Assembly: GCA_029287455.1 (NCBI GenBank)
Contig: JARFRB010000116.1
Span: 1-64,000 of the forward strand
Length of the DNA stretch: 64,000 nucleotides
DNA from: Pelagibius litoralis
GTDB lineage: Bacteria; Pseudomonadota; Alphaproteobacteria; Kiloniellales; DSM-21159
Direction: 5' to 3'
The position numbers were made by a program, and so were the translations under genes. Positions 1 to 64,000 of this stretch are shown piece by piece; position 1 is the stretch's first letter; every line of letters begins with the position of its first letter. The notes beneath the pieces were generated by a model, which was not told the DNA's origin, made no database searches, and worked only from the letters and a program-made list of their open reading frames with translations.

Positions 1-276
1 ACCGGCTGGGCCGCCAAGATCATCTCGCAAGAGGTGGCGGACAAGGTTGGTAAATGCTGGGGTTTGGGCTCGGACACCAAGAAGGACCCGGGGCCGTGGG
101 AAGGCGAGTTGCGCAACATGTGGAAGCCGACGCGGCAAGACGCGCTTTGGTTCCACGGCGGCAACCTGCACCAGTCTCGCCACTATTCGCAGTTTCTGTC
201 GCTGCAGATCAAAGCCCGGGAGGCCGGGATCGAGACACCGGTCTATGGATTGGCGCCGGTCCACCATTTGAGCTAG
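1..276 (+). CDS. Flavin-containing monooxygenase-like protein, C-terminal fragment
   Basis: This is the last 91 codons of a gene whose start lies before the window; the frame is open from base 1 and stops with TAG at 274-276. The visible tail contains MWKPTRQDALWFHGGN followed by LHQSRHYSQFLSLQIKA. I recall this ending from class B/CzcO-like NAD(P)/FAD monooxygenases, where it packs against the FAD. The nucleotide-binding motifs that would prove the family lie outside the window, so substrate and exact subfamily cannot be given. The EAL-domain gene that follows is on the opposite strand and converges on it, only 15 nt away. Confidence 0.6.
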   Translation, partial: TGWAAKIISQEVADKVGKCWGLGSDTKKDPGPWEGELRNMWKPTRQDALWFHGGNLHQSRHYSQFLSLQIKAREAGIETPVYGLAPVHHLS

Positions 277-291
277 CGCGACGAGGCCACG

Positions 292-1905
292 CTAAACGCG
301 TTCGCCAGCGCGGCTTTCGGGCTGCGCCGTGGCCGGATGAGGCAGGGAATCCGGGCGGCCGAAGAAATAGCCTTGTCCGTACTCGACCGAGAGGGCCGAG
401 AAGCAGTTGGCTTGCTGCTCGCTCTCGATCATCTCGGCGACCGTTGCGATGTCCAGGTCGCGGGCGAGGCGGACCATGGCGCGGTCGCGTTTCGAGCGCA
501 GCACCTTGGTGACATAAGCCCCGTCGATCTTGATGAAGTCCACGTCCAGGCTGTTCAGAGTGGCGAAGGAGTTATAGCCCGCGCCGAAGTCGTCCAAACC
601 GACTTGAAACCCGAAGCGGCGCAGCCGCTCGATGATCTTTCCCACCCGCTCCAGCTTCTCGATCCTGGCCGACTCCGTGATCTCGAAAACCAGGCGACGG
701 GAACAGGCAGAGGCCCGCCCCAGCATGCGGAACAGGCTGTCCACGAAGATGTCGTTCTGCAGGGAGGCACCTGAGAGATTGACCGAGAGGGAAAGCCCGC
801 TCAAGGCCTCCTCGCTCATAATCAGCGATAGCGCCGCTCGGCAGGCATACATGTCCACCACGCTGATCATTCCGGAGCGTTCGGCGAAGGTCATGAACTC
901 GTAGGGGGAGCCACCGTCCTCGATCCGCGAGAGCATCTCGAAGCGTTTGACCTCGCGCTCGTCCATTTCGACGATGCGCTGATACGCGAAGCCGAGGCGC
1001 TCCTCGGCCAGTATGCGCCGGACCTCGACGATGCCGCGCTTGGCTTCGGCCATGCGGGCCTTGCAACCTTGCGCGATCTCGGCGAGCGTCCGCGCCCCGG
1101 CGGGATCCTCGGCCAGGCTGCGCACGGCGAAGGAAACCGCGCGGGCCGTGTCGCAAGGCTCCGCCCCGTCGTTCGGCAGGGTCAAGCTTTCCCGGGAAAC
1201 GTCCGCGCCCGGCGATCCCGTTGCATGGGCCAGCGCCACCAGATCGCTCGAAAGCGCTTGAGGGGAGGTCCCGGGGCCGTGCAGCACGGCGAAGCTTTCA
1301 CCCGGCAGGGCAACGGCGGCTCCCTCCTCTCCTGCCTCGCTACGCAGAAATGCGGCGAAGCGCCGCCCGATCTCCCCGTTGCTCGAGGTATCGCTGTCCC
1401 CATGCTCCCCGTCCTTGCGGGCCAGGCGCAGCAAAGTGAGGGTGAGCGCGCGCCCGGCTTTGGTGGCCCGCTGCAAGACATCCTCCGCCTGAACCGCGAA
1501 AGCTCCCGCCGCGCCGCCAGCCTCCTCGGTCAAGGTTGGCGCCTGGGCTGGTGCCCGGCTCATCGCCAGGTAGACTCGTTCGGGCGCCTGGGGAAAGCTG
1601 TAGCCGGACAGGCTCAAGGGCCGCTCGGCCGAGGACTGGAGCTCATAGGGCCCGAAGCGCCGCCCGGTGGCTGTTCTGTCCAACAGCCGCCGCAGAAGCA
1701 CCCGGTCGGTGGCGGCGAAGAGCTCCTCGACCTGCCGCCCGGCCAAGGCCTCTTCGCTTTGGCCGAAGCACTCCTGGCTGGCGCCCATGCCGGCGAGGAT
1801 TCGCCCCTCCGTCGTGACCTCGAGGTAAAGATCGGCGGCTGCGAAAGCAAAGAGCAGAAACCGGTCCCGCTGCCGCCGCAGGTCGGGTGTTGGGCTGGGT
1901 GTCAC
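292..1905 (-). CDS. PAS / degenerate GGDEF / EAL domain protein (putative c-di-GMP phosphodiesterase)
   Basis: Likely cyclic-di-GMP phosphodiesterase or sensor. From the chosen start (537 aa) a PAS-like region occupies about residues 10-110. A middle segment looks like a decayed GGDEF domain, with LPGESFAVL where LGGDEFAVL is expected, so cyclase activity is unlikely. The C-terminal ~240 residues are an EAL domain. The signature is EML in FEMLSRI rather than EAL, but the putative metal and catalytic positions are kept: N in SVNLS, E in FEITES, DD in LDDFGAGYNS, K in IKID, E in VAEMIE and Q in GQGYFFG. Phosphodiesterase activity is therefore possible. The GTG start at 1905 has GAGAGG six bases upstream; an upstream GTG at 1983 would add 26 residues but has no visible ribosome site. 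No transmembrane segment is seen, so it is probably cytoplasmic. Confidence 0.82.
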   Translation of the reverse strand: MTPSPTPDLRRQRDRFLLFAFAAADLYLEVTTEGRILAGMGASQECFGQSEEALAGRQVEELFAATDRVLLRRLLDRTATGRRFGPYELQSSAERPLSLSGYSFPQAPERVYLAMSRAPAQAPTLTEEAGGAAGAFAVQAEDVLQRATKAGRALTLTLLRLARKDGEHGDSDTSSNGEIGRRFAAFLRSEAGEEGAAVALPGESFAVLHGPGTSPQALSSDLVALAHATGSPGADVSRESLTLPNDGAEPCDTARAVSFAVRSLAEDPAGARTLAEIAQGCKARMAEAKRGIVEVRRILAEERLGFAYQRIVEMDEREVKRFEMLSRIEDGGSPYEFMTFAERSGMISVVDMYACRAALSLIMSEEALSGLSLSVNLSGASLQNDIFVDSLFRMLGRASACSRRLVFEITESARIEKLERVGKIIERLRRFGFQVGLDDFGAGYNSFATLNSLDVDFIKIDGAYVTKVLRSKRDRAMVRLARDLDIATVAEMIESEQQANCFSALSVEYGQGYFFGRPDSLPHPATAQPESRAGERV

Positions 1906-2143
1906 GGGAAGCCTCTCAAGAGTTCGGTGCGGGTAGGGGCAGACTAAATCAAGAGCCTCTAGCAATTTATGAGTGTTTAACACGACTTATACGCGCATTC
2001 GGTCTATGCCGTTCGGCGCCCCGGGGCTCGTGGGCAGGCATCGTGGCCGCCGAGGCATGACAAGCACCAACCGTCCTGCCTATAGTCCTTTCCAAGAAAT
2101 CAAGCGCGCCCGTGGCTTAGGGCGTGTGGGCGGGGAGGCAGCC

Positions 2144-3088
2144 ATGGAAAAAGTCGCCGTGATCGGTGCCGGCCTGATTGGGCGGGGCTGGGCGATCGTG
2201 TTCGCGCGTGCCGGCCGGCCGGTCGCGCTCACCGACGCGGACCCCGGGGCTTTGGGGCGCGGCATGGAGCTTTTGCGCGAGAACCTGGAGGATCTTGCGG
2301 GCTTTGGGCTGATCGACGAAGCCCCGGAGGCGGTGGCCGCGCGTGTGACCGCGACCGAGGACTTGGGCGAGGCGCTGAGCGGCTGCGATTACGCTCAGGA
2401 ATGCGTACTCGAAAAGGTCGACCTCAAGGCGCAGGTCTTCGCCGAGATGGACCGTCTGGCGCCAGAGGGCGCCATCCTGGCAAGTTCGGCGTCCTTCTCG
2501 CCGGTTTCCGACTTCGCTTCGGACTTGCCTGGGCGCCATCGCTGCCTGGTGGCACATCCGGTCAACCCGCCGCACCTGGTCCCGGTGGTCGAGATCGTGC
2601 CGGCACCCTTTACTGATCCCGACGCGGTTGAGCGGGCCCGGCGCTTGATGGCGGAGGTGGGGCAGGCGCCGATCGTGGTCGAGCGGGAAGTCTTCGGATT
2701 CGTTTTGAACCGCTTGCAAGCCGCCTTGCTGAACGAGGCTTTCCGGCTGGTGGAGGATGGGCTGGTGAGCCCGGCGGACCTCGACGTGACCGTGAAGCAC
2801 GGGCTGGGTCTGCGCTGGGTCTTCATGGGTCCATTCGAGACCATCGACCTGAACGCGCCGGGGGGGATCGCCGACTACGCCGAGCGCGCCCGCGCCGCGA
2901 TGCTCCGCATGGCCGAGGAGCAAGCCGATCCCCGCCCCTGGGCGCCGGGGCTGGTGGAGAAGATCGAAGCGGCCAGGCGCCAAGAGCTGGCGGCGGACGG
3001 CTTGCAAGCCAAGCAGGATTGGCGCGACCGCCGCTTGATGGCGCTGCTCGCCCAAAAGAGAAAAGCCGCGGCAAGGGAGCCCGGCTAG
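2144..3088 (+). CDS. 3-hydroxyacyl-CoA dehydrogenase family protein, lambda-crystallin / L-gulonate 3-dehydrogenase type
   Basis: NAD-dependent dehydrogenase of 314 aa that should oxidise a beta-hydroxy acid to a beta-keto acid. The N-terminal Rossmann motif is GAGLIGRGWA (residues 8-17), followed by the family segments AHPVNPPHLVPVVEIVP and GFVLNRLQAALLNEAFRLVE. The order and spacing resemble lambda-crystallin (L-gulonate 3-dehydrogenase) more than CoA-ester dehydrogenases, and no thioesterase domain is fused to it as in some carnitine dehydrogenases. The open frame extends upstream to 1973, but ATG 2144 is preceded by GGGGAGG at a good distance and starts directly at the Rossmann strand. 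It lies 26 nt upstream of a BKACE gene in the same orientation, which suggests that its keto-acid product is the BKACE substrate. The actual substrate is unknown. Confidence 0.85.
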   Translation: MEKVAVIGAGLIGRGWAIVFARAGRPVALTDADPGALGRGMELLRENLEDLAGFGLIDEAPEAVAARVTATEDLGEALSGCDYAQECVLEKVDLKAQVFAEMDRLAPEGAILASSASFSPVSDFASDLPGRHRCLVAHPVNPPHLVPVVEIVPAPFTDPDAVERARRLMAEVGQAPIVVEREVFGFVLNRLQAALLNEAFRLVEDGLVSPADLDVTVKHGLGLRWVFMGPFETIDLNAPGGIADYAERARAAMLRMAEEQADPRPWAPGLVEKIEAARRQELAADGLQAKQDWRDRRLMALLAQKRKAAAREPG

Positions 3089-3114
3089 GAGTTCCAAGAG
3101 GAGGATAAGTTCCA

Positions 3115-4053
3115 ATGGCGAAGCCCGCCCAAAAAGTCATCATCACCTGTGCCGTCACCGGCTCGATCCACACGCCGACCATGTCGCCGCACCTGCCGAT
3201 CACGCCGGACGAGATCGCCGAGGCAGCGGTGGGAGCGGCGGAGGCGGGGGCCGCCATCATCCACCTGCACGCGCGCGACCCCAAGGACGGCCGCCCCACG
3301 CCGGACCCCGGCGTCTTCATGGAGTTCTTGCCGCGCATCAAGCAGCAGAGCGACGCGGTGGTGAACATCACCACCGGCGGGGGCCACGGCATGACCCTGG
3401 CCGAGCGCCTGGCCGCCCCCTTGCGCGCCAGCCCGGAGATGTGCTCGCTCAACATGGGCTCCATGAACTTCGGCCTGTTCCCCTTGCTGGACCGCTATCC
3501 CAGTTTCCAGCACGACTGGGAGCGCCAGCACCTGGAGAACTCCCGCGACTTCATCTTCCGCAACACCTTCAAGGACATCGAAAGCGTGCTCAAGGAACTC
3601 GGCGAGGGGCACGGCACGCGCTTCGAGTTCGAGTGCTACGACATGGGCCATCTTTACAATCTGGCCCATTTCCTGGACCGCGGACTGGTCAAGCCGCCGC
3701 TCTTCGTGCAGACGATCTTCGGCATTCTGGGTGGCATTGGCGCGGATCCGGAGAACCTCATGCACATGCGCCGGATCGCCGACAAGCTGTTCGGGGACTC
3801 CTACCGCTGGTCCATCCTGGCCGCCGGGCGCCATCAGATGCCGCTTTGCACCATGGGGGCCACCATGGGCGCCAACGTGCGGGTCGGGCTGGAGGACAGC
3901 CTTTATCTCGGCAAGGGGACCCTCGCTGAAACCAACGCCCAGCAGGTCGCCAAGATTCGCGGCATCTGCGAAAGCCTCTCCCTAGACATCGCCACCCCGC
4001 AAGAAGCCCGCGAGATGCTGGCCCTCAAAGGGGGCGATCAGGTCGCTTTCTAG
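3115..4053 (+). CDS. BKACE family beta-keto acid cleavage enzyme (3-keto-5-aminohexanoate cleavage-like)
   Basis: A 312-aa TIM-barrel enzyme of the BKACE family (formerly DUF849). Members condense a beta-keto acid with acetyl-CoA and split it into acetoacetate and a new CoA ester. The zinc-binding HLHARDP motif is at residues 50-56 (His50, His52), and the third ligand region is VRVGLEDSLY near residue 259. NITTGGGHGMTLAER, SLNMGSMNFG and the nearby barrel motifs are typical. A strong ribosome site GAGGAGG precedes ATG 3115. It follows the hydroxyacid dehydrogenase by 26 nt, consistent with a two-gene operon. BKACE members differ widely in substrate (3-keto-5-aminohexanoate, dehydrocarnitine, beta-ketoadipate and others), and the sequence alone does not decide which applies here. 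Confidence 0.9.
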   Translation: MAKPAQKVIITCAVTGSIHTPTMSPHLPITPDEIAEAAVGAAEAGAAIIHLHARDPKDGRPTPDPGVFMEFLPRIKQQSDAVVNITTGGGHGMTLAERLAAPLRASPEMCSLNMGSMNFGLFPLLDRYPSFQHDWERQHLENSRDFIFRNTFKDIESVLKELGEGHGTRFEFECYDMGHLYNLAHFLDRGLVKPPLFVQTIFGILGGIGADPENLMHMRRIADKLFGDSYRWSILAAGRHQMPLCTMGATMGANVRVGLEDSLYLGKGTLAETNAQQVAKIRGICESLSLDIATPQEAREMLALKGGDQVAF

Positions 4054-4123
4054 GGCTCGCGACTGGTGTTTCCGGCAGGGGCAGGGCGCCGGGGCGGGCT
4101 TCTCTCGCTGGTTTCGCGAACCT

Positions 4124-4148
4124 CTGCCTAGGAGCGTCCCCTAGGCAG
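4124..4148. terminator. Terminator-like hairpin between convergent genes
   Basis: CTGCCTAGG (4124-4132) and CCTAGGCAG (4140-4148) form a perfect 9-bp stem with a 7-nt loop, between the BKACE gene and the convergent GarR-like gene. The stem includes the TAG stop codon of the minus-strand gene (4141-4143). There is no clear T run on either side, so intrinsic termination is a guess based on position. Confidence 0.45.
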
Positions 4149-5043
4149 GATCGCTTTCGGACGCGACTTCGTGGTTCGCCATGAGTTCCAGGGCGCGCAC
4201 CATCGCGGAGTGATCCCACCCGGCCCCGCCGTTCGCCTTACAGGCGTTGAAGAGTTCCTGGGCGGTCGCGGTGTTCGGCAGGCTAACGCCAAGCGATTTG
4301 GCGCCCTGCAACGCCAGGTTCAGATCCTTCTGGTGCAGTTCGATGCGGAAGCCGGGATCGAAGGTGCGCTTGTACATGCGCTCCCCGTGCACCTCCAAGA
4401 TGCGCGAGGAGGCGAGGCCGCCCATCAGGGCTTGGCGCACCTTGGCCGGATCCGCCCCGGCCTTCGAGGCGAAGACCAGTGCCTCGGCCACCGCCTCGAT
4501 GGTGAGCGCCACGACGATCTGATTGGCCACCTTCGTCGTCTGGCCGACGCCAGTGTCTCCGACCAGGGTGATGTTCTTGCCCATCAGCTCGAAGATCGGC
4601 TTGGCGCGCTCGAAGACCTCCGGCTTGCCGCCCACCATGATGGTGAGCGAGGCGGCCTTGGCCCCCACCTCGCCGCCGGAAACCGGCGCGTCGAGATAAT
4701 CGCAGCCCAGCGCGGCGATCTTCTCAGCGAAAACCTTCGTCTCGATCGGCGAGATGGAGCTCATATCGATCACCAGCTTGCCGGCGCTCAGGCCCTCGGC
4801 GACGCCGCCCGCGCCAAAGAGCGCCTCGTCCACTTGCGGCGTGTCGGGCACCATGGTGATCACGACCTCGGCGGCCTCGGCCACCGCCGCGCGGCTGTCG
4901 AGAACCTGCAGGCCTTTGTCCAACAGCGCTTGTGGCGGCTGCGAGCGGTGGACGGCGGTGAAGACCTCGTGCCCGCCATCCAAGAGGTGGCCGACCATCG
5001 GCACCCCCATGATACCGATGCCGATGAAACCGATCTTTGCCAT
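4141..5043 (-). CDS. Tartronate semialdehyde reductase / 3-hydroxyisobutyrate dehydrogenase family (GarR/GlxR-like)
   Basis: A 300-aa beta-hydroxyacid dehydrogenase. The N-terminal motif is IGFIGIGIMGVPMVGHLL (residues 3-20). The substrate-binding segment DAPVSGGEVGA and the catalytic-lysine helix GQTTKVANQIVV follow in the order seen in 2-hydroxy-3-oxopropionate (tartronate semialdehyde) reductases, which are the best overall match. Length is normal for the family. It is transcribed away from the carboxymuconolactone-like gene, with a 210-nt divergent spacer, and converges on BKACE. The reaction would be NAD(P)H-dependent reduction of tartronate semialdehyde to glycerate or a related conversion, linking sugar-acid or glyoxylate metabolism to glycolysis. 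Related 3-HIBADH activities cannot be excluded. Confidence 0.85.
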   Translation of the reverse strand: MAKIGFIGIGIMGVPMVGHLLDGGHEVFTAVHRSQPPQALLDKGLQVLDSRAAVAEAAEVVITMVPDTPQVDEALFGAGGVAEGLSAGKLVIDMSSISPIETKVFAEKIAALGCDYLDAPVSGGEVGAKAASLTIMVGGKPEVFERAKPIFELMGKNITLVGDTGVGQTTKVANQIVVALTIEAVAEALVFASKAGADPAKVRQALMGGLASSRILEVHGERMYKRTFDPGFRIELHQKDLNLALQGAKSLGVSLPNTATAQELFNACKANGGAGWDHSAMVRALELMANHEVASESDPA

Positions 5044-5253
5044 GTGCTGTTCTCCCTGGGTTCGAAAGCCCGTTCGAAGGATAGGCGGACGTTGGACCTA
5101 GCATATCCGAGACCACCAAGCCAATCGACCGCGAACGGGTCTTGACCCGCCCGTGCCGGAGCACCATCGTCGCCCTGGCCCATCCGCCCATCGGCGCGCC
5201 GAGCGGACTGGCGCCTCGCGATCAACACAACTTCTCGGGAAAGGAAGCGAACC

Positions 5254-5640
5254 TTGGGCGACGATCTCTTTCAGACAGGCTTGGACAATCGCAAGGCGGT
5301 GCTTGGCGGCGACTACGTGGAGAGCGTGCTTGCCCAGGCCGACGATTTCAGCCGGCTCTTCCAGGAGCAGATGACCGCGTGGTGCTGGGGCTTCGGCTGG
5401 GGCGACGACACCCTGGACAAGAAGACCCGCTCCATGCTGAACCTCACCATGATCGCCGCCTTGAACCGCATGCATGAGTGGGAATTGCACCTGCGCGGCG
5501 CGATCACCAACGGTGTTAGCCGCGAAGAGCTGCGCTCGATCCTGCACGTCATCGCGATCTATTGCGGCGTGCCCGCCGGGGTGGAGTGCTTCCGTATCGC
5601 CAAGCGCGTCTTCGCGGAGATCGACGCGAAGGAGGGCTGA
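5254..5640 (+). CDS. Carboxymuconolactone decarboxylase family protein (PcaC-like)
   Basis: A 128-aa AhpD-fold protein. The core TRSMLNLTMIAALNR, the EWELHLRGAITNGVSREEL segment and AIYCGVPAGVECFR match 4-carboxymuconolactone decarboxylases of the beta-ketoadipate pathway. That enzyme converts 4-carboxymuconolactone to beta-ketoadipate enol-lactone. The CxxC of AhpD peroxidases is absent; only a single Cys is found in the corresponding region, favouring a decarboxylase-like role. The start is TTG at 5254, supported by GGAAAGGAAG just upstream; no ATG fits. None of the other pca genes is present here, so it may act on another substrate in the neighbouring island. Confidence 0.78.
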   Translation: MGDDLFQTGLDNRKAVLGGDYVESVLAQADDFSRLFQEQMTAWCWGFGWGDDTLDKKTRSMLNLTMIAALNRMHEWELHLRGAITNGVSREELRSILHVIAIYCGVPAGVECFRIAKRVFAEIDAKEG

Positions 5641-5647
5641 TTTCTCC

Positions 5648-5783
5648 CGTCATTGCGAGCCCAAGGCGTAGCAAACCCCCAACGTCATTGCGAGCGTATG
5701 CGAAGCAATCCAGGGTCTTTGGTTTGGGGCGTTCGGCTCAACCAACAACCTATGGATTGCCGCGCCTTCGGCTTGCAATGACG
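5648..5783. repeat. REP-like palindromic repeat cluster, copy 1
   Basis: Intergenic block between the convergent carboxymuconolactone-like gene and tetR. It begins CGTCATTGCGAGC, repeats ACGTCATTGCGAGC at about 5682, and closes with the inverted form GGCTTGCAATGACGT ending near 5784. AAGCAATCCAGG and TATGGATTGCC inside are also inverted relatives. The same core occurs at 44959, 46952 and 62249. The open frames in it, with peptides like AKQS, are an artefact of the repeat and not genes. Confidence 0.8.
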
Positions 5784-5796
5784 TGAACCCGTGATT

Positions 5797-6426
5797 CTAG
5801 GCGGACAGCAGGCCGCGAGTGGCGGCGTCGATCACCGTGTCGATGTCCTGGTCCGGCTTGAAGCGGGCATAGGCGCCGTCGATTTCCAGGAAGGAGGCGC
5901 CATGCACGAAGGTCCAAAGCGGCAGGGCGGCGTTCATCACCCTTTCGGCGTTCGCACCGGGATAGCGGGCGCGAATCTCCTCTAGCAGAACTTCGAAGGC
6001 TCCGACTCCGGCTGCGTCAACCTCGGGGTGCTCCTTCAGGCCAGCCGCCTTGCCGAAAATCATGCGGAAGATGTTGCGCTCGGCCATGGCGAAGGCGACA
6101 TAGGCGCGGCCCACGGCCGCGATTGCCTCGATGGAGCCTGAGGGGTGATCGGATTTGGCGGCGCGCATGGAGGCCGCGAGCCGCCCGAAGCCACGAATCG
6201 CGACCTCCTTCAAGAGATCCTCCCGGCCTTCGAAATGGCGGTAGGGTGCGGCCCGGCTAACGCCGGCGGCGGCGCAGGCGTCCGCCATGGCGAAACCGTC
6301 GGGGCCGCGCTCCAAGACCAAGGCATAGGCGGCGGCGATCATCGCCTCCTTTAGATCGCCATGGTGATACTGCGCTTTGCGCCGGGCGCCGCCGGCGGGG
6401 GCCGTCTCGGCTGTGGGCATTTCCAA
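5797..6426 (-). CDS. TetR/AcrR family transcriptional repressor
   Basis: A 209-aa regulator. The N-terminal DNA-binding domain runs from about residue 20 to 70: HHGDLKEAMIAAAYALV, then the HTH FAMADACAAAGVSRAAPYRHF. The C-terminal part (about 85-205) resembles the WHG/TetR_C_33 ligand-binding type. It is divergently transcribed from an RND efflux operon, the classic arrangement in which the repressor controls the pump and itself. Two perfect palindromes lie in the shared 115-nt promoter region (6469-6496 and 6509-6527) and are good operator candidates. The ligand is unknown. Because the pump gene downstream is broken, the regulator may no longer have a functional target there. Confidence 0.9.
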   Translation of the reverse strand: MEMPTAETAPAGGARRKAQYHHGDLKEAMIAAAYALVLERGPDGFAMADACAAAGVSRAAPYRHFEGREDLLKEVAIRGFGRLAASMRAAKSDHPSGSIEAIAAVGRAYVAFAMAERNIFRMIFGKAAGLKEHPEVDAAGVGAFEVLLEEIRARYPGANAERVMNAALPLWTFVHGASFLEIDGAYARFKPDQDIDTVIDAATRGLLSA

Positions 6427-6468
6427 GTTTCCTACCGCGATCCGAATCTTATTGTGATCTTAATCTGA

Positions 6469-6527
6469 TTAACATTCGCATTGATTGCAATGTTAACATG
6501 ACTTACATATGTGAAACCTGTTCACAT
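6469..6527. promoter_or_regulatory. Candidate TetR operators in the tetR / efflux divergent promoter
   Basis: Two inverted repeats are visible. TTAACATT (6469-6476) is mirrored by AATGTTAA (6489-6496) with a 12-nt spacer. ATGTGAA (6509-6515) is mirrored by TTCACAT (6521-6527) with a 5-nt spacer. The segment is much more AT-rich than its surroundings. The second palindrome ends one base before the GGAGGGG ribosome site of the membrane fusion protein, so a bound repressor would sit on its leader. Assignment to the TetR protein is inferred from position. Confidence 0.6.
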
Positions 6528-6541
6528 TGGAGGGGTTGGGC

Positions 6542-7906
6542 ATGACGGACGAATATAAGATGACCCAGAGCGATTCGGAACCGCTCGCGCGGCGGGGCGA
6601 CGGTCCGTCTTCCCCAAGGGCGCGGAGCCACGGCCGCCGGATCCTGGTCTTCGCCGTGAGTTTCGCCGTGGCGGCGGTGTTCGTCGCCGCTGGCGGTCTG
6701 GGCATCTCACTGCTGCACCAGCGCGCCGCCGCGAAGCCGCAAGCTTCGGCCCCGGACCCCTTGCTGGTCAGCGTGGTCGAGGTTCTGCAAGATCCCGTCC
6801 ATCGCGTGACCGACCGCTTCGCCGGCCGGGTCGAAGCCGCGGAGCGTACGGACCTAGCATTCGAATTCGATGGGCGGATCGTCGAGATCGCCTTCGAGGA
6901 GGGGGACAGCGTAACGGCGGGAACGGTGGTCGCGCGCCTGGACACTGCCCTGATCGAGGATGAGCGGCGCCAGCTCCTGGCCGACCGGGAGGCGCTTGCC
7001 GCTCGCCTGGCCTTCGCCCGTAAGACCGTGAAGTGCCGCCAGGCGCTGAGCGACCGGGGCTTTTCCTCGCAAGAGTCCTTTGACGAAGCGGTTTCGGATG
7101 TTGGCGAGCTTAGTGCGCGGATCCGCGCCGTGGACGCCGCGGTCGCCACCCTGGACACCCGCATCGAGAAGTCCTTCCTGCGCGCCCCCTTCGCCGGGGA
7201 GATCGCGGCGCGCGGCGCGGACCTGGGCGCGGTGCTGGAGGGCGGCGTGCCGGTCTTGACCCTGCTGTCGAGTGCGGCGCGTCGGGTCAGGGTCGGCGTT
7301 CCGCCGGAAGTGGCAGCCGTTTTGAGCGAGACCGAGGCTTTTGCCGTTACCTTCCAGGGTCGTGCCTTCGAGGCGCGGATCTTCGCCCTGCGCCCGGATA
7401 TCGACGCGCGCACGCGCACCCAATCGCTTCTGCTTGAGTTTATTGAGGCCGAAGCGCCGCCCATCGGCGCCCTGGTCGAAATCTCGGTCGTGCGGGAAAT
7501 CCGCCAGCCCGGATTCTGGCTTCCGCGCGAGGCCCTGGTGGAAGGCGAGCGCGGCCTTTGGACCGTCTTGACCGTGGTGGACGGCGAAAGCGGACCCGTG
7601 GCCAGGCAGGAAACCGTTCAAATCCTGCATGCCTTGGACCAGCGGGTGTTCGTTAAGGGCACGCTTGGTGATGGTCAGAGGGTGATCGCCACCGGTGCGC
7701 ACCGGCTTTCCCCGGGTCAGGCGGTCCGCACCCAGACCGCGGAAGCGGCGAACCAAGGAGAGGGGCCATGGCGACGCTGCTGTTTCGGGAGGTCCGGCTT
7801 TTCGGCCTGGCGGTCGGCATCGTGCTTGTGCTCGGGCTTTCGGCGTTGGCGACGATCTCGCGCCAAGAGGACCCGACTACCACCAACCTTTTCGCCACCA
7901 TTCTGA
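6542..7906 (+). CDS. RND efflux membrane fusion protein (HlyD/AcrA family), with abnormal C-terminal read-through
   Basis: Periplasmic adaptor of an RND pump. From ATG 6542 (GGAGGGG six bases upstream) there is a cytoplasmic N-tail, a membrane anchor around residues 33-55 (ILVFAVSFAVAAVFVAAGGL), a lipoyl half-motif (FEFDGRIVEIAFEEGDSV), a coiled-coil hairpin and the returning half-motif SFLRAPFAGEIAARG, then beta-barrel domains. Homology seems to end near residue 404 (about 7753), yet no stop is met. The frame runs on 139 bases inside the downstream pump gene, giving about 46 out-of-frame Arg/Cys-rich residues. CAA at 7754-7756, directly before the pump's ribosome site, is one transition away from TAA and may be a lost stop. 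It forms an operon with the broken pump gene. Confidence 0.85.
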   Translation: MTDEYKMTQSDSEPLARRGDGPSSPRARSHGRRILVFAVSFAVAAVFVAAGGLGISLLHQRAAAKPQASAPDPLLVSVVEVLQDPVHRVTDRFAGRVEAAERTDLAFEFDGRIVEIAFEEGDSVTAGTVVARLDTALIEDERRQLLADREALAARLAFARKTVKCRQALSDRGFSSQESFDEAVSDVGELSARIRAVDAAVATLDTRIEKSFLRAPFAGEIAARGADLGAVLEGGVPVLTLLSSAARRVRVGVPPEVAAVLSETEAFAVTFQGRAFEARIFALRPDIDARTRTQSLLLEFIEAEAPPIGALVEISVVREIRQPGFWLPREALVEGERGLWTVLTVVDGESGPVARQETVQILHALDQRVFVKGTLGDGQRVIATGAHRLSPGQAVRTQTAEAANQGEGPWRRCCFGRSGFSAWRSASCLCSGFRRWRRSRAKRTRLPPTFSPPF

Positions 7907-10900
7907 CCCCCTATCCGGGCGCGGACCCGGCCCGGGTGGAAGCCTTGGTGACACGCAAGATCGAGGAACAGCTCGAGGAAATCGCGGAAATCAAGGAAAT
8001 CCGCTCCACCTCGCGCGAAGGAATCTCAGACGTTTCCGTCGAGCTCTCCGACGTCCTGCCGGACAGCCGGATCGAGCCGGTGTGGTCGGAGATCCGCGAC
8101 GCCCTGGGCGACGCCGCGCGTGAACTGCCCGAGGGTGTGCCCACGCCCAGCTTCGATAACGATCGGACCGGCGCCTATACCGCTATCCTTTCCGTGCAGG
8201 CCCGCGCCGAGCGCAACGTGCCGCCGGCGACTCTGCAGCGCTTCGCCGAGCGCCTGCGCGACCGCCTGCGTCAGGCGCCGGAAACCACGGAGGTGCGCCT
8301 CTTCGGTGCCCTGGAAGAGGAGGTTCTGGTTACGGTGGATGCCCGCCGGCTGAACGGCTTGGGCCTCACTGCAGATGACGTCTCCGCCGCCATAGCCGCA
8401 GCCGATGCCAAGGTGCAGGCGGGACTTCTGCGCGACGATCAGGCTGACCTGGTGATCGAAGTGGCGGGCGAAATCGATAGCCTGGACCGCATCCGCCAGA
8501 TTCCTCTGCGCTCCCTGGAGGACGGCACGATCCTGCGCCTCGCAGACGTCGCCGAGGTGGAGCAAGCAGTGCGCGAACCGGGCAGCGCGATTGCCTTCGC
8601 GGATGGCGTGCGCGCCGTTCTGGTGGCCGCGCGGATGGAGGACGACCGCCAGGTGGATGCCTGGATGGCAGGATTGCGCGCCGAACTGGAGGACTCCCGG
8701 GCGAGTCTGCCGGACGGGATCGAAATCCGCCTGCTGTTCGACCAGTCTGAGTACACGGCCAGCCGGCTGAAGGAGGCTGGCCTCAATCTCGCCATTGGCA
8801 TGGGTCTGGTGATCGCGGTGCTTTTCGTCACTCTGGGCTGGCGCGCCGCCTTGGTGGTTGCGGCCATGCTGCCGTTGACGAGCCTGGCAGCCCTGGCGGT
8901 CCTGCAGGTTATCGGCATTCCGGTGCACCAGATGTCGGTGACCGGCCTGATCGTGGCGCTCGGCCTTCTGGTGGACGCCGCCATTGTCATGACCGACAGG
9001 ATCGGGAAGAGCCTGGATGCGGGCCAGTCGAGGGTAGAGGCGGTTCGGAGGGCCGTTGGCCGTCTTGCGCTCCCACTCTTCGCCTCGACCGCCACCACGG
9101 CCTTGGCCTCCACGCCCATGGCGCTGTTGCCCGGCGCGGCCGGAGACTTCGTCGGCTCCATCGCAATCGCAGTGATCGTGATGCTGACCCTCTCCTTCCT
9201 GCTCGCCCTAGCGATCACTCCGGCGCTGGCTGGATGGCTGCTCGTGCGCGCCGACTCGCCGGAGGCGGCGAACCCGCGCAAGGGCTGGGTCGCGCGCGCC
9301 TTCGGCCGCTCACAGGACCTGGCGCTGGCCCATCCGGGGCTGGCAATCCTTGGGGCCTTGATCCTGCCGGTGATTGGCTTCGGTGCCTTTCCGACCTTGA
9401 CTTCGCAGTTCTTCCCGGGCGTGGACCGCGACCAGTTCTACATCCAGGTCGAGGCCCCCCAGGCAGCTCGTTGGAGCGAACCACCGCTTTGGCGCAAGCC
9501 ATGGAGCCAGTGATTCGGGAGAGCGCCGGCATCCGGCATCTGCATTGGGTGGTCGGCGAGAGCGCGCCCTCCTTCTACTACAACATGATCATGGACCGGG
9601 ACGGCAGCGCCGACTTCGCCGAGGCACTGGTGACCTCCGTCTCGCCCGAGGCGACCGAAGCGCTGATCCCCGAGTTGCAGAAGCGCTTGGACGAGCGCTT
9701 TCCCGAAGCGCGGGTGCTCGTGCGCGGTCTCGTGCAAGGGCCGCCGGTGGACGCGCCCGTGGAAATCCGCGTTGTCGGTCCCGATCCCACGGAACTGAAG
9801 CGCTTGGGTGAGGACCTGCGTCTGCGCATGGTCCGCCAGCCCGGCATGCTGCACGTGCGCGAGACCCTGGCCGACGGCGAAGCCAAGCTGGTCTTCGATC
9901 TGGACGAAAACGCCGTGCGCCTCGCCGGCCTGACCTTGGCGGAAGTCGCCCGGCAACTGGAGACCGCCTTGGAGGGGGTGTCCGGGGGCTCCTTGCTGGA
10001 ATCAACCGAGGAATTGCCCTTGCGGGTGCGGCTGGACAACGCGGCGCGGGCGGATCTTGAGGCCTTGCGCGGCTTTGACGTCTTGGCGCGCACGCCCGGC
10101 GACGCGGCTGCCCAGACCGACAGCGGTTATGCCGGCGTCCCGCTTTCAAGCTTGGGCAGCCTGCGGTTGGAGCCCGCCGAAAGCCCGATCACCCGGCGTA
10201 ATGGGGAGCGTCTCAACACGGTGCAGGGCTTCATCCAGTGCGATCTCTTGCCGAAGGAAGTGCTGGCCAGCCTGCGCGCCGATCTGGCCGCCAACCCTTT
10301 GCCTCTGGCTCCGGGCTACCGCATCGAGTTCGGGGGCGACTCCGAGGAACGCTCGAGCACGGTCACCAACCTGATCTCGCCGCTGGGGATGGTGCTGGTG
10401 CTCACCGTGGCGACTATCGTGATCACTTTTCGCTCCTACCGGCTTTCGCTGATCGCCGCCTTGGTGAGCTTCCTGTCCATGGGGGCGAGCCTGCTGGCGC
10501 TGGCGGTCTTCGATTTTCCCTTTGGCATCCAGGCACTGATCGGCGTTATCGACTCCATCGGTGTGTCGATCAATGCCGCCATCGTGATCCTGACGGAGTT
10601 GTAGGCCGACCCGGCCGCGCAAGCGGGCGACCGGCGGCGCATCGCGGACCTGGTGGTGGGCAGCGGGCGGCACATTATCTCGACCACTCTGACCACCTTC
10701 GGCGGCTTCTTGCCGCTAATTCTGGCGGGCGGCGGCTTTTGGCCGCCCTTCGCCATGGCGATCGCCGGCGGAGTGCTGCTTTCGACGATCGTTTCCTTCT
10801 ACCTGGTTCCGCCGATGTTCCTGCTGGTTCGCCGGCGGCGCCCTTCGGCCCAGGTCGAAGCTCTGCCGGAAAACGGGGATCGCGGCAAGGCTTGCCCGAT

Positions 10901-10919
10901 AGTGGCGCTGGCCTCCTAG
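7768..10919 (+). pseudogene. RND efflux pump permease (AcrB/MexF-like), disrupted by a frameshift and an in-frame stop
   Basis: Together the parts make about 1050 residues, normal for an RND permease. The first part (7768 to about 9460) begins MATLLFREVRLFGLAV and holds the first TM segment, a porter domain and TM helices including VTGLIVALGLLVDAAIVMTD. At the C run 9455-9460 (six C) the frame changes by -1. Adding one C restores EAPPGSSLERTTALA and continuous homology, so one base seems lost. The second part (about 9461-10604) includes FGGDSEERSS and VIDSIGVSINAAIVILTEL, then TAG at 10602-10604. The same frame continues ADPAAQAGDRRRIADLVVG and STTLTTFGGFLPLIL to the end at 10919. Two independent lesions suggest a true pseudogene, but sequencing or assembly error, especially in the C run, is an alternative. 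It overlaps the convergent nitrile hydratase accessory gene by 4 nt. Confidence 0.85.
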
Positions 10920-11281
10920 TGGTCCACCGAGAGCCGCACCGGTTCGCCGTGGGGCGTGCGGGCGTAGGCCTCCGCCCAGGCGTTCTTGCGCTCGCTCAGG
11001 TCCCCCGGCTCGACCAGCCCCTTACGGGCTAGCAGGGTCTCCAGGGCGGCCAGCCAGCGCTCGTAGTAATCCCCGCCGTCGTCCGGTCCGCCGGCAGCCC
11101 GCGCCCTTGCGATCTCATCGCTCAGCGCCGCCGCCCATTCCGGCCAGGTGAAGCGCTCTTCCTCGGCGAGCTTTAAAACCAAGGCGAAAGCTTCGGCCTG
11201 CCAAGGCTCGGCGAAGACCGGGCCGTCGTTGCCGCGCGGGATAGGGCCGAGGGTATCGAGGTCTGGATCAGGCCGGTTCAA
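10916..11281 (-). CDS. Nitrile hydratase accessory (activator) protein
   Basis: A 121-aa protein related to the N-terminal half of the nitrile hydratase beta subunit, as known for the activator/cobalt-insertion proteins (P14K, NhlE type). Visible features are VFAEPWQAEAFALVLKLAEE, FTWPEWAAALSDEI and DYYERWLAALETLLARKGLV. The proposed start is TTG at 11281 with GGGAAAG upstream, overlapping the end of the beta-subunit gene by 14 nt; the longer open frame upstream is a shadow of the beta gene. It is the third gene of the alpha-beta-accessory operon. The family role is to assist metal loading and modification of the alpha subunit. The exact start is uncertain. Confidence 0.82.
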   Translation of the reverse strand: MNRPDPDLDTLGPIPRGNDGPVFAEPWQAEAFALVLKLAEEERFTWPEWAAALSDEIARARAAGGPDDGGDYYERWLAALETLLARKGLVEPGDLSERKNAWAEAYARTPHGEPVRLSVDH

Positions 11282-11927
11282 GATAGCTTTCCCAAAGGTC
11301 GATATGAACGGCGCCGTCGAAGGCGGCCTCCGGCCCCCAGAGTTCCTTGGCGTCGAAGCTGACGGAGTAGAGCGGCTGCGGCGCTTCGCCGGCGAAGTGG
11401 GCATTGCTGTCCGGGAAGACGTGTCCGCCGTGCAGCATCGCGATCTCTCCTGTCTTGCCGCGCGCATAGCGGGGTAGGCGGGTGTGGCCTTCGGGGTGAA
11501 TGTTCCGGGTGCGCACCTGCTCGCCGATCCGGTAGCGGGGCTGTGCTTCCAAGGACCGCTCCGTTGGGCCGCCCGAGCGCAGGATTGCCGGGACCCGCTC
11601 GGCGGCGACCGGTGGCGTGGCTTTCTCCGTGCCGGGGGCCGGGTGGCCCTTCGCCAGCTCTTCTTCCGTGAGCAGGCCCCGCTCGACCATCAGTTTGCAG
11701 AGGCCCTCCAGCCAGCGCTCGTAATAGGTGGAGCGCAGATAGAGCTCCGGCGGGGCCGACTCCCTGGCGAAACGCGAGGCATCGATGTTCCAGCGGCCCC
11801 AACCCGCCATCGCCAGGGTCATGGCAAGGACCCGGCTTTCCCAAGGCGCGTGGAACAAGGGCTCGTCAGCCTCGGGCTCCACCGGGCCGAAGCCGTGCAT
11901 ACCGCCCATGTCGTGAATGCCGTTCAT
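11268..11927 (-). CDS. nthB: Nitrile hydratase, beta subunit
   Basis: A 219-aa beta subunit of the cytoplasmic enzyme that hydrates nitriles to amides. The N-terminus [16 protein letters not shown] is diagnostic. [21 protein letters not shown] lies in the middle. The C-terminal SH3-like barrel shows [31 protein letters not shown] and [12 protein letters not shown]. The ATG at 11927 overlaps the TGA of the alpha gene (ATGA), showing translational coupling; the extra 50 residues of the longest open frame are a shadow of the alpha gene. The usual neighbour, an amidase, is not in the window. Confidence 0.95.
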
Positions 11928-12583
11928 GACGCCGCATCCCCGCCGAGTGCGGCCTTGGCCGTGCCGATCATGGCGTCGCGGGACACGAGATCCGCCAAAG
12001 CCTCCTCGCTCAAGCCCTCGCTTCCGGCCGGCCGCTCGGGAATCACCAGGTAGCGGATTTCCGCGGTGCTGTCCCAAACCTTGATCTCGACCTCGGGCCC
12101 GAGTTCCAACCCGAAGTCCCGCAGGGTACCGCGCGGGTCAATCACCGCCTTGGCCCGGTAGGCGTCGGACTTGTACCAGACCGGCGGCAGGCCCAGCACG
12201 GACCAGGGATAGCAAGAGCAGAGGGTGCAAACCACGAGGTTATGGGTCTGGGGGGTATTCTCCACCGCCACCAGATGCTCGCCTTGACGCCCCATGTAGC
12301 CGAGCGAAGCCACGGCGGCGGTTGCATCCTTCATCAGCCAGGCCCGGAACTCCGGGTCGGTCCAGGCCCGCGCCACCACCTTGGCACCGTTGCGCGGGCC
12401 GACCTCGTGCTCGTAGTAATCGATGAAGGCGTCGAGGGCCGCCGGGTCGACCAGGCCCTTCTCCACAAGCAGGGACTCCAGCGCCTTCACGCGCAGCGCC
12501 GTGTCCGAAGGCACATGCTGGTGGCCATGATCGTGGCCGCTCTCGTGATCGGCCCGTTCTTGTTTTTCGGAGTCCGCCGTCAT
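11924..12583 (-). CDS. nthA: Nitrile hydratase, alpha subunit (cobalt type)
   Basis: A 219-aa catalytic subunit. The metal-binding claw [10 protein letters not shown] is at residues 118-127, with Cys119, Cys122 and Cys124 as ligands. Thr rather than Ser after the first Cys and Tyr after the last mark the cobalt-type enzymes; two of the cysteines are normally oxidised to sulfinic and sulfenic acid. Downstream segments [15 protein letters not shown] and [10 protein letters not shown] are typical. The start at 12583 has GGAAGGAG seven bases upstream; the upstream GTG at 12649 is less likely. The N-terminus is unusually His-rich ([12 protein letters not shown], residues 13-24). It is preceded by the aminotransferase gene 68 nt upstream on the same strand. 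Confidence 0.96.
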
Positions 12584-12651
12584 CTGACCGCTCCTTCCCG
12601 TTTCACCCGGCACGTTCGTGATTGAAGACCGGATCCCGCCCGCCCGCAAGC

Positions 12652-13848
12652 TCAGGATAGCAGGGGCCGCAAGCGTTCGACCGCCTGGGCCACCCGCTCC
12701 GGGGCGCTCGCGAAGCAGAGGCGGAAATAGCCCTCACCGCCCGGCCCGAAGGCGGTGCCGGGGGCAAGGCCGACCTTCGCGTCCCGCAAGATGCGCTTGG
12801 TATAGGCCAGGCTATCGGTCACGCCCTCCACCTTGAAGAAGCTGTAGAAGGCCGCTTTCGGCTTGGCGATGGTCACTCGCGGCAGGTCGCCAAGACCGGC
12901 GTAAACGATCTCGCCGCTTTGCCGGCAGCGCTCCACCATCTCGGCGACGAAGTCATCACCCTGAGTGATCGCGGCGAGGCAGCCGCGCTGCAGGAAGGTT
13001 TGCCCGCCGGAGGTCAGGAACTCGATCAAGCGGTTGAAGGGCTCCGCCACGGACGGCGGATGGACAATCCAGCCGATGCGCCATCCGGTCATCGCCCAGG
13101 GCTTCGAAAACGAATTGATCACCAGCAGGGCGTCTTCCGGCCCGGCTTGGGACAGGAACGAAGGGGCGTCCGGCCGGTCGAAGGTAATGCGGTGATAGAC
13201 CTCGTCCGCCAGCAGCCAGATGTTCCGGCCGCGCAGCAGGTCCATCACCGCGCGCTGTTCCTCCGCCTCCATCATCCAGCCGGTCGGATTGCCCGGCGAG
13301 GCGATGAAGACGGCGCGGGTGTTCTCGTCCAAGGCGTCGGCGAGCTTATCGAGATCGAGCCGGAAACCGCCGTCGGGCTGGAGATCGAGCAACAGTGGCA
13401 CCACCTCGCCACCCGCGATCTCCACGGCGGAGACGATGTTGGGCCAAACCGGCGAGACCACGACGACTTTCTCACCAGGCCGCAGGATCGCTTGCAGGAT
13501 CATCACGATTGCCGTCATGCCCGAGGAGGTGACGGTAATTCGCTCCATGTCCGGCGCGATGCCGTGCAGGCGGGCGTGATAGTCCGCCAAGGCCTGGCGC
13601 AGTTCGTCCAATCCGCGTTTGGGCGTGTAATGGGTTTCGCCCGCGCGCAGGGAGGCAACGGCGGCCTCGCTGATGAAGTCCGGCGTGGGCAGGTCGCCCT
13701 CGCCGACCCAAAGGCCGATCACGTCCTGCTGCCCGAATCCCATCTCCCAAATCTCCTGGATCTGAGAGTTCTCCAAGTGCTCCGCCTCGGGCCGCAAGGG
13801 GGCGGGAAAGCCGCTCGCGGCGGGCAAGACTTCTGGATTCGCGCTCAT
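12652..13848 (-). CDS. Class I/II pyridoxal-phosphate aminotransferase
   Basis: A 398-aa fold-type I PLP enzyme. [13 protein letters not shown] is the cofactor phosphate-loop region, [10 protein letters not shown] contains the Asn contacting [13 protein letters not shown] holds the Asp and Tyr, and [15 protein letters not shown] carries the Schiff-base Lys. [18 protein letters not shown] supplies the C-terminal Arg for the substrate carboxylate. The amino donor and acceptor cannot be deduced; the family covers aspartate, alanine and aromatic aminotransferases. It sits 11 nt downstream of acetoacetyl-CoA synthetase and 68 nt upstream of the nitrile hydratase genes on the same strand, so it is probably co-transcribed with both. 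Confidence 0.88.
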
Positions 13849-13859
13849 GCCCGCTTCTC

Positions 13860-15818
<1,959 letters not shown>

Positions 15819-16058
15819 GGCGATCGGCTCGCTCTAATTTCTTGGATTTCGCGTTTAGACCTTCAAGCGGCGAAAGACTAGGCCCTGTCCGCCGACGGTG
15901 CAAGAAGCCCCGACCAGGGCGCAAGTAAGCCCGCCGCCACGCCCGGCGCCGTGTGCTTTGCCCGCAGCTCCCTCTGGTGGCACCTTTCCCCGGCGCAGAC
16001 CAGCCTTGCGTACAGGCCGGGTGGTGCGCCGCGCCGTCTCCGCTACATTAAGGCCATC

Positions 16059-17006
16059 GTGGCAACGAACTCGACCAAGCCCTGGCCGGTGGAGGGGGTC
16101 AGCGCGCCCGTAACGGCGGCCTTGCTGATGACCGGGGCTTCGCTCGGCTTTTCGGTGATGAATATTCTCATCCGTAACGCCTCGGCGGAGCTCGATACCC
16201 TGCAGATCGCGTTCTTCCGCAATTTCTTCGCCTTCGCCTTCATGTTGCCCTGGCTGGCCTCGGTCGGCTTCGAGGGTTTGCGGACCACGCGGCTCAAGCT
16301 GCATTTGGTGCGCAGCGCCATCAGTCTCTGCGGCATGCTGCTCTGGTTCTACTCCGTGACGCTTCTGCCGCTCGCGGAAGCGGTTGCGCTGAACTTCACG
16401 GTGCCGCTTTTCGCCACCGCCGGCGCGGCGCTCATCCTGCACGAGGTGGTTCGGGCCCGGCGCTGGACCGCCACAGTGGTCGGTTTCCTGGGTGTTTTGG
16501 TGATCCTGCGGCCCGGCTTTCAGGAACTGCATCTGGAGATGCTGCTGCCGGTGCTCGCGGCGCTTTTCATGGCGCTTTCGGTGCTGGTGGTGAAGAGTCT
16601 TGCGCGCACGGATTCGCCTGGCGTCATCGTGCTCTACATGAACGTGCTGCTAACCCCGCTGTCGCTGATCCCCGCGCTCTTCCTCTGGCGCTGGCCGAGT
16701 GCCGAGGTCTGGGCCATGATGGTAGGGATCGGCCTGCTGGCAGCGCTCTCGCACCTTTTGATGACGCGGGCCTACAAGATTGCCGATGCCAGTGCCGTTC
16801 TGCCTTTCGACTACACGCGCCTTCCCTTCATCGCGCTCTTTGCCTTCCTGTTCTATGGAGAGATCCCCGACGGCTGGACCTGGGTTGGGGCCGCGATCAT
16901 CGCCGCCTCCACCTTCTACATCGCCCGGCGCGAGGCGGTTGTGTCGCGGGAGCGCCGTGAAGCGCTGCGCGCCGCGGGCAAGGCACCAGAGGCGGGGCAT
17001 CCATGA
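16059..17006 (+). CDS. EamA/DMT-family transporter
   Basis: A 315-aa inner-membrane protein with two EamA repeats and about ten predicted helices, for example LLMTGASLGFSVMNILI, ISLCGMLLWFYSVTLLPLAE and ALFAFLFYGEIPDGWTWVG. Drug/metabolite transporters of this type export amino acids or other small molecules; the substrate is unknown. GTG 16059 is chosen because it lies just before the soluble N-tail and first helix, with AAGG nearby; an upstream start at 15951 would add about 36 Arg-rich residues with no homology. It overlaps the next EamA gene by ATGA. Confidence 0.85.
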   Translation: MATNSTKPWPVEGVSAPVTAALLMTGASLGFSVMNILIRNASAELDTLQIAFFRNFFAFAFMLPWLASVGFEGLRTTRLKLHLVRSAISLCGMLLWFYSVTLLPLAEAVALNFTVPLFATAGAALILHEVVRARRWTATVVGFLGVLVILRPGFQELHLEMLLPVLAALFMALSVLVVKSLARTDSPGVIVLYMNVLLTPLSLIPALFLWRWPSAEVWAMMVGIGLLAALSHLLMTRAYKIADASAVLPFDYTRLPFIALFAFLFYGEIPDGWTWVGAAIIAASTFYIARREAVVSRERREALRAAGKAPEAGHP

Positions 17007-17971
17007 CGACTGGCTCGGACCCTTGGCCAAGGCCGCTTGAGATGGGGGTCTCGACCGGCAAGATCGGCGCGAACGGTCTGGGCGCGCTTTGGATGCTGGG
17101 GGCCGCCATCGGCTTCTCTATCAACGGCGCGCTGGTGAAGGCTTTGCTCGGGCTTGGCGTGGATGTTTTCGTGGTCGCCTTCGCACGCGCCTTTCTGGCG
17201 CTCCTGCCCTTGCTGCCCTTTCTTTACCGCGATGGATTGGGTGCGTTCCGCACGGACCATCCCTTGACACATTTTCTGCGGGCGCTGTTCGGCGCCGGTG
17301 CCATGGTCTGCGGGTTCTGGGCGCTGTCACGGCTAAGCCTGGCGGAGGTCACGGCACTGGGGTTCACCGCGCCGCTCTTCACCATTGTCCTGGCGGTGCT
17401 CATCCTGCGGGAGCCTGTGCGCTGGCGCCGCTGGACAGCCACGGCCGTGGGCTTCGCCGGAGTATTGATCATGGTGCGTCCGGTGGAGATTCTGGAAGGT
17501 GGCATCGATCCGGCGGTCTTCGCGGCCTTGGGCATGGCATTTGGCATCGCCATGGCGATCACTTTGGTGAAGCGCTTCCCCGCGGGCGAGAGCCAGGCGG
17601 TGATGCTGCTCTATTTCTGCATTGCTTCGATCCTGGTGACGGCGGTGCCGGCGGTGGTGGCTTGGCGGACGCCGGAGCCTGTCGAGTGGCTCTTGCTCGC
17701 TGGTGTTGGCTTCGTGGGTCTGGCCTCCCAGGCCATGATGATCAAAGCCTTCCGCACCGGCGAGGCCTCCTTCGTGGCGCCCTTCGACTACGCCAAGCTG
17801 ATCTTCGCCGGGGCCTTAGGATTCTTCTTCTTCGGCGAAGTTCCGGACGCGGCTTTCTTGGCCGGAGCCTTGGTGATCATCGCCGCTACGCTCTACATCG
17901 CCCGGCGCGAAGCGCGGATCCGGCCCTCCCACTCTCCGCACGCATCCGAGCGCGCCCAACCCCTTCAGTAG
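17003..17971 (+). CDS. EamA/DMT-family transporter (second of a tandem pair)
   Basis: A 322-aa membrane protein with the same two-repeat EamA architecture as its upstream neighbour. Examples are MLGAAIGFSINGALVKALLG, SRLSLAEVTALGFTAPLF and the end-of-domain GALGFFFFGEVPDAAF. Both proteins finish with a similar YIARREA motif, pointing to gene duplication. The ATG overlaps the previous TGA, so the two are translationally coupled. It converges on the DUF3429 gene with a 7-nt overlap. Whether the pair works as two homodimers or as a heterodimer cannot be read from the sequence. Confidence 0.88.
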   Translation: MTTGSDPWPRPLEMGVSTGKIGANGLGALWMLGAAIGFSINGALVKALLGLGVDVFVVAFARAFLALLPLLPFLYRDGLGAFRTDHPLTHFLRALFGAGAMVCGFWALSRLSLAEVTALGFTAPLFTIVLAVLILREPVRWRRWTATAVGFAGVLIMVRPVEILEGGIDPAVFAALGMAFGIAMAITLVKRFPAGESQAVMLLYFCIASILVTAVPAVVAWRTPEPVEWLLLAGVGFVGLASQAMMIKAFRTGEASFVAPFDYAKLIFAGALGFFFFGEVPDAAFLAGALVIIAATLYIARREARIRPSHSPHASERAQPLQ

Positions 17972-18438
17972 CCGCTTGCGAGCAGCAGGCGAATTAACGA
18001 AAGGCCGAGGCAGATGATCACCATTACGGTGAGCGGCCGCCTGAGAAAGCGGTACCAGGGTGGCGCCAAGCCCAACCGAATGGCCATGAGGTCACCGTGA
18101 AACAGCAGCGCGAAGGTCACCATCAAGACCACCAGGCCCGGTAGCGCCGGCAGCAGCATCGAGGCCCAGGCGACCAGGGCGGGCATGACCGACCAGCCCA
18201 GCCGCTCCCACGTCATGGCCGCCCGGGTGTCGGTGGCCCCAACGCCTGCCATGGCGAGGCCCCAGTGCACGGCGCCCATGAAGGAGAGGATACAGGCCGC
18301 GTAGGCCATCTGGGCCGAGAGTGCGAGCCCGGCCTCCTCGGGCGGCAAGAGCCACGCCCCCAAGGTTCCCGCGGCGAAGGGAATGACGCCTGCGAAACCG
18401 TAGACAACGGCGGGGCGGGGAACTTCCGAAAGCGACAT
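17965..18438 (-). CDS. DUF3429 domain membrane protein
   Basis: A 157-aa protein with five hydrophobic segments. The pattern YGFAGVIPFAAGTLGAWLL, AACILSFMGAVHWGLAM and YRFLRRPLTVMVIICLGLSL matches DUF3429 (TMEM69-like) proteins common in Proteobacteria. No biochemical function is known to me. It lies 58 nt downstream of the polA stop on the same strand and overlaps the convergent transporter gene by 7 nt. Confidence 0.8.
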   Translation of the reverse strand: MSLSEVPRPAVVYGFAGVIPFAAGTLGAWLLPPEEAGLALSAQMAYAACILSFMGAVHWGLAMAGVGATDTRAAMTWERLGWSVMPALVAWASMLLPALPGLVVLMVTFALLFHGDLMAIRLGLAPPWYRFLRRPLTVMVIICLGLSLIRLLLASGY

Positions 18439-18496
18439 GGTTCATTCTTCCTAGGGATACCGGCACCGGCCCGTTCCTGTCTCGGCATGCGAAACC

Positions 18497-21313
18497 TTAG
18501 TGCGCGTCCGCCCAGCTCTCGCCGACTCCCACGTCGGCCACCAGCGGGACGGAAAGGTTGACGGCCGGGGCGGCGGCCCCTTCCATAACCCCCTTCACCA
18601 AGGCCGTGGTTTCCTCGATCTCGGCGTCGGGAACCTCGAAAAGCAGCTCGTCGTGAACCTGCAGAAGCATCCGCGCGCTGAGCTTCGCGCTGATCAGGGC
18701 CGGTGCGACACGGATCATGGCGCGCTTGATGATGTCGGCGGCCGTGCCCTGGATGGGCGCGTTGATGGCCGCGCGCTCGGCGAAGTTCCGCCTGGCCGGG
18801 TTCTTGTCCTTCACGCCCGGCAGGTGAACCCGCCGGCCGAAGAGGGTCATGACATAGCCGTGGCGGCGGGCCTGTTCCTTGGCCTCGTCCATATAGGCGC
18901 GGATGCCCGGATAGCGCTCGAAATAAGCTTCGATGTAGGCCCGCGCCACGCTTTGCTCGATGCCCAGGTTCTGAGCCAGGCCGAAGGGCGAGATGCCATA
19001 GATGATGCCGAAGTTGATGGCCTTGGCCCGGCGCCGGGTCGCCCCGTCCATCTGGTCCAGGGGCACGCCGAAGACCTGGCTCGCGGTCATGGCGTGGATA
19101 TCCTCCCCCGCCTCAAAAGCGGCGCGCAAGGCCGCCACGTTGGCAATATGGGCGGTCAGCCGCAGTTCGATCTGCGAGTAGTCGACGGAAAGAAGTTTAT
19201 GGCCCGGTTCCGCGATGAAGGCCTGGCGGATCTTGCGGCCCTCCTCCGTGCGGATCGGGATGTTCTGCAGGTTGGGATCGGTGGAGGAGAGCCGGCCGGT
19301 CTGCGCCACCGCTTGGGAGAAGGAGGTGTGAACCCGCCCGGTGAGGGGGGAGATTTGCTCCTGCAGCGCGTCGGTATAGGTAGACTTCAGCTTGCTGAGC
19401 TGGCGCCAGTCGAGCACCTTGGCTGGCAGCTCGTGACCCTGGGCGGCGAGGCCCTCGAGGATATCGGCGCCGGTGGCATAGGCGCCGGACTTGCCCTTCT
19501 TGCCGCCTGGCAGGCCAAGCTCATCGAACAGCACTTCGCCCAGTTGCTTCGGGCTGCCGATAGTGAAGGGGTGGCCGGCCAATGCATGGATTTCCGCCTC
19601 CAGGGCTTCGATCCGCTGAGCGAAGTCGTTGGACATGCGCCGCAGGATATCGCGGTCCACTTTGATCCCGTCGCGCTCCATGGCCGCAAGGACCGGCACC
19701 AGCGGCCGCTCCAGGGTCTCGTAGACCGTGGCGAGGCGCTCGGGCGTCAGGCGCGGCTTGAGGACCCGCCAGAGCGCCAGAGTGATGTCCGCATCCTCCG
19801 CCGCGTAGTCCAGGGCCTTGTCCAACGGGACCTTATCGAAAGTGATCTGGGACTTCCCAGTTCCGCAGACCTCCTTGTAGGGAATGCAGCGGTGACCGAG
19901 ATGCAGGAGGGCCAGTTCGTCCATGCCGTGCCCGTGCAGCCCCGCGTCCAGGACATAGGAAAGCAGCATGGTGTCGTCGAAGGGCGCCACCTCGATGCCA
20001 TGGCGGGCCAGCACGCCCATGTCGTATTTGAGGTTCTGCCCGATCTTCAGGACGGAGTCGTCTTCCAAGAGGGGCTTGAGCAGGCCGAGCGCGGGCTCCA
20101 TCGCGATTTGCTCTGGCTCCTCGCTCTTGCCTGCTTGGCCGTCGAGGTCGAGCCCTCCGTCCGGGGCGCCCGGTTGGGTGTGGCCGAGCGGGATGTAGCA
20201 GGCTTCGCCCGGCGCCACCGCCAGGCTCACCCCCACCAGGGCCGCCGCTTGGGCATCCAGCGAAGTGGTCTCCGTATCCACCGCCACGATTCCCGCCTCG
20301 CGCGCACGGGCGATCCAGGCTTCCAAATCCCCCAGCGTCTGCACCAGCTTGTAGGCCGCCGTCTCGCCCGCGGATGCTTCTGCCGCCTCGCCCGCCTTGC
20401 CGGCTTCCCGGGCGTCGGGCACCAGGTCGCCGGTGGCGAGCTGCTCGGAAAGGCGGTTCAGGATCGAGCGGAACTCGTAGCGCTCCAGAAAGCCGCGCAG
20501 CACCTCGGGCTCCGGCTCCTTAAGGGTAAGGTCGGCGAGCGCCTCGGGAAGGGGGACGTCGGTCTTCAGCGTCACCAGTTCCTTGCTGATTCGCGCGAGC
20601 TCCGCGTTCTCGATCAGCTTTTCGCGGCGCTTTGGCTGCTTGATCTCCCCGGCGCGATCCAGCAGGGAGTCGAGGTCGCCGTAATCCTCGATCAACTGGG
20701 CGGCGGTCTTTACGCCGATGCCTGGAACGCCGGGCACGTTATCCACGGAGTCGCCCGCAAGGGCCTGCACGTCCACCACCTTCTCCGGCGGCACGCCGAA
20801 CTTCTCGATCACCTCCGCCCGGCCGATCTGGCGGTTCTTGATGGGGTCGAGCATGGTGATCCCGTCGTCCACGAGCTGCATCAAGTCCTTGTCCGAGGAG
20901 ACCACGGTGACCTCGATCCCCGCCGCGCGGGCAGCCCGGGCGTAGCTCGCGATGATGTCGTCGGCCTCGTAGTTGTCGAGCTCGATGCAGGGCAGGTTGA
21001 AGGCCCGCGTCGCTTCGCGGATCATCGGGAACTGCGGCACCAGGTCTTCCGGTGCCTCTGGCCTATGCGCCTTGTACTCGGGGTAGATGTCGTTGCGGAA
21101 GGACCGCCCGCTCTTGTCGAAGATCACCGCCAGGCCGTCCGCGTCGGTGTCGCGCAAGAGCTTGATCAGCATGTTGGTGAAGCCGAAGGCGGCGTTGGTC
21201 GGCATGCCTTCGGAGGTGCTCTGCGGCGGCAGCGCGAAATAGGCCCGGAAAATATAGCCGGAGCCATCGACGAGATAGAGATGCTTAAGCGGCGCGGACG
21301 CGGTCTCGGTCAT
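18497..21313 (-). CDS. polA: DNA polymerase I
   Basis: A 938-aa three-domain repair and replication polymerase. The 5'-3' nuclease domain (about 1-300) shows LVDGSGYIFRAYFA, NYEADDIIA, SSDKDLMQLV and the helix-hairpin-helix GVPGIGVKTAAQLI. The 3'-5' exonuclease domain (about 330-530) keeps the metal ligands in VDTETTSLDAQ and LKYDMGVL, so proofreading is probably active. The polymerase domain has motif A LLSVDYSQIELRL, motif B RRRAKAINFGIIYG and motif C LLQVHDELLFEV. An insert of about 30 Ala/Glu-rich residues lies between the nuclease domains. Length is normal. The ATG at 21313 is the first candidate and gives the canonical N-terminus. Confidence 0.98.
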   Translation of the reverse strand: MTETASAPLKHLYLVDGSGYIFRAYFALPPQSTSEGMPTNAAFGFTNMLIKLLRDTDADGLAVIFDKSGRSFRNDIYPEYKAHRPEAPEDLVPQFPMIREATRAFNLPCIELDNYEADDIIASYARAARAAGIEVTVVSSDKDLMQLVDDGITMLDPIKNRQIGRAEVIEKFGVPPEKVVDVQALAGDSVDNVPGVPGIGVKTAAQLIEDYGDLDSLLDRAGEIKQPKRREKLIENAELARISKELVTLKTDVPLPEALADLTLKEPEPEVLRGFLERYEFRSILNRLSEQLATGDLVPDAREAGKAGEAAEASAGETAAYKLVQTLGDLEAWIARAREAGIVAVDTETTSLDAQAAALVGVSLAVAPGEACYIPLGHTQPGAPDGGLDLDGQAGKSEEPEQIAMEPALGLLKPLLEDDSVLKIGQNLKYDMGVLARHGIEVAPFDDTMLLSYVLDAGLHGHGMDELALLHLGHRCIPYKEVCGTGKSQITFDKVPLDKALDYAAEDADITLALWRVLKPRLTPERLATVYETLERPLVPVLAAMERDGIKVDRDILRRMSNDFAQRIEALEAEIHALAGHPFTIGSPKQLGEVLFDELGLPGGKKGKSGAYATGADILEGLAAQGHELPAKVLDWRQLSKLKSTYTDALQEQISPLTGRVHTSFSQAVAQTGRLSSTDPNLQNIPIRTEEGRKIRQAFIAEPGHKLLSVDYSQIELRLTAHIANVAALRAAFEAGEDIHAMTASQVFGVPLDQMDGATRRRAKAINFGIIYGISPFGLAQNLGIEQSVARAYIEAYFERYPGIRAYMDEAKEQARRHGYVMTLFGRRVHLPGVKDKNPARRNFAERAAINAPIQGTAADIIKRAMIRVAPALISAKLSARMLLQVHDELLFEVPDAEIEETTALVKGVMEGAAAPAVNLSVPLVADVGVGESWADAH

Positions 21314-21353
21314 GCCCCGACTGTGCCCGTCGCGCGCGCCGCTGTCGAGAGCA

Positions 21354-22484
21354 TCAGCAGGCCTTGGGCGCTTGCTCGAGCGTCTCTTCGCCCGCGACTT
21401 CGCCCGATACCGTCAAGATGGCCGCTTCGGCGGGGCGGGGGATGGCGGAGCCGGCGAGGGTGGCGAGGAGCCAATCGAGATCGCCGTCGGCTTGCCGCGG
21501 TCCCTTCACCCTGCGAGGCGCGATCTCTCGGTAGGTTCCGTCGCGCAGCTCGGCCACGGCGAAGCGGAAGACATAGTTGGGCGTGAGCCCCATGCGCAGA
21601 TCCGAAACCACCAGCGTGTCGCGCAAAAGTTCCAGGCTGTAAATTCCTTAACCACCAGCGTGTCGCGCAAGAGTTCCAGGCTGTAAATTCCTTTCGTGAA
21701 GGCGGCCAGGGTTGCCGCCGCCTCGATTCTGCTCAGACAGCCTGCCAGGTTCGCGCCACTGGGGTGGGAGTGGATCACCGGCGCTTCGCCCGGCGCCATG
21801 ATCGGCAGATAGAGGTTGTGATAGCGCACTCCGTCCAAGGCGATCGCCCGCCAGACCACGGTGCTGAAGGGCAAGGGGGTTGCCAGCACGCGCTCGTGGG
21901 CAATCCCCGCCTGCGCCAGGTGAGCGTCGGCCCGTTCCGTCACGATCCGCTGTGCCACCAGCGTCCAGCCCAGATAGACGCTGGACAGCAGCAAGCAGGT
22001 TGCCAGCCCGGTGCGAAAGCGCGGGGTCCAGGCCTTCGCAAAGCGCCCAAACGAAGGCAACGAGCAAGGGCAAGGTATAAAGCGGGTCGATGATGAAGAT
22101 GGATCCCGCGCCCAGCGGCTCCGGCCAGACCGGCCAGAAAAGCCGGGTGCCGTAGATCGTCATGGCGTCGAGCAGCGCGTGGGTGGCGAAACAGAGAAAG
22201 ACCGCCGCGTAAACCCGCAAGCGCTCGCCCTTCAGCGGCTTCACGAAGCGGACAAGCGGTTCGGCGATCAGGGGCGTGACCACGGCATGAACGATCAGCG
22301 AGTGCGTGGCGCCTCGGTGCAGCACGAAGGACTCGACCGGATCGTCGAAGGGGAAGAACACGTCCAGGTCGGGCAGCGTCCCCAGAATGCCGCCCAAGAC
22401 CGCGGCACGCCTCGGCCCCAACGGCTTGCCGAGCACGGCGGCGCCAACGCCGGCGCCAAGAACCAATTGAGTCAAGGAATCCAT
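21354..22484 (-). pseudogene. YdjM/DUF457-like membrane-bound metal-dependent hydrolase, two frameshifts
   Basis: The gene starts MDSLTQLVLGAGVGAAVLG at 22484 and shows the family hallmarks LPDLDVFFPF and HRGATHSLIVH, followed by several TM segments. Near 22045 the frame changes: translation ALCEG must switch to AWTPRFRTGLATCLLLSS, which one extra G would explain. Near 21650 a 44-bp tandem duplication (21606-21693) shifts the frame again. Removing one copy joins LAAFTKGIYSLELLRDTLVV to SDLRMGLTPNYVFRFAVAEL and an end at 21354. The intact protein would be about 360 aa. Both lesions argue for a dead gene; an assembly artefact at the repeat is possible. It is on the same strand as polA, 40 nt upstream of it. 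Confidence 0.8.
21606..21693. repeat. 44-bp tandem duplication inside the hydrolase pseudogene
   Basis: Two adjacent 44-bp units, 21606-21649 and 21650-21693, each starting AACCACCAGCGTGTCGCGCA. They differ at one position (AAAAGTT versus AAGAGTT). Since 44 is not a multiple of three, the duplication breaks the reading frame. Confidence 0.95.
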
Positions 22485-22614
22485 GTCCGTGCCTACCGAA
22501 AAGCCAAGAAGCCTTGCCCAGCATGTAGAACGGCCTGCGCGCGCGCCCAGCCCTTACCTGCGCGAACCCAATGAAGCTGTGCGAAAAGGATGTGCCGGGC
22601 GGCCGGCCCTGGTG

Positions 22615-22794
22615 TCAATGCCCGCCAGCTGCCTTGGCCCCTTCCTTCAGGATGAAATGGCGGCCGCAGTAAGGGCAGTCGATTTTGCCCTTGCCCTCCA
22701 TATTGAGCCAGACGCGCGGGTGGCCAAGGGGGCCGTCGCCGCCATCGCAGGATATGATTTCCTTCTCCACGTAGATGGTTTCGGCCGGCTGCAT
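22615..22794 (-). CDS. Small CHCC zinc-finger protein (NDUFS6-like domain)
   Basis: A 59-aa protein matching the zf-CHCC family. Cys16 (ISCDGG), His25 (GHPRVWL) and Cys40/Cys43 (DCPYCGRHF) form a CHCC zinc site, as in the mitochondrial complex I accessory subunit NDUFS6 and its short alphaproteobacterial relatives. The function in bacteria is unproven; an association with complex I is inferred from the mitochondrial homologue. The internal ATG 22794 is preferred over 22842 because the conserved region starts with PAETI and AGAGGG lies upstream. It is a stand-alone gene. Confidence 0.85.
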   Translation of the reverse strand: MQPAETIYVEKEIISCDGGDGPLGHPRVWLNMEGKGKIDCPYCGRHFILKEGAKAAGGH

Positions 22795-22976
22795 CCCAAG
22801 AGTCCCTCTTCTCCGCGCGCCCGGCGGGAGAATAGGCTCCACACCGATGACCCGCCGGATGATAATCCAGCGGCCGGTGCGATCAATGGTTAGTTGCCGG
22901 ACGCGCCGGGTTTGGCGCGCGGCGGATGACCGGATCGCTTGTGATTCTCGCCGGAACGGCTTAGGTAACCCTCACT

Positions 22977-24017
22977 ATGGACAAGCACCCATCCGCCAGC
23001 CCCGTTGACATGTCCGCCCTGCCCGCCAACGCGGTTGAGGTGCGTGGCCTCGCCAAGACCTACCGGGCCTCCGGGCAAACCGGACCCAAGCTGGCCTTGG
23101 ACAGCGTGGACCTGACGATCCCGCGTGGCTCGCTCTTCGGCCTGCTCGGCCCCAATGGCGCGGGCAAGTCCACGCTAATCAACATTCTTGCCGGCCTCGT
23201 CAACAAGACCTCCGGCGATGCCAGCATTTGGGGTTTCGACCTTTCGCGGCAAACCCGCCAGGCGCGCGCTTCGATCGGCGTGGTCCCGCAGGAGCTCAAT
23301 ATCGATCCGTTTTTCACGCCGCGCGAGCTCCTCGAACTGCAGGCGGGGCTTTACGGCGTGCCCCCCAAGGAGCGCCGGACCGACGAGATCCTGGAGGGCC
23401 TGGGCCTCGCGGACAAGGCGGAGGCCTATACCCGCACCCTGTCCGGCGGGATGCGCCGCCGCCTAATGGTGGCCAAGGCCATGGTGCACAATCCGCCGGT
23501 GCTGGTGCTCGACGAGCCCACGGCGGGTGTGGATATCGAATTGCGCCGGCAGTTATGGGGGCGGGTGCGTGAGCTGAACCGGGGCGGGACCACGATCCTG
23601 CTGACAACTCACTACCTCGAGGAGGCCGAGGAGCTCTGCGACACCATCGCGATCATCAACCATGGACGCGTGATCGCTTGTGAATCCACTCCGGAGCTTC
23701 TGCGCCGCCTGGACAACAAGGAGCTGCAGATCATCGTTTCGGCGCCCCTGACAGAGGTCCCGGAGCGCTTGCGCCAGTTCGAGCCGGAGTTGGCGGCGCC
23801 CAATCGCTTGATTTTCCGTTATCAGGCAAGCGACAGCCCGGTTTCGCATATCCTCGAGGCGGTCGCCGAATCCGGCCTCTCCGTTCAGGATTTGCGCACT
23901 GTGGAAACCGATCTGGAGGACATTTTCCTGCAGTTGACGCGTTCCGCCCAGGATTCTTCCTCCGCGCTGGCGCCGGGGAGCGGTCACTTGGATCCCCTGT
24001 CCGCGGGCGGGCGATGA
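22977..24017 (+). CDS. ABC transporter ATP-binding protein (YadG/ABC-2 exporter type)
   Basis: A 346-aa ATPase. Walker A GPNGAGKST, Q-loop VPQELNIDPFF, signature LSGGMRRRL, Walker B VLVLDEPTAGVD and H-switch TTHYLEEAEEL are all intact, so it should hydrolyse ATP. A C-terminal extension of about 100 residues ends with the VETDLEDIFLQLTR pattern typical of YadG-like exporter ATPases. The cognate permease (YadH-like) that normally follows is missing; instead the TGA overlaps the start of a lipoprotein hydrolase gene. The partner membrane protein must be encoded elsewhere, or the system is atypical. Confidence 0.92.
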   Translation: MDKHPSASPVDMSALPANAVEVRGLAKTYRASGQTGPKLALDSVDLTIPRGSLFGLLGPNGAGKSTLINILAGLVNKTSGDASIWGFDLSRQTRQARASIGVVPQELNIDPFFTPRELLELQAGLYGVPPKERRTDEILEGLGLADKAEAYTRTLSGGMRRRLMVAKAMVHNPPVLVLDEPTAGVDIELRRQLWGRVRELNRGGTTILLTTHYLEEAEELCDTIAIINHGRVIACESTPELLRRLDNKELQIIVSAPLTEVPERLRQFEPELAAPNRLIFRYQASDSPVSHILEAVAESGLSVQDLRTVETDLEDIFLQLTRSAQDSSSALAPGSGHLDPLSAGGR

Positions 24018-25090
24018 AAACCCGCTTTCCGGGCTATCTGATTGCCGGAATGCTGCTGGTTCTGGCCGCGAGCGGCTGTGCCCGCCAATACGCGCCGCCG
24101 GGTCCGGGGCCGACTGAGCCGGCGCTGACTCTGGACCAAGGGCACTCGCCGCCGGAGGGGGTGACACCGCGGCCTATAACAACTGGCAGCCTGGCTCCGG
24201 TGCGCGAGCTTAGGGGTGATTTCACCACCGAGGACGGGCTGGTGCTGCCTTTGCGGGCCTGGCTGCCCCAGGGCTCGCCCCGTGCCGTGATCCTCGCGCT
24301 CCACGGCTTCAACGATTACTCGAACGCCTTCTCGGCTCCAGGCCGGGCCTGGGCGAGCCAAGGGATCGCCGTCTACGCCTATGACCAGCGCGGCTTCGGG
24401 GAAGCGCCGCACACCGGCCTTTGGCCCGGCGCCGAGGTCTTGGCGAGCGACGTTGCGGCGGCGGCGGCCGTGCTCCGCCGCCGCTACCCTGGCACGCCGC
24501 TGTTTCTTCTGGGCGAGTCCATGGGGGCAGCAGTTTTGGTGGTTGCCGAGACCTCACCGGAGCCGCCGGATGCGGACGGCTTGATCCTTTCGGCGCCGGC
24601 CGTGTGGGCAAGCTGGACCCAGCCTTGGTATCAGCGCGCCGGCTTGTGGGTCGCCCTGCGGCTCTTTCCCGGCTTCAAGCCGGAGCCACGGGGCCTCGGC
24701 ATTCAGGCGTCTGACAATATCGAGATGCTGAGGGAGCTTGGCCGCGACCCCTTGGTGATCAAGCAAAGCCGGATCGATACCGTCGCGGGCTTGGTCGACT
24801 TGATGAGCCAGGCTTTGGAGGCCGCTCCGCAAGTGCACCGCCCGACCCTGGTGCTCTATGGAGAGAAAGACGAAGTGGTGCCGGCCGACCCGGTGCGCGA
24901 TTTCTGGCGGGAGATGCCGAAATCGAACGCCCGCCTGGCCCTTTACGACAACGGCTGGCACCTTTTACTGCGAGATTTGGACGCCGAGCGCGTCATCGGC
25001 GACACCGCAACCTGGATGGCGGACCCCAAGGCACCCCTGCCTTCCGGGGCCGAAGCGCAAGGCGATACCTTCGCAGCGGCGGAAGAGTGA
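24014..25090 (+). CDS. Alpha/beta-hydrolase lipoprotein (monoacylglycerol lipase-like)
   Basis: A 358-aa serine hydrolase anchored as a lipoprotein. The signal peptide ends in the lipobox AASGC, with the acylated Cys at about residue 22. The hydrolase core (about 70-330) shows the oxyanion HGFNDYSN, the nucleophile elbow GESMGAA, the acid GEKDEVVP and His in NGWHLLLRD. This resembles monoglyceride lipases/lysophospholipases acting on lipids at the envelope. The ATG overlaps the stop of the ABC ATPase (ATGA), so the two are co-translated, hinting at a shared role in lipid or lipoprotein handling. The substrate is unknown. Confidence 0.88.
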   Translation: MKTRFPGYLIAGMLLVLAASGCARQYAPPGPGPTEPALTLDQGHSPPEGVTPRPITTGSLAPVRELRGDFTTEDGLVLPLRAWLPQGSPRAVILALHGFNDYSNAFSAPGRAWASQGIAVYAYDQRGFGEAPHTGLWPGAEVLASDVAAAAAVLRRRYPGTPLFLLGESMGAAVLVVAETSPEPPDADGLILSAPAVWASWTQPWYQRAGLWVALRLFPGFKPEPRGLGIQASDNIEMLRELGRDPLVIKQSRIDTVAGLVDLMSQALEAAPQVHRPTLVLYGEKDEVVPADPVRDFWREMPKSNARLALYDNGWHLLLRDLDAERVIGDTATWMADPKAPLPSGAEAQGDTFAAAEE

Positions 25091-25117
25091 TACCGGGAGG
25101 AGACGGCGTTCGGCTCT

Positions 25118-25137
25118 CCTAGGGTCTGGACCCTAGG
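25118..25137. terminator. Terminator-like hairpin between convergent genes
   Basis: CCTAGGGTC (25118-25126) and GACCCTAGG (25129-25137) form a perfect 9-bp inverted repeat; a real loop would open the inner pairs to about six bases. It lies between the convergent hydrolase and TPR genes and includes the TAG stop of the latter. No T tract is present. Confidence 0.45.
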
Positions 25138-27436
25138 GCTCGTAGCCCATGCTGCGTAGGCGGGACGCCAAGCTCGGGTTCTGCGCGCTCAAGGCCATCG
25201 CTTTTTGCAGGTCTTGCTCCGCCTCGGCATCGGCGCCGCGCGCGCGCCGAAGCTGTGCCCTGTTGAGCAGGACATAGCCGAGATCAGGATTCAAGCTCAG
25301 GGCCTGGTCGTAGTCTGCTTCGGCCGCTTCGTATTCGCCGCTATTGTGGCGGGCGACACCGCGGTCCGCGTAGGCCTTTGCCATTCCAGGGTCCAGCGAG
25401 ATGGCTTCGCTGTGGTCCACAATCGCTCCAGGGAAGTCGCCTTCCGCGCCCCTAGCCAATCCGCGCAGATTGAACGCCGTGGCGCTGCGTTCGCCAAGCT
25501 CGATCGCTTGATCGAAGTCGGCGCGCGCGCGTGGATACAGCGCCATCTCGTAGAAAACGCTGCCGCGCACAAGATAGTTGGTCGGGTTTTGCGGCTTGAG
25601 CGCGATGGCTTGATCGTAATCCTCGACCGCCTGGGGAAGATTGCCCAGCGCCCTTTGCGCGTGGCCGCGATTGGCATAAGCAACGGCGTAGTCGGGGGCC
25701 GCTTCGATCGCCGCGGTGTAATCCACGATGGCCTCGGCGTTCTGCCCGCGCTGCTGAAAGGCGTTGCCCCGATTGTTCAGGGCATAGGCCCGGTTACGCG
25801 TTGACAGCGCACCGGTATCCAAGGCTTCGGTGTAGTTGGCGATCGCCGTGGCCGGATCGTTGCGGTCCGCCGCTTGAAGGCCCGCATTGAAGGCGGCGCG
25901 CGCTTGAATGGTCCGCAGATTATCCGCAGCTTCGTCCGCCTGTGGCTGCGCGCCGGCCGCGCCCGTCTCGGCCACGCGCGTTCTTGGGGCGGGCTGCTCC
26001 TCGAGACGCAGGGCGAGCGCTTCCAGGGAAAGACTGCCCGGCTGCAGACCGGAAGCTGTTTCGTATTCCTCGATCGCGCCGCGTGTGCGCGGGCCAAGAT
26101 CGCCATCGATCGGCCCGGGGTCGAAGCCTGCCGCGCGCAAACCCGCTTGAATTTCGCGGACGAAGGCGCGATCGGGCCGTTCGGCCGTTTGTGCGGGTTC
26201 GGGGGCTGCGGTGGTCGCCGCTAAGCTCTCGGCAGGTTCCGGCTGCTCCGCGGCCTCGCCGGTCGCGCCGGGTTGGGCGCTGGGCTCGTCCGTGGCGCCC
26301 TCGACCGCGCCGGTATCCTGGGGGTCCGTCAAGGGGTCCGCGGCCGCTTCGGGCTCTTCGAGGGGCACGGTGGCTTCGCTGGCCTGGCCGTCGACGGTGG
26401 CGCCGGCGGGCACCTCCACGGTTGAGGGCGGAAGAGCGGCCGTTTGCCCGCCGGCCGCCGGCTCTATCGAGGCCAGGTTTTCCGTGGCATCGGCGGGCGC
26501 CGGAACAGGATTTACCAAACCGGGTTCGCCGTCCCGGGGGATTTCGATCTCCGCGAGCCGGCTTTCCAGAGTGGAGTCGGTTTCCAGGAGGTTGCGCGAA
26601 ATCAGTGCGAGCCCGACACCGCCAAGCACCAAGATCGCGGCCGTCAGCCAGAATCGGGAAGACCGCCAGGACCGCTGCTCGAAGTCATCGGCGTAGTCCA
26701 TCGAACTCGCGGCGAGGTGGTCCTGGCTTGCCAAGTGATCCTGTGGACGGGCGCCAGCCGCCAGCTCGGGCCCAGGCGCACCTCCGCTTTGCGGCCCGGG
26801 GGCTGCTTGTCCATGGGGAGCGTGTCCGTAGTATGCCTGCCCGTGCGGTGGCTGCCCATGTTGTGGCTGCCCGTGCGGAGCCTGCCCATAAGCGGGGTGC
26901 GGTCCCGGGCCGGCGCCTCGCGCCGCACCAGGGCTCGCCTGCGGGGTGTCGCGCAGGGCGGCGGCGCGTTGTGCCGCCATTCGCATCGCGGCCATACGCT
27001 CTGGCACGGTTTGTTCCGGCAAGGGCGTCCTGGGTGCCTTGGCCCCTTGGGGTCCGGCGGCCATTCCGGGCCTTGAGGGCGCGGCCTGGCCTTGGGTGGG
27101 CTTGGCCTCGGGTGCGCGTCCGGCGGGTTTTTCCGCGTCGGGGCTGGCGTCGAAGCGTGGCGGGGGAAGGCCAAGGTCGCGCGCGCAGGCTTCGGCAAGT
27201 TCCGCCGAGAGGGGCAGGTCGCGGTGGACGAGCTGAAGCGGCGGCATCGGCTGGCCCGGTACCGTGCGTAGGCGGCGTTCCCGCGCGCTATGGCCAGCGT
27301 ACCAGCTCAGCAGGGCGGACTCGTACTCCTCCGCTTCCCGGCCGGTCTCGCTTGCCCATTGCTCGGCGATCTGGGCGATCGTCAAGCTTCTTTCCCCGCG
27401 CCCGGGGGCACCAGCGTTTGCTTCACCCGAATTCAT
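25133..27436 (-). CDS. Membrane-anchored peptidoglycan-binding and TPR-repeat protein
   Basis: A 767-aa multidomain protein. Residues 1-255 are a cytoplasmic Ala/Pro-rich region with a low-complexity His-Gly-Gln stretch (units such as HGQPQHGQPPHGQ, about 185-215). A single TM helix follows at about 261-280 (FWLTAAILVLGGVGLALI). A long acidic Pro/Ala/Glu linker leads to a peptidoglycan-binding type 1 domain (EIQAGLRAAGFDPGPIDGDLG, starting near 430). The last ~240 residues are at least six tetratricopeptide repeats, for example AYANRGHAQRALGNLPQAVE. The C-terminal part should be periplasmic and attached to the cell wall. A scaffold or morphogenesis role is inferred. I do not recognise a named family with this full architecture. 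Confidence 0.85.
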   Translation of the reverse strand: MNSGEANAGAPGRGERSLTIAQIAEQWASETGREAEEYESALLSWYAGHSARERRLRTVPGQPMPPLQLVHRDLPLSAELAEACARDLGLPPPRFDASPDAEKPAGRAPEAKPTQGQAAPSRPGMAAGPQGAKAPRTPLPEQTVPERMAAMRMAAQRAAALRDTPQASPGAARGAGPGPHPAYGQAPHGQPQHGQPPHGQAYYGHAPHGQAAPGPQSGGAPGPELAAGARPQDHLASQDHLAASSMDYADDFEQRSWRSSRFWLTAAILVLGGVGLALISRNLLETDSTLESRLAEIEIPRDGEPGLVNPVPAPADATENLASIEPAAGGQTAALPPSTVEVPAGATVDGQASEATVPLEEPEAAADPLTDPQDTGAVEGATDEPSAQPGATGEAAEQPEPAESLAATTAAPEPAQTAERPDRAFVREIQAGLRAAGFDPGPIDGDLGPRTRGAIEEYETASGLQPGSLSLEALALRLEEQPAPRTRVAETGAAGAQPQADEAADNLRTIQARAAFNAGLQAADRNDPATAIANYTEALDTGALSTRNRAYALNNRGNAFQQRGQNAEAIVDYTAAIEAAPDYAVAYANRGHAQRALGNLPQAVEDYDQAIALKPQNPTNYLVRGSVFYEMALYPRARADFDQAIELGERSATAFNLRGLARGAEGDFPGAIVDHSEAISLDPGMAKAYADRGVARHNSGEYEAAEADYDQALSLNPDLGYVLLNRAQLRRARGADAEAEQDLQKAMALSAQNPSLASRLRSMGYEP

Positions 27437-27621
27437 CGTTCTTTACAATGGCGGGGAAGGGCATATCCCCGCGACCGCGCTTATGGGTGTCTTTTGCCTA
27501 TTTGGGGGGAGTCAATATACCCCATGAGAGGTATCGGCCCTGTGACCGCCAAGAGCGATAAATTGGCGGCGGCGCGGCTTGCCCTGGACTGGCGCGATCC
27601 TATATGGTCGGGCGCGTTAGC

Positions 27622-27698
27622 GGACCCGTAGCTCAGCTGGATAGAGCGCTTCCCTCCGGAGGAAGAGGCCAGGGGTTCGAATCCTCTCGGGTCCGCCA
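27622..27698 (+). tRNA. tRNA-Arg (anticodon CCG)
   Basis: A complete 77-nt cloverleaf. The acceptor stem GGACCCG (27622-27628) pairs with CGGGTCC (27688-27694), followed by discriminator G and an encoded CCA. The D arm contains GCTCAGCTGGATAGAGC. The anticodon stem CTTCC/GGAAG encloses the loop CTCCGGA with anticodon CCG at 27656-27658, reading CGG arginine codons, which suit a GC-rich genome. The T arm contains GGTTCGAATCC. Confidence 0.98.
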
Positions 27699-27738
27699 TT
27701 TCCGCCGTGCGCTTCGGTCCGCGCTGCTAAACTTTCCC

Positions 27739-28416
27739 CTACGCCACCTTGTTGACTTCGTCGAGCTTCAGGTTGAAGGCGATGGAGATCCTTTCGCCTT
27801 CGCCCTCGAAGGGGTTGACCCAGTGCTTGAGCCAGGAGGGGAAGATCAGCAGGCCGCCCGCGACTGGCGGCAGGCCGAAGGAAAAGCCGAAGTGACCGCC
27901 GCTGGGCGGGGGGATCGGCACTGCCGTGTCCACGTCGGTTCCCGGCAGCGCGCCTTCCGCCAGCACGCCACGGGGGTCGGAGAACTGGATCCAGCCGTTC
28001 TGGCGGTCGCACTGGGGGTCCGGCTGCCCGGTCTGGACGTAGTAGACCGCGGAGTAATGCCAGTCCGGGTGATTGTGCATCCGGTTGTAGTTGCCGCGCC
28101 GCGAGACGTTGGCCCAGGCCTCCATGTCGACCTCCGCCCGGATTTGCTTGGCCTGGAGGACGCCCGCGGCGATCAGGAGGGTGGCTTGCCGCACCACGCC
28201 CGCGAGCTTCTCGATTTCCGGTAGAGGCCACTTCACCATGTTGCCCTCGGAGTGCCAGCCGCCGGCGTTGCTGCGCGTGACGCCCGGAGCTGCCGCCTCG
28301 CGCTCCAGGATCGCGGCACTGAGCGCTTGGTTCAGGGTCGCGTGATCCTGCACGAAGAAGCTGCCGATCGGGGTTGCGAAGACGGGAAGCAGATGATCCC
28401 TGACGGAGATGTTCAT
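27739..28416 (-). CDS. Putative 2OG-Fe(II) oxygenase (TIGR02466 family)
   Basis: A 225-aa protein with the double-stranded beta-helix features of 2-oxoglutarate/iron(II) oxygenases of the TIGR02466 type. HNHPDWHYSAVYYVQ carries the H-x-D iron ligands, SWLKHWVNPF carries the distal His, and GERISIAFNLK supplies the Arg expected to bind 2-oxoglutarate. The N-terminus LLPVFATPIGSFFV is also typical. ATG 28416 has GAGGAG seven bases upstream; the much longer open frame to 29481 is a shadow of mmcB and its neighbour. The substrate is unknown; some relatives are phage- or cyanophage-linked, but nothing here suggests phage. Confidence 0.82.
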   Translation of the reverse strand: MNISVRDHLLPVFATPIGSFFVQDHATLNQALSAAILEREAAAPGVTRSNAGGWHSEGNMVKWPLPEIEKLAGVVRQATLLIAAGVLQAKQIRAEVDMEAWANVSRRGNYNRMHNHPDWHYSAVYYVQTGQPDPQCDRQNGWIQFSDPRGVLAEGALPGTDVDTAVPIPPPSGGHFGFSFGLPPVAGGLLIFPSWLKHWVNPFEGEGERISIAFNLKLDEVNKVA

Positions 28417-28563
28417 GAAGCGCTCCTCAAGCCGGGCCGCCGCTACGTTAGCAACGGCGCGGTCGGGGTCAACGGCATGACGCGCCGCTTCGGCGAATTC
28501 CTTTGGGTTTGAGCCTCTGTTAAGCTGACTTTCGCTTTGCCAACAGGCCTGGGGAGAAAACGC

Positions 28564-29070
28564 GTGAGTTTCGAGAGCCCGAATCCGCGCCCGGATGCCC
28601 TGGCCCAGGGAATGACCCCAGGGGTGACCAAGGAGACGGCCCAGGGGACGGCCCAGGGGATTGCGAGGGGGCTGGCAAGGGGCGTGGTCCGCCTCTTCGA
28701 CAGCCATGGGTTTGCCTGCGTGACCGAATTCACCCTGGCCAACGGGCGGCGCGCCGACGTCATGGCGCTTGGCCCGGCCGGCGAAGTCCACTGTGTCGAG
28801 ATCAAGACCAGCCTTCCGGATTTTCGCGCCGATGCGAAGTGGCCGGACTATCTCGACTACTGCGATGCCTTCTTCTTCGCCGTGCCGGCGGATTTCCCTC
28901 TTGAGGTTCTGCCTGGCGATTGCGGCTTGGTCGTGGCGGACGCCTATGGCGGCGAATTCTTGCGAGGTGCACCGCCGCGCAAACTCAACGCCGCGCGCAG
29001 GAAAGCGGTCACCCTGCGGTTCGGGCTGACGGCCGCGCGCCGCCTGGGCCAGATCCTCGATCCGCCTTAG
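28564..29070 (+). CDS. mmcB: MmcB family DNA repair protein
   Basis: A 168-aa PD-(D/E)XK nuclease-like protein. The catalytic pattern is Asp65 in RRADVMAL and Glu79-x-Lys81 in VEIKTS, followed by FRADAKWPDYLDYCDAFFFA, which is characteristic of MmcB, an SOS-induced alphaproteobacterial repair gene first studied in Caulobacter. GTG 28564 has GGGGAGA seven bases upstream. Residues 14-41 are encoded by seven tandem 12-bp repeats, giving a four-residue periodicity that I do not remember from other MmcB proteins. No clear LexA box (GAAC-N7-GAAC) was found just upstream. It is divergent from the 2OG-oxygenase-like gene. Confidence 0.85.
   Translation: MSFESPNPRPDALAQGMTPGVTKETAQGTAQGIARGLARGVVRLFDSHGFACVTEFTLANGRRADVMALGPAGEVHCVEIKTSLPDFRADAKWPDYLDYCDAFFFAVPADFPLEVLPGDCGLVVADAYGGEFLRGAPPRKLNAARRKAVTLRFGLTAARRLGQILDPP
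28603..28686 (+). repeat. Seven tandem degenerate 12-bp repeats within mmcB
   Basis: Consecutive 12-mers starting at 28603, 28615, 28627, 28639, 28651, 28663 and 28675, with a consensus near GCCCAGGGGAYG. The two best copies are 28639-28650 and 28651-28662, differing only in their last two bases. They encode AQGM, TPGV, TKET, AQGT, AQGI, ARGL and ARGV, all in frame. Confidence 0.85.
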
Positions 29071-29087
29071 GGTCCATGGCCGAAGGC

Positions 29088-29699
29088 CTACCCCACGCCA
29101 TCGCGCCACGCCCGTCCCCTCCAGGGAACGAAGGCGGGCACGCGGCGCCGGTAGTCCGCGTAGGCGGTGCCGTAGTCGCGCAGCAGCTTGCGCTCCTCGA
29201 ACCACGTCCCGATGAGCAGGTAGAGGGCGGCCCAAAGTGCGGTTGCCAAGGAAAGCGGGTCGCGCGCGATGCCGAACAGGACCAGAAAGCCCGCGCTGTA
29301 TAGCGGGTGACGGACATAACGATGCAGGCCCGTTGTCACGAGTGGCTCGATCTCGGCTTTGGCGGACCCTTCGCGGAGTTGCTTCGTTCCCGCGAAGAGC
29401 CCCAGATCGTAGCCGCGCAGGGCGAACAGCCCGAGCAGGAGTCCGGCGACCAGCGCGAAGCCCTGGCACCAGCCAAGCCATGGAGGCGAGTCGAAGGGTA
29501 TGGCCTCCGGACCCAGCGCCTGTCCCGCTGCGAGAACCAACCCCAGATGCAGCAGCGCGATCAGATTGTAGGCAAGCCGTGCGCCGCGTCCCGCCCAGGA
29601 CTCCATCCAGGCCTTGCCGCGGGCGCCGGCCAGCCAGGAATGCGCCAGACCGAAAGATAGCCAGGCGAGGCCGTAGAGTACTTGGCCGGTAAAACTCAT
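29088..29699 (-). CDS. Isoprenylcysteine carboxyl methyltransferase-like membrane protein
   Basis: A 203-aa protein with about five hydrophobic helices and the PEMT/ICMT signature: TTGLHRYVRHPLYSAGFLV (SAM-binding His/Arg region) and EERKLLRDYGTAYADYRRRV near the C-terminus. Bacterial members are small integral-membrane methyltransferases of mostly unknown substrate. It begins 6 nt after the end of hldE, so it is probably its operon partner; whether it modifies an envelope lipid is only a guess from that location. Confidence 0.82.
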   Translation of the reverse strand: MSFTGQVLYGLAWLSFGLAHSWLAGARGKAWMESWAGRGARLAYNLIALLHLGLVLAAGQALGPEAIPFDSPPWLGWCQGFALVAGLLLGLFALRGYDLGLFAGTKQLREGSAKAEIEPLVTTGLHRYVRHPLYSAGFLVLFGIARDPLSLATALWAALYLLIGTWFEERKLLRDYGTAYADYRRRVPAFVPWRGRAWRDGVG

Positions 29700-29705
29700 C
29701 GCGCG

Positions 29706-31220
29706 CTAGGCGCCCAAGCGCCGCAAGGTCTCGGAGGTCGAATGACCGGGCAAAAGCTCTGCCAGGAGCACCTGGCCCCCGTAGCCGGTGACCAAATCCC
29801 CGCCCACAACCTGGTCCAGGGCATAGTCCGCACCCTTGACCAGCAGGTCCGGCCGCAGGGCGTCAAGCGCCCGCAACGGCGTGTCCTCGCCGAAGATCAC
29901 CACCCGGTCCACCTTGCCAAGCGAGGCAAGCACCGCCGCCCGCGCCGCTTCGTCCTGGACGGGTCGCGACGGCCCCTTCAGCCGGGCGACGGAAGCATCG
30001 CTGTTCAGCCCGACGATCAAGCGGTCGCAGGCAGCGCGCGCTTGCCCGATTAGGGAGATATGGCCGGGATGCAAGAGGTCGAAGCAGCCATTCGTGAAAC
30101 CGACCCGCAAGCCCTCGCTCTGCCAGCCACGCACCTCGGCCACCAGCGCGTTGAGGTCGACCACCTTCGTTTCCACGTCGTGCAGCCGCCGGGCCTGGGC
30201 GGCGCGCAACACGTCCCCCGGCTTCGCAACCGCCGTGCCCGGCTTGCCGACGACCACGCCTGCCGCCGTGTTGGCCAGACGCGCGGCCTCGAGTGGAGAA
30301 GAGCCCGCAGACAAGGCGGCACCGAAAGCTGCCAGAACCGTGTCGCCGGCGCCAGAGACGTCGAAGACCTCAAGGGCTTCCGCCGAGAGATGCTCCGGCG
30401 GATGTTCGGCAGCGACCACCGCCATGCCCGCGGGGCCACGGGTCGCCAGCACGCCCTCGATTTCATAAGAGTCAATGAGCAGCCGCGCGGCGGCGACGGT
30501 CCCCTCGGCGTCGCGGGTTTCGATCCCGCTGGCATCCCGCAGTTCCTGCCGGTTCGGGGTGAGCCACGTGGCACCCCGGTACCGCGCGTAGTCGCTTCCT
30601 TTGGGATCGACCACGACCGGCAGACCCTTCGCTCGCGCGGCGGCGATGAGGTCGGCAAGCAACGCCGGCGCGAGCGCGCCCTTGCCGTAGTCGGAGATCA
30701 GTACGCCGCGCACGCCATCGAGCAGGGCCAACGCGCGCGCCCGGAGTTCGGCCGCGCAAGGCTCCGTCAAGCTTCGCCTGCTTTCGTGATCCGCCCGCAA
30801 GAGCTGCCGCCCGCCGGCTAGGAAGCGCTGCTTGACCGTGGTGGTAAGGGCGGGGTCGGTGAGCAATACCGCGTCCGCGGTCTCGTGGGCCGCCGTTGCC
30901 TCGGCGGCGAGCTCGCGCGCCCGCGCGCCTGCCGCGTCGTCTCCCACCACGCTCAGAAAGCGCGGAGCGGCTCCCAGCGCGGAGAGGTTGCGCAGCACGT
31001 TCCCGGCCCCGCCCAAGGCAGTGTGCTCGGCTTCGATCCGCAGGACTGGAATCGGACCCTCGGGCGAAATCCGCTCCACCTCTCCGGAGAGGAAGCGGTC
31101 TAGCATGACATCGCCGATCACCAGCAGGGGCAGGCCGGAAAGGGCCCCAAGCGTGGCGGAAATATCCTCGATTCGGCCAGGCTCGCCGGGATGGGCGGTT
31201 TGCGGGCCGCCTTCATTCAT
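29706..31220 (-). CDS. hldE: Bifunctional heptose-7-phosphate kinase / heptose-1-phosphate adenylyltransferase
   Basis: A 504-aa two-domain enzyme for ADP-heptose synthesis, needed for the LPS inner core. The N-terminal PfkB/ribokinase-type kinase (about 1-330) shows LVIGDVMLDRFLSGEVERIS, ALGGAGNVLRNL and the catalytic GAGDTVLAAFGAAL. The C-terminal nucleotidyltransferase (about 350-504) has VGFTNGCFDLLHPGHISLI with the HxGH-type motif, and FGEDTPLRALDALRPDLLVKG. Length is that of full HldE. The start is ATG 31220 or GTG 31229, nine bases upstream; neither has a strong ribosome site. Confidence 0.95.
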   Translation of the reverse strand: MNEGGPQTAHPGEPGRIEDISATLGALSGLPLLVIGDVMLDRFLSGEVERISPEGPIPVLRIEAEHTALGGAGNVLRNLSALGAAPRFLSVVGDDAAGARARELAAEATAAHETADAVLLTDPALTTTVKQRFLAGGRQLLRADHESRRSLTEPCAAELRARALALLDGVRGVLISDYGKGALAPALLADLIAAARAKGLPVVVDPKGSDYARYRGATWLTPNRQELRDASGIETRDAEGTVAAARLLIDSYEIEGVLATRGPAGMAVVAAEHPPEHLSAEALEVFDVSGAGDTVLAAFGAALSAGSSPLEAARLANTAAGVVVGKPGTAVAKPGDVLRAAQARRLHDVETKVVDLNALVAEVRGWQSEGLRVGFTNGCFDLLHPGHISLIGQARAACDRLIVGLNSDASVARLKGPSRPVQDEAARAAVLASLGKVDRVVIFGEDTPLRALDALRPDLLVKGADYALDQVVGGDLVTGYGGQVLLAELLPGHSTSETLRRLGA

Positions 31221-31401
31221 CCGCCGCACGGGTCAAGCCTTCCACGCCAAAAGGTCATTGCGGGGTTTTAGGCGCGCGCGGGCCGGGGGGCAAGGGGGCA
31301 AGGCGGAAAGGGAGGTTCACCCAGGCCCGCCTGTTTCGCCAAGCGAATGCACCGTCGCCCAGGCGCCCCGCGCGCTGAGTCTCCGCGCCCTCAGCGCTGG
31401 C

Positions 31402-32379
<978 letters not shown>

Positions 32380-32520
32380 CACCCCTCCCAGATCGGCGGC
32401 CAAAGACTTCGGAACGCTATCCGACCGCGATGGAGGTGGCTACCTGTGCATGCTTATTACCCCACAATGATAGAACTATGTCCTAAGAGGGACGGAGCGG
32501 ACCTGTCTCCTTGCCCTGGG

Positions 32521-32540
32521 CCGTGCCACCACGGGCACGG
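32521..32540. terminator. Hairpin downstream of the metallophosphatase gene
   Basis: CCGTGCC (32521-32527) and GGCACGG (32534-32540) form a 7-bp stem with a 6-nt loop. It lies 38 nt beyond the stop of the minus-strand metallophosphatase and upstream of the UXS-like gene. No T run is visible, so its function as a terminator is uncertain. Confidence 0.35.
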
Positions 32541-32577
32541 GCGGTTTGGCCGACCTCGGATGGGGTAGGGACCCCGG

Positions 32578-33333
32578 TCAGGTGTGGAGAAAACCGTAGG
32601 TGTCGTCGGCCAGGACGAGGGCCGTAAGCTGCCCGCCGTAACAGGCACCAGTATCTACGGCGATCCGATTGACGCGGACCTCTGGCTCCGAACTGGGGGT
32701 ATGGCCATGCACGACCACCTTGCCGTGGTCCGCTTTGGAGCGCAGGAAGGGATTTCTGATCCAGAGCAGGTCGGCTTCGTTCTGGCGATCAAGCTCGACC
32801 CCAGGGCGAATGCCGGCATGGGCGAAGAAGTAATCGCCCTCCGCATGGCTTAACCGCAGATTCTGGAAAAACGAGTGATGGGCGGGTGGCATCATGGCCC
32901 TCAGCCTTTCCCGGACCCAGGGCATGGGGTGAGACCGGCCGTCCCGGTTCCACAGATCGACCCGATAGCTTTCCAAGGTCGCTTCGCCGCCGTTGTGCAG
33001 CCAGGCTTGGCCAATATCCGGGTTCTCCAGGAACTCGAGCAGGAAGCGCTCGTGGTTGCCCATGAGGTGGACGACCTCGAAATCGGGCAGAGGCCCGCCG
33101 ATCAGGCGGTCGATCACTTGTCTGGAGGAGGGTCCTCGGTCGATATAATCCCCAAGATAAACAACGACCCGGCGACGTTGGGGCTCGCGCGATGCATCCT
33201 CCCAGATCGCGTCATGAAGGCGATCGAGGCGGTCCACGCAACCATGAATATCGCCGATCGCATAGACGCGGGTATCCGCCGGCACGCGCCGGGTTTCCGT
33301 GGATTCCCTCTTGGCGACCCATGAACTCAGCAT
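32578..33333 (-). CDS. Metallophosphoesterase (serine/threonine protein phosphatase / ApaH-like)
   Basis: A 251-aa calcineurin-like phosphoesterase. The dinuclear metal motifs are in order: VYAIGDIHGCVDRL (D-x-H), VYLGDYIDRGPSS (GDxxDRG), HLMGNHERFLLEF (GNHE), FFAHAGIRPG and VVHGHTPSSEP. The pattern fits bacterial PPP-type protein phosphatases or diadenosine tetraphosphatase relatives; the substrate is not determined. ATG 33333 is preferred because the conserved region begins soon after. The open frame extends to 33534, and an upstream start would add about 67 basic residues without recognised domain. Confidence 0.88.
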   Translation of the reverse strand: MLSSWVAKRESTETRRVPADTRVYAIGDIHGCVDRLDRLHDAIWEDASREPQRRRVVVYLGDYIDRGPSSRQVIDRLIGGPLPDFEVVHLMGNHERFLLEFLENPDIGQAWLHNGGEATLESYRVDLWNRDGRSHPMPWVRERLRAMMPPAHHSFFQNLRLSHAEGDYFFAHAGIRPGVELDRQNEADLLWIRNPFLRSKADHGKVVVHGHTPSSEPEVRVNRIAVDTGACYGGQLTALVLADDTYGFLHT

Positions 33334-33708
33334 GGTGAAGGCGTTCTCCGGCGTGGATTTCGAAAGCCCCGCGGCTCCTCGGCCGCGCCTTCCAAAGATG
33401 GTACGTCCGGGGCGGCGCGTAAAGTCGTCAATCGGGATAACCCACTCGCTGATTTGAAGTAATCGCCGCCTGCTCGACGGGAGCTCCCTCCGCCACCCCA
33501 ACAGGGGTGATCGCCCGCTCCAGAGTCCGATCAAAGTCCGAGATTCCGCCCCGGGCTACCCGGGTCCGGCGGCTGCGCCGAAGCGCACAAGGTTCAAGGC
33601 AAAATGAATACGAAGGTATTAATACGGTGTTAAGTCATTGTGCTGCATGATGTTCTCGCTGTGTTGGAAGGAAGTATCACAGCTCCATCTGGTGTCGACG
33701 CGGAGGGG
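33334..33708. other. Non-coding divergent spacer between metallophosphatase and LapG-like gene
   Basis: No convincing gene is seen. The first 200 bases may instead be the 5' end of the metallophosphatase gene if an upstream start is used. Around 33600-33640 the base composition drops to AT-rich (AAAATGAATACGAAGGTATT and following), which is a likely promoter region for one or both divergent genes. The remaining part of the spacer contains the hairpin series described separately. Confidence 0.4.
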
Positions 33709-33800
33709 GGATCAGACCGACTGATCCAAACGTCATATACGCTCGCATAGCGAGAATATAGTCAGACACACGAACGTGTCTGGCTCACGCTAGAGCGTGA
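33709..33800 (+). promoter_or_regulatory. Hairpin-rich leader upstream of the LapG-like gene
   Basis: Four consecutive perfect stems occur within 92 bases. GGATCAG/CTGATCC is at 33709-33715 and 33721-33727. CTCGC/GCGAG is at 33742-33746 and 33750-33754. CAGACAC/GTGTCTG is at 33763-33769 and 33776-33782, extendable by two pairs. TCACGC/GCGTGA is at 33785-33790 and 33795-33800 with a TAGA loop. They are followed after 20 bases by the ribosome site GAGGGGGG and ATG 33836. A structured 5' leader or small RNA is inferred; no known riboswitch class was recognised. Confidence 0.45.
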
Positions 33801-33835
33801 CGATCGCGTCGATTGCTGTGAGGGGGGCACACGTA

Positions 33836-34555
33836 ATGCGCTGGAAAATATATTTTTTCGCCTTGTCTGTGGTGGCCGTGGTCCATCTCTGTGGAACCGC
33901 ATCGGCCCAGCAGGCTCCACAACCACCAGAAGGCGTCCAGTACGCAGCTGCCCCCGCGGGCCACGTGGCGGGAGACTCCGCCGCCATGCCGCCGCCGCGC
34001 CTGCGGCTGTTCGGCACCCGCGAAGCGTTTTCTCGCGACACCAGCCCGTTCACGAAGTGGCACGACGCCATGCGCCGCGCGGCGGCCGAGACGGCGCCGG
34101 ATGCTACCTGCGAGCGCCCGCGGCCAAGCTGCAGGTTGGATCAATGGCGCCGCTTCGTGGATAGTCTGCGCGGCCTCGACCCTCGCAGCCAGGTCGAGGC
34201 GATAAATCATGAAATGAACCGGCGCACCCATACCCGCGACCGCCGCAATTGGGGTGTTGAGGATTACTGGGCTAGCCCCATGGAGTTCCTGGATAAGAGC
34301 GGCGATTGCGAGGACTATGCCATCGCCAAATATGTCTCTTTACGTGCCTTGGGCTGGTCGGACCGCCAGCTTCGGCTTGTTGTTTTGAAGGATCGCCGCT
34401 CTCAGATGATGCACGCGATCCTCGTGGCCCAGCTCGAGGGTGAGACGCTCGTGCTCGACAATCAAATCTCCTCGGTCGTCAAGGCCGATTCCATTCGCCA
34501 TTACACGCCGCTCTATTCCATCAATCAAAGCGGCTGGTGGCTACACCGTACCTGA
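33836..34555 (+). CDS. LapG-like transglutaminase-type cysteine protease (BTLCP family)
   Basis: A 239-aa secreted protein. The signal peptide (residues 1-24) ends GTASA before QQAP, predicting a periplasmic location. The bacterial transglutaminase-like cysteine proteinase triad is visible: Cys158 in SGDCEDYAIAKY, His193 in MMHAILVAQ and Asp208 in LVLDNQ. The family prototype LapG cleaves a large surface adhesin under control of the c-di-GMP receptor LapD; neither adhesin nor LapD is in this window, so the target is unknown. ATG 33836 has GAGGGGGG upstream. It converges on regA with a 16-nt gap. Confidence 0.85.
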   Translation: MRWKIYFFALSVVAVVHLCGTASAQQAPQPPEGVQYAAAPAGHVAGDSAAMPPPRLRLFGTREAFSRDTSPFTKWHDAMRRAAAETAPDATCERPRPSCRLDQWRRFVDSLRGLDPRSQVEAINHEMNRRTHTRDRRNWGVEDYWASPMEFLDKSGDCEDYAIAKYVSLRALGWSDRQLRLVVLKDRRSQMMHAILVAQLEGETLVLDNQISSVVKADSIRHYTPLYSINQSGWWLHRT

Positions 34556-34571
34556 CGCGTTAAGTGACGGC

Positions 34572-35156
34572 CTAACCCCGCGGCGCGTACTTTGCCAGGA
34601 TGCGCTGCAGGGTGCGGCGGTGCATGTTCAGCCGCCGGGCGGTTTCCGAGACATTGCGGTCGCATTGCTCGTAAATGCGCTGGATATGCTCCCAACGCAC
34701 CCGGTCGGCGGACATTGGCTGATCGGGGGGCGCTGGCATCTCGCCTTCCGGGGCGAGCAGGGCGGCTTCCACCTGATCGGCATCGGTTGGTTTCGTTAGA
34801 TAGTCGATGGCGCCTGCCTTCACCGCGGCCACGGCCGTGGCAATATTGCCATAGCCGGTCAGTATGATGGCGCGTGCGTCCGGGCGCGCTTCGCGCAGAG
34901 CCTGTACCACGTCCAACCCACTGCCGTCGCCCAAGCGCAGGTCGACCACCGCGAAAGCAGGGGTGGCGGCCCGTGACGCCTCGACGCCAGCGGCGACGCT
35001 GTCCGCCAAGGTGACGTCGAATCCACGCGCGCCCATGGCACGCGCCAAACGATCGCGAAATCGAGTGTCGTCGTCGACAATCAGCAAACGCGAATCCGTA
35101 AGTCCGTTCCGGGCGTCCTGACCGGCGAGCGCGGGGCTCGTATCGGTGGAGTCCAT
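34572..35156 (-). CDS. regA: RegA/PrrA/ActR-type redox response regulator
   Basis: A 194-aa DNA-binding response regulator. The receiver domain has the acidic cluster LLIVDDD (residues 24-30), phospho-acceptor Asp72 in VVDLRLGDGSGL, Thr in ILTGYGN and Lys in YLTKPTDAD. The C-terminal Fis-type helix-turn-helix is ECDRNVSETARRLN (shown as EQCDRNVSETARRLN in the protein) followed by MHRRTLQRILAKYAPR, nearly invariant among RegA homologues. These proteins control respiration, photosynthesis, and carbon and nitrogen fixation in response to redox state. The gene follows the cognate kinase gene after 62 nt, without the senC/prrC gene often found between them. Confidence 0.93.
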   Translation of the reverse strand: MDSTDTSPALAGQDARNGLTDSRLLIVDDDTRFRDRLARAMGARGFDVTLADSVAAGVEASRAATPAFAVVDLRLGDGSGLDVVQALREARPDARAIILTGYGNIATAVAAVKAGAIDYLTKPTDADQVEAALLAPEGEMPAPPDQPMSADRVRWEHIQRIYEQCDRNVSETARRLNMHRRTLQRILAKYAPRG

Positions 35157-35218
35157 TTACCGCATCCTCGTTCCGGGTTTCCGACTTCGCCTTTCGCGGG
35201 CAAGCGGCACCCCTGTTC

Positions 35219-36571
35219 TCAATCAATCGCTTCTAATGTGTCACGTTCCCAGCGGATGACAACCTTCGCGCCCCCCGAGGCCCGGTTGGCGAAGCTGATG
35301 CGCGCGCCGCTGTGGGCCAGCAGCCGCTCCGCGATGAAGATGCCAAGTCCCATGTTGTCGCCAAGCGCGCGCGCCTTGGCTGGCCGCGCCGACACGTAGG
35401 GCTCACCCAGAGCGCCGAGAATGGTGGGCTCGAATCCCGGGCCATCGTCCAGGATCTCCACGCTTGCCTCCCGCGCTGTCCAGCCGGTGCGCAATTCGAC
35501 CCGGTGCCGGGCAAACTGGATTGCGTTCTGGATAAGCGCCTCGAGCCCTCGCAACGTCTCGGGACTGTAGGCTGTCTCGGGCTCGGGCGCGTCCTCCGGG
35601 TCCGTTACCCGGGTGGCGGTTACCTCCAGCCCATCGTGGGTTTGACGCTGCAGGGCCGCTTCAACGAGCGCCGAAAGCGGCAAGCGGTGGAAGGGGTGCG
35701 CGAAATCCTGACTTGGCTGCCTCGCGAGTTCGGCCAGGATCCCTCGGCAACGCTGGCTTTCCGAGCGCAGGAGCGCGACGTCCTCGCGCAAGGGGCTGTC
35801 CGCCGGCAGATCGGGCGGAAGCTCGCGCTCCATTTCCCGCGCCGCGACCGCGATGGTGCCAAGGGGGCTGCCGAGTTCGTGAGCCGCCGCCGCCGCCAGC
35901 CCGCCGAGGGCGGAGAGTTGCTGTTCGCGCGCAAGGGCGATCTGTGTGGCGCTCAGAGCCGCTTGCATCCTGCGGGCCTCAAGGGCGAGGGAGGAGACGT
36001 AGGCGGCGATGAAGACGATGGCCACGACCAGCGACCCCCAGATGCCCGCCAGGTAGACCGGTGGCAACTCCAGGCCCGGCGCGGCCCAGGGCAGCGGTAG
36101 GTGCCAGATGGCCAGGGCCGTCGCCGCGCTCACCGCCAGAAGCGAAAGCACCGCGGTGCTGCGCCGGGAGAGGGTTGCCGCGGACACCACCACGGGTGCC
36201 AGCATCAGCAAGGTGAAGGGGTTGTTCAAGCCCCCGGTGAGGGCGAGCAGGGCCGTGAGCTGCAGCAAATCGAAGGCGAGGTAGGCCCGCGCCACCCCTT
36301 CCGTCAACCAGACGGCTCCGCGATGACTGAGAGCGGCGTAGAGATTGAGGGCGGCCGAAGCGCCGATAATGAGCGAGACGGGAACCACCGGCAGCTGGTA
36401 ACCAAGCGCCAGATCCACCACCAGCAGCGCCATCACCTGGCCCAGGATCGCCACCCAGCGAATGAACACTAAGCTGGGTTGGCGCACGCGGCCCTCAGTG
36501 GATGATGCCTCGCGGCGGCCGCGCGCCAAGGCGGCGGGTCGCGGCGCGGGTTGTCTCGATGCTTCACTCAT
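35219..36571 (-). CDS. regB: RegB/PrrB/ActS-type redox sensor histidine kinase
   Basis: A 450-aa membrane kinase with about six N-terminal helices (residues 35-195). The quinone-interaction motif GGLNNPF is at 113-119. The H box is AAAHELGSPLGTI with phospho-His231. The redox-active Cys of the family corresponds to Cys275 in SESQRCRGILAEL. The ATPase domain shows N in IQNAIQFA, DDGPGF and GLGIFIAERLL. All elements needed for redox sensing and phosphorylation of RegA are present. It is encoded upstream of regA on the same strand. Confidence 0.93.
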   Translation of the reverse strand: MSEASRQPAPRPAALARGRREASSTEGRVRQPSLVFIRWVAILGQVMALLVVDLALGYQLPVVPVSLIIGASAALNLYAALSHRGAVWLTEGVARAYLAFDLLQLTALLALTGGLNNPFTLLMLAPVVVSAATLSRRSTAVLSLLAVSAATALAIWHLPLPWAAPGLELPPVYLAGIWGSLVVAIVFIAAYVSSLALEARRMQAALSATQIALAREQQLSALGGLAAAAAHELGSPLGTIAVAAREMERELPPDLPADSPLREDVALLRSESQRCRGILAELARQPSQDFAHPFHRLPLSALVEAALQRQTHDGLEVTATRVTDPEDAPEPETAYSPETLRGLEALIQNAIQFARHRVELRTGWTAREASVEILDDGPGFEPTILGALGEPYVSARPAKARALGDNMGLGIFIAERLLAHSGARISFANRASGGAKVVIRWERDTLEAID

Positions 36572-36674
36572 ACCGAGGCATCAATTGACCGTTCTCTTGG
36601 ATTTGACAAGGCTTCGCGCCGATGGGGCGGCTTGAAACCTGGACGCGCGCGGCGCGCAACCCCATACATATGGC

Positions 36675-37706
36675 ATGACGGCAACCTTAGGTGAGAAGGG
36701 CGGAGGTCAAGGCCAGGGGATCGTTCCGGCGGTGGATCCGGCGCTCGTCGAGCGCGCGGTCTTGCGGGGAAGCCGTCGCTACGTCGAGTCACGGCGCGGC
36801 CGAATTCCCGCCTTTATCGCCAAAAACTTCAGTGTCTCCGGTGCCGCCGAATTGCATGGGCGGGCGGTCGGCTGGGACTTGTTGCGCGCGCCGGCCAACC
36901 TGGGGCTCTCGCTGCCCTACGTGGCTCTCCAGGGGACGGCGGCGGTGAGCCGGGGGTTGGGCATGCCGCGGGCCGGCGACTGGCTGGGGCGCAAAACCTT
37001 CTTGCTGACCACCGATGTCGCCCGCGAGATCGAATGGCGCCTGTTCAGCGAGTTCCTCGAGCTGCCATACCGCCAAACCTATCGCGGGCAGGAACGGACG
37101 TTCGAAGGCGATGCGCTGGCCGGTACGATCCTATCCGATCCGGAGCTTTCGCAGATTCTTCGGGCCATGCTGGCGCGTCTCGGCCGCCGCGCTGACGATC
37201 CGGAGTTCCGGCAGTGGTTGAGCGAGGCCATGACGGCCTACACCGGCAGCCGCGTCGCCGCGGGCGACCTCGCTAACGCGCTGCTTTCGGCGGGGGCGGG
37301 GGCTCTTCTGGCCAAGCAGTGGACGCCGGGTGCCTTGTCACTTGGTCCCGCGATCGCCAATCTCATGGCCCATCAGGCGGCGGTGGCCAGCTTCCCCTTG
37401 GGTGCGGGCTTGGGAAGCTTGTGGTACGGGGCTTTTCCAGTTAGCGCTTCGGCGGCGGCGATGGTTACCCTCACAGGCGGCGTTCTAGCAGGCTTCGCCC
37501 TTCTCTCGGCTTTCTCCGGGATGGCCACCGATCCAATCCAAAAGCGCCTCGGCCTCCATGAGCGGCGGCTGAACAAGCTTCTCGACGGCTTGGATCACTC
37601 CCTGATCGAAGGCCGGGGGGAGTTTCGGCCTCGCGATCACTACGCCGCACGGGTTTTCGATCTCTTCGACATGGTTTCCGCCGCCTACCGGGTCACCTTG
37701 CGCTAG
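36675..37706 (+). CDS. Conserved hypothetical protein with C-terminal hydrophobic segments (possibly DUF6635)
   Basis: A 343-aa protein. The N-terminal half is soluble and basic, including RRYVESRRGRIPAFIAKNFS and HGRAVGWDLLRAPANLGLS, which recall a family I know only as DUF6635; that assignment is from memory. The C-terminal half has three or four hydrophobic stretches, such as ALLSAGAGALLAKQW and MVTLTGGVLAGFALLSAFSG, so membrane association is likely. No catalytic motif is recognised. It overlaps the convergent nnrU gene by 4 nt and is divergent from regB with a 103-nt spacer. Confidence 0.6.
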   Translation: MTATLGEKGGGQGQGIVPAVDPALVERAVLRGSRRYVESRRGRIPAFIAKNFSVSGAAELHGRAVGWDLLRAPANLGLSLPYVALQGTAAVSRGLGMPRAGDWLGRKTFLLTTDVAREIEWRLFSEFLELPYRQTYRGQERTFEGDALAGTILSDPELSQILRAMLARLGRRADDPEFRQWLSEAMTAYTGSRVAAGDLANALLSAGAGALLAKQWTPGALSLGPAIANLMAHQAAVASFPLGAGLGSLWYGAFPVSASAAAMVTLTGGVLAGFALLSAFSGMATDPIQKRLGLHERRLNKLLDGLDHSLIEGRGEFRPRDHYAARVFDLFDMVSAAYRVTLR

Positions 37707-38407
37707 CCGAAGCCTGCCGGAAAGGGGCTGACGCCGAATATGTGCAGGTGCCCGCCGAGAAAAACGATATACGCCGCCAGCCCAAGGGCTGGCCGCCACC
37801 AGCCCAGGCCTTTCCAATCCATGGAGGTGCGGCGGCTCGCCAGGGCGGCGAAGGGAAGGGCGCTGGTCGTTAGCTTCATCGGACCCCAGGCGCTGCCCAG
37901 TCCGTCTTCACGGCGCCGGTCGATATGCCGCATGCCGCCGAGAGACAAGATCAGCAGCCCCCCCATCATGATCAGGCTGGCGAGGTAGCCATTCACCAGG
38001 ATGTGGCTGGCCGCCCAAAGCGCCACGGCCCAGAGGAACGGGTGGCGCGTGACGCGCAGGATTCCCGGAGCCGGGTTCTGGCTGCCGTCAAGCAAGACTT
38101 CTCCCCCCATCGCGGTCGGGCTGCGGGTGGTGAGCCCGGCAACTGCGAGGATGAAGGCGACGGGCATGACGAGAAGCGGGACCCAATACAACGCCGCCGG
38201 CGCCGTCCAAAGAACCACAGTCGGGGCCTTGCCATAGGAGATCCCCATCCAGACGAAGGCGCCGACCGCGATCGCTGAATAGACGAGCCGGAACGCCTTG
38301 TCGCCGATCCGGTGAATCAGCTCGCCCCGCAGAGGCCTGGCCGAGAGCAGGAAATGTCCGCCCACGAAGAGGACGGTGGCGGCGAGCAGCTGATTGAAGC
38401 CTTCCAT
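37703..38407 (-). CDS. nnrU: NnrU family membrane protein
   Basis: A 234-aa integral-membrane protein with about six or seven helices. VGGHFLLSARPLRGELI, VYSAIAVGAFVWMGISYG, GILRVTRHPFLWAVALWA and the ending FLGGHLHIFGVSPFP are family hallmarks. NnrU is required for nitrite/nitric oxide metabolism in some denitrifiers and is distantly related to ICMT-like methyltransferases; its biochemical activity is not settled. No denitrification genes are in the window. ATG 38407 is preferred over the longer frame to 38473 because homology starts at MEGFNQLLAATVLF. Confidence 0.87.
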   Translation of the reverse strand: MEGFNQLLAATVLFVGGHFLLSARPLRGELIHRIGDKAFRLVYSAIAVGAFVWMGISYGKAPTVVLWTAPAALYWVPLLVMPVAFILAVAGLTTRSPTAMGGEVLLDGSQNPAPGILRVTRHPFLWAVALWAASHILVNGYLASLIMMGGLLILSLGGMRHIDRRREDGLGSAWGPMKLTTSALPFAALASRRTSMDWKGLGWWRPALGLAAYIVFLGGHLHIFGVSPFPAGFG

Positions 38408-38477
38408 GCGCCTTAGTGTAGTGTCTTTGCGCGCGCGACGGAATCGGAACCGGACCCCGCCTCGGCCAGGCAAGCCC

Positions 38478-39035
38478 TCATGATTCCAGTTCGCTGTCCC
38501 AATAGAGAAAGTCGGACCAGCTTTGGTGCAGGAAGTTCGGGGGAAAGGCGCGGCCGTGCTCTTGCAGCTTATAGGACTCCGGCTGCTCGGGGCTGGTCAG
38601 AGGCTCCATGCCGCAGTCGGAGGGCAGCCGGTTGCCCTTGGTCAGGTTGCAGCCTTGGCAGGCCGTCACGATGTTCTCCCAGCAGGTTCGACCTCCGCGC
38701 GAACGCGGGATGACGTGGTCGAAGGTCAGGTCTTCCGCCGGGAAACGGTCGCCACAGTACTGGCAGATAAAGCGATCGCGCAGGAAGACGTTGAAGCGGG
38801 TGAAGGCGGGCCGCCGGTCGAGGCGCACGTACTCTTTCAGGGAGATCACGCTGGGCAGCGCCATCTCGCAGGTGGGCGAGTGCACCTTCTTCTCGTATTG
38901 AGAAATGATGTTCACGCGATCAAGGAACACCGCTTTTATGGCGTCCTGCCAGCCCCAAAGGGAGAGCGGAAAATAACTGAGCGGACGGAAGTCCGCATTC
39001 AGTACGAGAGCCGGATAGTTTTCGGCCGAAGCCAA
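38478..39035 (-). CDS. HNH endonuclease family protein
   Basis: A 185-aa protein with a central HNH domain: FICQYCGDRF (first Cys pair), LTFDHVIPRSRGG (catalytic His), CWENIVTACQGCNLTKGN (Asn/second Cys pair). The N-terminal region YPALVLNADFRPLSYFPLSL is typical of a widely conserved stand-alone alphaproteobacterial HNH protein. The likely start is TTG 39035 with AGGAG seven bases upstream; no ATG fits the conserved N-terminus. A role in DNA repair or defence is unproven, and it has no methylase or phage neighbours. Confidence 0.85.
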   Translation of the reverse strand: MASAENYPALVLNADFRPLSYFPLSLWGWQDAIKAVFLDRVNIISQYEKKVHSPTCEMALPSVISLKEYVRLDRRPAFTRFNVFLRDRFICQYCGDRFPAEDLTFDHVIPRSRGGRTCWENIVTACQGCNLTKGNRLPSDCGMEPLTSPEQPESYKLQEHGRAFPPNFLHQSWSDFLYWDSELES

Positions 39036-39292
39036 GACCACTCTCCTGTCGCTGCCGCTGGTCCCGATAACGTGCCGTGAACCCGCTAAGGTGATACCCG
39101 CCCGGGGCGCGAAACACAAGATATTGTGCCCTTGAAGCTGCAATCTTCATCGTGCTGTCACAGGTCTTTTGCCAATCGAACCGGCGCAATTAGTAAACTA
39201 ATGCCTGGAAAGATCTTGGTGGGGCGCCTTCGTATCCCAACATGGCAAGCTCGGTTCGTTTGCCGTCCGCATGACCTTGAGGAGATCTAGAT

Positions 39293-39817
39293 ATGCCAAG
39301 CAGCCTTGCAGCAGGTTCCCGCTTTCCCGAGATGACTCTGCCGCTCGTGGGCGGGGGCGAGGTGACGCTTGGAGGTCCGGGCGGCTGGCGCCTGGTAATC
39401 GTCTACCGCGGCAAGCACTGTCCTCTGTGCCGGAAGTATTTGGCCGGCTTGGAGGAGATCAAGGATGATTTCGCCGAGATCGGCGTGGATATCGTGCTGG
39501 TTTCCGGCGACCCCGAGGAGAAAGCTGCCGCCACCGTGGCGGAATGGGGCCCGACCTTGCCGGTTGCTTACGGTCTCAGCCTGGCGCAGATGCACGAGCT
39601 TGGGCTCTATGTGTCCGATCCTCGCTCGCCCGAGGAAACCGACCGGCCTTTCTCCGAGCCGGGGCTCTTCGTGCTCAATCCCGAAGGCGCGATCCAGATC
39701 GTCGATCTTTCCAACGCGCCCTTTTCCCGGCCCGATCTGGCGGGCATCGCGCGTGGCATCGCCTTCGTGCGCGAAAAGGGCTATCCGATCCGGGGGACCA
39801 ACCGCGCGGCGGCTTAA
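39293..39817 (+). CDS. Peroxiredoxin-like (AhpC/TSA) protein
   Basis: A 174-aa thioredoxin-fold protein. YRGKHCPLCRKYLAGLEEI puts Cys43 and Cys46 at the N-terminus of the first helix, as in the redoxin/Prx-like2 group; the CPLC spacing is thioredoxin-like rather than the classic 1-Cys peroxiredoxin context PxxxTxxC. IGVDIVLVSGDPEEKA and GLFVLNPEGAIQIVDLSN complete the fold. A cytoplasmic peroxide or disulfide reductase role is likely. GAGGAG lies upstream of ATG 39293. It converges on the carboxylesterase gene with a 4-nt overlap. Confidence 0.85.
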   Translation: MPSSLAAGSRFPEMTLPLVGGGEVTLGGPGGWRLVIVYRGKHCPLCRKYLAGLEEIKDDFAEIGVDIVLVSGDPEEKAAATVAEWGPTLPVAYGLSLAQMHELGLYVSDPRSPEETDRPFSEPGLFVLNPEGAIQIVDLSNAPFSRPDLAGIARGIAFVREKGYPIRGTNRAAA

Positions 39818-40479
39818 GCCTCCGGCAGGATCCGCTCGAGGAAGCTAGCGGCGAGCCGCAGCCCCTCTTCGTCGATGGAATGCCCAAGTCCGGGGCGTAG
39901 CGCGTAGTCGACCTCGACGCCGGCCTGGCGCAGGCCCTCGACCGCGGCGCCGAGCATTTGGGCCGGCACGACCTCGTCGGCGCTTCCATGCACCAATAGG
40001 CAGGGCGGCGTTGAGTGCATCTCAGCCGCCAGGCGCTCGCTCCCAATCAAGAGGCCGGAGAATCCGATCACGCCCGCGATGGTTAGAGGTCTGCGCAGGG
40101 CCGTGTGCAACGCCATCATTGTGCCCTGGCTAAAGCCGAGAAGGCAGAGCTGTTCAGATTTGAGCCCGAGCGCGGCCAATTCCGTGTCGAGAAAGCGGTC
40201 GAGCATCGGCCGCGCCCCTTCGGCCCCAAAATACATCGACCGAGGGTCCCGGTTTTGCAGGCTGAACCACTGCCGTCCCATGGGTGCCATGTCGCAGGGG
40301 AAGGGGGCGTGGGGCGAGGCGAAGGCGGCGTTCGGAAAAGCTTGGCCCAGCAGCGGGGCAAGCGAAATCAGATCGTTGCCGTCGGCACCCAGTCCGTGCA
40401 ACAGCACAATGAGCGCCGTGGCCTCGCCGCCAGCGGCTGGCCCGAAGCGCGGGCCGTCAAGATCTATGGGAAGGGACAT
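39814..40479 (-). CDS. Carboxylesterase / phospholipase (alpha/beta hydrolase)
   Basis: A 221-aa cytoplasmic serine hydrolase of the acyl-protein thioesterase/YpfH group. The oxyanion loop is LLHGLGADGNDL, the nucleophile elbow LLGFSQGTMMAL, the acid GSADEVVPAQM and the His GLGHSIDEEGL. Length and motifs are complete. Relatives hydrolyse short-chain carboxyl esters or lysophospholipids; the natural substrate is not known. It is monocistronic by appearance. Confidence 0.9.
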   Translation of the reverse strand: MSLPIDLDGPRFGPAAGGEATALIVLLHGLGADGNDLISLAPLLGQAFPNAAFASPHAPFPCDMAPMGRQWFSLQNRDPRSMYFGAEGARPMLDRFLDTELAALGLKSEQLCLLGFSQGTMMALHTALRRPLTIAGVIGFSGLLIGSERLAAEMHSTPPCLLVHGSADEVVPAQMLGAAVEGLRQAGVEVDYALRPGLGHSIDEEGLRLAASFLERILPEA

Positions 40480-40600
40480 GGCTGCCTTTCTTCGAGGGCG
40501 GGCTCGCGGGCCGAAGCGCCCGCCGGGACTGTCTCACGTTAGTCCTATCATGGAAACCGCGCGAAGATCAGGGCTCATGGTCACTTGCGGGCCGCCGTTT

Positions 40601-41239
40601 TCAGCTTTCCGGCAAGGCGGACACGCCGCGGCAATGCCAGAGCATGCGCGCGGCAACCGCCCGCAAAGGCCGCCAGCCTTCCGCCAGTTCACCAAGGGCT
40701 TCGGCATTTGGCCGGGCATCCAGCCGCTTAAGGCGTTGCGCGCCAATCATCAGCCCCACGTCCGCGGCCGGGAAGACGTCCGGGCGGCCGTGGGAAAACA
40801 AGAGGTAGACCTCGGCCGACCAGCGGCCCAGGCCCTTCACCTCGGTCAGCCGGGCGATGGCCTCCTCGTCCTCCAGCCGGTCGATGGCCGCGAGGTCCAG
40901 GCGCCCGGAGGCGACCAGCTCGGCGAGCGAAAGGCCGTACTTGGCTTTTTGCCGGCTGAAGCCGCAGGCACGCAAGGCGTCTTCGTCGAGCGTCAGGACG
41001 CTTTCGGCGTCGAGCGATGGGCAGGCCACCTCCAGCCGCCCCCAGATCGCCGCGGCCGAGGCGAGCGAAACCTGCTGGGCGACAATGATCCTGAGCAGCG
41101 TCTCGAACCCGGGTGGCCGATACCGCAAGGGTGGCGGGCCAACCGCTTTCAAGGCGATGGCTATGTCCCGGTCCTGCCGCGCCAAATCTTCGACGGCGTC
41201 GCGCAAGCTTTCCTCGGTGATGGTGGTGGTCGCGCCCAT
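40601..41239 (-). CDS. DNA-3-methyladenine glycosylase II-type (AlkA family) protein
   Basis: A 212-aa helix-hairpin-helix base-excision glycosylase. PGFETLLRIIVAQQVSLASA starts the fold, the HhH-GPD hairpin is LTEVKGLGRWSAEVYLL, and the catalytic Asp is in DVFPAADVGL. The AlkA N-terminal beta domain is missing, as in many short alphaproteobacterial and Mag1-like members. It should remove alkylated purines from DNA. It is divergent from the GluQ-RS gene, with 40 nt between the start codons. Confidence 0.9.
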   Translation of the reverse strand: MGATTTITEESLRDAVEDLARQDRDIAIALKAVGPPPLRYRPPGFETLLRIIVAQQVSLASAAAIWGRLEVACPSLDAESVLTLDEDALRACGFSRQKAKYGLSLAELVASGRLDLAAIDRLEDEEAIARLTEVKGLGRWSAEVYLLFSHGRPDVFPAADVGLMIGAQRLKRLDARPNAEALGELAEGWRPLRAVAARMLWHCRGVSALPES

Positions 41240-41279
41240 GGCTGGACTTTAGCGCCCCTATCGCGTAGTGCCAGTGCGG

Positions 41280-42131
41280 ATGAGCGAAACCACGCGCTTC
41301 GCGCCCTCCCCCAGCGGCCATCTCCACCTGGGCCACGCCTTTTCCGCCCTCTTTGCCCAAGAGCAGGCGGGCGGCGGCCGTTTCCTGCTGCGGATCGAGG
41401 ATATCGACAGCGGACGCTGCAGGCCCGGGTACGAGGCCGCCTTGCTGGAAGATCTGGCCTGGCTCGGGCTGGTCTGGGAGGAGCCGCCCCGGCGTCAATC
41501 CGATCACCTGGCGGACTACGCCGCCGCCTTGGAGAGGCTGAACGCGGCCGGCCTGATCTATCCTTGCTTTTGCACCCGCCGGGAGATCGCCCAGGAGATC
41601 GCCCGCAGCGCTTCCGCGCCACAAGGCCCCGATGGGCCGCTCTATCCCGGAATCTGCCGTGCGCTCTCCAAAGCCGAGCGCCGCGCGCGTTTGGCGGCCG
41701 GGGCGCGGCCGGCCTTGCGCCTAGAAATGGCGAAGGCGGCGCGCGTGGCCGGCCCGCTCTTCTGGCAAGACGCGGGGGAGGGCCGCATTCAGGCGAAGCC
41801 AGAGGCCTTCGGCGATGTGGTGCTGGCACGCCGCGACATCGGGGCCAGCTATCATCTGGCGGTGACCCTTGATGATGCCGTGCAAGGAATCAGCCTGGTG
41901 ACGCGGGGCCGCGACCTTTTCGAAGCGACCCATGTGCACCGGCTTTTGCAGGCCTTGCTCGATCTGCCGGTGCCACGCTGGCATCATCATGCCCTCGTCA
42001 CCGACGAAGCGGGCCGGCGGCTGGCGAAACGGGACGACGCGCGGTCGCTTCGCGGGTTGAGAGCCGAGGGCGTCACGCCCGGAGAGGTAAGGGCGCGCCT
42101 CAAATCGGCGTGCGGCACCGTGGGAAATTGA
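41280..42131 (+). CDS. gluQ: Glutamyl-queuosine tRNA(Asp) synthetase
   Basis: A 283-aa class I synthetase-like enzyme lacking the anticodon-binding domain of GltX, as expected for GluQ-RS, which attaches glutamate to queuosine at position 34 of tRNA-Asp. The HIGH-type motif is PSPSGHLHLGHAFSAL, the zinc-site region contains YPCFCTRREIA and YPGICR, and the KMSKS counterpart is RRLAKRDDARSL. ATG 41280 starts directly at the catalytic core; GTG 41268 would add four residues. No strong ribosome site is visible for either. Confidence 0.93.
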   Translation: MSETTRFAPSPSGHLHLGHAFSALFAQEQAGGGRFLLRIEDIDSGRCRPGYEAALLEDLAWLGLVWEEPPRRQSDHLADYAAALERLNAAGLIYPCFCTRREIAQEIARSASAPQGPDGPLYPGICRALSKAERRARLAAGARPALRLEMAKAARVAGPLFWQDAGEGRIQAKPEAFGDVVLARRDIGASYHLAVTLDDAVQGISLVTRGRDLFEATHVHRLLQALLDLPVPRWHHHALVTDEAGRRLAKRDDARSLRGLRAEGVTPGEVRARLKSACGTVGN

Positions 42132-42219
42132 CGCTCTGCCTTTTCCTCGCCGCAATCGTCAACCATATGAACGCCGAACGCTCACGGGATAAGACACGGG
42201 ATCACAAAAGGTGAGAGGC

Positions 42220-43569
42220 ATGTTGGGACGCATTCGGACGGTGAAGACGGCGGTGGCCGTGGCTTCCGCGCTACTGCTGGCGGCGCCGGCAAATCTCTCC
42301 GCGCAGGTTTTCGAGCCGGAAACCTTCACCTTGGACAACGGGATGGAAGTGGTGGTGGTGAGCAACCACCGTGCCCCCATCGTCTCCCACATGGTCTGGT
42401 ACAAGGTGGGCGCCGCCGACGAGCCGGAGGGCAAGTCCGGCATCGCCCACTTCCTCGAGCATCTAATGTTCAAGGGCACGAAGACCATGAAGCCGGGCGA
42501 ATTCTCGGAGATCATCGCTCTTAACGGCGGGCGCGAGAACGCCTTCACGTCCCAGGACTTCACGGGCTACTACCAGACCGTCTCCAAGGACCGCCTGGAA
42601 TTGATGATGAAGCACGAGGCGGACCGCATGGCGAACCTGGTGCTCACCGACGACGTGGTGCTGCCGGAGCGCGACGTGATCCTGGAGGAGCGGCGCAGCC
42701 GCACGGACAACAACCCCGGCGCGCAGCTCGGCGAGATGGTGAATGCGACCCTCTATCTGCATCACCCCTACGGCACCCCGGTGATCGGCTGGGAGAATGA
42801 AATGCGCGAACTCGATACCGAGGACGCGCTGGCCTTCTACGAGCGCTGGTACGCCCCCAACAACGCGATCCTGATCGTCTCCGGCGACGTCTCCGCCGAG
42901 GAAGTCTGGCCCTTGGCGGAGAAGTACTACGGTGCCTTGGAGGCCCGGCCCATGCCGCCGCGCGAGCGGGTCGGCGAGCCCCGGCAATGGGCGCCCCGGC
43001 GGGTGGAGCTCACCAGCGCCAAAGTGGGCCAGCCCTCAATCTCCATCAACTACTTCGCGCCCGGTTACCGGGTCGCCGAGGGCAACGAGGCCTATGCTCT
43101 TCAGGTCCTGGCTGAGATCATGGGCGGCTCCACCGGGCGGCTCTATCGCGAGCTGGTGATCGAGCAGGGGATCGCCGCCTCGGCTGGGAACTACTACAGC
43201 CCCACGAGCTACGACGGCACCGACTACACTTTCTGGATTTCGCCGGTGCCAGGTGGAGATCTGGACGAACTGGAAGCGGCCTTGCGCACCGAGATCGACA
43301 AGCTGCTGGCCGACGGGGTCACCGACGAGGAAGTCGAGGGCGCCAAGCAGCGGCTGGTCGACGCGGCGGTTTTCGCGCGCGACGAGGTCAGCACCGCGGC
43401 CCAGGTCTTCGGCCGGGCCTTGACCGCCGGTCAGAGCGTGGAGGACGTGGAGGATTGGCCGAACCGCATCGCCAAGGTCACCAGCGCCGATGTCATGGCC
43501 GCCGCCAAAGAAATCATCCTGCCGGAAGCTTCGGTCACCGGCGTTCTCAACACCGAGCCGAGTTCTTGA
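42220..43569 (+). CDS. M16 family zinc metallopeptidase, catalytic subunit
   Basis: A 449-aa peptidase with a signal peptide (about residues 1-28, ending in AANLSAQ-like sequence) indicating export. The inverted zinc motif HFLEH is intact in GIAHFLEHLMFKGT, with the downstream Glu in the RLELMMKHEADRM / RDVILEERRSR region. Two homologous M16 domains follow the usual order. ATG 42220 is preferred; GTG 42211 is just upstream. The gene is followed 14 nt later by a second M16 protein that lacks the zinc motif, so the pair probably forms an active/inactive heterodimer in the periplasm that degrades peptides. Confidence 0.93.
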   Translation: MLGRIRTVKTAVAVASALLLAAPANLSAQVFEPETFTLDNGMEVVVVSNHRAPIVSHMVWYKVGAADEPEGKSGIAHFLEHLMFKGTKTMKPGEFSEIIALNGGRENAFTSQDFTGYYQTVSKDRLELMMKHEADRMANLVLTDDVVLPERDVILEERRSRTDNNPGAQLGEMVNATLYLHHPYGTPVIGWENEMRELDTEDALAFYERWYAPNNAILIVSGDVSAEEVWPLAEKYYGALEARPMPPRERVGEPRQWAPRRVELTSAKVGQPSISINYFAPGYRVAEGNEAYALQVLAEIMGGSTGRLYRELVIEQGIAASAGNYYSPTSYDGTDYTFWISPVPGGDLDELEAALRTEIDKLLADGVTDEEVEGAKQRLVDAAVFARDEVSTAAQVFGRALTAGQSVEDVEDWPNRIAKVTSADVMAAAKEIILPEASVTGVLNTEPSS

Positions 43570-43583
43570 GGAGCCCAAGCGTC

Positions 43584-44942
43584 ATGGCATCGATAAAGCG
43601 TCGCCCTTTCCCCAAGCTCCTTGTCGCCTTGGCTTTGGTCCCCGCCTTGCTTGTGCTCGCGCGCCCGGCTGCCGCCATCGAGGTGCAGCGCTTCACCTCG
43701 CCTCGCGGGATCGAGGCTTGGCTGGTCCAGGACACCTCGAACCCCATTCTGTCCCTGCGCTTCGCCCTGCGGGGCGGCGCGGCTGTGGAAGCCAAGCCGG
43801 GCCTGGCGAACATGCTTTCGGCCCTGCTGGACGAAGGGGCTGGCGATTACGATTCGCAGGCCTTCCAGAGCGCGCTCGCGGACAACTCCATCAGTTTGTC
43901 GTTTAGCGCCGGCGCGGATTCCTTCTCGGGGTCGTTGTCGACCTTGAGCCGCAACCAGGATCTGGCGTTTGAGCTGATGCGCCTTGCGCTCACCGAGCCC
44001 CGCTTCGACGAGGAGCCGGTGGAGCGCATCCGCAATCAGCTTCTGGTCAGCCTGGCCCGGCAGGAACAGGACCCGGACACCCTGGCCTGGCGCACGCTGA
44101 GGGCCGCGCTGTTCCCCGACCACCCCTATGGCCGGCCCACCAGCGGCACGCCGGAAAGTGTCGCCGCCATAACGGTCGACGACTTGCGGGGATACCTGGC
44201 CGATGAGATTGCCCAGGACCGCCTTTTCATCGGCGTATCCGGCGATATCGACGCTGAAACCCTTGGGGCGCTGCTGGACAAGACCTTCGGAGGGCTGCCG
44301 GCCGAATCCGGTGCCATCGAAGTCGCCGACGTCACGCCCCACGGCGAAGGCGGGGTGATGGTCATCGCGCGAGAGCAGCCGCAGTCCGTGGTTGCCATGG
44401 GTCAGCCGGGCATCCTGCGCGACGATCCTGATTACTACACCGCCTACACGGTGAACTACGTCCTGGGCGGCGGCGGCTTTCAATCGCGCCTCTATGACGA
44501 GGTTCGCGAAAAGCGTGGCCTGGCCTATTCGGTCTATTCCTACCTCAACCCCTTGGATCACGCTGGCATCGTGGTGGCGGGCACGGCCACGGCCAACCCC
44601 CGTGTCTCGGAATCCTTGGGCTTAATCCTCGACGAGTGGCGCCGCATGGCCGAGGAAGGCCCCACCGAGGAGGAACTGGCCGACGCCAAGACCTACCTCA
44701 CCGGCTCCTTCCCCTTGCGGCTGTCCAGCACCGGCAAGATCGCCGGCATGCTGGTGGGCATGCAGCTGGAGGGCTTGGGTATCGACTATCTCGACAAGCG
44801 CAACAGCTACATCGAGGCGGTGACCCTGGAAGACGCCAAGCGGGTGGCGGGCGAACTCTACCGCCCCGAGGCGCTCAGCGTAGTTGTCGTCGGCCAGCCC
44901 GAAGGGATCGAGGCGACGCGAGAACTGCCCGGCGCGATTTAA
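43584..44942 (+). CDS. M16 family peptidase homologue, non-catalytic partner
   Basis: A 452-aa M16 protein with a signal peptide (LLVALALVPALLVLARPAAA). At the position of HxxEH it reads GLANMLSALLDEGAGD, with no His pair, so it cannot bind zinc. It retains the R/Y substrate-binding region GGGGFQSRLYDEVREKRGLAYS typical of the non-catalytic or beta-type subunits. Bacterial pairs like this act as heterodimers. Ribosome site GAGGAG lies somewhat far (12 nt) from ATG 43584. The gene is followed by a REP-like hairpin and then mutL. Confidence 0.92.
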   Translation: MASIKRRPFPKLLVALALVPALLVLARPAAAIEVQRFTSPRGIEAWLVQDTSNPILSLRFALRGGAAVEAKPGLANMLSALLDEGAGDYDSQAFQSALADNSISLSFSAGADSFSGSLSTLSRNQDLAFELMRLALTEPRFDEEPVERIRNQLLVSLARQEQDPDTLAWRTLRAALFPDHPYGRPTSGTPESVAAITVDDLRGYLADEIAQDRLFIGVSGDIDAETLGALLDKTFGGLPAESGAIEVADVTPHGEGGVMVIAREQPQSVVAMGQPGILRDDPDYYTAYTVNYVLGGGGFQSRLYDEVREKRGLAYSVYSYLNPLDHAGIVVAGTATANPRVSESLGLILDEWRRMAEEGPTEEELADAKTYLTGSFPLRLSSTGKIAGMLVGMQLEGLGIDYLDKRNSYIEAVTLEDAKRVAGELYRPEALSVVVVGQPEGIEATRELPGAI

Positions 44943-44958
44943 GGGCGCGCATTTGCGT

Positions 44959-45008
44959 CGTCATCGCGAGGCGTGCGCGTTCTCCCACGCCTTTGGCTCG
45001 CAATGACG
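44959..45008. repeat. REP-like palindrome, copy 2
   Basis: CGTCATCGCGAG (44959-44970) faces CTCGCAATGACG (44997-45008), one mismatch over 12 bp, with an inner partial pairing of GGCGTG and CACGCC. It lies between the second M16 gene and mutL. Confidence 0.8.
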
Positions 45009-45083
45009 ATGAGACATGCCGCGGCGATACACAAGACGCCCACCCTCTGCTAGCCTGCGGGACTCCGAATCGAGAGAGCCCTC

Positions 45084-46922
45084 ATGCCCCTGCGCCGTCT
45101 GCCGGAAACCCTGGTCAATCGCATCGCCGCCGGCGAGGTGATCGAGCGGCCGGCGGCGGCCGTCAAGGAACTGGTGGAGAACGCCATCGATGCCGGGGCC
45201 GGGCAGATCGAGGTTCACTTGCGCGACGGCGGCCGGGCCTTCATTTTGGTGACCGACGACGGCTGCGGGATGACGCCCGAGGAGATGGACCTGGCGCTGG
45301 AGCGCCACGCCACATCCAAGCTACCGGACGATGACCTGGTGCATATCCGCAGCCTCGGCTTCCGTGGCGAGGCCCTGCCCTCCATCGCCGCGGTCTCGCG
45401 TCTGACGCTGGCCAGCCGAAGCCAAGACATGGCGGAAGGCTGGGCGATTTCTGTGGAAGGCGGCCAGCGCACCGCCAAGAAGCCCGCCGCGCTCCCCAAG
45501 GGCACGCGGGTCGAGGTCCGCGACCTCTTCTACGCCACGCCCGCGCGCCTCAAGTTTCTCAAGACCGCCCGCACGGAAGGCCAGTACGTCAAGGACACGC
45601 TGCGGCGCCTCGCCATGGCTCAGCCGGAAATCGGCTTCCGCCTGCAGGAGGAGGAGCGCGTTGCGCTGCGCCTGGAGCCGGCCGGCCCCTTCTCGGCGGA
45701 TGCGCGGCTGCGGCGTCTCGGCGCGGTGCTGGGCCGAGACTTCGCGGAGAACGCGTTGCCCATCGACGCGGAGCGGGAAAGCCTGCGCCTAACCGGCTTC
45801 ATCGGCCTGCCCACATTGAACCGGGCCAATTCCATGGGCCAATACCTCTTCGTCAACGGCCGGCCTGTGAAGGACCGCCTGCTGTTGGGCGCTATCCGGG
45901 GCGCTTATCAGGACTTTCTCGCCCGCGACCGTCACCCCCTCGTGGCACTCTTCCTGGATCTCCCGGCCGAGGAGGTGGACGTGAACGTGCACCCGGCCAA
46001 GGCGGAGGTGCGCTTTCGGGACGCCGGCCTTGTGCGCGGACTCATCGTCTCGGCGTGCAAACATGCCTTGGCGGAGGCGGGGCACCGGGCCTCCACCACC
46101 GTGGCCCAGGCGGCGCTGGGCTCTCTGCGTCCGGTCTTGGGGGCGGAGGGGGCGGCGATCAGCAGGCCGGCCTACGCCGGTGGCGCCTGGCGGCCCAACA
46201 GCCTGCCCCGTGGTTTGGCTGAGGCGGCCCACGGCTTCCATGCGCCCTTGCTGAACCTGGCGGATACCCCCGCGGCGCCGGGACGGAGCGAGCCTGACGA
46301 CTACGCGCCGCCCGGTACTGCAAACCCCGACAATGCCGCCGCCTATCCCCTGGGAGCTGCGCGCGCGCAGTTGCACGAGACCTACGTGGTGGCGCAGACC
46401 GGCGACGGCATCGTCATCGTCGATCAGCACGCCGCCCACGAGCGCCTGGTCTATGAGCGGATGAAGGCCCAGATCGCCGCCAAGGGCGTGGAGCGCCAGA
46501 TTCTCTTGCTGCCCGAGGTGGTGGAGCTAGACGATGCCGCCGCCGAGCACCTGGCCTCCCGGGCCGGGGAACTGGCGGAGCTGGGATTGGTACTAGAGGC
46601 CTTCGGCGCGGGTGCGGTGATGGTGCGCGAGGTGCCGGCCTTGCTCGGCCAGACCGACACCGCCGGGCTGGTGCGCGACCTGGCCGACGAACTGGCGGAG
46701 TACGACCAAACCTTGAGCCTCAAGGAGAAGCTGGAGGAATTCTGCGGCACCCTGGCCTGCCACGGCTCCGTGCGCGCCGGCCGGCGCCTGGCCGTGGAGG
46801 AGATGAACGCCCTCCTGCGCCAGATGGAGGCCACCCCCCACTCCGGCCAATGCAACCATGGCCGCCCGACCTACGTTGAGCTTAAACTGGCGGACATCGA
46901 GCGGCTCTTCGGGCGGCGGTGA
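45084..46922 (+). CDS. mutL: DNA mismatch repair protein MutL
   Basis: A 612-aa GHKL-ATPase. The N-terminal ATP site shows motif [11 protein letters not shown], motif II DDGCGM and motif III RHATSK with FRGEALPSI; the transducer domain follows. The C-terminal endonuclease metal site is [12 protein letters not shown] (the DQHA-x2-E-x4-E motif), supported by ACHGSVRAG and CNHGRPT, so this is the nicking type of MutL found in bacteria without MutH. The proline/alanine-rich linker lies at about residues 340-430. The start ATG 45084 is the canonical one. Confidence 0.97.
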
Positions 46923-46951
46923 GAGTGAATTTAGGGTCCGGCACCAACAAC

Positions 46952-47029
46952 CTCTGGATTGCCACGCTACGCTCGCAATGACGAACAAGAAACGACGTCA
47001 TTGCGAGCCGAAGGTGAAGCAATCCAGAG
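46952..47029. repeat. REP-like palindrome pair, copy 3
   Basis: CTCTGGATTGC (46952-46962) is mirrored by GCAATCCAGAG (47019-47029), an 11-bp perfect outer arm. Inside, GCTCGCAATGACG faces CGTCATTGCGAGC, so two repeat units stand head to head. It separates the convergent mutL and dimethylglycine dehydrogenase-like genes. Confidence 0.85.
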
Positions 47030-47052
47030 TTTGTTTGTGCCCCTGAAGCCCC

Positions 47053-49494
47053 TCACTCCGCGGCCACGAGCCCGCGCATGATGGCGCCCTTGGGGTCGAA
47101 CAGGGGCTCGGAGCGGGGCTGGGCGGGCAGACGGTCGCCGAGCAATTCGATCTCCCAGCCGTCTTGCGCGTCGGCGAGGTCCTTCGGCACATAGCCCAGC
47201 GCCACCGAGACGCCGGAAGCATGGGCATATCCGCCGGAGGTGACCCAGCCCTTGACCAGACCGTTGTGCCAGATGGGTTCGTCGCCGATCACGTCGGCAT
47301 CCTTGGCCTCCAGCACGAAGGTCTTGAGGGTCAGCGCCCCGCCCTCTTCCCGCTCGCGGGCGGCGGCGTCCTTGCCGATGAAGTCCGCGTTCTTGGTCAG
47401 CGACACGAAGCGGCCGAGGCCTGCCTCGTAGGGGCCGTAGATCGGGCGGTACTCGCGCGCCCAGCTGCCGTAGCTCTTCTCCAGTCTGAGGGCGTTGAGG
47501 GCGCGGCCGCCGAAAAGCCGGATGCCGTGGGGCTCGCCCGCTTCCATCAGCTTGTCGAAGAGCGTGCGCTGGTATTCCGGCTTGCACCAGATCTCATATC
47601 CCACGTCGCCGGTGTAGCTCACGCGGCCGACTATAGCCGGCGTCATGCCCAGGTCCATCTCGCGGATTGCCATGAAGGGAAAGGCCGCGTCGGACATGTC
47701 CTCGTCCGTGATCGCGGCCAGGACCGCCCGCGCCTTCGGCCCGGCAACCGTCAGGCCGACGAGCCCCAGCCCCAGGGCCTCTACCCGCACCTCGCCGCTC
47801 TCCGGCAAGTGCTCCTCGAACCAGCGCATGTGATAGGCCTCGGCGATGCCGGAGCCGACGATCATGAAGGTGTCGTCGCCCAGGTTGGACAAGGTGAAGT
47901 CGCCGATCAGCTTGCCGTCGTGCTTTAGCATGGGGGCCAGCGTCATCCGCCCTTCCGAGGGGATCTTGCAGGCCAAGATGCCGTCGAGCCACTCCCGGGC
48001 GCCGGGGCCGGTGATCCGGTATTTGGCGAAGCTGGAGATCTCCCCCAGGCCCACGCCTTCGCGCACCGCCCGGGCCTCCGCGCCGACATGCTCGAAATCG
48101 GTGGACCGGCGCCAGGAGAACTCGTCCTTGACGCCCTCCGGCGCGAACCACAGCGGCACCTCCAGCCCGTAGGCTGCGCCGAACTGGGCGCCGGCCGCCT
48201 TCAGCTTGTCGTAGACAGGTGTCGTCTTATGGGGGCGGCCGGCCTGCAGCTCCTCGTTGGGGAAGCGGATCGAGAAGCGGCGGGAATAGTTCTCGCGCAC
48301 CGTGGCGTTGGTGTAGGCCATGGTGGTCCAATCGCCGAAGCGGCCGATGTCCATGGCCCAGATGTCGAAGCCCGGGTCGCCGTTGACGATCCAGTTGGCG
48401 AGCGCCAGGCCGACGCCGCCACCCTGACTGAACCCGGCCATCACCCCACAGGCGCACCAGAAGCCGGTGAGGCCCCTGACCGGCCCGACCAAGGGGTTGC
48501 CGTCAGGTGCGAAGGTGAAGGGCCCATTGATGATCTGCTTGATTCCAGCGTTCTGAAAGGCGGGGAAATGGGTGAAGCCCACCTCGAGCGAGGGCGCGAT
48601 GCGGTCGATGTCCGGGGGCAGCAGCTCATGGCCGAACTCCCAAGGTGTCGTCTTCTCCGACCAGGGCACGCAAGCCTTCTCGTAAGTGCCCATCAGCATG
48701 CCGCCGCGCTCCTGGCGCAGGTAGAGCTCGCCGTCGAAGTCGACCACGTGGATCACTTCCTTGCCGGTGCGCTGGTTGACCTCGGCCACTTCCGGCATGT
48801 CCTCGGTGATGAGGTACATGTGCTCCATGGCAAGCACCGGCAGCTCCAAGCCGACCATGCGGCCGACCTCGCGCGCCCAGAGACCGCCTGCGTTGACCAC
48901 GTGCTCGGCCTTGACCTCGCCCTTGTCGGTGATCACCCGCCAGGTGCCGTCCGGGTTCTGGGAGAGGGCCTCGACCTTGGTGTTGCGCTCGATCTGGGCG
49001 CCTAGCTTGCGCGCCGACTTGGCGTAGGCATGGGTGGTGCCCGAGGGGTCGAGGTGCCCATCCACCACGGTCCTGAGCGCGCCGACGAAGCAATTGGGAT
49101 CGAGGAGCGGCATAAGCTCGTGCGCTTCCTCGGCGCTGATCACCTCCGCCTCGATGCCCAGATAGCGGCCCTTCGCGACCAAGCTCTTCAGCCAGTCGAA
49201 GCGCGGTTGGGTCGCCGCCAGCATGACGCCGCCGGTGATGTGCAGCCCGGTGGACTGCTCCGACAGCTCCTCGATCTCCTTGTAGAGATTGATAGTGTAT
49301 TGCTGCAGCTTGGCAACGTTCGGATCGCCGTTGATGGTGTGCATGCCGCCGGCGGCGTGCCAGGTGGACCCGGAGGTCAGCTCCGAGCGCTCGAGCAGCA
49401 GGGCGTCCGTCATGCCGAACTTGGCGAGGTGATAGAGAACGGAGCAGCCAACGACGCCGCCTCCGATAACGACAACCTGAGCCTCTGTCTTCAT
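47053..49494 (-). CDS. Dimethylglycine/sarcosine dehydrogenase-like FAD and folate enzyme
   Basis: An 813-aa protein with DAO, FAO_M, GCV_T and GCV_T C-terminal domains in order. The FAD motif is VVVIGGGVVGCSVLYHLA (residues 7-24). His46 in SGSTWHAAGG is the position of the covalent flavin link in dimethylglycine dehydrogenase. The C-terminal half (about 430-813) is the aminomethyltransferase-like tetrahydrofolate domain, including VGYEIWCKPEYQ and GGRALNALRLEKSYGSW. The expected reaction is oxidative N-demethylation with transfer of the one-carbon unit to folate. Dimethylglycine, sarcosine and related N-methyl amines cannot be told apart by eye. The gene lies 47 nt after the mttB-like gene on the same strand. 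Confidence 0.9.
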   Translation of the reverse strand: MKTEAQVVVIGGGVVGCSVLYHLAKFGMTDALLLERSELTSGSTWHAAGGMHTINGDPNVAKLQQYTINLYKEIEELSEQSTGLHITGGVMLAATQPRFDWLKSLVAKGRYLGIEAEVISAEEAHELMPLLDPNCFVGALRTVVDGHLDPSGTTHAYAKSARKLGAQIERNTKVEALSQNPDGTWRVITDKGEVKAEHVVNAGGLWAREVGRMVGLELPVLAMEHMYLITEDMPEVAEVNQRTGKEVIHVVDFDGELYLRQERGGMLMGTYEKACVPWSEKTTPWEFGHELLPPDIDRIAPSLEVGFTHFPAFQNAGIKQIINGPFTFAPDGNPLVGPVRGLTGFWCACGVMAGFSQGGGVGLALANWIVNGDPGFDIWAMDIGRFGDWTTMAYTNATVRENYSRRFSIRFPNEELQAGRPHKTTPVYDKLKAAGAQFGAAYGLEVPLWFAPEGVKDEFSWRRSTDFEHVGAEARAVREGVGLGEISSFAKYRITGPGAREWLDGILACKIPSEGRMTLAPMLKHDGKLIGDFTLSNLGDDTFMIVGSGIAEAYHMRWFEEHLPESGEVRVEALGLGLVGLTVAGPKARAVLAAITDEDMSDAAFPFMAIREMDLGMTPAIVGRVSYTGDVGYEIWCKPEYQRTLFDKLMEAGEPHGIRLFGGRALNALRLEKSYGSWAREYRPIYGPYEAGLGRFVSLTKNADFIGKDAAAREREEGGALTLKTFVLEAKDADVIGDEPIWHNGLVKGWVTSGGYAHASGVSVALGYVPKDLADAQDGWEIELLGDRLPAQPRSEPLFDPKGAIMRGLVAAE

Positions 49495-49541
49495 GGTAGT
49501 CCTATCTCTCGTCTCTTGGGGTGCTAAGTGGGGAAATACCG

Positions 49542-51101
49542 CTAGGGTTCGTTACCGCCGATGGCTTCCTTGCGCTTGGCGATATAGGCGTCGATGGCCT
49601 CCAGCCGGTCTTTGGCCAGGGGCGGTGCCTCGTAGGATTCCAGCGTCGATTGCCAGATCTCGGTGGCGCGCTCGGTCGCAGTCTTGGCGCCGGCGAGCTG
49701 CCAGTTTTCGCTGTTCTGCCAGTCACTCAGAATGGGTTCGTAGAAGGCGCCGCGATAGCGCTCCATGGTGTGCGCGCAGCCGAAGAAATGCCCGCCCGGC
49801 GCGATCTCTCGGTGGGCATCCAGGCCAAGCTCGGCCTCGTTCACGACGATGGGCTGGAAGAGTTCCGACATCGCCTGCAGGCACTCCACATCGATCACGA
49901 TCTTCTCGAAGGAGGCGACGAGCCCGCCCTCCAGCCAGCCGGCCGCGTGATAGGTCACGTTCCCGTGGCCCATGACGGCCCCCCAGAGCGCGAACTGGGT
50001 CTCATAGACCGCCTGGGCATCGGCGGCGTTGGAGGCGTTGCAGGCGCTGGTGCGGTAGGGCAGGCCATAGCGCCGGGCGAACTGCCCGCCCGCCATGTTG
50101 GCCTTGGCGTTCTCCGGCGTGCCGAAAGCCGGTGCGCCCGAGCGCATGTCAACGTTCGAGGTGAAGCCGCCGTAGACCACCGGCGCGCCCGGGCGGACCA
50201 ACTGCGTCAAGGCGATCCCAAGCAGGGCTTCGGCGTTTTGCTGCGCCAGGGCCGCGGCCATGGACACGGGGGTCATCGCGCCCATCAGGGTGAAGGGGGT
50301 GACGATGACGGCCTGTCCCAGCTCCGCCATCTGCATGGCGCCGTCCGCCATGGCGTCGTCGAGCTTGCGCGGCGAGTTCACGTTGATGTTGGTGATGGCC
50401 GAGGGGCTTGCCGCCAGGTCCTCGATATCCAGGCCGCGTGCGATCGCCAGGAGCTCTATGGAGTCGCGCACCCGCCCGGCTCCGATGGAGACGCTATGGA
50501 AAATCTTGTCCGTGTAGATCAGGTTCGCGCGATAGGTATCGAGATGGCGCGTGTTGGCGGGCAGGTCGATGGGCGCAAGGGCCTGGTTGCCCAGAAAATG
50601 AACGATGTTGAAGCTTTGGGCCAGCTTCACCAGCTCGCAATAGTCGGCGAAGTTGCCGGGCCGCCGGCCTCTCACGCGGTCGTGTACGTTGGGCGGGCCG
50701 GAGACGAAGCCGAAGTTCACGTTGTTGCCGCCCAGCACCAGGGCTCGCTCCGGGTTGCGCGGGGTCAGCGCGAAGCTACTCGGCGCGGTCGAGATGAGAT
50801 CCAGGATAAGGCCGCGGTCGATCCGCACGATACCGCTCGCCTCGTCGACCTCGGCCCCGGCTGCGCGGAACAGCGCGCGCGCCTGGCCGCTCATCACCTC
50901 GATGCCGAATTCCTCGAGAATGCTCAGGGAGGCGAGGTGGATTTCCTCAACCTGATCGGCCGAAAGCGGCTCCATGGGCGGGAAGGGGTTGGCGAGCCGG
51001 CGCCAGGGAAGCTGTTTCGGGCCAGGTGCCTCGGCGGGTTCCTGCCGCGCTTGCCGCCGCCGCCGCCCGCGGGTCTCCTTGCGCTCGCTGGCCAGGGTCA
51101 C
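49542..51101 (-). CDS. Trimethylamine methyltransferase family protein, non-pyrrolysine MttB homologue
   Basis: A 519-aa TIM-barrel protein of the MttB/COG5598 superfamily. Typical segments are HLASLSILEEFGIEV, FGFVSGPPNVHDRV, PGAPVVYGGFTSNVDMRSG and HAAGWLEGGLVASFEK. There is no in-frame amber codon, so it is a non-pyrrolysine member, the group that includes glycine betaine:corrinoid methyltransferases. No corrinoid protein or reactivase is encoded in the window. GTG 51101 has AGAGGAG ten bases upstream; ATG 51128 is an alternative start. Adjacent dimethylglycine dehydrogenase suggests methylated-amine or betaine catabolism. The methyl acceptor is unknown. Confidence 0.88.
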   Translation of the reverse strand: MTLASERKETRGRRRRQARQEPAEAPGPKQLPWRRLANPFPPMEPLSADQVEEIHLASLSILEEFGIEVMSGQARALFRAAGAEVDEASGIVRIDRGLILDLISTAPSSFALTPRNPERALVLGGNNVNFGFVSGPPNVHDRVRGRRPGNFADYCELVKLAQSFNIVHFLGNQALAPIDLPANTRHLDTYRANLIYTDKIFHSVSIGAGRVRDSIELLAIARGLDIEDLAASPSAITNINVNSPRKLDDAMADGAMQMAELGQAVIVTPFTLMGAMTPVSMAAALAQQNAEALLGIALTQLVRPGAPVVYGGFTSNVDMRSGAPAFGTPENAKANMAGGQFARRYGLPYRTSACNASNAADAQAVYETQFALWGAVMGHGNVTYHAAGWLEGGLVASFEKIVIDVECLQAMSELFQPIVVNEAELGLDAHREIAPGGHFFGCAHTMERYRGAFYEPILSDWQNSENWQLAGAKTATERATEIWQSTLESYEAPPLAKDRLEAIDAYIAKRKEAIGGNEP

Positions 51102-51261
51102 GTGACAAGATCTCCTCTTCTTGCGCATCCGCTTGGATTTAGCGGACGCGGGGATGAAGAAGAAGCTAAGGCGCCCGCCCCCCCCGTATCAGCGCCCGCT
51201 CGACCTGGACTGGGCTGAAAGCGACATTTGTCCAGATCTCGCCATTGCTGGGGACGGGAGG

Positions 51262-52701
51262 CTACGCGAGCGTGTAGGCGGTTTTCACGGTGGTATAGAA
51301 CTCTGCCGCGTAGCGCCCTTGCTCGCGCGGGCCGTAGCTCGACGCCTTCCGTCCACCGAAGGGGACATGATAATCAACCCCGGCGGTGGGCAGGTTGACC
51401 ATGGTCATGCCGGCCTCGGAATGGCGCTTGAAGTGGGTCGCGTGCTTCAGGCTGGTGGTGCAGATGCCCGCCGAAAGGCCAAAAGCGGTGTCGTTGGCAA
51501 CCGCCAGGGCTTCCTCGTAGTCGCGCACCTTGATGACCGACGCGACCGGCCCGAAAACCTCCTCGCGGTTGATCCGCATGGTGTTGTCGGTCTCCGTGAT
51601 CAGCGCGGGCTCCAGATAGAACCCCGGTGTCTCGCGCTGCAACCGCGCGCCGCCATAGGCGAGCTTGCCGTTCTCCTTGGTGGCGATTTCAAGATAGCTC
51701 AGGTCCTGATCAAGTTGGCCTTGATCGACCACCGGCCCGATTTGCACGCCCGGCTTCAAGGCATCGTCGATAATCAAGCCGCTAAGCTTTTCCGTGACGG
51801 ACGCCACGAAACGGTCGTGAATGCCTTCGGTGACGATCAGCCGCGACGAGGCGGTGCAGCGCTGCCCCGTGGAGAAGTAGGCGCCGTTGACCGCGCAGTC
51901 AGTGGCGATCGCTAGGTCGGCGTCGTCCAGCACCACAAGCGGGTTCTTGCCGCCCATCTCAAGTTGAAATTTTGCCATGCGGGCGACGCAAGCGGCGGCG
52001 ACTTGGCGGCCGGTCGCGACCGAGCCGGTGAAGGTGATGGCATCCACTTCCGGACTGTCGAGCAGGGCTTGCCCGACCACCGAGCCGCGCCCCATCACCA
52101 GATTGAAGACGCCCTCGGGCAGGCCGGAGCGGGAGATGATGTCCGCCAAGGCCCAGGCGCAACCGGGCGTGGTGTCCGCCGGCTTCAGGACCACGGCGTT
52201 GCCATAGCAAAGGGCCGGCGCGACTTTCCAGGCGGGAATGGCGATGGGGAAATTCCAGGGCGTGATGACGCCAACCACGCCGACCGGCTCGCGCGTCACC
52301 TCGACGCCGATGCCTGGGCGCACCGAAGGCAGCACCTCGCCCGCCAGCCGCAAGGCCTCGCCGGCGAAGAAGGCGAAGACTTGTCCCGCCCGCGCGGCCT
52401 CGCCGATCCCCTCCGGCAGCGTCTTGCCTTCCTCGCGCGAAAGCAGGCGCCCCAGTTCCTCCTTGCGGGCGAGGGTTTCGTCGGAGATGGCCTTCAGGAC
52501 CTCGTAACGCTGCTGCGGGCCGGAGTGCGCCCAAGTGGCGGCGGCGGCCCGCGCTGCTTCGATGGCGCGCTGGGCCTGGGCATCATCGCCGCGCGCGTAG
52601 TAGCCGATGATCTCGTCGGTGTTGGAGGGGTTGATGTTGGCGGCCGACTCGGCGCCTTCGACCCAGACACCGTCAATGAAGTTATTGTGCAAATCGCTCA
52701 T
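51262..52701 (-). CDS. NAD(P)-dependent aldehyde dehydrogenase (2-oxoglutarate semialdehyde dehydrogenase-like)
   Basis: A 479-aa aldehyde dehydrogenase. Asn150 in TPWNFPIAIP, Glu248 in LEMGGKNP and catalytic Cys282 in STGQRCTASSR are in place. The overall pattern (for example MVNLPTAGVDYHVPFGGRKAS near the end, spanning about residues 440-460) recalls alpha-ketoglutaric semialdehyde dehydrogenases of sugar-acid pathways. The position directly downstream of uronate dehydrogenase and lactonase genes supports that role. Broad-specificity aldehyde or betaine aldehyde oxidation is an alternative given the downstream methylated-amine genes. Confidence 0.87.
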   Translation of the reverse strand: MSDLHNNFIDGVWVEGAESAANINPSNTDEIIGYYARGDDAQAQRAIEAARAAAATWAHSGPQQRYEVLKAISDETLARKEELGRLLSREEGKTLPEGIGEAARAGQVFAFFAGEALRLAGEVLPSVRPGIGVEVTREPVGVVGVITPWNFPIAIPAWKVAPALCYGNAVVLKPADTTPGCAWALADIISRSGLPEGVFNLVMGRGSVVGQALLDSPEVDAITFTGSVATGRQVAAACVARMAKFQLEMGGKNPLVVLDDADLAIATDCAVNGAYFSTGQRCTASSRLIVTEGIHDRFVASVTEKLSGLIIDDALKPGVQIGPVVDQGQLDQDLSYLEIATKENGKLAYGGARLQRETPGFYLEPALITETDNTMRINREEVFGPVASVIKVRDYEEALAVANDTAFGLSAGICTTSLKHATHFKRHSEAGMTMVNLPTAGVDYHVPFGGRKASSYGPREQGRYAAEFYTTVKTAYTLA

Positions 52702-52753
52702 GCTTCGCTCCCTTCGCGGCGCCGGGTTTGCCGGAGCCCGGTTTTCCTAGGCG

Positions 52754-53548
52754 TCAATCCTCGAAGTGCCCGCGCGCGGCGAAGCCGCCGCCTTGATAGA
52801 TCGTCGCGGCGTCGTTCTTGTCCTCGGGCGGGAATTTGGCCTCGACGGCGGCGCGGAAGATTTCGGAGCTGTCCTGAGGGGTCCAGCCCAGGAAGGCCGC
52901 GTGGTCGTTATTCCACCAGGTCTCCCGGTTCGCCGAGACGCCGTAGAGGATCAGGTGCCCGGTCACCGGCGCGTCGAATACCGCCCTTACCATCGAGACA
53001 AAATCGCGCGGGCTGAGCCAGGTCGAAAGCATCCGGCGATCCTTGGGCTCGGGAAAGCAGGAGCCGATGCGCACGCAGACCGATTCCACGGCGAACTTGT
53101 CGTAGTAGTAGCTCGCCAGCGCCTCGCCGTAGCACTTGGTCAGCCCGTAGAGGCTGTCGGGGCGCTGGGTGGAGCTGTCATCCAGGCGCTCCGTCCGTTT
53201 GTGGAACCCGATGGCGTGGTTGGAGCTGGCGAAGAGCACGCGCGGCCCCCCCGCCTGTCTGGCGGCCTCGTAAAGATTATAGGTGCCAAGCAAATTTGCG
53301 CTCAGGAGATCGTCGAAAGCGGCCTCGATGGAGATGCCGCCGAGGTGCACGATGCCGTCGCAGTCCTTGACAAGATCGATCACTGCCTCCCGATCCGCGA
53401 GATCGCAGGGAACCACTTCCTCCCCCGCCCTCGCCGGCTCCATCTCGGCGACATCGGAAAGGCGCAGGACTTCGGCATAGCCCGCGAGCCCTTCGCGCAG
53501 AATGCCGCCGAGCCCTCCGGCGGCACCTGTAATGAGCAGTCTTCGCAT
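52754..53548 (-). CDS. udh: Uronate dehydrogenase-like NAD-dependent sugar dehydrogenase
   Basis: A 264-aa extended SDR. The Rossmann motif LLITGAAGGLGGIL is at residues 4-17, the family-specific SSNHAIGFHKRTERL follows, and YGLTKCYGEALASYY carries the catalytic Tyr and Lys. The sequence closely follows bacterial uronate dehydrogenases, which oxidise galacturonate or glucuronate to the aldaro-lactone. ATG 53548 has GGGAGGAG upstream; the longer open frame is a shadow of the lactonase gene. It starts 13 nt after the lactonase stop, a natural pathway partner. Confidence 0.87.
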   Translation of the reverse strand: MRRLLITGAAGGLGGILREGLAGYAEVLRLSDVAEMEPARAGEEVVPCDLADREAVIDLVKDCDGIVHLGGISIEAAFDDLLSANLLGTYNLYEAARQAGGPRVLFASSNHAIGFHKRTERLDDSSTQRPDSLYGLTKCYGEALASYYYDKFAVESVCVRIGSCFPEPKDRRMLSTWLSPRDFVSMVRAVFDAPVTGHLILYGVSANRETWWNNDHAAFLGWTPQDSSEIFRAAVEAKFPPEDKNDAATIYQGGGFAARGHFED

Positions 53549-53561
53549 CTTCTCCTCCCTG

Positions 53562-54449
53562 TCAGCCTTGATCCAGGAACCGCGTGATGGGAGCACCGGC
53601 GACTTCAGTCCGTGCGACCAGCACCGATCCCGACTCCGGGTAGGCGGCGACCCTCTCGGCGCTGACGCCATCGGTTAGCGAGGTGAGCACCAAGGTCCGC
53701 CCGTCGGCCCCGCCGAAGCAGGGCATGGTCGGCGCGGGCACCGGCAGTTCAAAAAACTCGATGAGCTCTCCATCCGGTGAGAAGCGGTTCAAGCGGCCCG
53801 CCGAGACGCCGCAGCTCCAGTAGCAACCCTCCGCATCCATGGCCGCGCCGTCTGGCCGCCCGATAGTGTCGTCAAGCTTCAGAAAACTTCGGCGCCCCGA
53901 AACCGCGCCGCTCGCCGGGTCGAAATCCCAGGCATCAACCCATGCGCCCGTTGAATCCGAATGGTACATGGTCCGGCCATCCGGGCTCCAGGCAAGGCCG
54001 TTGGAGACGTGCAGGCCCTCCGCCTTTTTCTCGACGCCGCCCGAGGCGGTGACCCGGTAGAGCGCGCCGATCGGGCGGCGCTCCTTGCGATCGTGCATGG
54101 TGCCGACCCAGAACGCACCGTCAGGACCGACCTTGCCGTCGTTGGTGCGGGTTTCCTCCTCGTCCGGCTCGATCTCGGCGAGCAGGTCCAAGGTGCCGCT
54201 CTCCCGGTCAAAGAGGTGGACAGCGTTGCGCAAGGCGACCACCAAGCGGCCGCTCTCCGCGAGGCCGAAGGACCCGATGGTGGGCGGCAGGTTCCAGACT
54301 TGCGCGCCGGCGCCGTGCTCGTCCATCTCGGTGATGGTCCCATCCAAGATATCGCACCACAGGAACTTGCCAGACCGGTCGTCCCAGACCGGAGATTCGG
54401 CAAGCCGGTAGGGTGCCCTATGCAGGCGGTGAAGATCGTGCAGCGGCAA
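53562..54449 (-). CDS. SMP-30/gluconolactonase family sugar lactonase
   Basis: A 295-aa six-bladed beta-propeller. The metal site is formed by Glu in LAESPVWDDRSG, Asn in TRTNDGKVGPDG, Asn in HVSNGLAWSPDG and Asp in GRPDGAAMDAEG, all present. GALYRV and CGVSAGRLNRFSPDG are also typical. It should open an aldono- or aldaro-lactone, matching the product of the uronate dehydrogenase next to it. It is the first gene of the minus-strand run and is divergent from the IlvD/EDD dehydratase. Confidence 0.9.
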   Translation of the reverse strand: MPLHDLHRLHRAPYRLAESPVWDDRSGKFLWCDILDGTITEMDEHGAGAQVWNLPPTIGSFGLAESGRLVVALRNAVHLFDRESGTLDLLAEIEPDEEETRTNDGKVGPDGAFWVGTMHDRKERRPIGALYRVTASGGVEKKAEGLHVSNGLAWSPDGRTMYHSDSTGAWVDAWDFDPASGAVSGRRSFLKLDDTIGRPDGAAMDAEGCYWSCGVSAGRLNRFSPDGELIEFFELPVPAPTMPCFGGADGRTLVLTSLTDGVSAERVAAYPESGSVLVARTEVAGAPITRFLDQG

Positions 54450-54507
54450 AGGTAGACTCCCCGGAGACTTCGGTTCGCCGCTACCTTAATCCAGGTCGGC
54501 CCCGGCG

Positions 54508-54557
54508 CGCGAGTCCTCAAGGCGCATTCACGTGTGTCCAGACCCTAGGGACTCGCG
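54508..54557. promoter_or_regulatory. Long-spaced inverted repeat in the divergent sugar-acid promoter
   Basis: CGCGAGTCC (54508-54516) is mirrored by GGACTCGCG (54549-54557), separated by 32 bases, between the lactonase start (54449) and the dehydratase start (54641). A further small palindrome CCCTAGGG lies at 54543-54550. An operator for a sugar-acid regulator is possible; no regulator gene is adjacent. Confidence 0.3.
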
Positions 54558-54640
54558 AAGCCCTCGTTGGAATGCGATAGTCCCTTGCTGGGCGAAGATA
54601 ACACTCGGTGCGAGAACAACATTTGGCGGGGGAGGAACCC

Positions 54641-56368
54641 ATGTCGGGCCGCAAGACGCCGGAGAGTCTAAGGAGCCACCGCTGGTTCGGGGCCGAGGAT
54701 CTGCGGGCCTTCGGGCATCGCTCCCGGGCCTTGCAAATGGGCTACGAGCGGCAGGATTTTCTCGGTAAGCCGGTGATCGCCATTATAAACACGTGGAGCG
54801 ACATAAACCCCTGCCATGCTCACTTCCGCACCCGCGCCGAGGAGGTCAAGCGGGGGGTCTGGCAGGCGGGCGGATTCCCCCTGGAGCTCCCGGCCCTCTC
54901 GCTTGCCGAGACCTACGTCAAGCCGACCACAATGCTCTACCGGAATTTCCTGGCCATGGAGGTCGAGGAGCTGCTGCGCTCCCACCCCATCGACGGGGTT
55001 GTTCTGCTGGGCGGCTGCGACAAGACCACGCCCGGCACCATCATGGGCGCCATCAGCATGGACCTGCCGACGGTGTTCTTGCCGGCGGGGCCGATGCTGC
55101 GCGGCAATTGGAACGGCGAGGTCCTCGGCTCGGGCAGCGACGTCTGGAAGTACTGGGCGGACAAGCAGGCCGGGCGCATCGGCGAGGCGGAATGGCACGA
55201 AATGGAAGCCGGGATCGCGCGCTCCTTCGGCACCTGCATGACCATGGGCACTGCTGCGACCATGACGGCACTAGCGGATACGCTGGGGCTCTGCCTACCG
55301 GGCAGCTCCTCCATCCCCGCGCCGGACTCCGGGCATTCGCGCATGGCTTCGGCTTGCGGGCGCCGGATCGTGGAGATGGTCTGGGAGGACCTCAAGCCCT
55401 CGGATATCCTGACCCGGGAGTCCTTCGAGAACGCGCTGACCGTGCATATGGCCATGGCGGGCTCGACCAATGCCATGGTGCATCTCGTCGCCATGGCCAA
55501 GCGTGCCGGAGTGCCGCTCACCCTCGACGACTTCGACGCCTTTGCGCGCAAGATACCTGTGTTGGCGAACGTCCGGCCCTCGGGTGCCTATCTGATGGAG
55601 GATTTCTACTACGCCGGTGGATTGCGGGCGCTGCAGAACGTTTTGGCGCCCCATCTGCATGGGCACTGCAAGACAGTCGCCGGGATCACGCTGGGCCAAT
55701 CCTTCGCGGGCGCCGAGGTCTTCAACGGCGACGTCATCCGCTCGCTCGACAACCCCATCGGGGCCACCAGCGGCACGGCGATCCTGCGCGGCAACCTGGC
55801 GCCCGACGGCTGCGTGATGAAACCGGCCGCCGCCGACCCGCGCTTCCTGAAGCACAGTGGCCCGGCCTTGGTCTTCCGGACCTACGACGACATGGCGGCG
55901 GTCATGGAGGACGAAAGCCTGGACGTGACACCGGACAGTGTCTTGATCCTGCAGAACGCCGGGCCGGTCGGTGGTCCCGGCATGCCGGAGTGGGGCATGC
56001 TGCCGATCCCGCGCAAGCTTTTGAAGGCGGGGGTGAGGGATATGCTGCGCATTTCGGACGCCCGCATGTCGGGCACCAGCTATGGCGCTTGCGTGCTGCA
56101 CGTCTCGCCGGAAAGCCATATTGGCGGACCCTTGGCGGCGGTGCGCACGGGCGACCGTGTCTCCGTCGATGTGGAGGCCCGGTCCATCAGCGTCGACTTG
56201 AGCGACGAGGAGATCGCCGAGCGGCTGAAGAGCTGGTCGCCGCCTGACCGGGATTATCCGCGCGGCTACAACCGGCTCTTCGGCCAACACATACGTCAGG
56301 CCCACGAGGGCTGCGATTTCGATTTCCTGGAAGGGACCGAGCGGCTGCCCGAGCCGGAAATCCACTAA
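54641..56368 (+). CDS. IlvD/EDD family sugar-acid dehydratase (L-arabonate dehydratase-like)
   Basis: A 575-aa Fe-S dehydratase. The cluster ligands are Cys58 (NPCHAHF), Cys126 (GGCDKTTPG) and Cys199 (FGTCMTMGT), with Lys128 as the modified lysine and the catalytic Ser in [12 protein letters not shown]. This spacing matches the [2Fe-2S] aldonate dehydratases such as L-arabonate and D-xylonate dehydratase rather than branched-chain DHAD. The opening [20 protein letters not shown] is also characteristic. ATG 54641 has GGGGGAGG five bases before it; the longer frame from 54608 lacks one. The expected reaction is an aldonate to a 2-keto-3-deoxy acid. Confidence 0.92.
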
Positions 56369-56395
56369 GCCTGCCCGCTCGTTTCGAGGACGATC

Positions 56396-57565
56396 ATGGC
56401 CATCGAGATTCCCGAGCCCGCCGATCTGGAGGCCCTGCGCGAAGGCCTGCGCGACCTCTGCCAGCACTTCGACGCCGCCTATTGGCGCGAGGTGGACGAG
56501 GACCGGGGTTATCCGGAGCGCTTCGTCGAGGCCTTGACCGAAGCGGGCTGGCTGGCGGCGCTGATCCCCGAGGCTTATGGCGGCTCTGGCCTGGGACTGA
56601 CGGAAGCCTCGGTCATTCTCGAGGAGATCAACCGTTCGGGCGGCAATTCCGGGGCCTGCCACGGCCAGATGTACAATATGTCCACCTTGCTGCGCGCCGG
56701 CTCCGAGGCTCAGAAGGAACGCTACCTGCCACCCATCGCCAAGGGCGAGCTCCGCCTTCAAGTCATGGCCGTCACCGAGCCCAGCACCGGGACCGATACC
56801 ACCAAGCTCAAGACCACCGCCAAACGCCATGGCGACCGCTATGTGGTCAACGGGCAAAAGGTTTGGACCTCGCGTGTCCAACATTCCGATCTCATGATCC
56901 TCCTGGCCCGCACCGCGCCCTTGGACGCAGTCAAGCGCAAGAGCGAGGGTCTCTCGGTCTTCCTGGTGGACCTGTCCGAGGCCATCGGCAAGGGTATGAC
57001 CGTCCAGCCGATCCGCAACATGGTCAATCACGAAACCAACCAGGTCTTCCTGGACGATCTCGAACTGCCCCTCGACAGCCTCATCGGGGAGGAGGGCAAG
57101 GGCTTCCGCTACATCCTGGAGGGCCTGAACGCGGAGCGTGCCTTGATCGCGGCCGAATGCATCGGCGACGGCCATTGGTTCGTGGAGAAGGCCGTGGCCT
57201 ACGCCGGCGAGCGGGTGGTCTTCGACCGGCCCATCGGCCAGAACCAGGGCATTCAGTTTCCCATCGCCCGCGCTTACGCGGATATCGAGGCGGCCAGCCT
57301 GATGCGCTTCAAGGCCTGCCGTCTGCACGACCTTGGGCGTCCTTGCGGCGCCGAGGCCAATATGGCGAAGCTCCTGGCGGCCGACGCGTCCTGGGCCGCC
57401 GCCAACGCCTGCCTGCAAACCCACGGCGGATTCGGCTTCGCCGCCGAATACGACGTGGAGCGCAAGTTCCGCGAAACCCGCCTCTACCAGGTGGCGCCCA
57501 TCTCCACGAATCTCATCCTGGCTTACCTCGGTGAACACGTGCTGGGCATGCCGAGATCTTATTGA
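56396..57565 (+). CDS. Acyl-CoA dehydrogenase family protein
   Basis: A 389-aa flavoprotein. The FAD-binding segments VMAVTEPSTGTDTTKLKT and VWTSRVQHSDLMILLAR and the C-terminal LQTHGGFGFAAEYDVER helix are intact. At the short/medium-chain catalytic Glu position the sequence reads LYQVAPISTN, with Gln instead of Glu. An alternative Glu is present in GLNAERALIAAE, the place used by isovaleryl-CoA dehydrogenase. The substrate is probably a branched or unusual acyl-CoA. It follows the dehydratase by 27 nt and may be co-transcribed, although it does not obviously fit the sugar-acid route. Confidence 0.9.
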   Translation: MAIEIPEPADLEALREGLRDLCQHFDAAYWREVDEDRGYPERFVEALTEAGWLAALIPEAYGGSGLGLTEASVILEEINRSGGNSGACHGQMYNMSTLLRAGSEAQKERYLPPIAKGELRLQVMAVTEPSTGTDTTKLKTTAKRHGDRYVVNGQKVWTSRVQHSDLMILLARTAPLDAVKRKSEGLSVFLVDLSEAIGKGMTVQPIRNMVNHETNQVFLDDLELPLDSLIGEEGKGFRYILEGLNAERALIAAECIGDGHWFVEKAVAYAGERVVFDRPIGQNQGIQFPIARAYADIEAASLMRFKACRLHDLGRPCGAEANMAKLLAADASWAAANACLQTHGGFGFAAEYDVERKFRETRLYQVAPISTNLILAYLGEHVLGMPRSY

Positions 57566-57592
57566 CGGATAAAGAGGCGATGGGGGCTGCCG

Positions 57593-58261
57593 CTAGAAAT
57601 CGAGATTCGCGTAGTGGGGCGGTGGCGGGGTGCCCGGAAGCAGATCCGCCAGGATCGGGCGCATGGACGGGCGGGACTTGATCCGCGCGTACCAGTCACG
57701 CGCGCTCGGGTGATCGTCCCAGGGCACGTCACCCAGGTAGTCGATGCAGGATAGATGCGCGGCGGCGGTCAGGTCGGCGCGGCTCACGTTCTCGCCGGCC
57801 AGCCAGTTGCGCCGGTCGGTCAGCCAGCCGATGTAGTCGAGATGGTAATGGATATTCTGGTTGGCCGCGCGGATGGCGCTTGAGTTGGGATTTCCGCTGC
57901 CGAGCAGCCGCTTGATGACCTTCTCTTCCAAGAGCAAGCCCGAAACCTCTTGCCCGAATTTCCGGTCGAACCATTGTTCGAGGCGCCGCACCTCCGCCCG
58001 GTCCAGCGGGTCCTCGCCGAGCAAGGTCGGTTCCGGATGAACATCCTCCAGGTATTCGGCGATGACGACGGCATCGGGAATGACGCTGCCGTCGGGCGTC
58101 AGTAAGACCGGGACCTCGCCGGCCGGATTGAGCCGCAAGAAGTCTTCGCGCCGCTCCCAAATCTTCTCCGCGCGCAGTTCCGCCTCAAGCCCTTTTTCTC
58201 GGAGCAGCAAGCGGATTTTTCGGGATCCTGGATCGAGAGGCAAATGATAAAGCGTGTGCAT
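57593..58261 (-). CDS. Glutathione S-transferase family protein
   Basis: A 222-aa two-domain GST. The thioredoxin-like N-domain runs LYHLPLDPGSRKIRLLLREK (Ser12 or Ser-Arg near the glutathione thiol), NPAGEVPVLLTPDG (cis-Pro) and DAVVIAEYLED (Glu-Ser position altered to Asp-Ala). The helical C-domain follows, with ADLTAAAHLSCIDYLGDV. The substrate is unknown. It converges on the acyl-CoA dehydrogenase gene with a 27-nt gap. Confidence 0.88.
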   Translation of the reverse strand: MHTLYHLPLDPGSRKIRLLLREKGLEAELRAEKIWERREDFLRLNPAGEVPVLLTPDGSVIPDAVVIAEYLEDVHPEPTLLGEDPLDRAEVRRLEQWFDRKFGQEVSGLLLEEKVIKRLLGSGNPNSSAIRAANQNIHYHLDYIGWLTDRRNWLAGENVSRADLTAAAHLSCIDYLGDVPWDDHPSARDWYARIKSRPSMRPILADLLPGTPPPPHYANLDF

Positions 58262-58416
58262 GGGTAGCGATCATAGACACTGCCGCGCGGAAATGAAGTC
58301 CGTCGCGATGCGTCGCGAGCCCGCACCCCTTTTGATGCCTCTGGCGACGCGGGCGGTACGCTGGTAGGGTCCCGGCCCGGCCCTCGGGCGGGTGGCGGCT
58401 CAGTTTCACATTCACG

Positions 58417-58866
58417 ATGGAATGTTCGGTGGTTGAAGCTCAACTTGATGAGGCGGACCATGCCCTGATCGGCGTGGCCCAGGAAACGATCCGGCGGTTC
58501 TACAAGCCGGATTGGAACCAGGTCGCGGCGGCCGTGCGCACCCGCTCCGGCCGGACCTTCACGTCGGTCAATCTGGATACCCATGTCGGTGTCGCCGGGG
58601 TCTGCGCCGAGCCCATCGCGATCGGCCAGGCGATTCTAGCGGCCCAGTCCGAAGCCGACCGGGAGATCGCTTCGGTGGTGGCGGTGCGCGGCTTCGGCGG
58701 GCAACGGCCGCCCGAGCGGATCGAGATCGTCTCTCCTTGCGGTAAATGCCGGGAACTGATCGCCGACTACGGGCCGGAGGCCCACGTCCTGGTGCCCAGC
58801 GAGTCGGGGCCGAGCAAGATCGCGATCGCGCACCTGCTGCCGAGAAAGTACAACAAGCATCCGTGA
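58417..58866 (+). CDS. Cytidine/blasticidin-S deaminase-like protein
   Basis: A 149-aa zinc deaminase. The active site is Cys63-Ala-Glu65 in GVCAEPIAIGQA and Cys108/Cys111 in SPCGKCREL, the three-Cys zinc set shared by cytidine and blasticidin-S deaminases. VNLDTHVGVAGV replaces the VNxE-type nucleoside-binding motif of true cytidine deaminases, so a non-cytidine substrate is plausible. The start is ATG 58417, with ATG 58422 out of frame. It stands alone between a GST gene and a TAXI binding protein. Confidence 0.85.
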   Translation: MECSVVEAQLDEADHALIGVAQETIRRFYKPDWNQVAAAVRTRSGRTFTSVNLDTHVGVAGVCAEPIAIGQAILAAQSEADREIASVVAVRGFGGQRPPERIEIVSPCGKCRELIADYGPEAHVLVPSESGPSKIAIAHLLPRKYNKHP

Positions 58867-58956
58867 CCACGGCCTCTCGCCCTGGCGGGCTCCGGACGCG
58901 GCTGCTATATAAGGTTTACCGTAACACCTGGTTCATCTTTTTGGAGGGCATGGCCC

Positions 58957-60045
58957 TTGCCGATCCACCGCCGCAGGGTGCTGAAGAGCCTGGCCGCGTT
59001 GGGCGGTGCCAGCCTCCTGCCCGACGCGACGGCCTGGGCGAAGACGCCCCGCTTCTTTCGAATCGGCACGGGTTCCACCGGCGGCACCTATTTTCCTATC
59101 GGCGGCTTGATCGCCAGCGCCATCAGCAGCCCACCGGGAAGCCGGCCCTGTGATCGGGGGGGCAGTTGTGGCGTCCCCGATTTGATCGCGGTTGCGCAAT
59201 CGACCGAGGGCTCGGTCTACAACGTCGCGGCGGTGTCCGAAGGGCGGCTGGAGTCGGGTCTCAGCCAAGCGGACGTCGCCTACTGGGCCTATACCGGGAC
59301 GGGCGTCTATGAAGAGGCTGGACGCCTGCCCAACCTTCGGGCGATCGCCAATCTCTATCCCGAGGCACTGCAGTTCGTGGTGCGCGTGGATTCCGGCGTC
59401 CACCGCATCCCCGATCTCGTGGGCAAGCGGGTTTCGCTCGATCGCGAAGGCTCGGGAACCTTGGTGGACGCCAAGCTGGTCTTGAGCGCCTGGGGTCTGA
59501 CGCCGGACGATCTAGAGGTGGTGAATTATCCGCCCGATCACGCGGTTGAGGAGGTTCGACGAGGCGAACTCGACGGCTTCTTCCTCGTCGCCGGAACGCC
59601 GACCGCTGCCATCACCGATCTCGCTCACGATACCCAAATCCGCCTCCTGCCCATCAACGGCGAGGAAGCCGACTGGCTGTTGGATCGTTACCCCTTCTTC
59701 GCGCGGGCCCTGGTGGGGGCGGGAACCTATCACTCGGTGCCGGCTATCGAGACTCTGTCGGTGGGGGCCCAGTGGATGGTTTCCGCCGAGGTGGACGAGG
59801 AGCTTGTCTTTGGCATCACGGCGGCGCTTTGGCACCCAACGACCCGCGCGCTGCTGGACGGCGGGCATCCGAAGGGCGAACTGATCACCTTCGGCACTGC
59901 GCTGAACGGCGTGGGTGTCCCTTTGCATCGGGGCGCCAAGCGCTACTACGAAGAGCGCGGTGTAACAGTGATCGAAGTGGAGCCGCCCTTGGAGGACGAG
60001 ACACCTCCGGACTCCGGAGAGCCGGAGGCGGAGGCCACGCAGTAG
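58957..60045 (+). CDS. TAXI family TRAP transporter solute-binding protein
   Basis: A 362-aa periplasmic binding protein. The N-terminus HRRRVLKSLAALGGASLL resembles a twin-arginine signal, followed by the mature start FFRIGTGSTGGTYFPIGG, the TAXI hallmark. SCGVPDLIAVAQSTEGSVYN and SQADVAYWAYTGTGVY are also family-typical. The start is TTG 58957, with GGAGG ten bases upstream. The C-terminal ~20 residues are acidic and Pro-rich. The TRAP membrane subunits (fused DctQM type) are not in the window, so the transporter partner is elsewhere. Confidence 0.88.
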   Translation: MPIHRRRVLKSLAALGGASLLPDATAWAKTPRFFRIGTGSTGGTYFPIGGLIASAISSPPGSRPCDRGGSCGVPDLIAVAQSTEGSVYNVAAVSEGRLESGLSQADVAYWAYTGTGVYEEAGRLPNLRAIANLYPEALQFVVRVDSGVHRIPDLVGKRVSLDREGSGTLVDAKLVLSAWGLTPDDLEVVNYPPDHAVEEVRRGELDGFFLVAGTPTAAITDLAHDTQIRLLPINGEEADWLLDRYPFFARALVGAGTYHSVPAIETLSVGAQWMVSAEVDEELVFGITAALWHPTTRALLDGGHPKGELITFGTALNGVGVPLHRGAKRYYEERGVTVIEVEPPLEDETPPDSGEPEAEATQ

Positions 60046-60058
60046 GCTCGGCTTTGCC

Positions 60059-60706
60059 TCACGGATTCTCCAGAACCCAAGGCTCCGATTCGGCCGCGGC
60101 GAGCCATGCCTGCATTTGGGGAAGCGACCAAAGCGCCGCGATGTAGTCGCGCGCCGCCGTGCCCAGTGGTAGGCCGTAGGTCAGGAACCTTCCGGCGACA
60201 GGTGCGAAGAAGGCATCCGCGATCCCCGGCGCGCCGAAGAGGAAATCGCCCTGTCCGGCGGCCTCTGCGCGGCAGTCCCGCCAGATCTCCAAGATCCTCG
60301 CGCAGTCGGCGGCAACCGCGCCGCCAGGGTCCTCGAACTCGGTCCTCCGGCGCAGATCCATGGGCCAGGCTTCCCGCAGGGCCGCGAAGCCCGCGTGCAT
60401 CTCCGCCGTCACCGCCCGCGCCCGCGCCCGGGCGCTGCGCTCCTGGGGCCAGAGCCCCGCCTCGGGGAAGAGCTCCGCGAGATACTCGCCGATCGCCAGG
60501 GAGTCCCAGATCACAAGATCGCCGTGCAAGAGGCAGGGTACCCGCCCGCTGGCGGAGTAAGCGCGGATTTGTTCCTCCGTCTCCGGCAGGTCGAGCGGGA
60601 TCAAGACCTCGTCGAACTCGGCGCCGGTCAAGGCGAGCGCAAGCCAGCCCCGCAGCGACCAGGAAGAATAGTTCTTGTTTCCGATGACGAGTGTAAGATC
60701 GCTCAT
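60059..60706 (-). CDS. Glutathione S-transferase family protein
   Basis: A 215-aa GST of a type related to zeta/maleylacetoacetate isomerase-like proteins. The N-terminal NKNYSSWSLRGWLALAL contains the Ser-Ser-Trp-Ser active-site region, SGRVPCLLHGD has the cis-Pro, and IWDSLAIGEYLAELFPEAGL contains the Asp-Ser for the gamma-glutamyl group. The helical C-domain is complete. It converges on the TAXI gene with a 13-nt gap. The function is unknown. Confidence 0.88.
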   Translation of the reverse strand: MSDLTLVIGNKNYSSWSLRGWLALALTGAEFDEVLIPLDLPETEEQIRAYSASGRVPCLLHGDLVIWDSLAIGEYLAELFPEAGLWPQERSARARARAVTAEMHAGFAALREAWPMDLRRRTEFEDPGGAVAADCARILEIWRDCRAEAAGQGDFLFGAPGIADAFFAPVAGRFLTYGLPLGTAARDYIAALWSLPQMQAWLAAAESEPWVLENP

Positions 60707-60819
60707 TGGCTAAGGCTTTCCTTGCCTGCGATTGGGTGGAAGATCTGGCTATAGGTGCCGCGTGCCGGTGTCGCAACACTCAATGCCGCAATACTCACCA
60801 CGATGGGGATGAAAAGACC

Positions 60820-62226
<1,407 letters not shown>

Positions 62227-62248
62227 CCGTCCCGCCCTGGTTTTCCGG

Positions 62249-62303
62249 CATTGCGAGGCGCCCTTTATCCTCGTCATTGCGAGCCGAAGGCGTCGCAATG
62301 ACG
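62249..62303. repeat. REP-like palindrome, copy 4
   Basis: CGTCATTGCGA (62272-62282) and TCGCAATGACG (62293-62303) are perfect 11-bp arms with a short inner GCC/GGC stem. A partial unit CATTGCGAGG precedes it at 62249. It lies between the convergent M17 peptidase and GhrA-like genes and could act as a terminator. Confidence 0.85.
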
Positions 62304-62326
62304 GATGGCATTTTCTCCAGCGCTCT

Positions 62327-63256
62327 CTAATACCCGCGCTTGAAGTCCACGACGTTTTCTAGTGGCAGCCCGGCCTCCATGCGCTCCACGTTGGCCGCCA
62401 GGGACTCGATGGCGGTTTCGGGCACGGTGATCGAGGCGACATGGGGTGTGACGACCACCCGGGGGTGCTGCCAGAAGGGGTGGCCGGCCGGCAGGGGCTC
62501 GTCGTGGAATACGTCCAGGGAGGCGGAATCGATATGCCCGCTTTCCAGGGCCGCCAAGAGGTCTTCCTCCACCAGGTGGCCGCCCCGCCCGGCGTTGATG
62601 ATGCAAGCGCCGGCGGGCAGCTTGGCGAAAGTGTCCGCGTTCAGGATGCCTCGGGTTTCGTCGGTCAGGGGCACCAGGCAGACTAGGATCTCCGTGCGCG
62701 CGAGGAAGTCCTCCAGCCCCTCGCTCCCGTGATAGCAATCGATGCCGTCTAGTGCCTTTGGCGAGCGGCTCCAACCCGCTACGTCCAGCCTGAGCGTGGC
62801 AAGCTTCTCCGCCGCGTCGCTGCCCAGCACGCCCAGCCCCATGATGCCGACGCGGCGCTTCCAGGCGGGAACGAAGGGCAGGATCTTCCAGGTCTCGCAG
62901 GCTTGCTGATCGCGGTAGTCCAGCATGCGGCGGTGATGGAACAGCGTCTGCATCACCACGTACTCCGTCATGCCGGAAGTCAGGCCGCGCTCGACCATGC
63001 GCACAACGGGCACCTGGGGCGGCAGCTTGGGGTCACTCGCCAGGTGGTCGATCCCAGCGCCCAGGGAGAAAATGGCCTTCAGGTTCTTAAAGCCGGCCAG
63101 CAGGCCCGCGGGCGGCTTCCAGATCAGGGTGTACTCGATCTCGTCGGGGTCGCCGAGGTCCGGCCAAACCCGAACCTCCATCTCGGGAAGACGCGCGCGG
63201 ATCGCGGGAACCCAGAGTTCGGCGCGGTCCGCGTCGGATTTGAAAAGAAGAGCCAA
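62327..63256 (-). CDS. Glyoxylate/hydroxypyruvate reductase A-like D-2-hydroxyacid dehydrogenase
   Basis: A 309-aa D-isomer-specific 2-hydroxyacid dehydrogenase of the GhrA subfamily. The NAD(P) motif is VGIMGLGVLGSDAAEKL, and the catalytic Arg/Glu/His set lies in INAGRGGHLVEEDL, LDVFHDEPLPAGHPFW and VVVTPHVASIT. It reduces glyoxylate or hydroxypyruvate with NADPH. It complements the GarR-like reductase at 4.1 kb in C2/C3 acid metabolism, although the two are far apart. Confidence 0.92.
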   Translation of the reverse strand: MALLFKSDADRAELWVPAIRARLPEMEVRVWPDLGDPDEIEYTLIWKPPAGLLAGFKNLKAIFSLGAGIDHLASDPKLPPQVPVVRMVERGLTSGMTEYVVMQTLFHHRRMLDYRDQQACETWKILPFVPAWKRRVGIMGLGVLGSDAAEKLATLRLDVAGWSRSPKALDGIDCYHGSEGLEDFLARTEILVCLVPLTDETRGILNADTFAKLPAGACIINAGRGGHLVEEDLLAALESGHIDSASLDVFHDEPLPAGHPFWQHPRVVVTPHVASITVPETAIESLAANVERMEAGLPLENVVDFKRGY

Positions 63257-63323
63257 GCCCCAAAACCCCCTTTGCGAAGAAAGATGGCGCCGCTCGGTCG
63301 ACGGAGCGTGCAGGCTATAGCTC

Positions 63324-64000
63324 TTACATGCTTACCGCGCCGGTTTCCACGGCTTCTAGGTCGAAGGCGGCTTTCATGAGGGCTTGCGTGTAGGCTTGTT
63401 CGGGCGCGTCGAAGATCCGCGTGGCGGGTCCCTGCTCGACCACGCGGCCGTCCTTCAGGACTATGACCTCGTCGGCGAGAGCGCGGACCACCTTGAGATC
63501 ATGGCTGATGAAGAGATAGGCCAGGCTGTGCCGGGCTTGCAGGTCGCGCAGCAGGTCCACGATCTGCGCTTGCACCGACATGTCGAGGGCGCTGGTTGGC
63601 TCGTCCAGGACAACGAAGCGCGGTTTCAGCACCATGGCCCGCGCGATGGCGATGCGCTGGCGCTGTCCCCCGGAAAACTCGTGCGGATAGCGGTGGCGGC
63701 TTTCCGGGTCGAGGCCCACTTCGACCAGCGCGTCCACGATCATTTCGTCGCGCGCCGCCGCGTCGGTGCCCATGTCGTGCACCCGCAGCCCCTCCGCCAC
63801 GATGTCGCCAACCGAAAGGCGCGGGCTAAGGGAGCCGTATGGGTCTTGAAAGACCACCTGCATCTCCCGGCGCAGGGGGCGCATGCCGCGCCGGCCGATG
63901 CCGTCGATGCGGCTGCCCTCGAAACTGATTTCCCCGGTGCTGCGAATGAGGCGCAGCAGCGCTAGAGCCAAGGTGGTCTTGCCGGAGCCTGACTCACCGA
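63324..64000 (-). CDS. Peptide/nickel-type ABC transporter ATP-binding protein, truncated by the window end
   Basis: The C-terminal 225 residues of an ATPase whose 5' part lies beyond 64000. The edge of the window encodes Walker A GESGSGKTT. Q-loop VFQDPYGSLSPRLSV, signature FSGGQRQRIAIARA, Walker B RFVVLDEPTSALD and the switch FISHDLKVVRALAD are intact. This fits dipeptide/oligopeptide importers (DppF/OppF) or the second half of YejF-type tandem ATPases. The partner permeases are not visible, so the choice between these is open. Confidence 0.9.
   Translation of the reverse strand, partial: GESGSGKTTLALALLRLIRSTGEISFEGSRIDGIGRRGMRPLRREMQVVFQDPYGSLSPRLSVGDIVAEGLRVHDMGTDAAARDEMIVDALVEVGLDPESRHRYPHEFSGGQRQRIAIARAMVLKPRFVVLDEPTSALDMSVQAQIVDLLRDLQARHSLAYLFISHDLKVVRALADEVIVLKDGRVVEQGPATRIFDAPEQAYTQALMKAAFDLEAVETGAVSM

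What the first reader, a model, noticed from the sequence alone, without database searches (positions are those of the whole stretch)
47053..51101. Non-pyrrolysine MttB homologue next to a dimethylglycine dehydrogenase in an apparent aerobe
Non-Pyl MttB proteins with known function transfer methyl groups from betaines to a corrinoid protein, mostly in anaerobes. Here the gene sits 47 nt from a folate-dependent demethylase and no corrinoid protein is nearby. A stepwise demethylation, betaine to dimethylglycine to sarcosine with one-carbon units passed to folate, is a plausible but little-described aerobic route.
Basis: inference. Interest (0 to 1): 0.6.

Follow-up and report, generated by a model that had tools for sequence, protein, structure and literature searches.

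The report
Aerobic betaine-demethylating gene pair
Two neighbouring genes look like one of several entry points through which this air-breathing bacterium strips methyl groups from betaine-type osmolytes with a vitamin B12 protein encoded elsewhere in its genome; the general route was published in 2025, and which betaine this pair uses is still open.

Summary
In detail: a non-pyrrolysine MttB homologue (49542-51101/51128, minus strand) lies 47 nt upstream of a dimethylglycine-dehydrogenase(DMGDH)-type gene (47053-49494). No B12-binding domain was found on this contig, but contig C130 carries the core: corrinoid protein, DUF1638, weakly MetF-like protein, methyl-THF:corrinoid methyltransferase and RamA-type reactivase. 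The genome has eight MttB homologues, four beside DMGDH-type genes. In 19 related genomes 40 of 103 mttB genes lie within 5 kb of a DMGDH-type gene (about 2 expected), mostly other paralogues. Corrinoid protein and reactivase occur in 51 and 49 of 54 mttB-positive genomes and in 0 of 4 negative ones. This fits the aerobic MtgBCD route of Ruegeria pomeroyi (PNAS 2025; MtgC and MtgD proven by mutants), so the route is not new. This copy is probably not the genome's main glycine-betaine enzyme: paralogue C28 groups with S. meliloti 4YYC and keeps predicted Tyr94; the window copy has Ser. Its clade is uncharacterised; substrate unknown, a betaine other than glycine betaine favoured. Against a dedicated pair: relatives of this DMGDH occur in all four mttB-free genomes, and 26 of 30 named MttB relatives lack it nearby.

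The parts
49542..51101 (-). Non-pyrrolysine MttB-superfamily protein (PF06253), 519 aa from GTG 51101 (528 aa from ATG 51128); proposed betaine:corrinoid methyltransferase
   Evidence: 663.7 bits; 4yyc 340 bits; MtgB 2qne/9yce 272 bits; no in-frame stop; AGGAG before GTG 51101; tree, pocket residues
47053..49494 (-). Dimethylglycine-dehydrogenase-type flavoprotein with tetrahydrofolate domain, 813 aa; proposed N-demethylation of the tertiary-amine product to methylene-THF
   Evidence: DAO, FAO_M, GCV_T, GCV_T_C; mammalian DMGDH E 7e-178; residues aligned with 1pj5 His225 and Tyr259 are His and Tyr; their catalytic roles are recalled
49495..49541 (-). 47-nt spacer between the two genes; no terminator-like site found in it
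51262..52701 (-). Aldehyde dehydrogenase (nearest model alpha-ketoglutaric semialdehyde dehydrogenase, 517 bits, below its 770 cut-off); same strand, 133-160 nt upstream of mttB; not beside the pair in G020
   Evidence: a weak terminator-like site at 51181-51168 lies in the gap (1 found, 4.6 expected in shuffles)
52754..53671 (-). NAD-dependent epimerase/dehydrogenase-family protein, 52 nt from the aldehyde dehydrogenase; probably sugar-acid metabolism
46940..47041 (.). Palindromic repeat downstream of the pair (23-nt arms 91% complementary; inner 13-nt arms 100%); possible 3' boundary

Best explanation
The pair is one of several substrate-specific entry modules of an aerobic, B12-dependent betaine-demethylation pathway. 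The MttB homologue takes a methyl group from a quaternary amine that carries a carboxylate (a betaine) and gives it to Co(I) of a shared corrinoid protein encoded on contig C130. An MtgD-like enzyme passes it to tetrahydrofolate, a MetF-like protein oxidises methyl-THF, and a RamA-type protein with DUF1638 re-reduces the corrinoid. The DMGDH-type flavoenzyme next door then oxidises an N-methyl of the tertiary-amine product to methylene-THF. Shown here: gene identities, the core elsewhere in the genome, co-occurrence, co-localisation of the two families across relatives. Inferred: methyl transfer by this copy, partner choice, co-transcription, substrate. Substrate, given this model: a betaine other than glycine betaine (proline betaine or another bulky betaine) about 0.6; glycine betaine about 0.3; not a betaine about 0.1.
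For: Core cluster on C130 in one run: corrinoid protein (B12-binding_2 + B12-binding, DxHxxG at 115; best NCBIfam model MtgC, 206 bits, below its cut-off of 370), DUF1638, a 108-aa protein, a weakly MetF-like protein (22.1 bits, cut-off 24), MtgD-like (374 bits, cut-off 259), RamA-type (RACo domains over cut-off in Pfam; NCBIfam AcsV 405 and RamA 104 bits, both below cut-off); an MtgE-like gene on C28 (482 bits, cut-off 338). 8 MttB homologues with one RamA. mttB/DMGDH-type co-localisation 40 of 103 vs 2.07 expected, in 16 of 19 genomes. Corrinoid protein in 51 of 54 mttB-positive and 0 of 4 mttB-negative genomes, RamA in 49 of 54 and 0 of 4. The pair recurs in G020 (72%/81%) and four Rhizobiaceae/Hyphomicrobiales loci (63-65%/75-77%). 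Residues equivalent to MtgB Asn199, Arg309 and His345 are kept. OpuAC-type betaine importers lie by two clade members (Shinella plasmid, G053). Precedents: PMC12478193; one corrinoid protein serving several MttB homologues in E. limosum (PMC8604678, passages).
Against: No expression or activity data. The pair is not universal: of 30 named loci with close relatives of the window MttB, 4 have the DMGDH orthologue beside it (some of the other 26 contigs are short), and of 7 loci opened in unnamed relatives 1 has it (G020) and 1 a 42% one about 5.4 kb away. Of the 40 co-localised mttB genes only two (window, G020) are of the window type;'s scores 14 are top-scoring (773 bits or more, C28-like), 8 intermediate and 18 low-scoring (under 440 bits, C31a-like; hand split). 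Relatives of the window DMGDH (59-65%) occur in all four mttB-free genomes, and of 15 genomes opened around it only G020 has mttB adjacent, so it may be a general DMG dehydrogenase. The rhizobial pair members differ in the pocket (Ala94, Ser199), so the substrate may not be shared across the clade. The pocket rests on a published docking model. 4yyc and C28 also lack Phe353.
Confidence: 0.72

Rival explanations
1. The copy is itself a glycine betaine methyltransferase (aerobic MtgB), and the pair performs glycine betaine to dimethylglycine to sarcosine.
For: The partner is a full DMGDH homologue. A 64-65% relative in mttB-free G018 sits with a Rieske oxygenase (best model GbcA, 132 bits, below the 670 cut-off), an OpuAC betaine-binding protein and a GcvT/DmdA-like protein, as if mttB were there replaced by a glycine-betaine oxygenase. 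Arg309, His345 and Asn199 are kept.
Against: Predicted Tyr94 is Ser and Phe353 is Gly. Another paralogue (C28) keeps Tyr94, groups with S. meliloti 4yyc (SH-aLRT 96) and lies near an MtgE-like gene and its own DMGDH-type gene. The window copy is in a different clade (quick tree, no bootstrap).
Confidence: 0.25
2. The MttB homologue belongs to a larger operon with the upstream aldehyde dehydrogenase and epimerase-family gene and handles hydroxyproline betaine or a sugar-acid-linked compound, with alpha-ketoglutaric semialdehyde as an intermediate.
For: Same strand, short gaps (52 and 133-160 nt), and the ALDH's nearest model is alpha-ketoglutaric semialdehyde dehydrogenase.
Against: The ALDH and epimerase genes are not beside the pair in G020 and gave no match near the four rhizobial pairs. 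They fit sugar-acid breakdown together with the divergent L-arabinonate-dehydratase-type gene (1018 bits, cut-off 882). The ALDH is below its model's cut-off.
Confidence: 0.08
3. Neighbourhood by chance: the MttB homologue has drifted to another role and has no methyltransferase activity.
For: The family is large and mostly untested, and members lie in many contexts. The divergent C31a paralogue has lost Asn199, Arg309 and His345.
Against: 40 of 103 co-localised versus 2.07 expected; the window copy keeps the three pocket residues; presence of the family tracks the corrinoid core.
Confidence: 0.05

Closest known systems
MtgBCD(E) of Ruegeria pomeroyi DSS-3 (PMC12478193, 2025)
   Same: Aerobe; pfam06253 proteins, separate corrinoid protein MtgC, pterin enzyme MtgD, MetF-like protein, RamA and DUF1638; later demethylation genes often near mtgBCD; several pfam06253 ORFs in some genomes
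   Different: In R. pomeroyi the genes are not co-located, here C130 holds one core cluster. In that paper 108 of 156 MtgBCD genomes lack MetH; here a MetH-like B12 region lies at a contig edge (not tested further). The window MttB was not compared directly with SPO2108/SPO2134, whose sequences were not at hand
MtgB of Desulfitobacterium hafniense (2qne, 9yce)
   Same: Same superfamily; Asn199, Arg309 and His345 kept
   Different: Outside its branch in the tree; predicted Tyr94 and Phe353 not kept; from an anaerobe
S. meliloti MttB-family protein 4yyc
   Same: Closest solved structure (340 bits)
   Different: Groups with the C28 paralogue, not with the window copy
E. limosum MtpB / MtcB / MtyB with shared MtqC, MtqA and RamQ (PMC8604678, passages)
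   Same: Several MttB homologues feeding one corrinoid protein and one THF methyltransferase
   Different: Anaerobic acetogen; no DMGDH in the passages I saw; sequences not compared
Mammalian dimethylglycine dehydrogenase (4p9s, 5l46) and DMG oxidase (1pj5)
   Same: Near full-length homology, same domain order, His225/Tyr259 equivalents kept
   Different: Substrate of the window enzyme untested

Membership tests
MttB superfamily (PF06253 / COG5598) | Full-length PF06253 match over the curated cut-off | tested here: met
   663.7 bits vs 25
Pyrrolysine MttB (trimethylamine methyltransferase) | In-frame amber codon at the Pyl site; TIGR02369 over its cut-off | tested here: not met
   no stop inside; gap at the Pyl column; 292.7 bits vs 525
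MtgB (glycine betaine methyltransferase) | Predicted pocket Tyr94, Asn199, Arg309, His345, Phe/Tyr353 | tested here: not met
   Ser, Asn, Arg, His, Gly; pocket as predicted by docking in PMC6855144 (passages)
MtgB (glycine betaine methyltransferase) | Groups with a characterised MtgB | tested here: not met
   2qne lies outside the 56-row set that holds the window copy; SPO2108/SPO2134 could not be included
MtgB (glycine betaine methyltransferase) | Methylates corrinoid from glycine betaine | not testable with these tools
   needs protein assay
Aerobic MtgBCD-type system | Corrinoid protein, MtgD-like, MetF-like, RamA and DUF1638 in the genome | tested here: met
   MetF-like only 22.1 bits (cut-off 24) in Pfam; corrinoid and RamA models of NCBIfam below cut-off
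Aerobic MtgBCD-type system | Direct sequence match to R. pomeroyi SPO2160/SPO1863 | not tested
   sequences not at hand in a named form
Dimethylglycine dehydrogenase | FAD domain + FAO_M + GCV_T + GCV_T_C; near full-length homology | tested here: met
Dimethylglycine dehydrogenase | Oxidises dimethylglycine rather than another N-methyl amine | not testable with these tools
   needs assay

The most novel reading that the evidence does not exclude
The window MttB clade is an untested betaine:corrinoid methyltransferase of aerobes with a substrate other than glycine betaine, such as proline betaine, working through the common MtgC core, with a partner flavoenzyme that demethylates the tertiary-amine product into the folate pool.
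Probability: 0.5. Interest if true: 0.5.

Novelty: new member of a known kind. Interest (0 to 1): 0.36.

Why it matters
It adds a lineage to the aerobic, B12-dependent demethylation of betaines: the 58 genomes searched carry 0 to 14 MttB homologues each, mostly with one corrinoid core. If each copy has its own betaine, these genomes hold an aerobic counterpart of the E. limosum toolkit, and the substrate of each copy becomes a testable question.

Tried and rejected
Pyrrolysine MttB: rejected (no amber codon, low TIGR02369 score).

Hydroxyproline-betaine epimerase (HpbD) as a substrate clue: enolase-family racemases lie by several relatives, but the four I tested have their best matches in different entries: 2ps2 (L055), 2pgw (S. 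meliloti, L094), 4dye/2oqh (L095) and 3vc5 (L103). For the L055 protein, entries 4e8g, 2pmq and 4h2h, which I recall as HpbD, score only 188 to 171 bits. No firm clue.

Opp-like importer as Prb (proline betaine transporter): four rhizobial loci carry an Opp-like set upstream of the pair (shared clusters; domains tested in L080). That Prb is Opp-like I read only in a reference title in PMC11337228 (passages). The Prb paper is not held. For the L080 ATPase 76 of 790 matching plasmid records are Sinorhizobium, but none is among the 20 listed, and I opened none. Left as a lead.

A dedicated DMGDH partner: weakened. Larger operon with ALDH and epimerase: not conserved. Promoter and terminator scans gave 1 site each, not above shuffles.

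Literature on aerobic MttB-type demethylation or an mttB-DMGDH pair: (no paper). Going by titles and abstract starts, PMC12478193 is the one that treats it; other listed papers, such as PMC12482172 and PMC9999580, I did not open.
Full report
What is there. The two genes are real and placed as described. The MttB-family ORF is 49542-51128 on the minus strand, with a likelier GTG start at 51101 preceded by AGGAG; the DMGDH-type ORF is 47053-49494; 47 nt separate them. The first is a full-length PF06253 protein without in-frame stops; the second has the DAO, FAO_M, GCV_T and GCV_T_C domains and matches mammalian DMGDH nearly end to end. On the same strand upstream are an aldehyde dehydrogenase and an epimerase-family gene. 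These are not beside the pair in the closest relative, G020.

The corrinoid partner. The genome (3.63 Mb, 141 contigs, 96% complete) has 8 PF06253 proteins, 5 B12-binding matches, none on the window's contig, and 1 RACo/RamA match. Contig C130 carries, on one strand and in close order, a 240-aa corrinoid protein with both B12 domains and a DxHxxG motif, DUF1638, a 108-aa Virulence_fact-family protein, a weakly MetF-like protein (22.1 bits, cut-off 24), a pterin-binding methyl-THF:corrinoid methyltransferase, the RamA-type protein and an HD protein. The corrinoid protein's best NCBIfam models include the two MtgC models and MtbC, all below cut-off; the RamA-type protein is below the NCBIfam cut-offs but over the Pfam ones; the pterin enzyme passes its cut-off. 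An MtgE-like gene (model betaine-homocysteine methyltransferase) lies by another mttB on C28. Two COX1-family oxidases support aerobic respiration.

Is the neighbourhood chance? Within this genome 4 of 8 mttB genes have a DMGDH-type neighbour. For a wider test I took 19 of the 58 genomes, picked by hand for assembly quality and for having at least one mttB: 40 of 103 mttB genes lie within 5 kb of a FAO_M (DMGDH-type) gene, 2.07 expected from random placement, in 16 of 19 genomes; 21 of the 40 have one on the same strand. The genomes are related, so the Poisson value (7e-37) is not a true probability. A hand split of the 40 by the scores gives 14 top-scoring (C28-like), 8 intermediate and 18 low-scoring (C31a-like) genes; only two, the window's and G020's, are of the window type. 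The association is thus one of the two families in several paralogues, not mainly of this pair. The corrinoid protein (81-100% identical, one copy partial) is in 51 of 54 mttB-positive and 0 of 4 mttB-negative genomes, and RamA (one copy partial) in 49 of 54 and 0 of 4. Three of the four negatives are one genus, so this is about two independent absences.

Which betaine? A quick tree (SH-aLRT only) of 60 of 79 collected proteins (19 fragments or near duplicates dropped) puts the window copy in a 28-row clade (100), with the G020 copy next to it (97), rhizobial copies and gammaproteobacterial copies. The C28 paralogue groups with S. meliloti 4yyc (96), and D. hafniense MtgB lies outside; several rows are long. 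Of the pocket residues predicted by docking for MtgB (PMC6855144, passages), the window copy keeps Asn199, Arg309 and His345 but has Ser for Tyr94 and Gly for Phe353. Tyr94 is kept in 5 of 79 rows (2qne, 4yyc, C28, C31c, L103), Arg309 in 76 and His345 in 75. The rhizobial pair members have Ala94 and Ser199. A carboxylated quaternary amine is therefore likely, glycine betaine is better served by C28, and the substrate need not be the same across the clade.

Gene contexts. The window-type pair recurs in G020 and in four Rhizobiaceae/Hyphomicrobiales loci with an Opp-like importer upstream, its domains tested in one of them. It was not seen in the other 26 of the 30 named loci (several contigs are short). 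Of 7 loci opened in unnamed relatives, 1 has it (G020) and 1 (G016) a 42% DMGDH-type gene about 5.4 kb away. Of eight plasmid loci that I opened from the 94 records with an mttB match, seven have a DMGDH-type gene within 3.4 kb, in L099 split over two ORFs; the eighth, L097, has an untested FAD oxidoreductase about 8.3 kb away. Two further opened loci (L102, L103) were found through DMGDH matches and are not counted; L095 was first opened through a DMGDH match but is also on the mttB list. Clade members or more distant relatives lie by OpuAC-type betaine importers (Shinella plasmid, G053), sarcosine-oxidase-type subunits, hydantoinases, Asp/Glu-racemase-type genes, M24 peptidases and enolase-family racemases. 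These point to betaine-like or cyclic nitrogen compounds but do not name one.

Results against a dedicated pair. The window DMGDH has 59-65% relatives in all four mttB-free genomes. In G018 it sits with a Rieske oxygenase whose best model is GbcA (below cut-off), an OpuAC protein and a GcvT/DmdA-like protein. In six genomes of one genus (G043, G045, G047, G050, G054, G055) it sits by what reads as a TRAP-transporter set, tested with Pfam only in G054. Of 15 genomes opened around it, one has mttB adjacent (G020); a Rieske relative was sought by BLAST in the 12 loci and not found, and not sought in G013 and G053; the G011 copy runs off its contig and was not drawn. This suits a general DMG-type dehydrogenase that is recruited next to different first-step demethylases. 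That reading keeps glycine betaine alive as the substrate (about 0.3).

Relation to print. PMC12478193 (abstract, Results part 1 of 2, sub-section 7 and Discussion read) shows by mutants that R. pomeroyi needs MtgC and MtgD for glycine betaine growth and methionine synthesis, names pfam06253 proteins as MtgB on proteomics and homology, reports later demethylation genes near mtgBCD, and notes up to seven pfam06253 ORFs in some genomes. The finding is thus a further case of a published aerobic route, with an uncharacterised paralogue as the open part. PMC8604678 (passages) gives the precedent of several MttB homologues sharing one corrinoid protein.

Noticed in passing
window 46940-47041; G000:C1:78763-78794, C58:17424-17455, C87:925-956, C88:8494-8525: A palindromic repeat between mutL and the DMGDH-type gene; its core (CGTCATTGCGAGC....G..GAAGCAATCCAG) occurs 5 times in the genome, 0 times for the reversed control.
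   Followed up: partly
L110 9527-16313 (genome G018, no mttB): A DMGDH relative in a cluster with a Rieske oxygenase (best model GbcA, below cut-off), OpuAC-type protein and a GcvT/DmdA-like protein: a possible oxygenase counterpart of the mttB route.
   Followed up: partly
L068, L072, L079: In three proteobacterial MAG loci the window-type mttB follows a gene that reads as an aminotransferase (by sight); L072 and L079 also carry a PreT-like gene (cluster with L080's) and L079 a PreA-type one, as in reductive pyrimidine breakdown. PreT-like genes also lie near rhizobial copies.
   Followed up: partly
L015 7546-11399 (G000:C130): Hydantoinase A/B-type genes (best models caprolactamase subunits, below cut-off) directly upstream of the corrinoid cluster; hydantoinase pairs also lie by mttB in G053 and roseobacter plasmids.
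   Followed up: partly
G000 contig C31 (16968-18458, 83162-84637): Two very divergent MttB paralogues outside the MtgB-like set; the first is beside two tandem DMGDH-type genes and has Cys, Gly and Glu in place of Asn199, Arg309 and His345.
   Followed up: no
window 54608-56368 and 51262-53671: L-arabinonate-dehydratase-type gene divergent from the aldehyde dehydrogenase and epimerase-family genes: probably a sugar-acid pathway flanking the pair.
   Followed up: no
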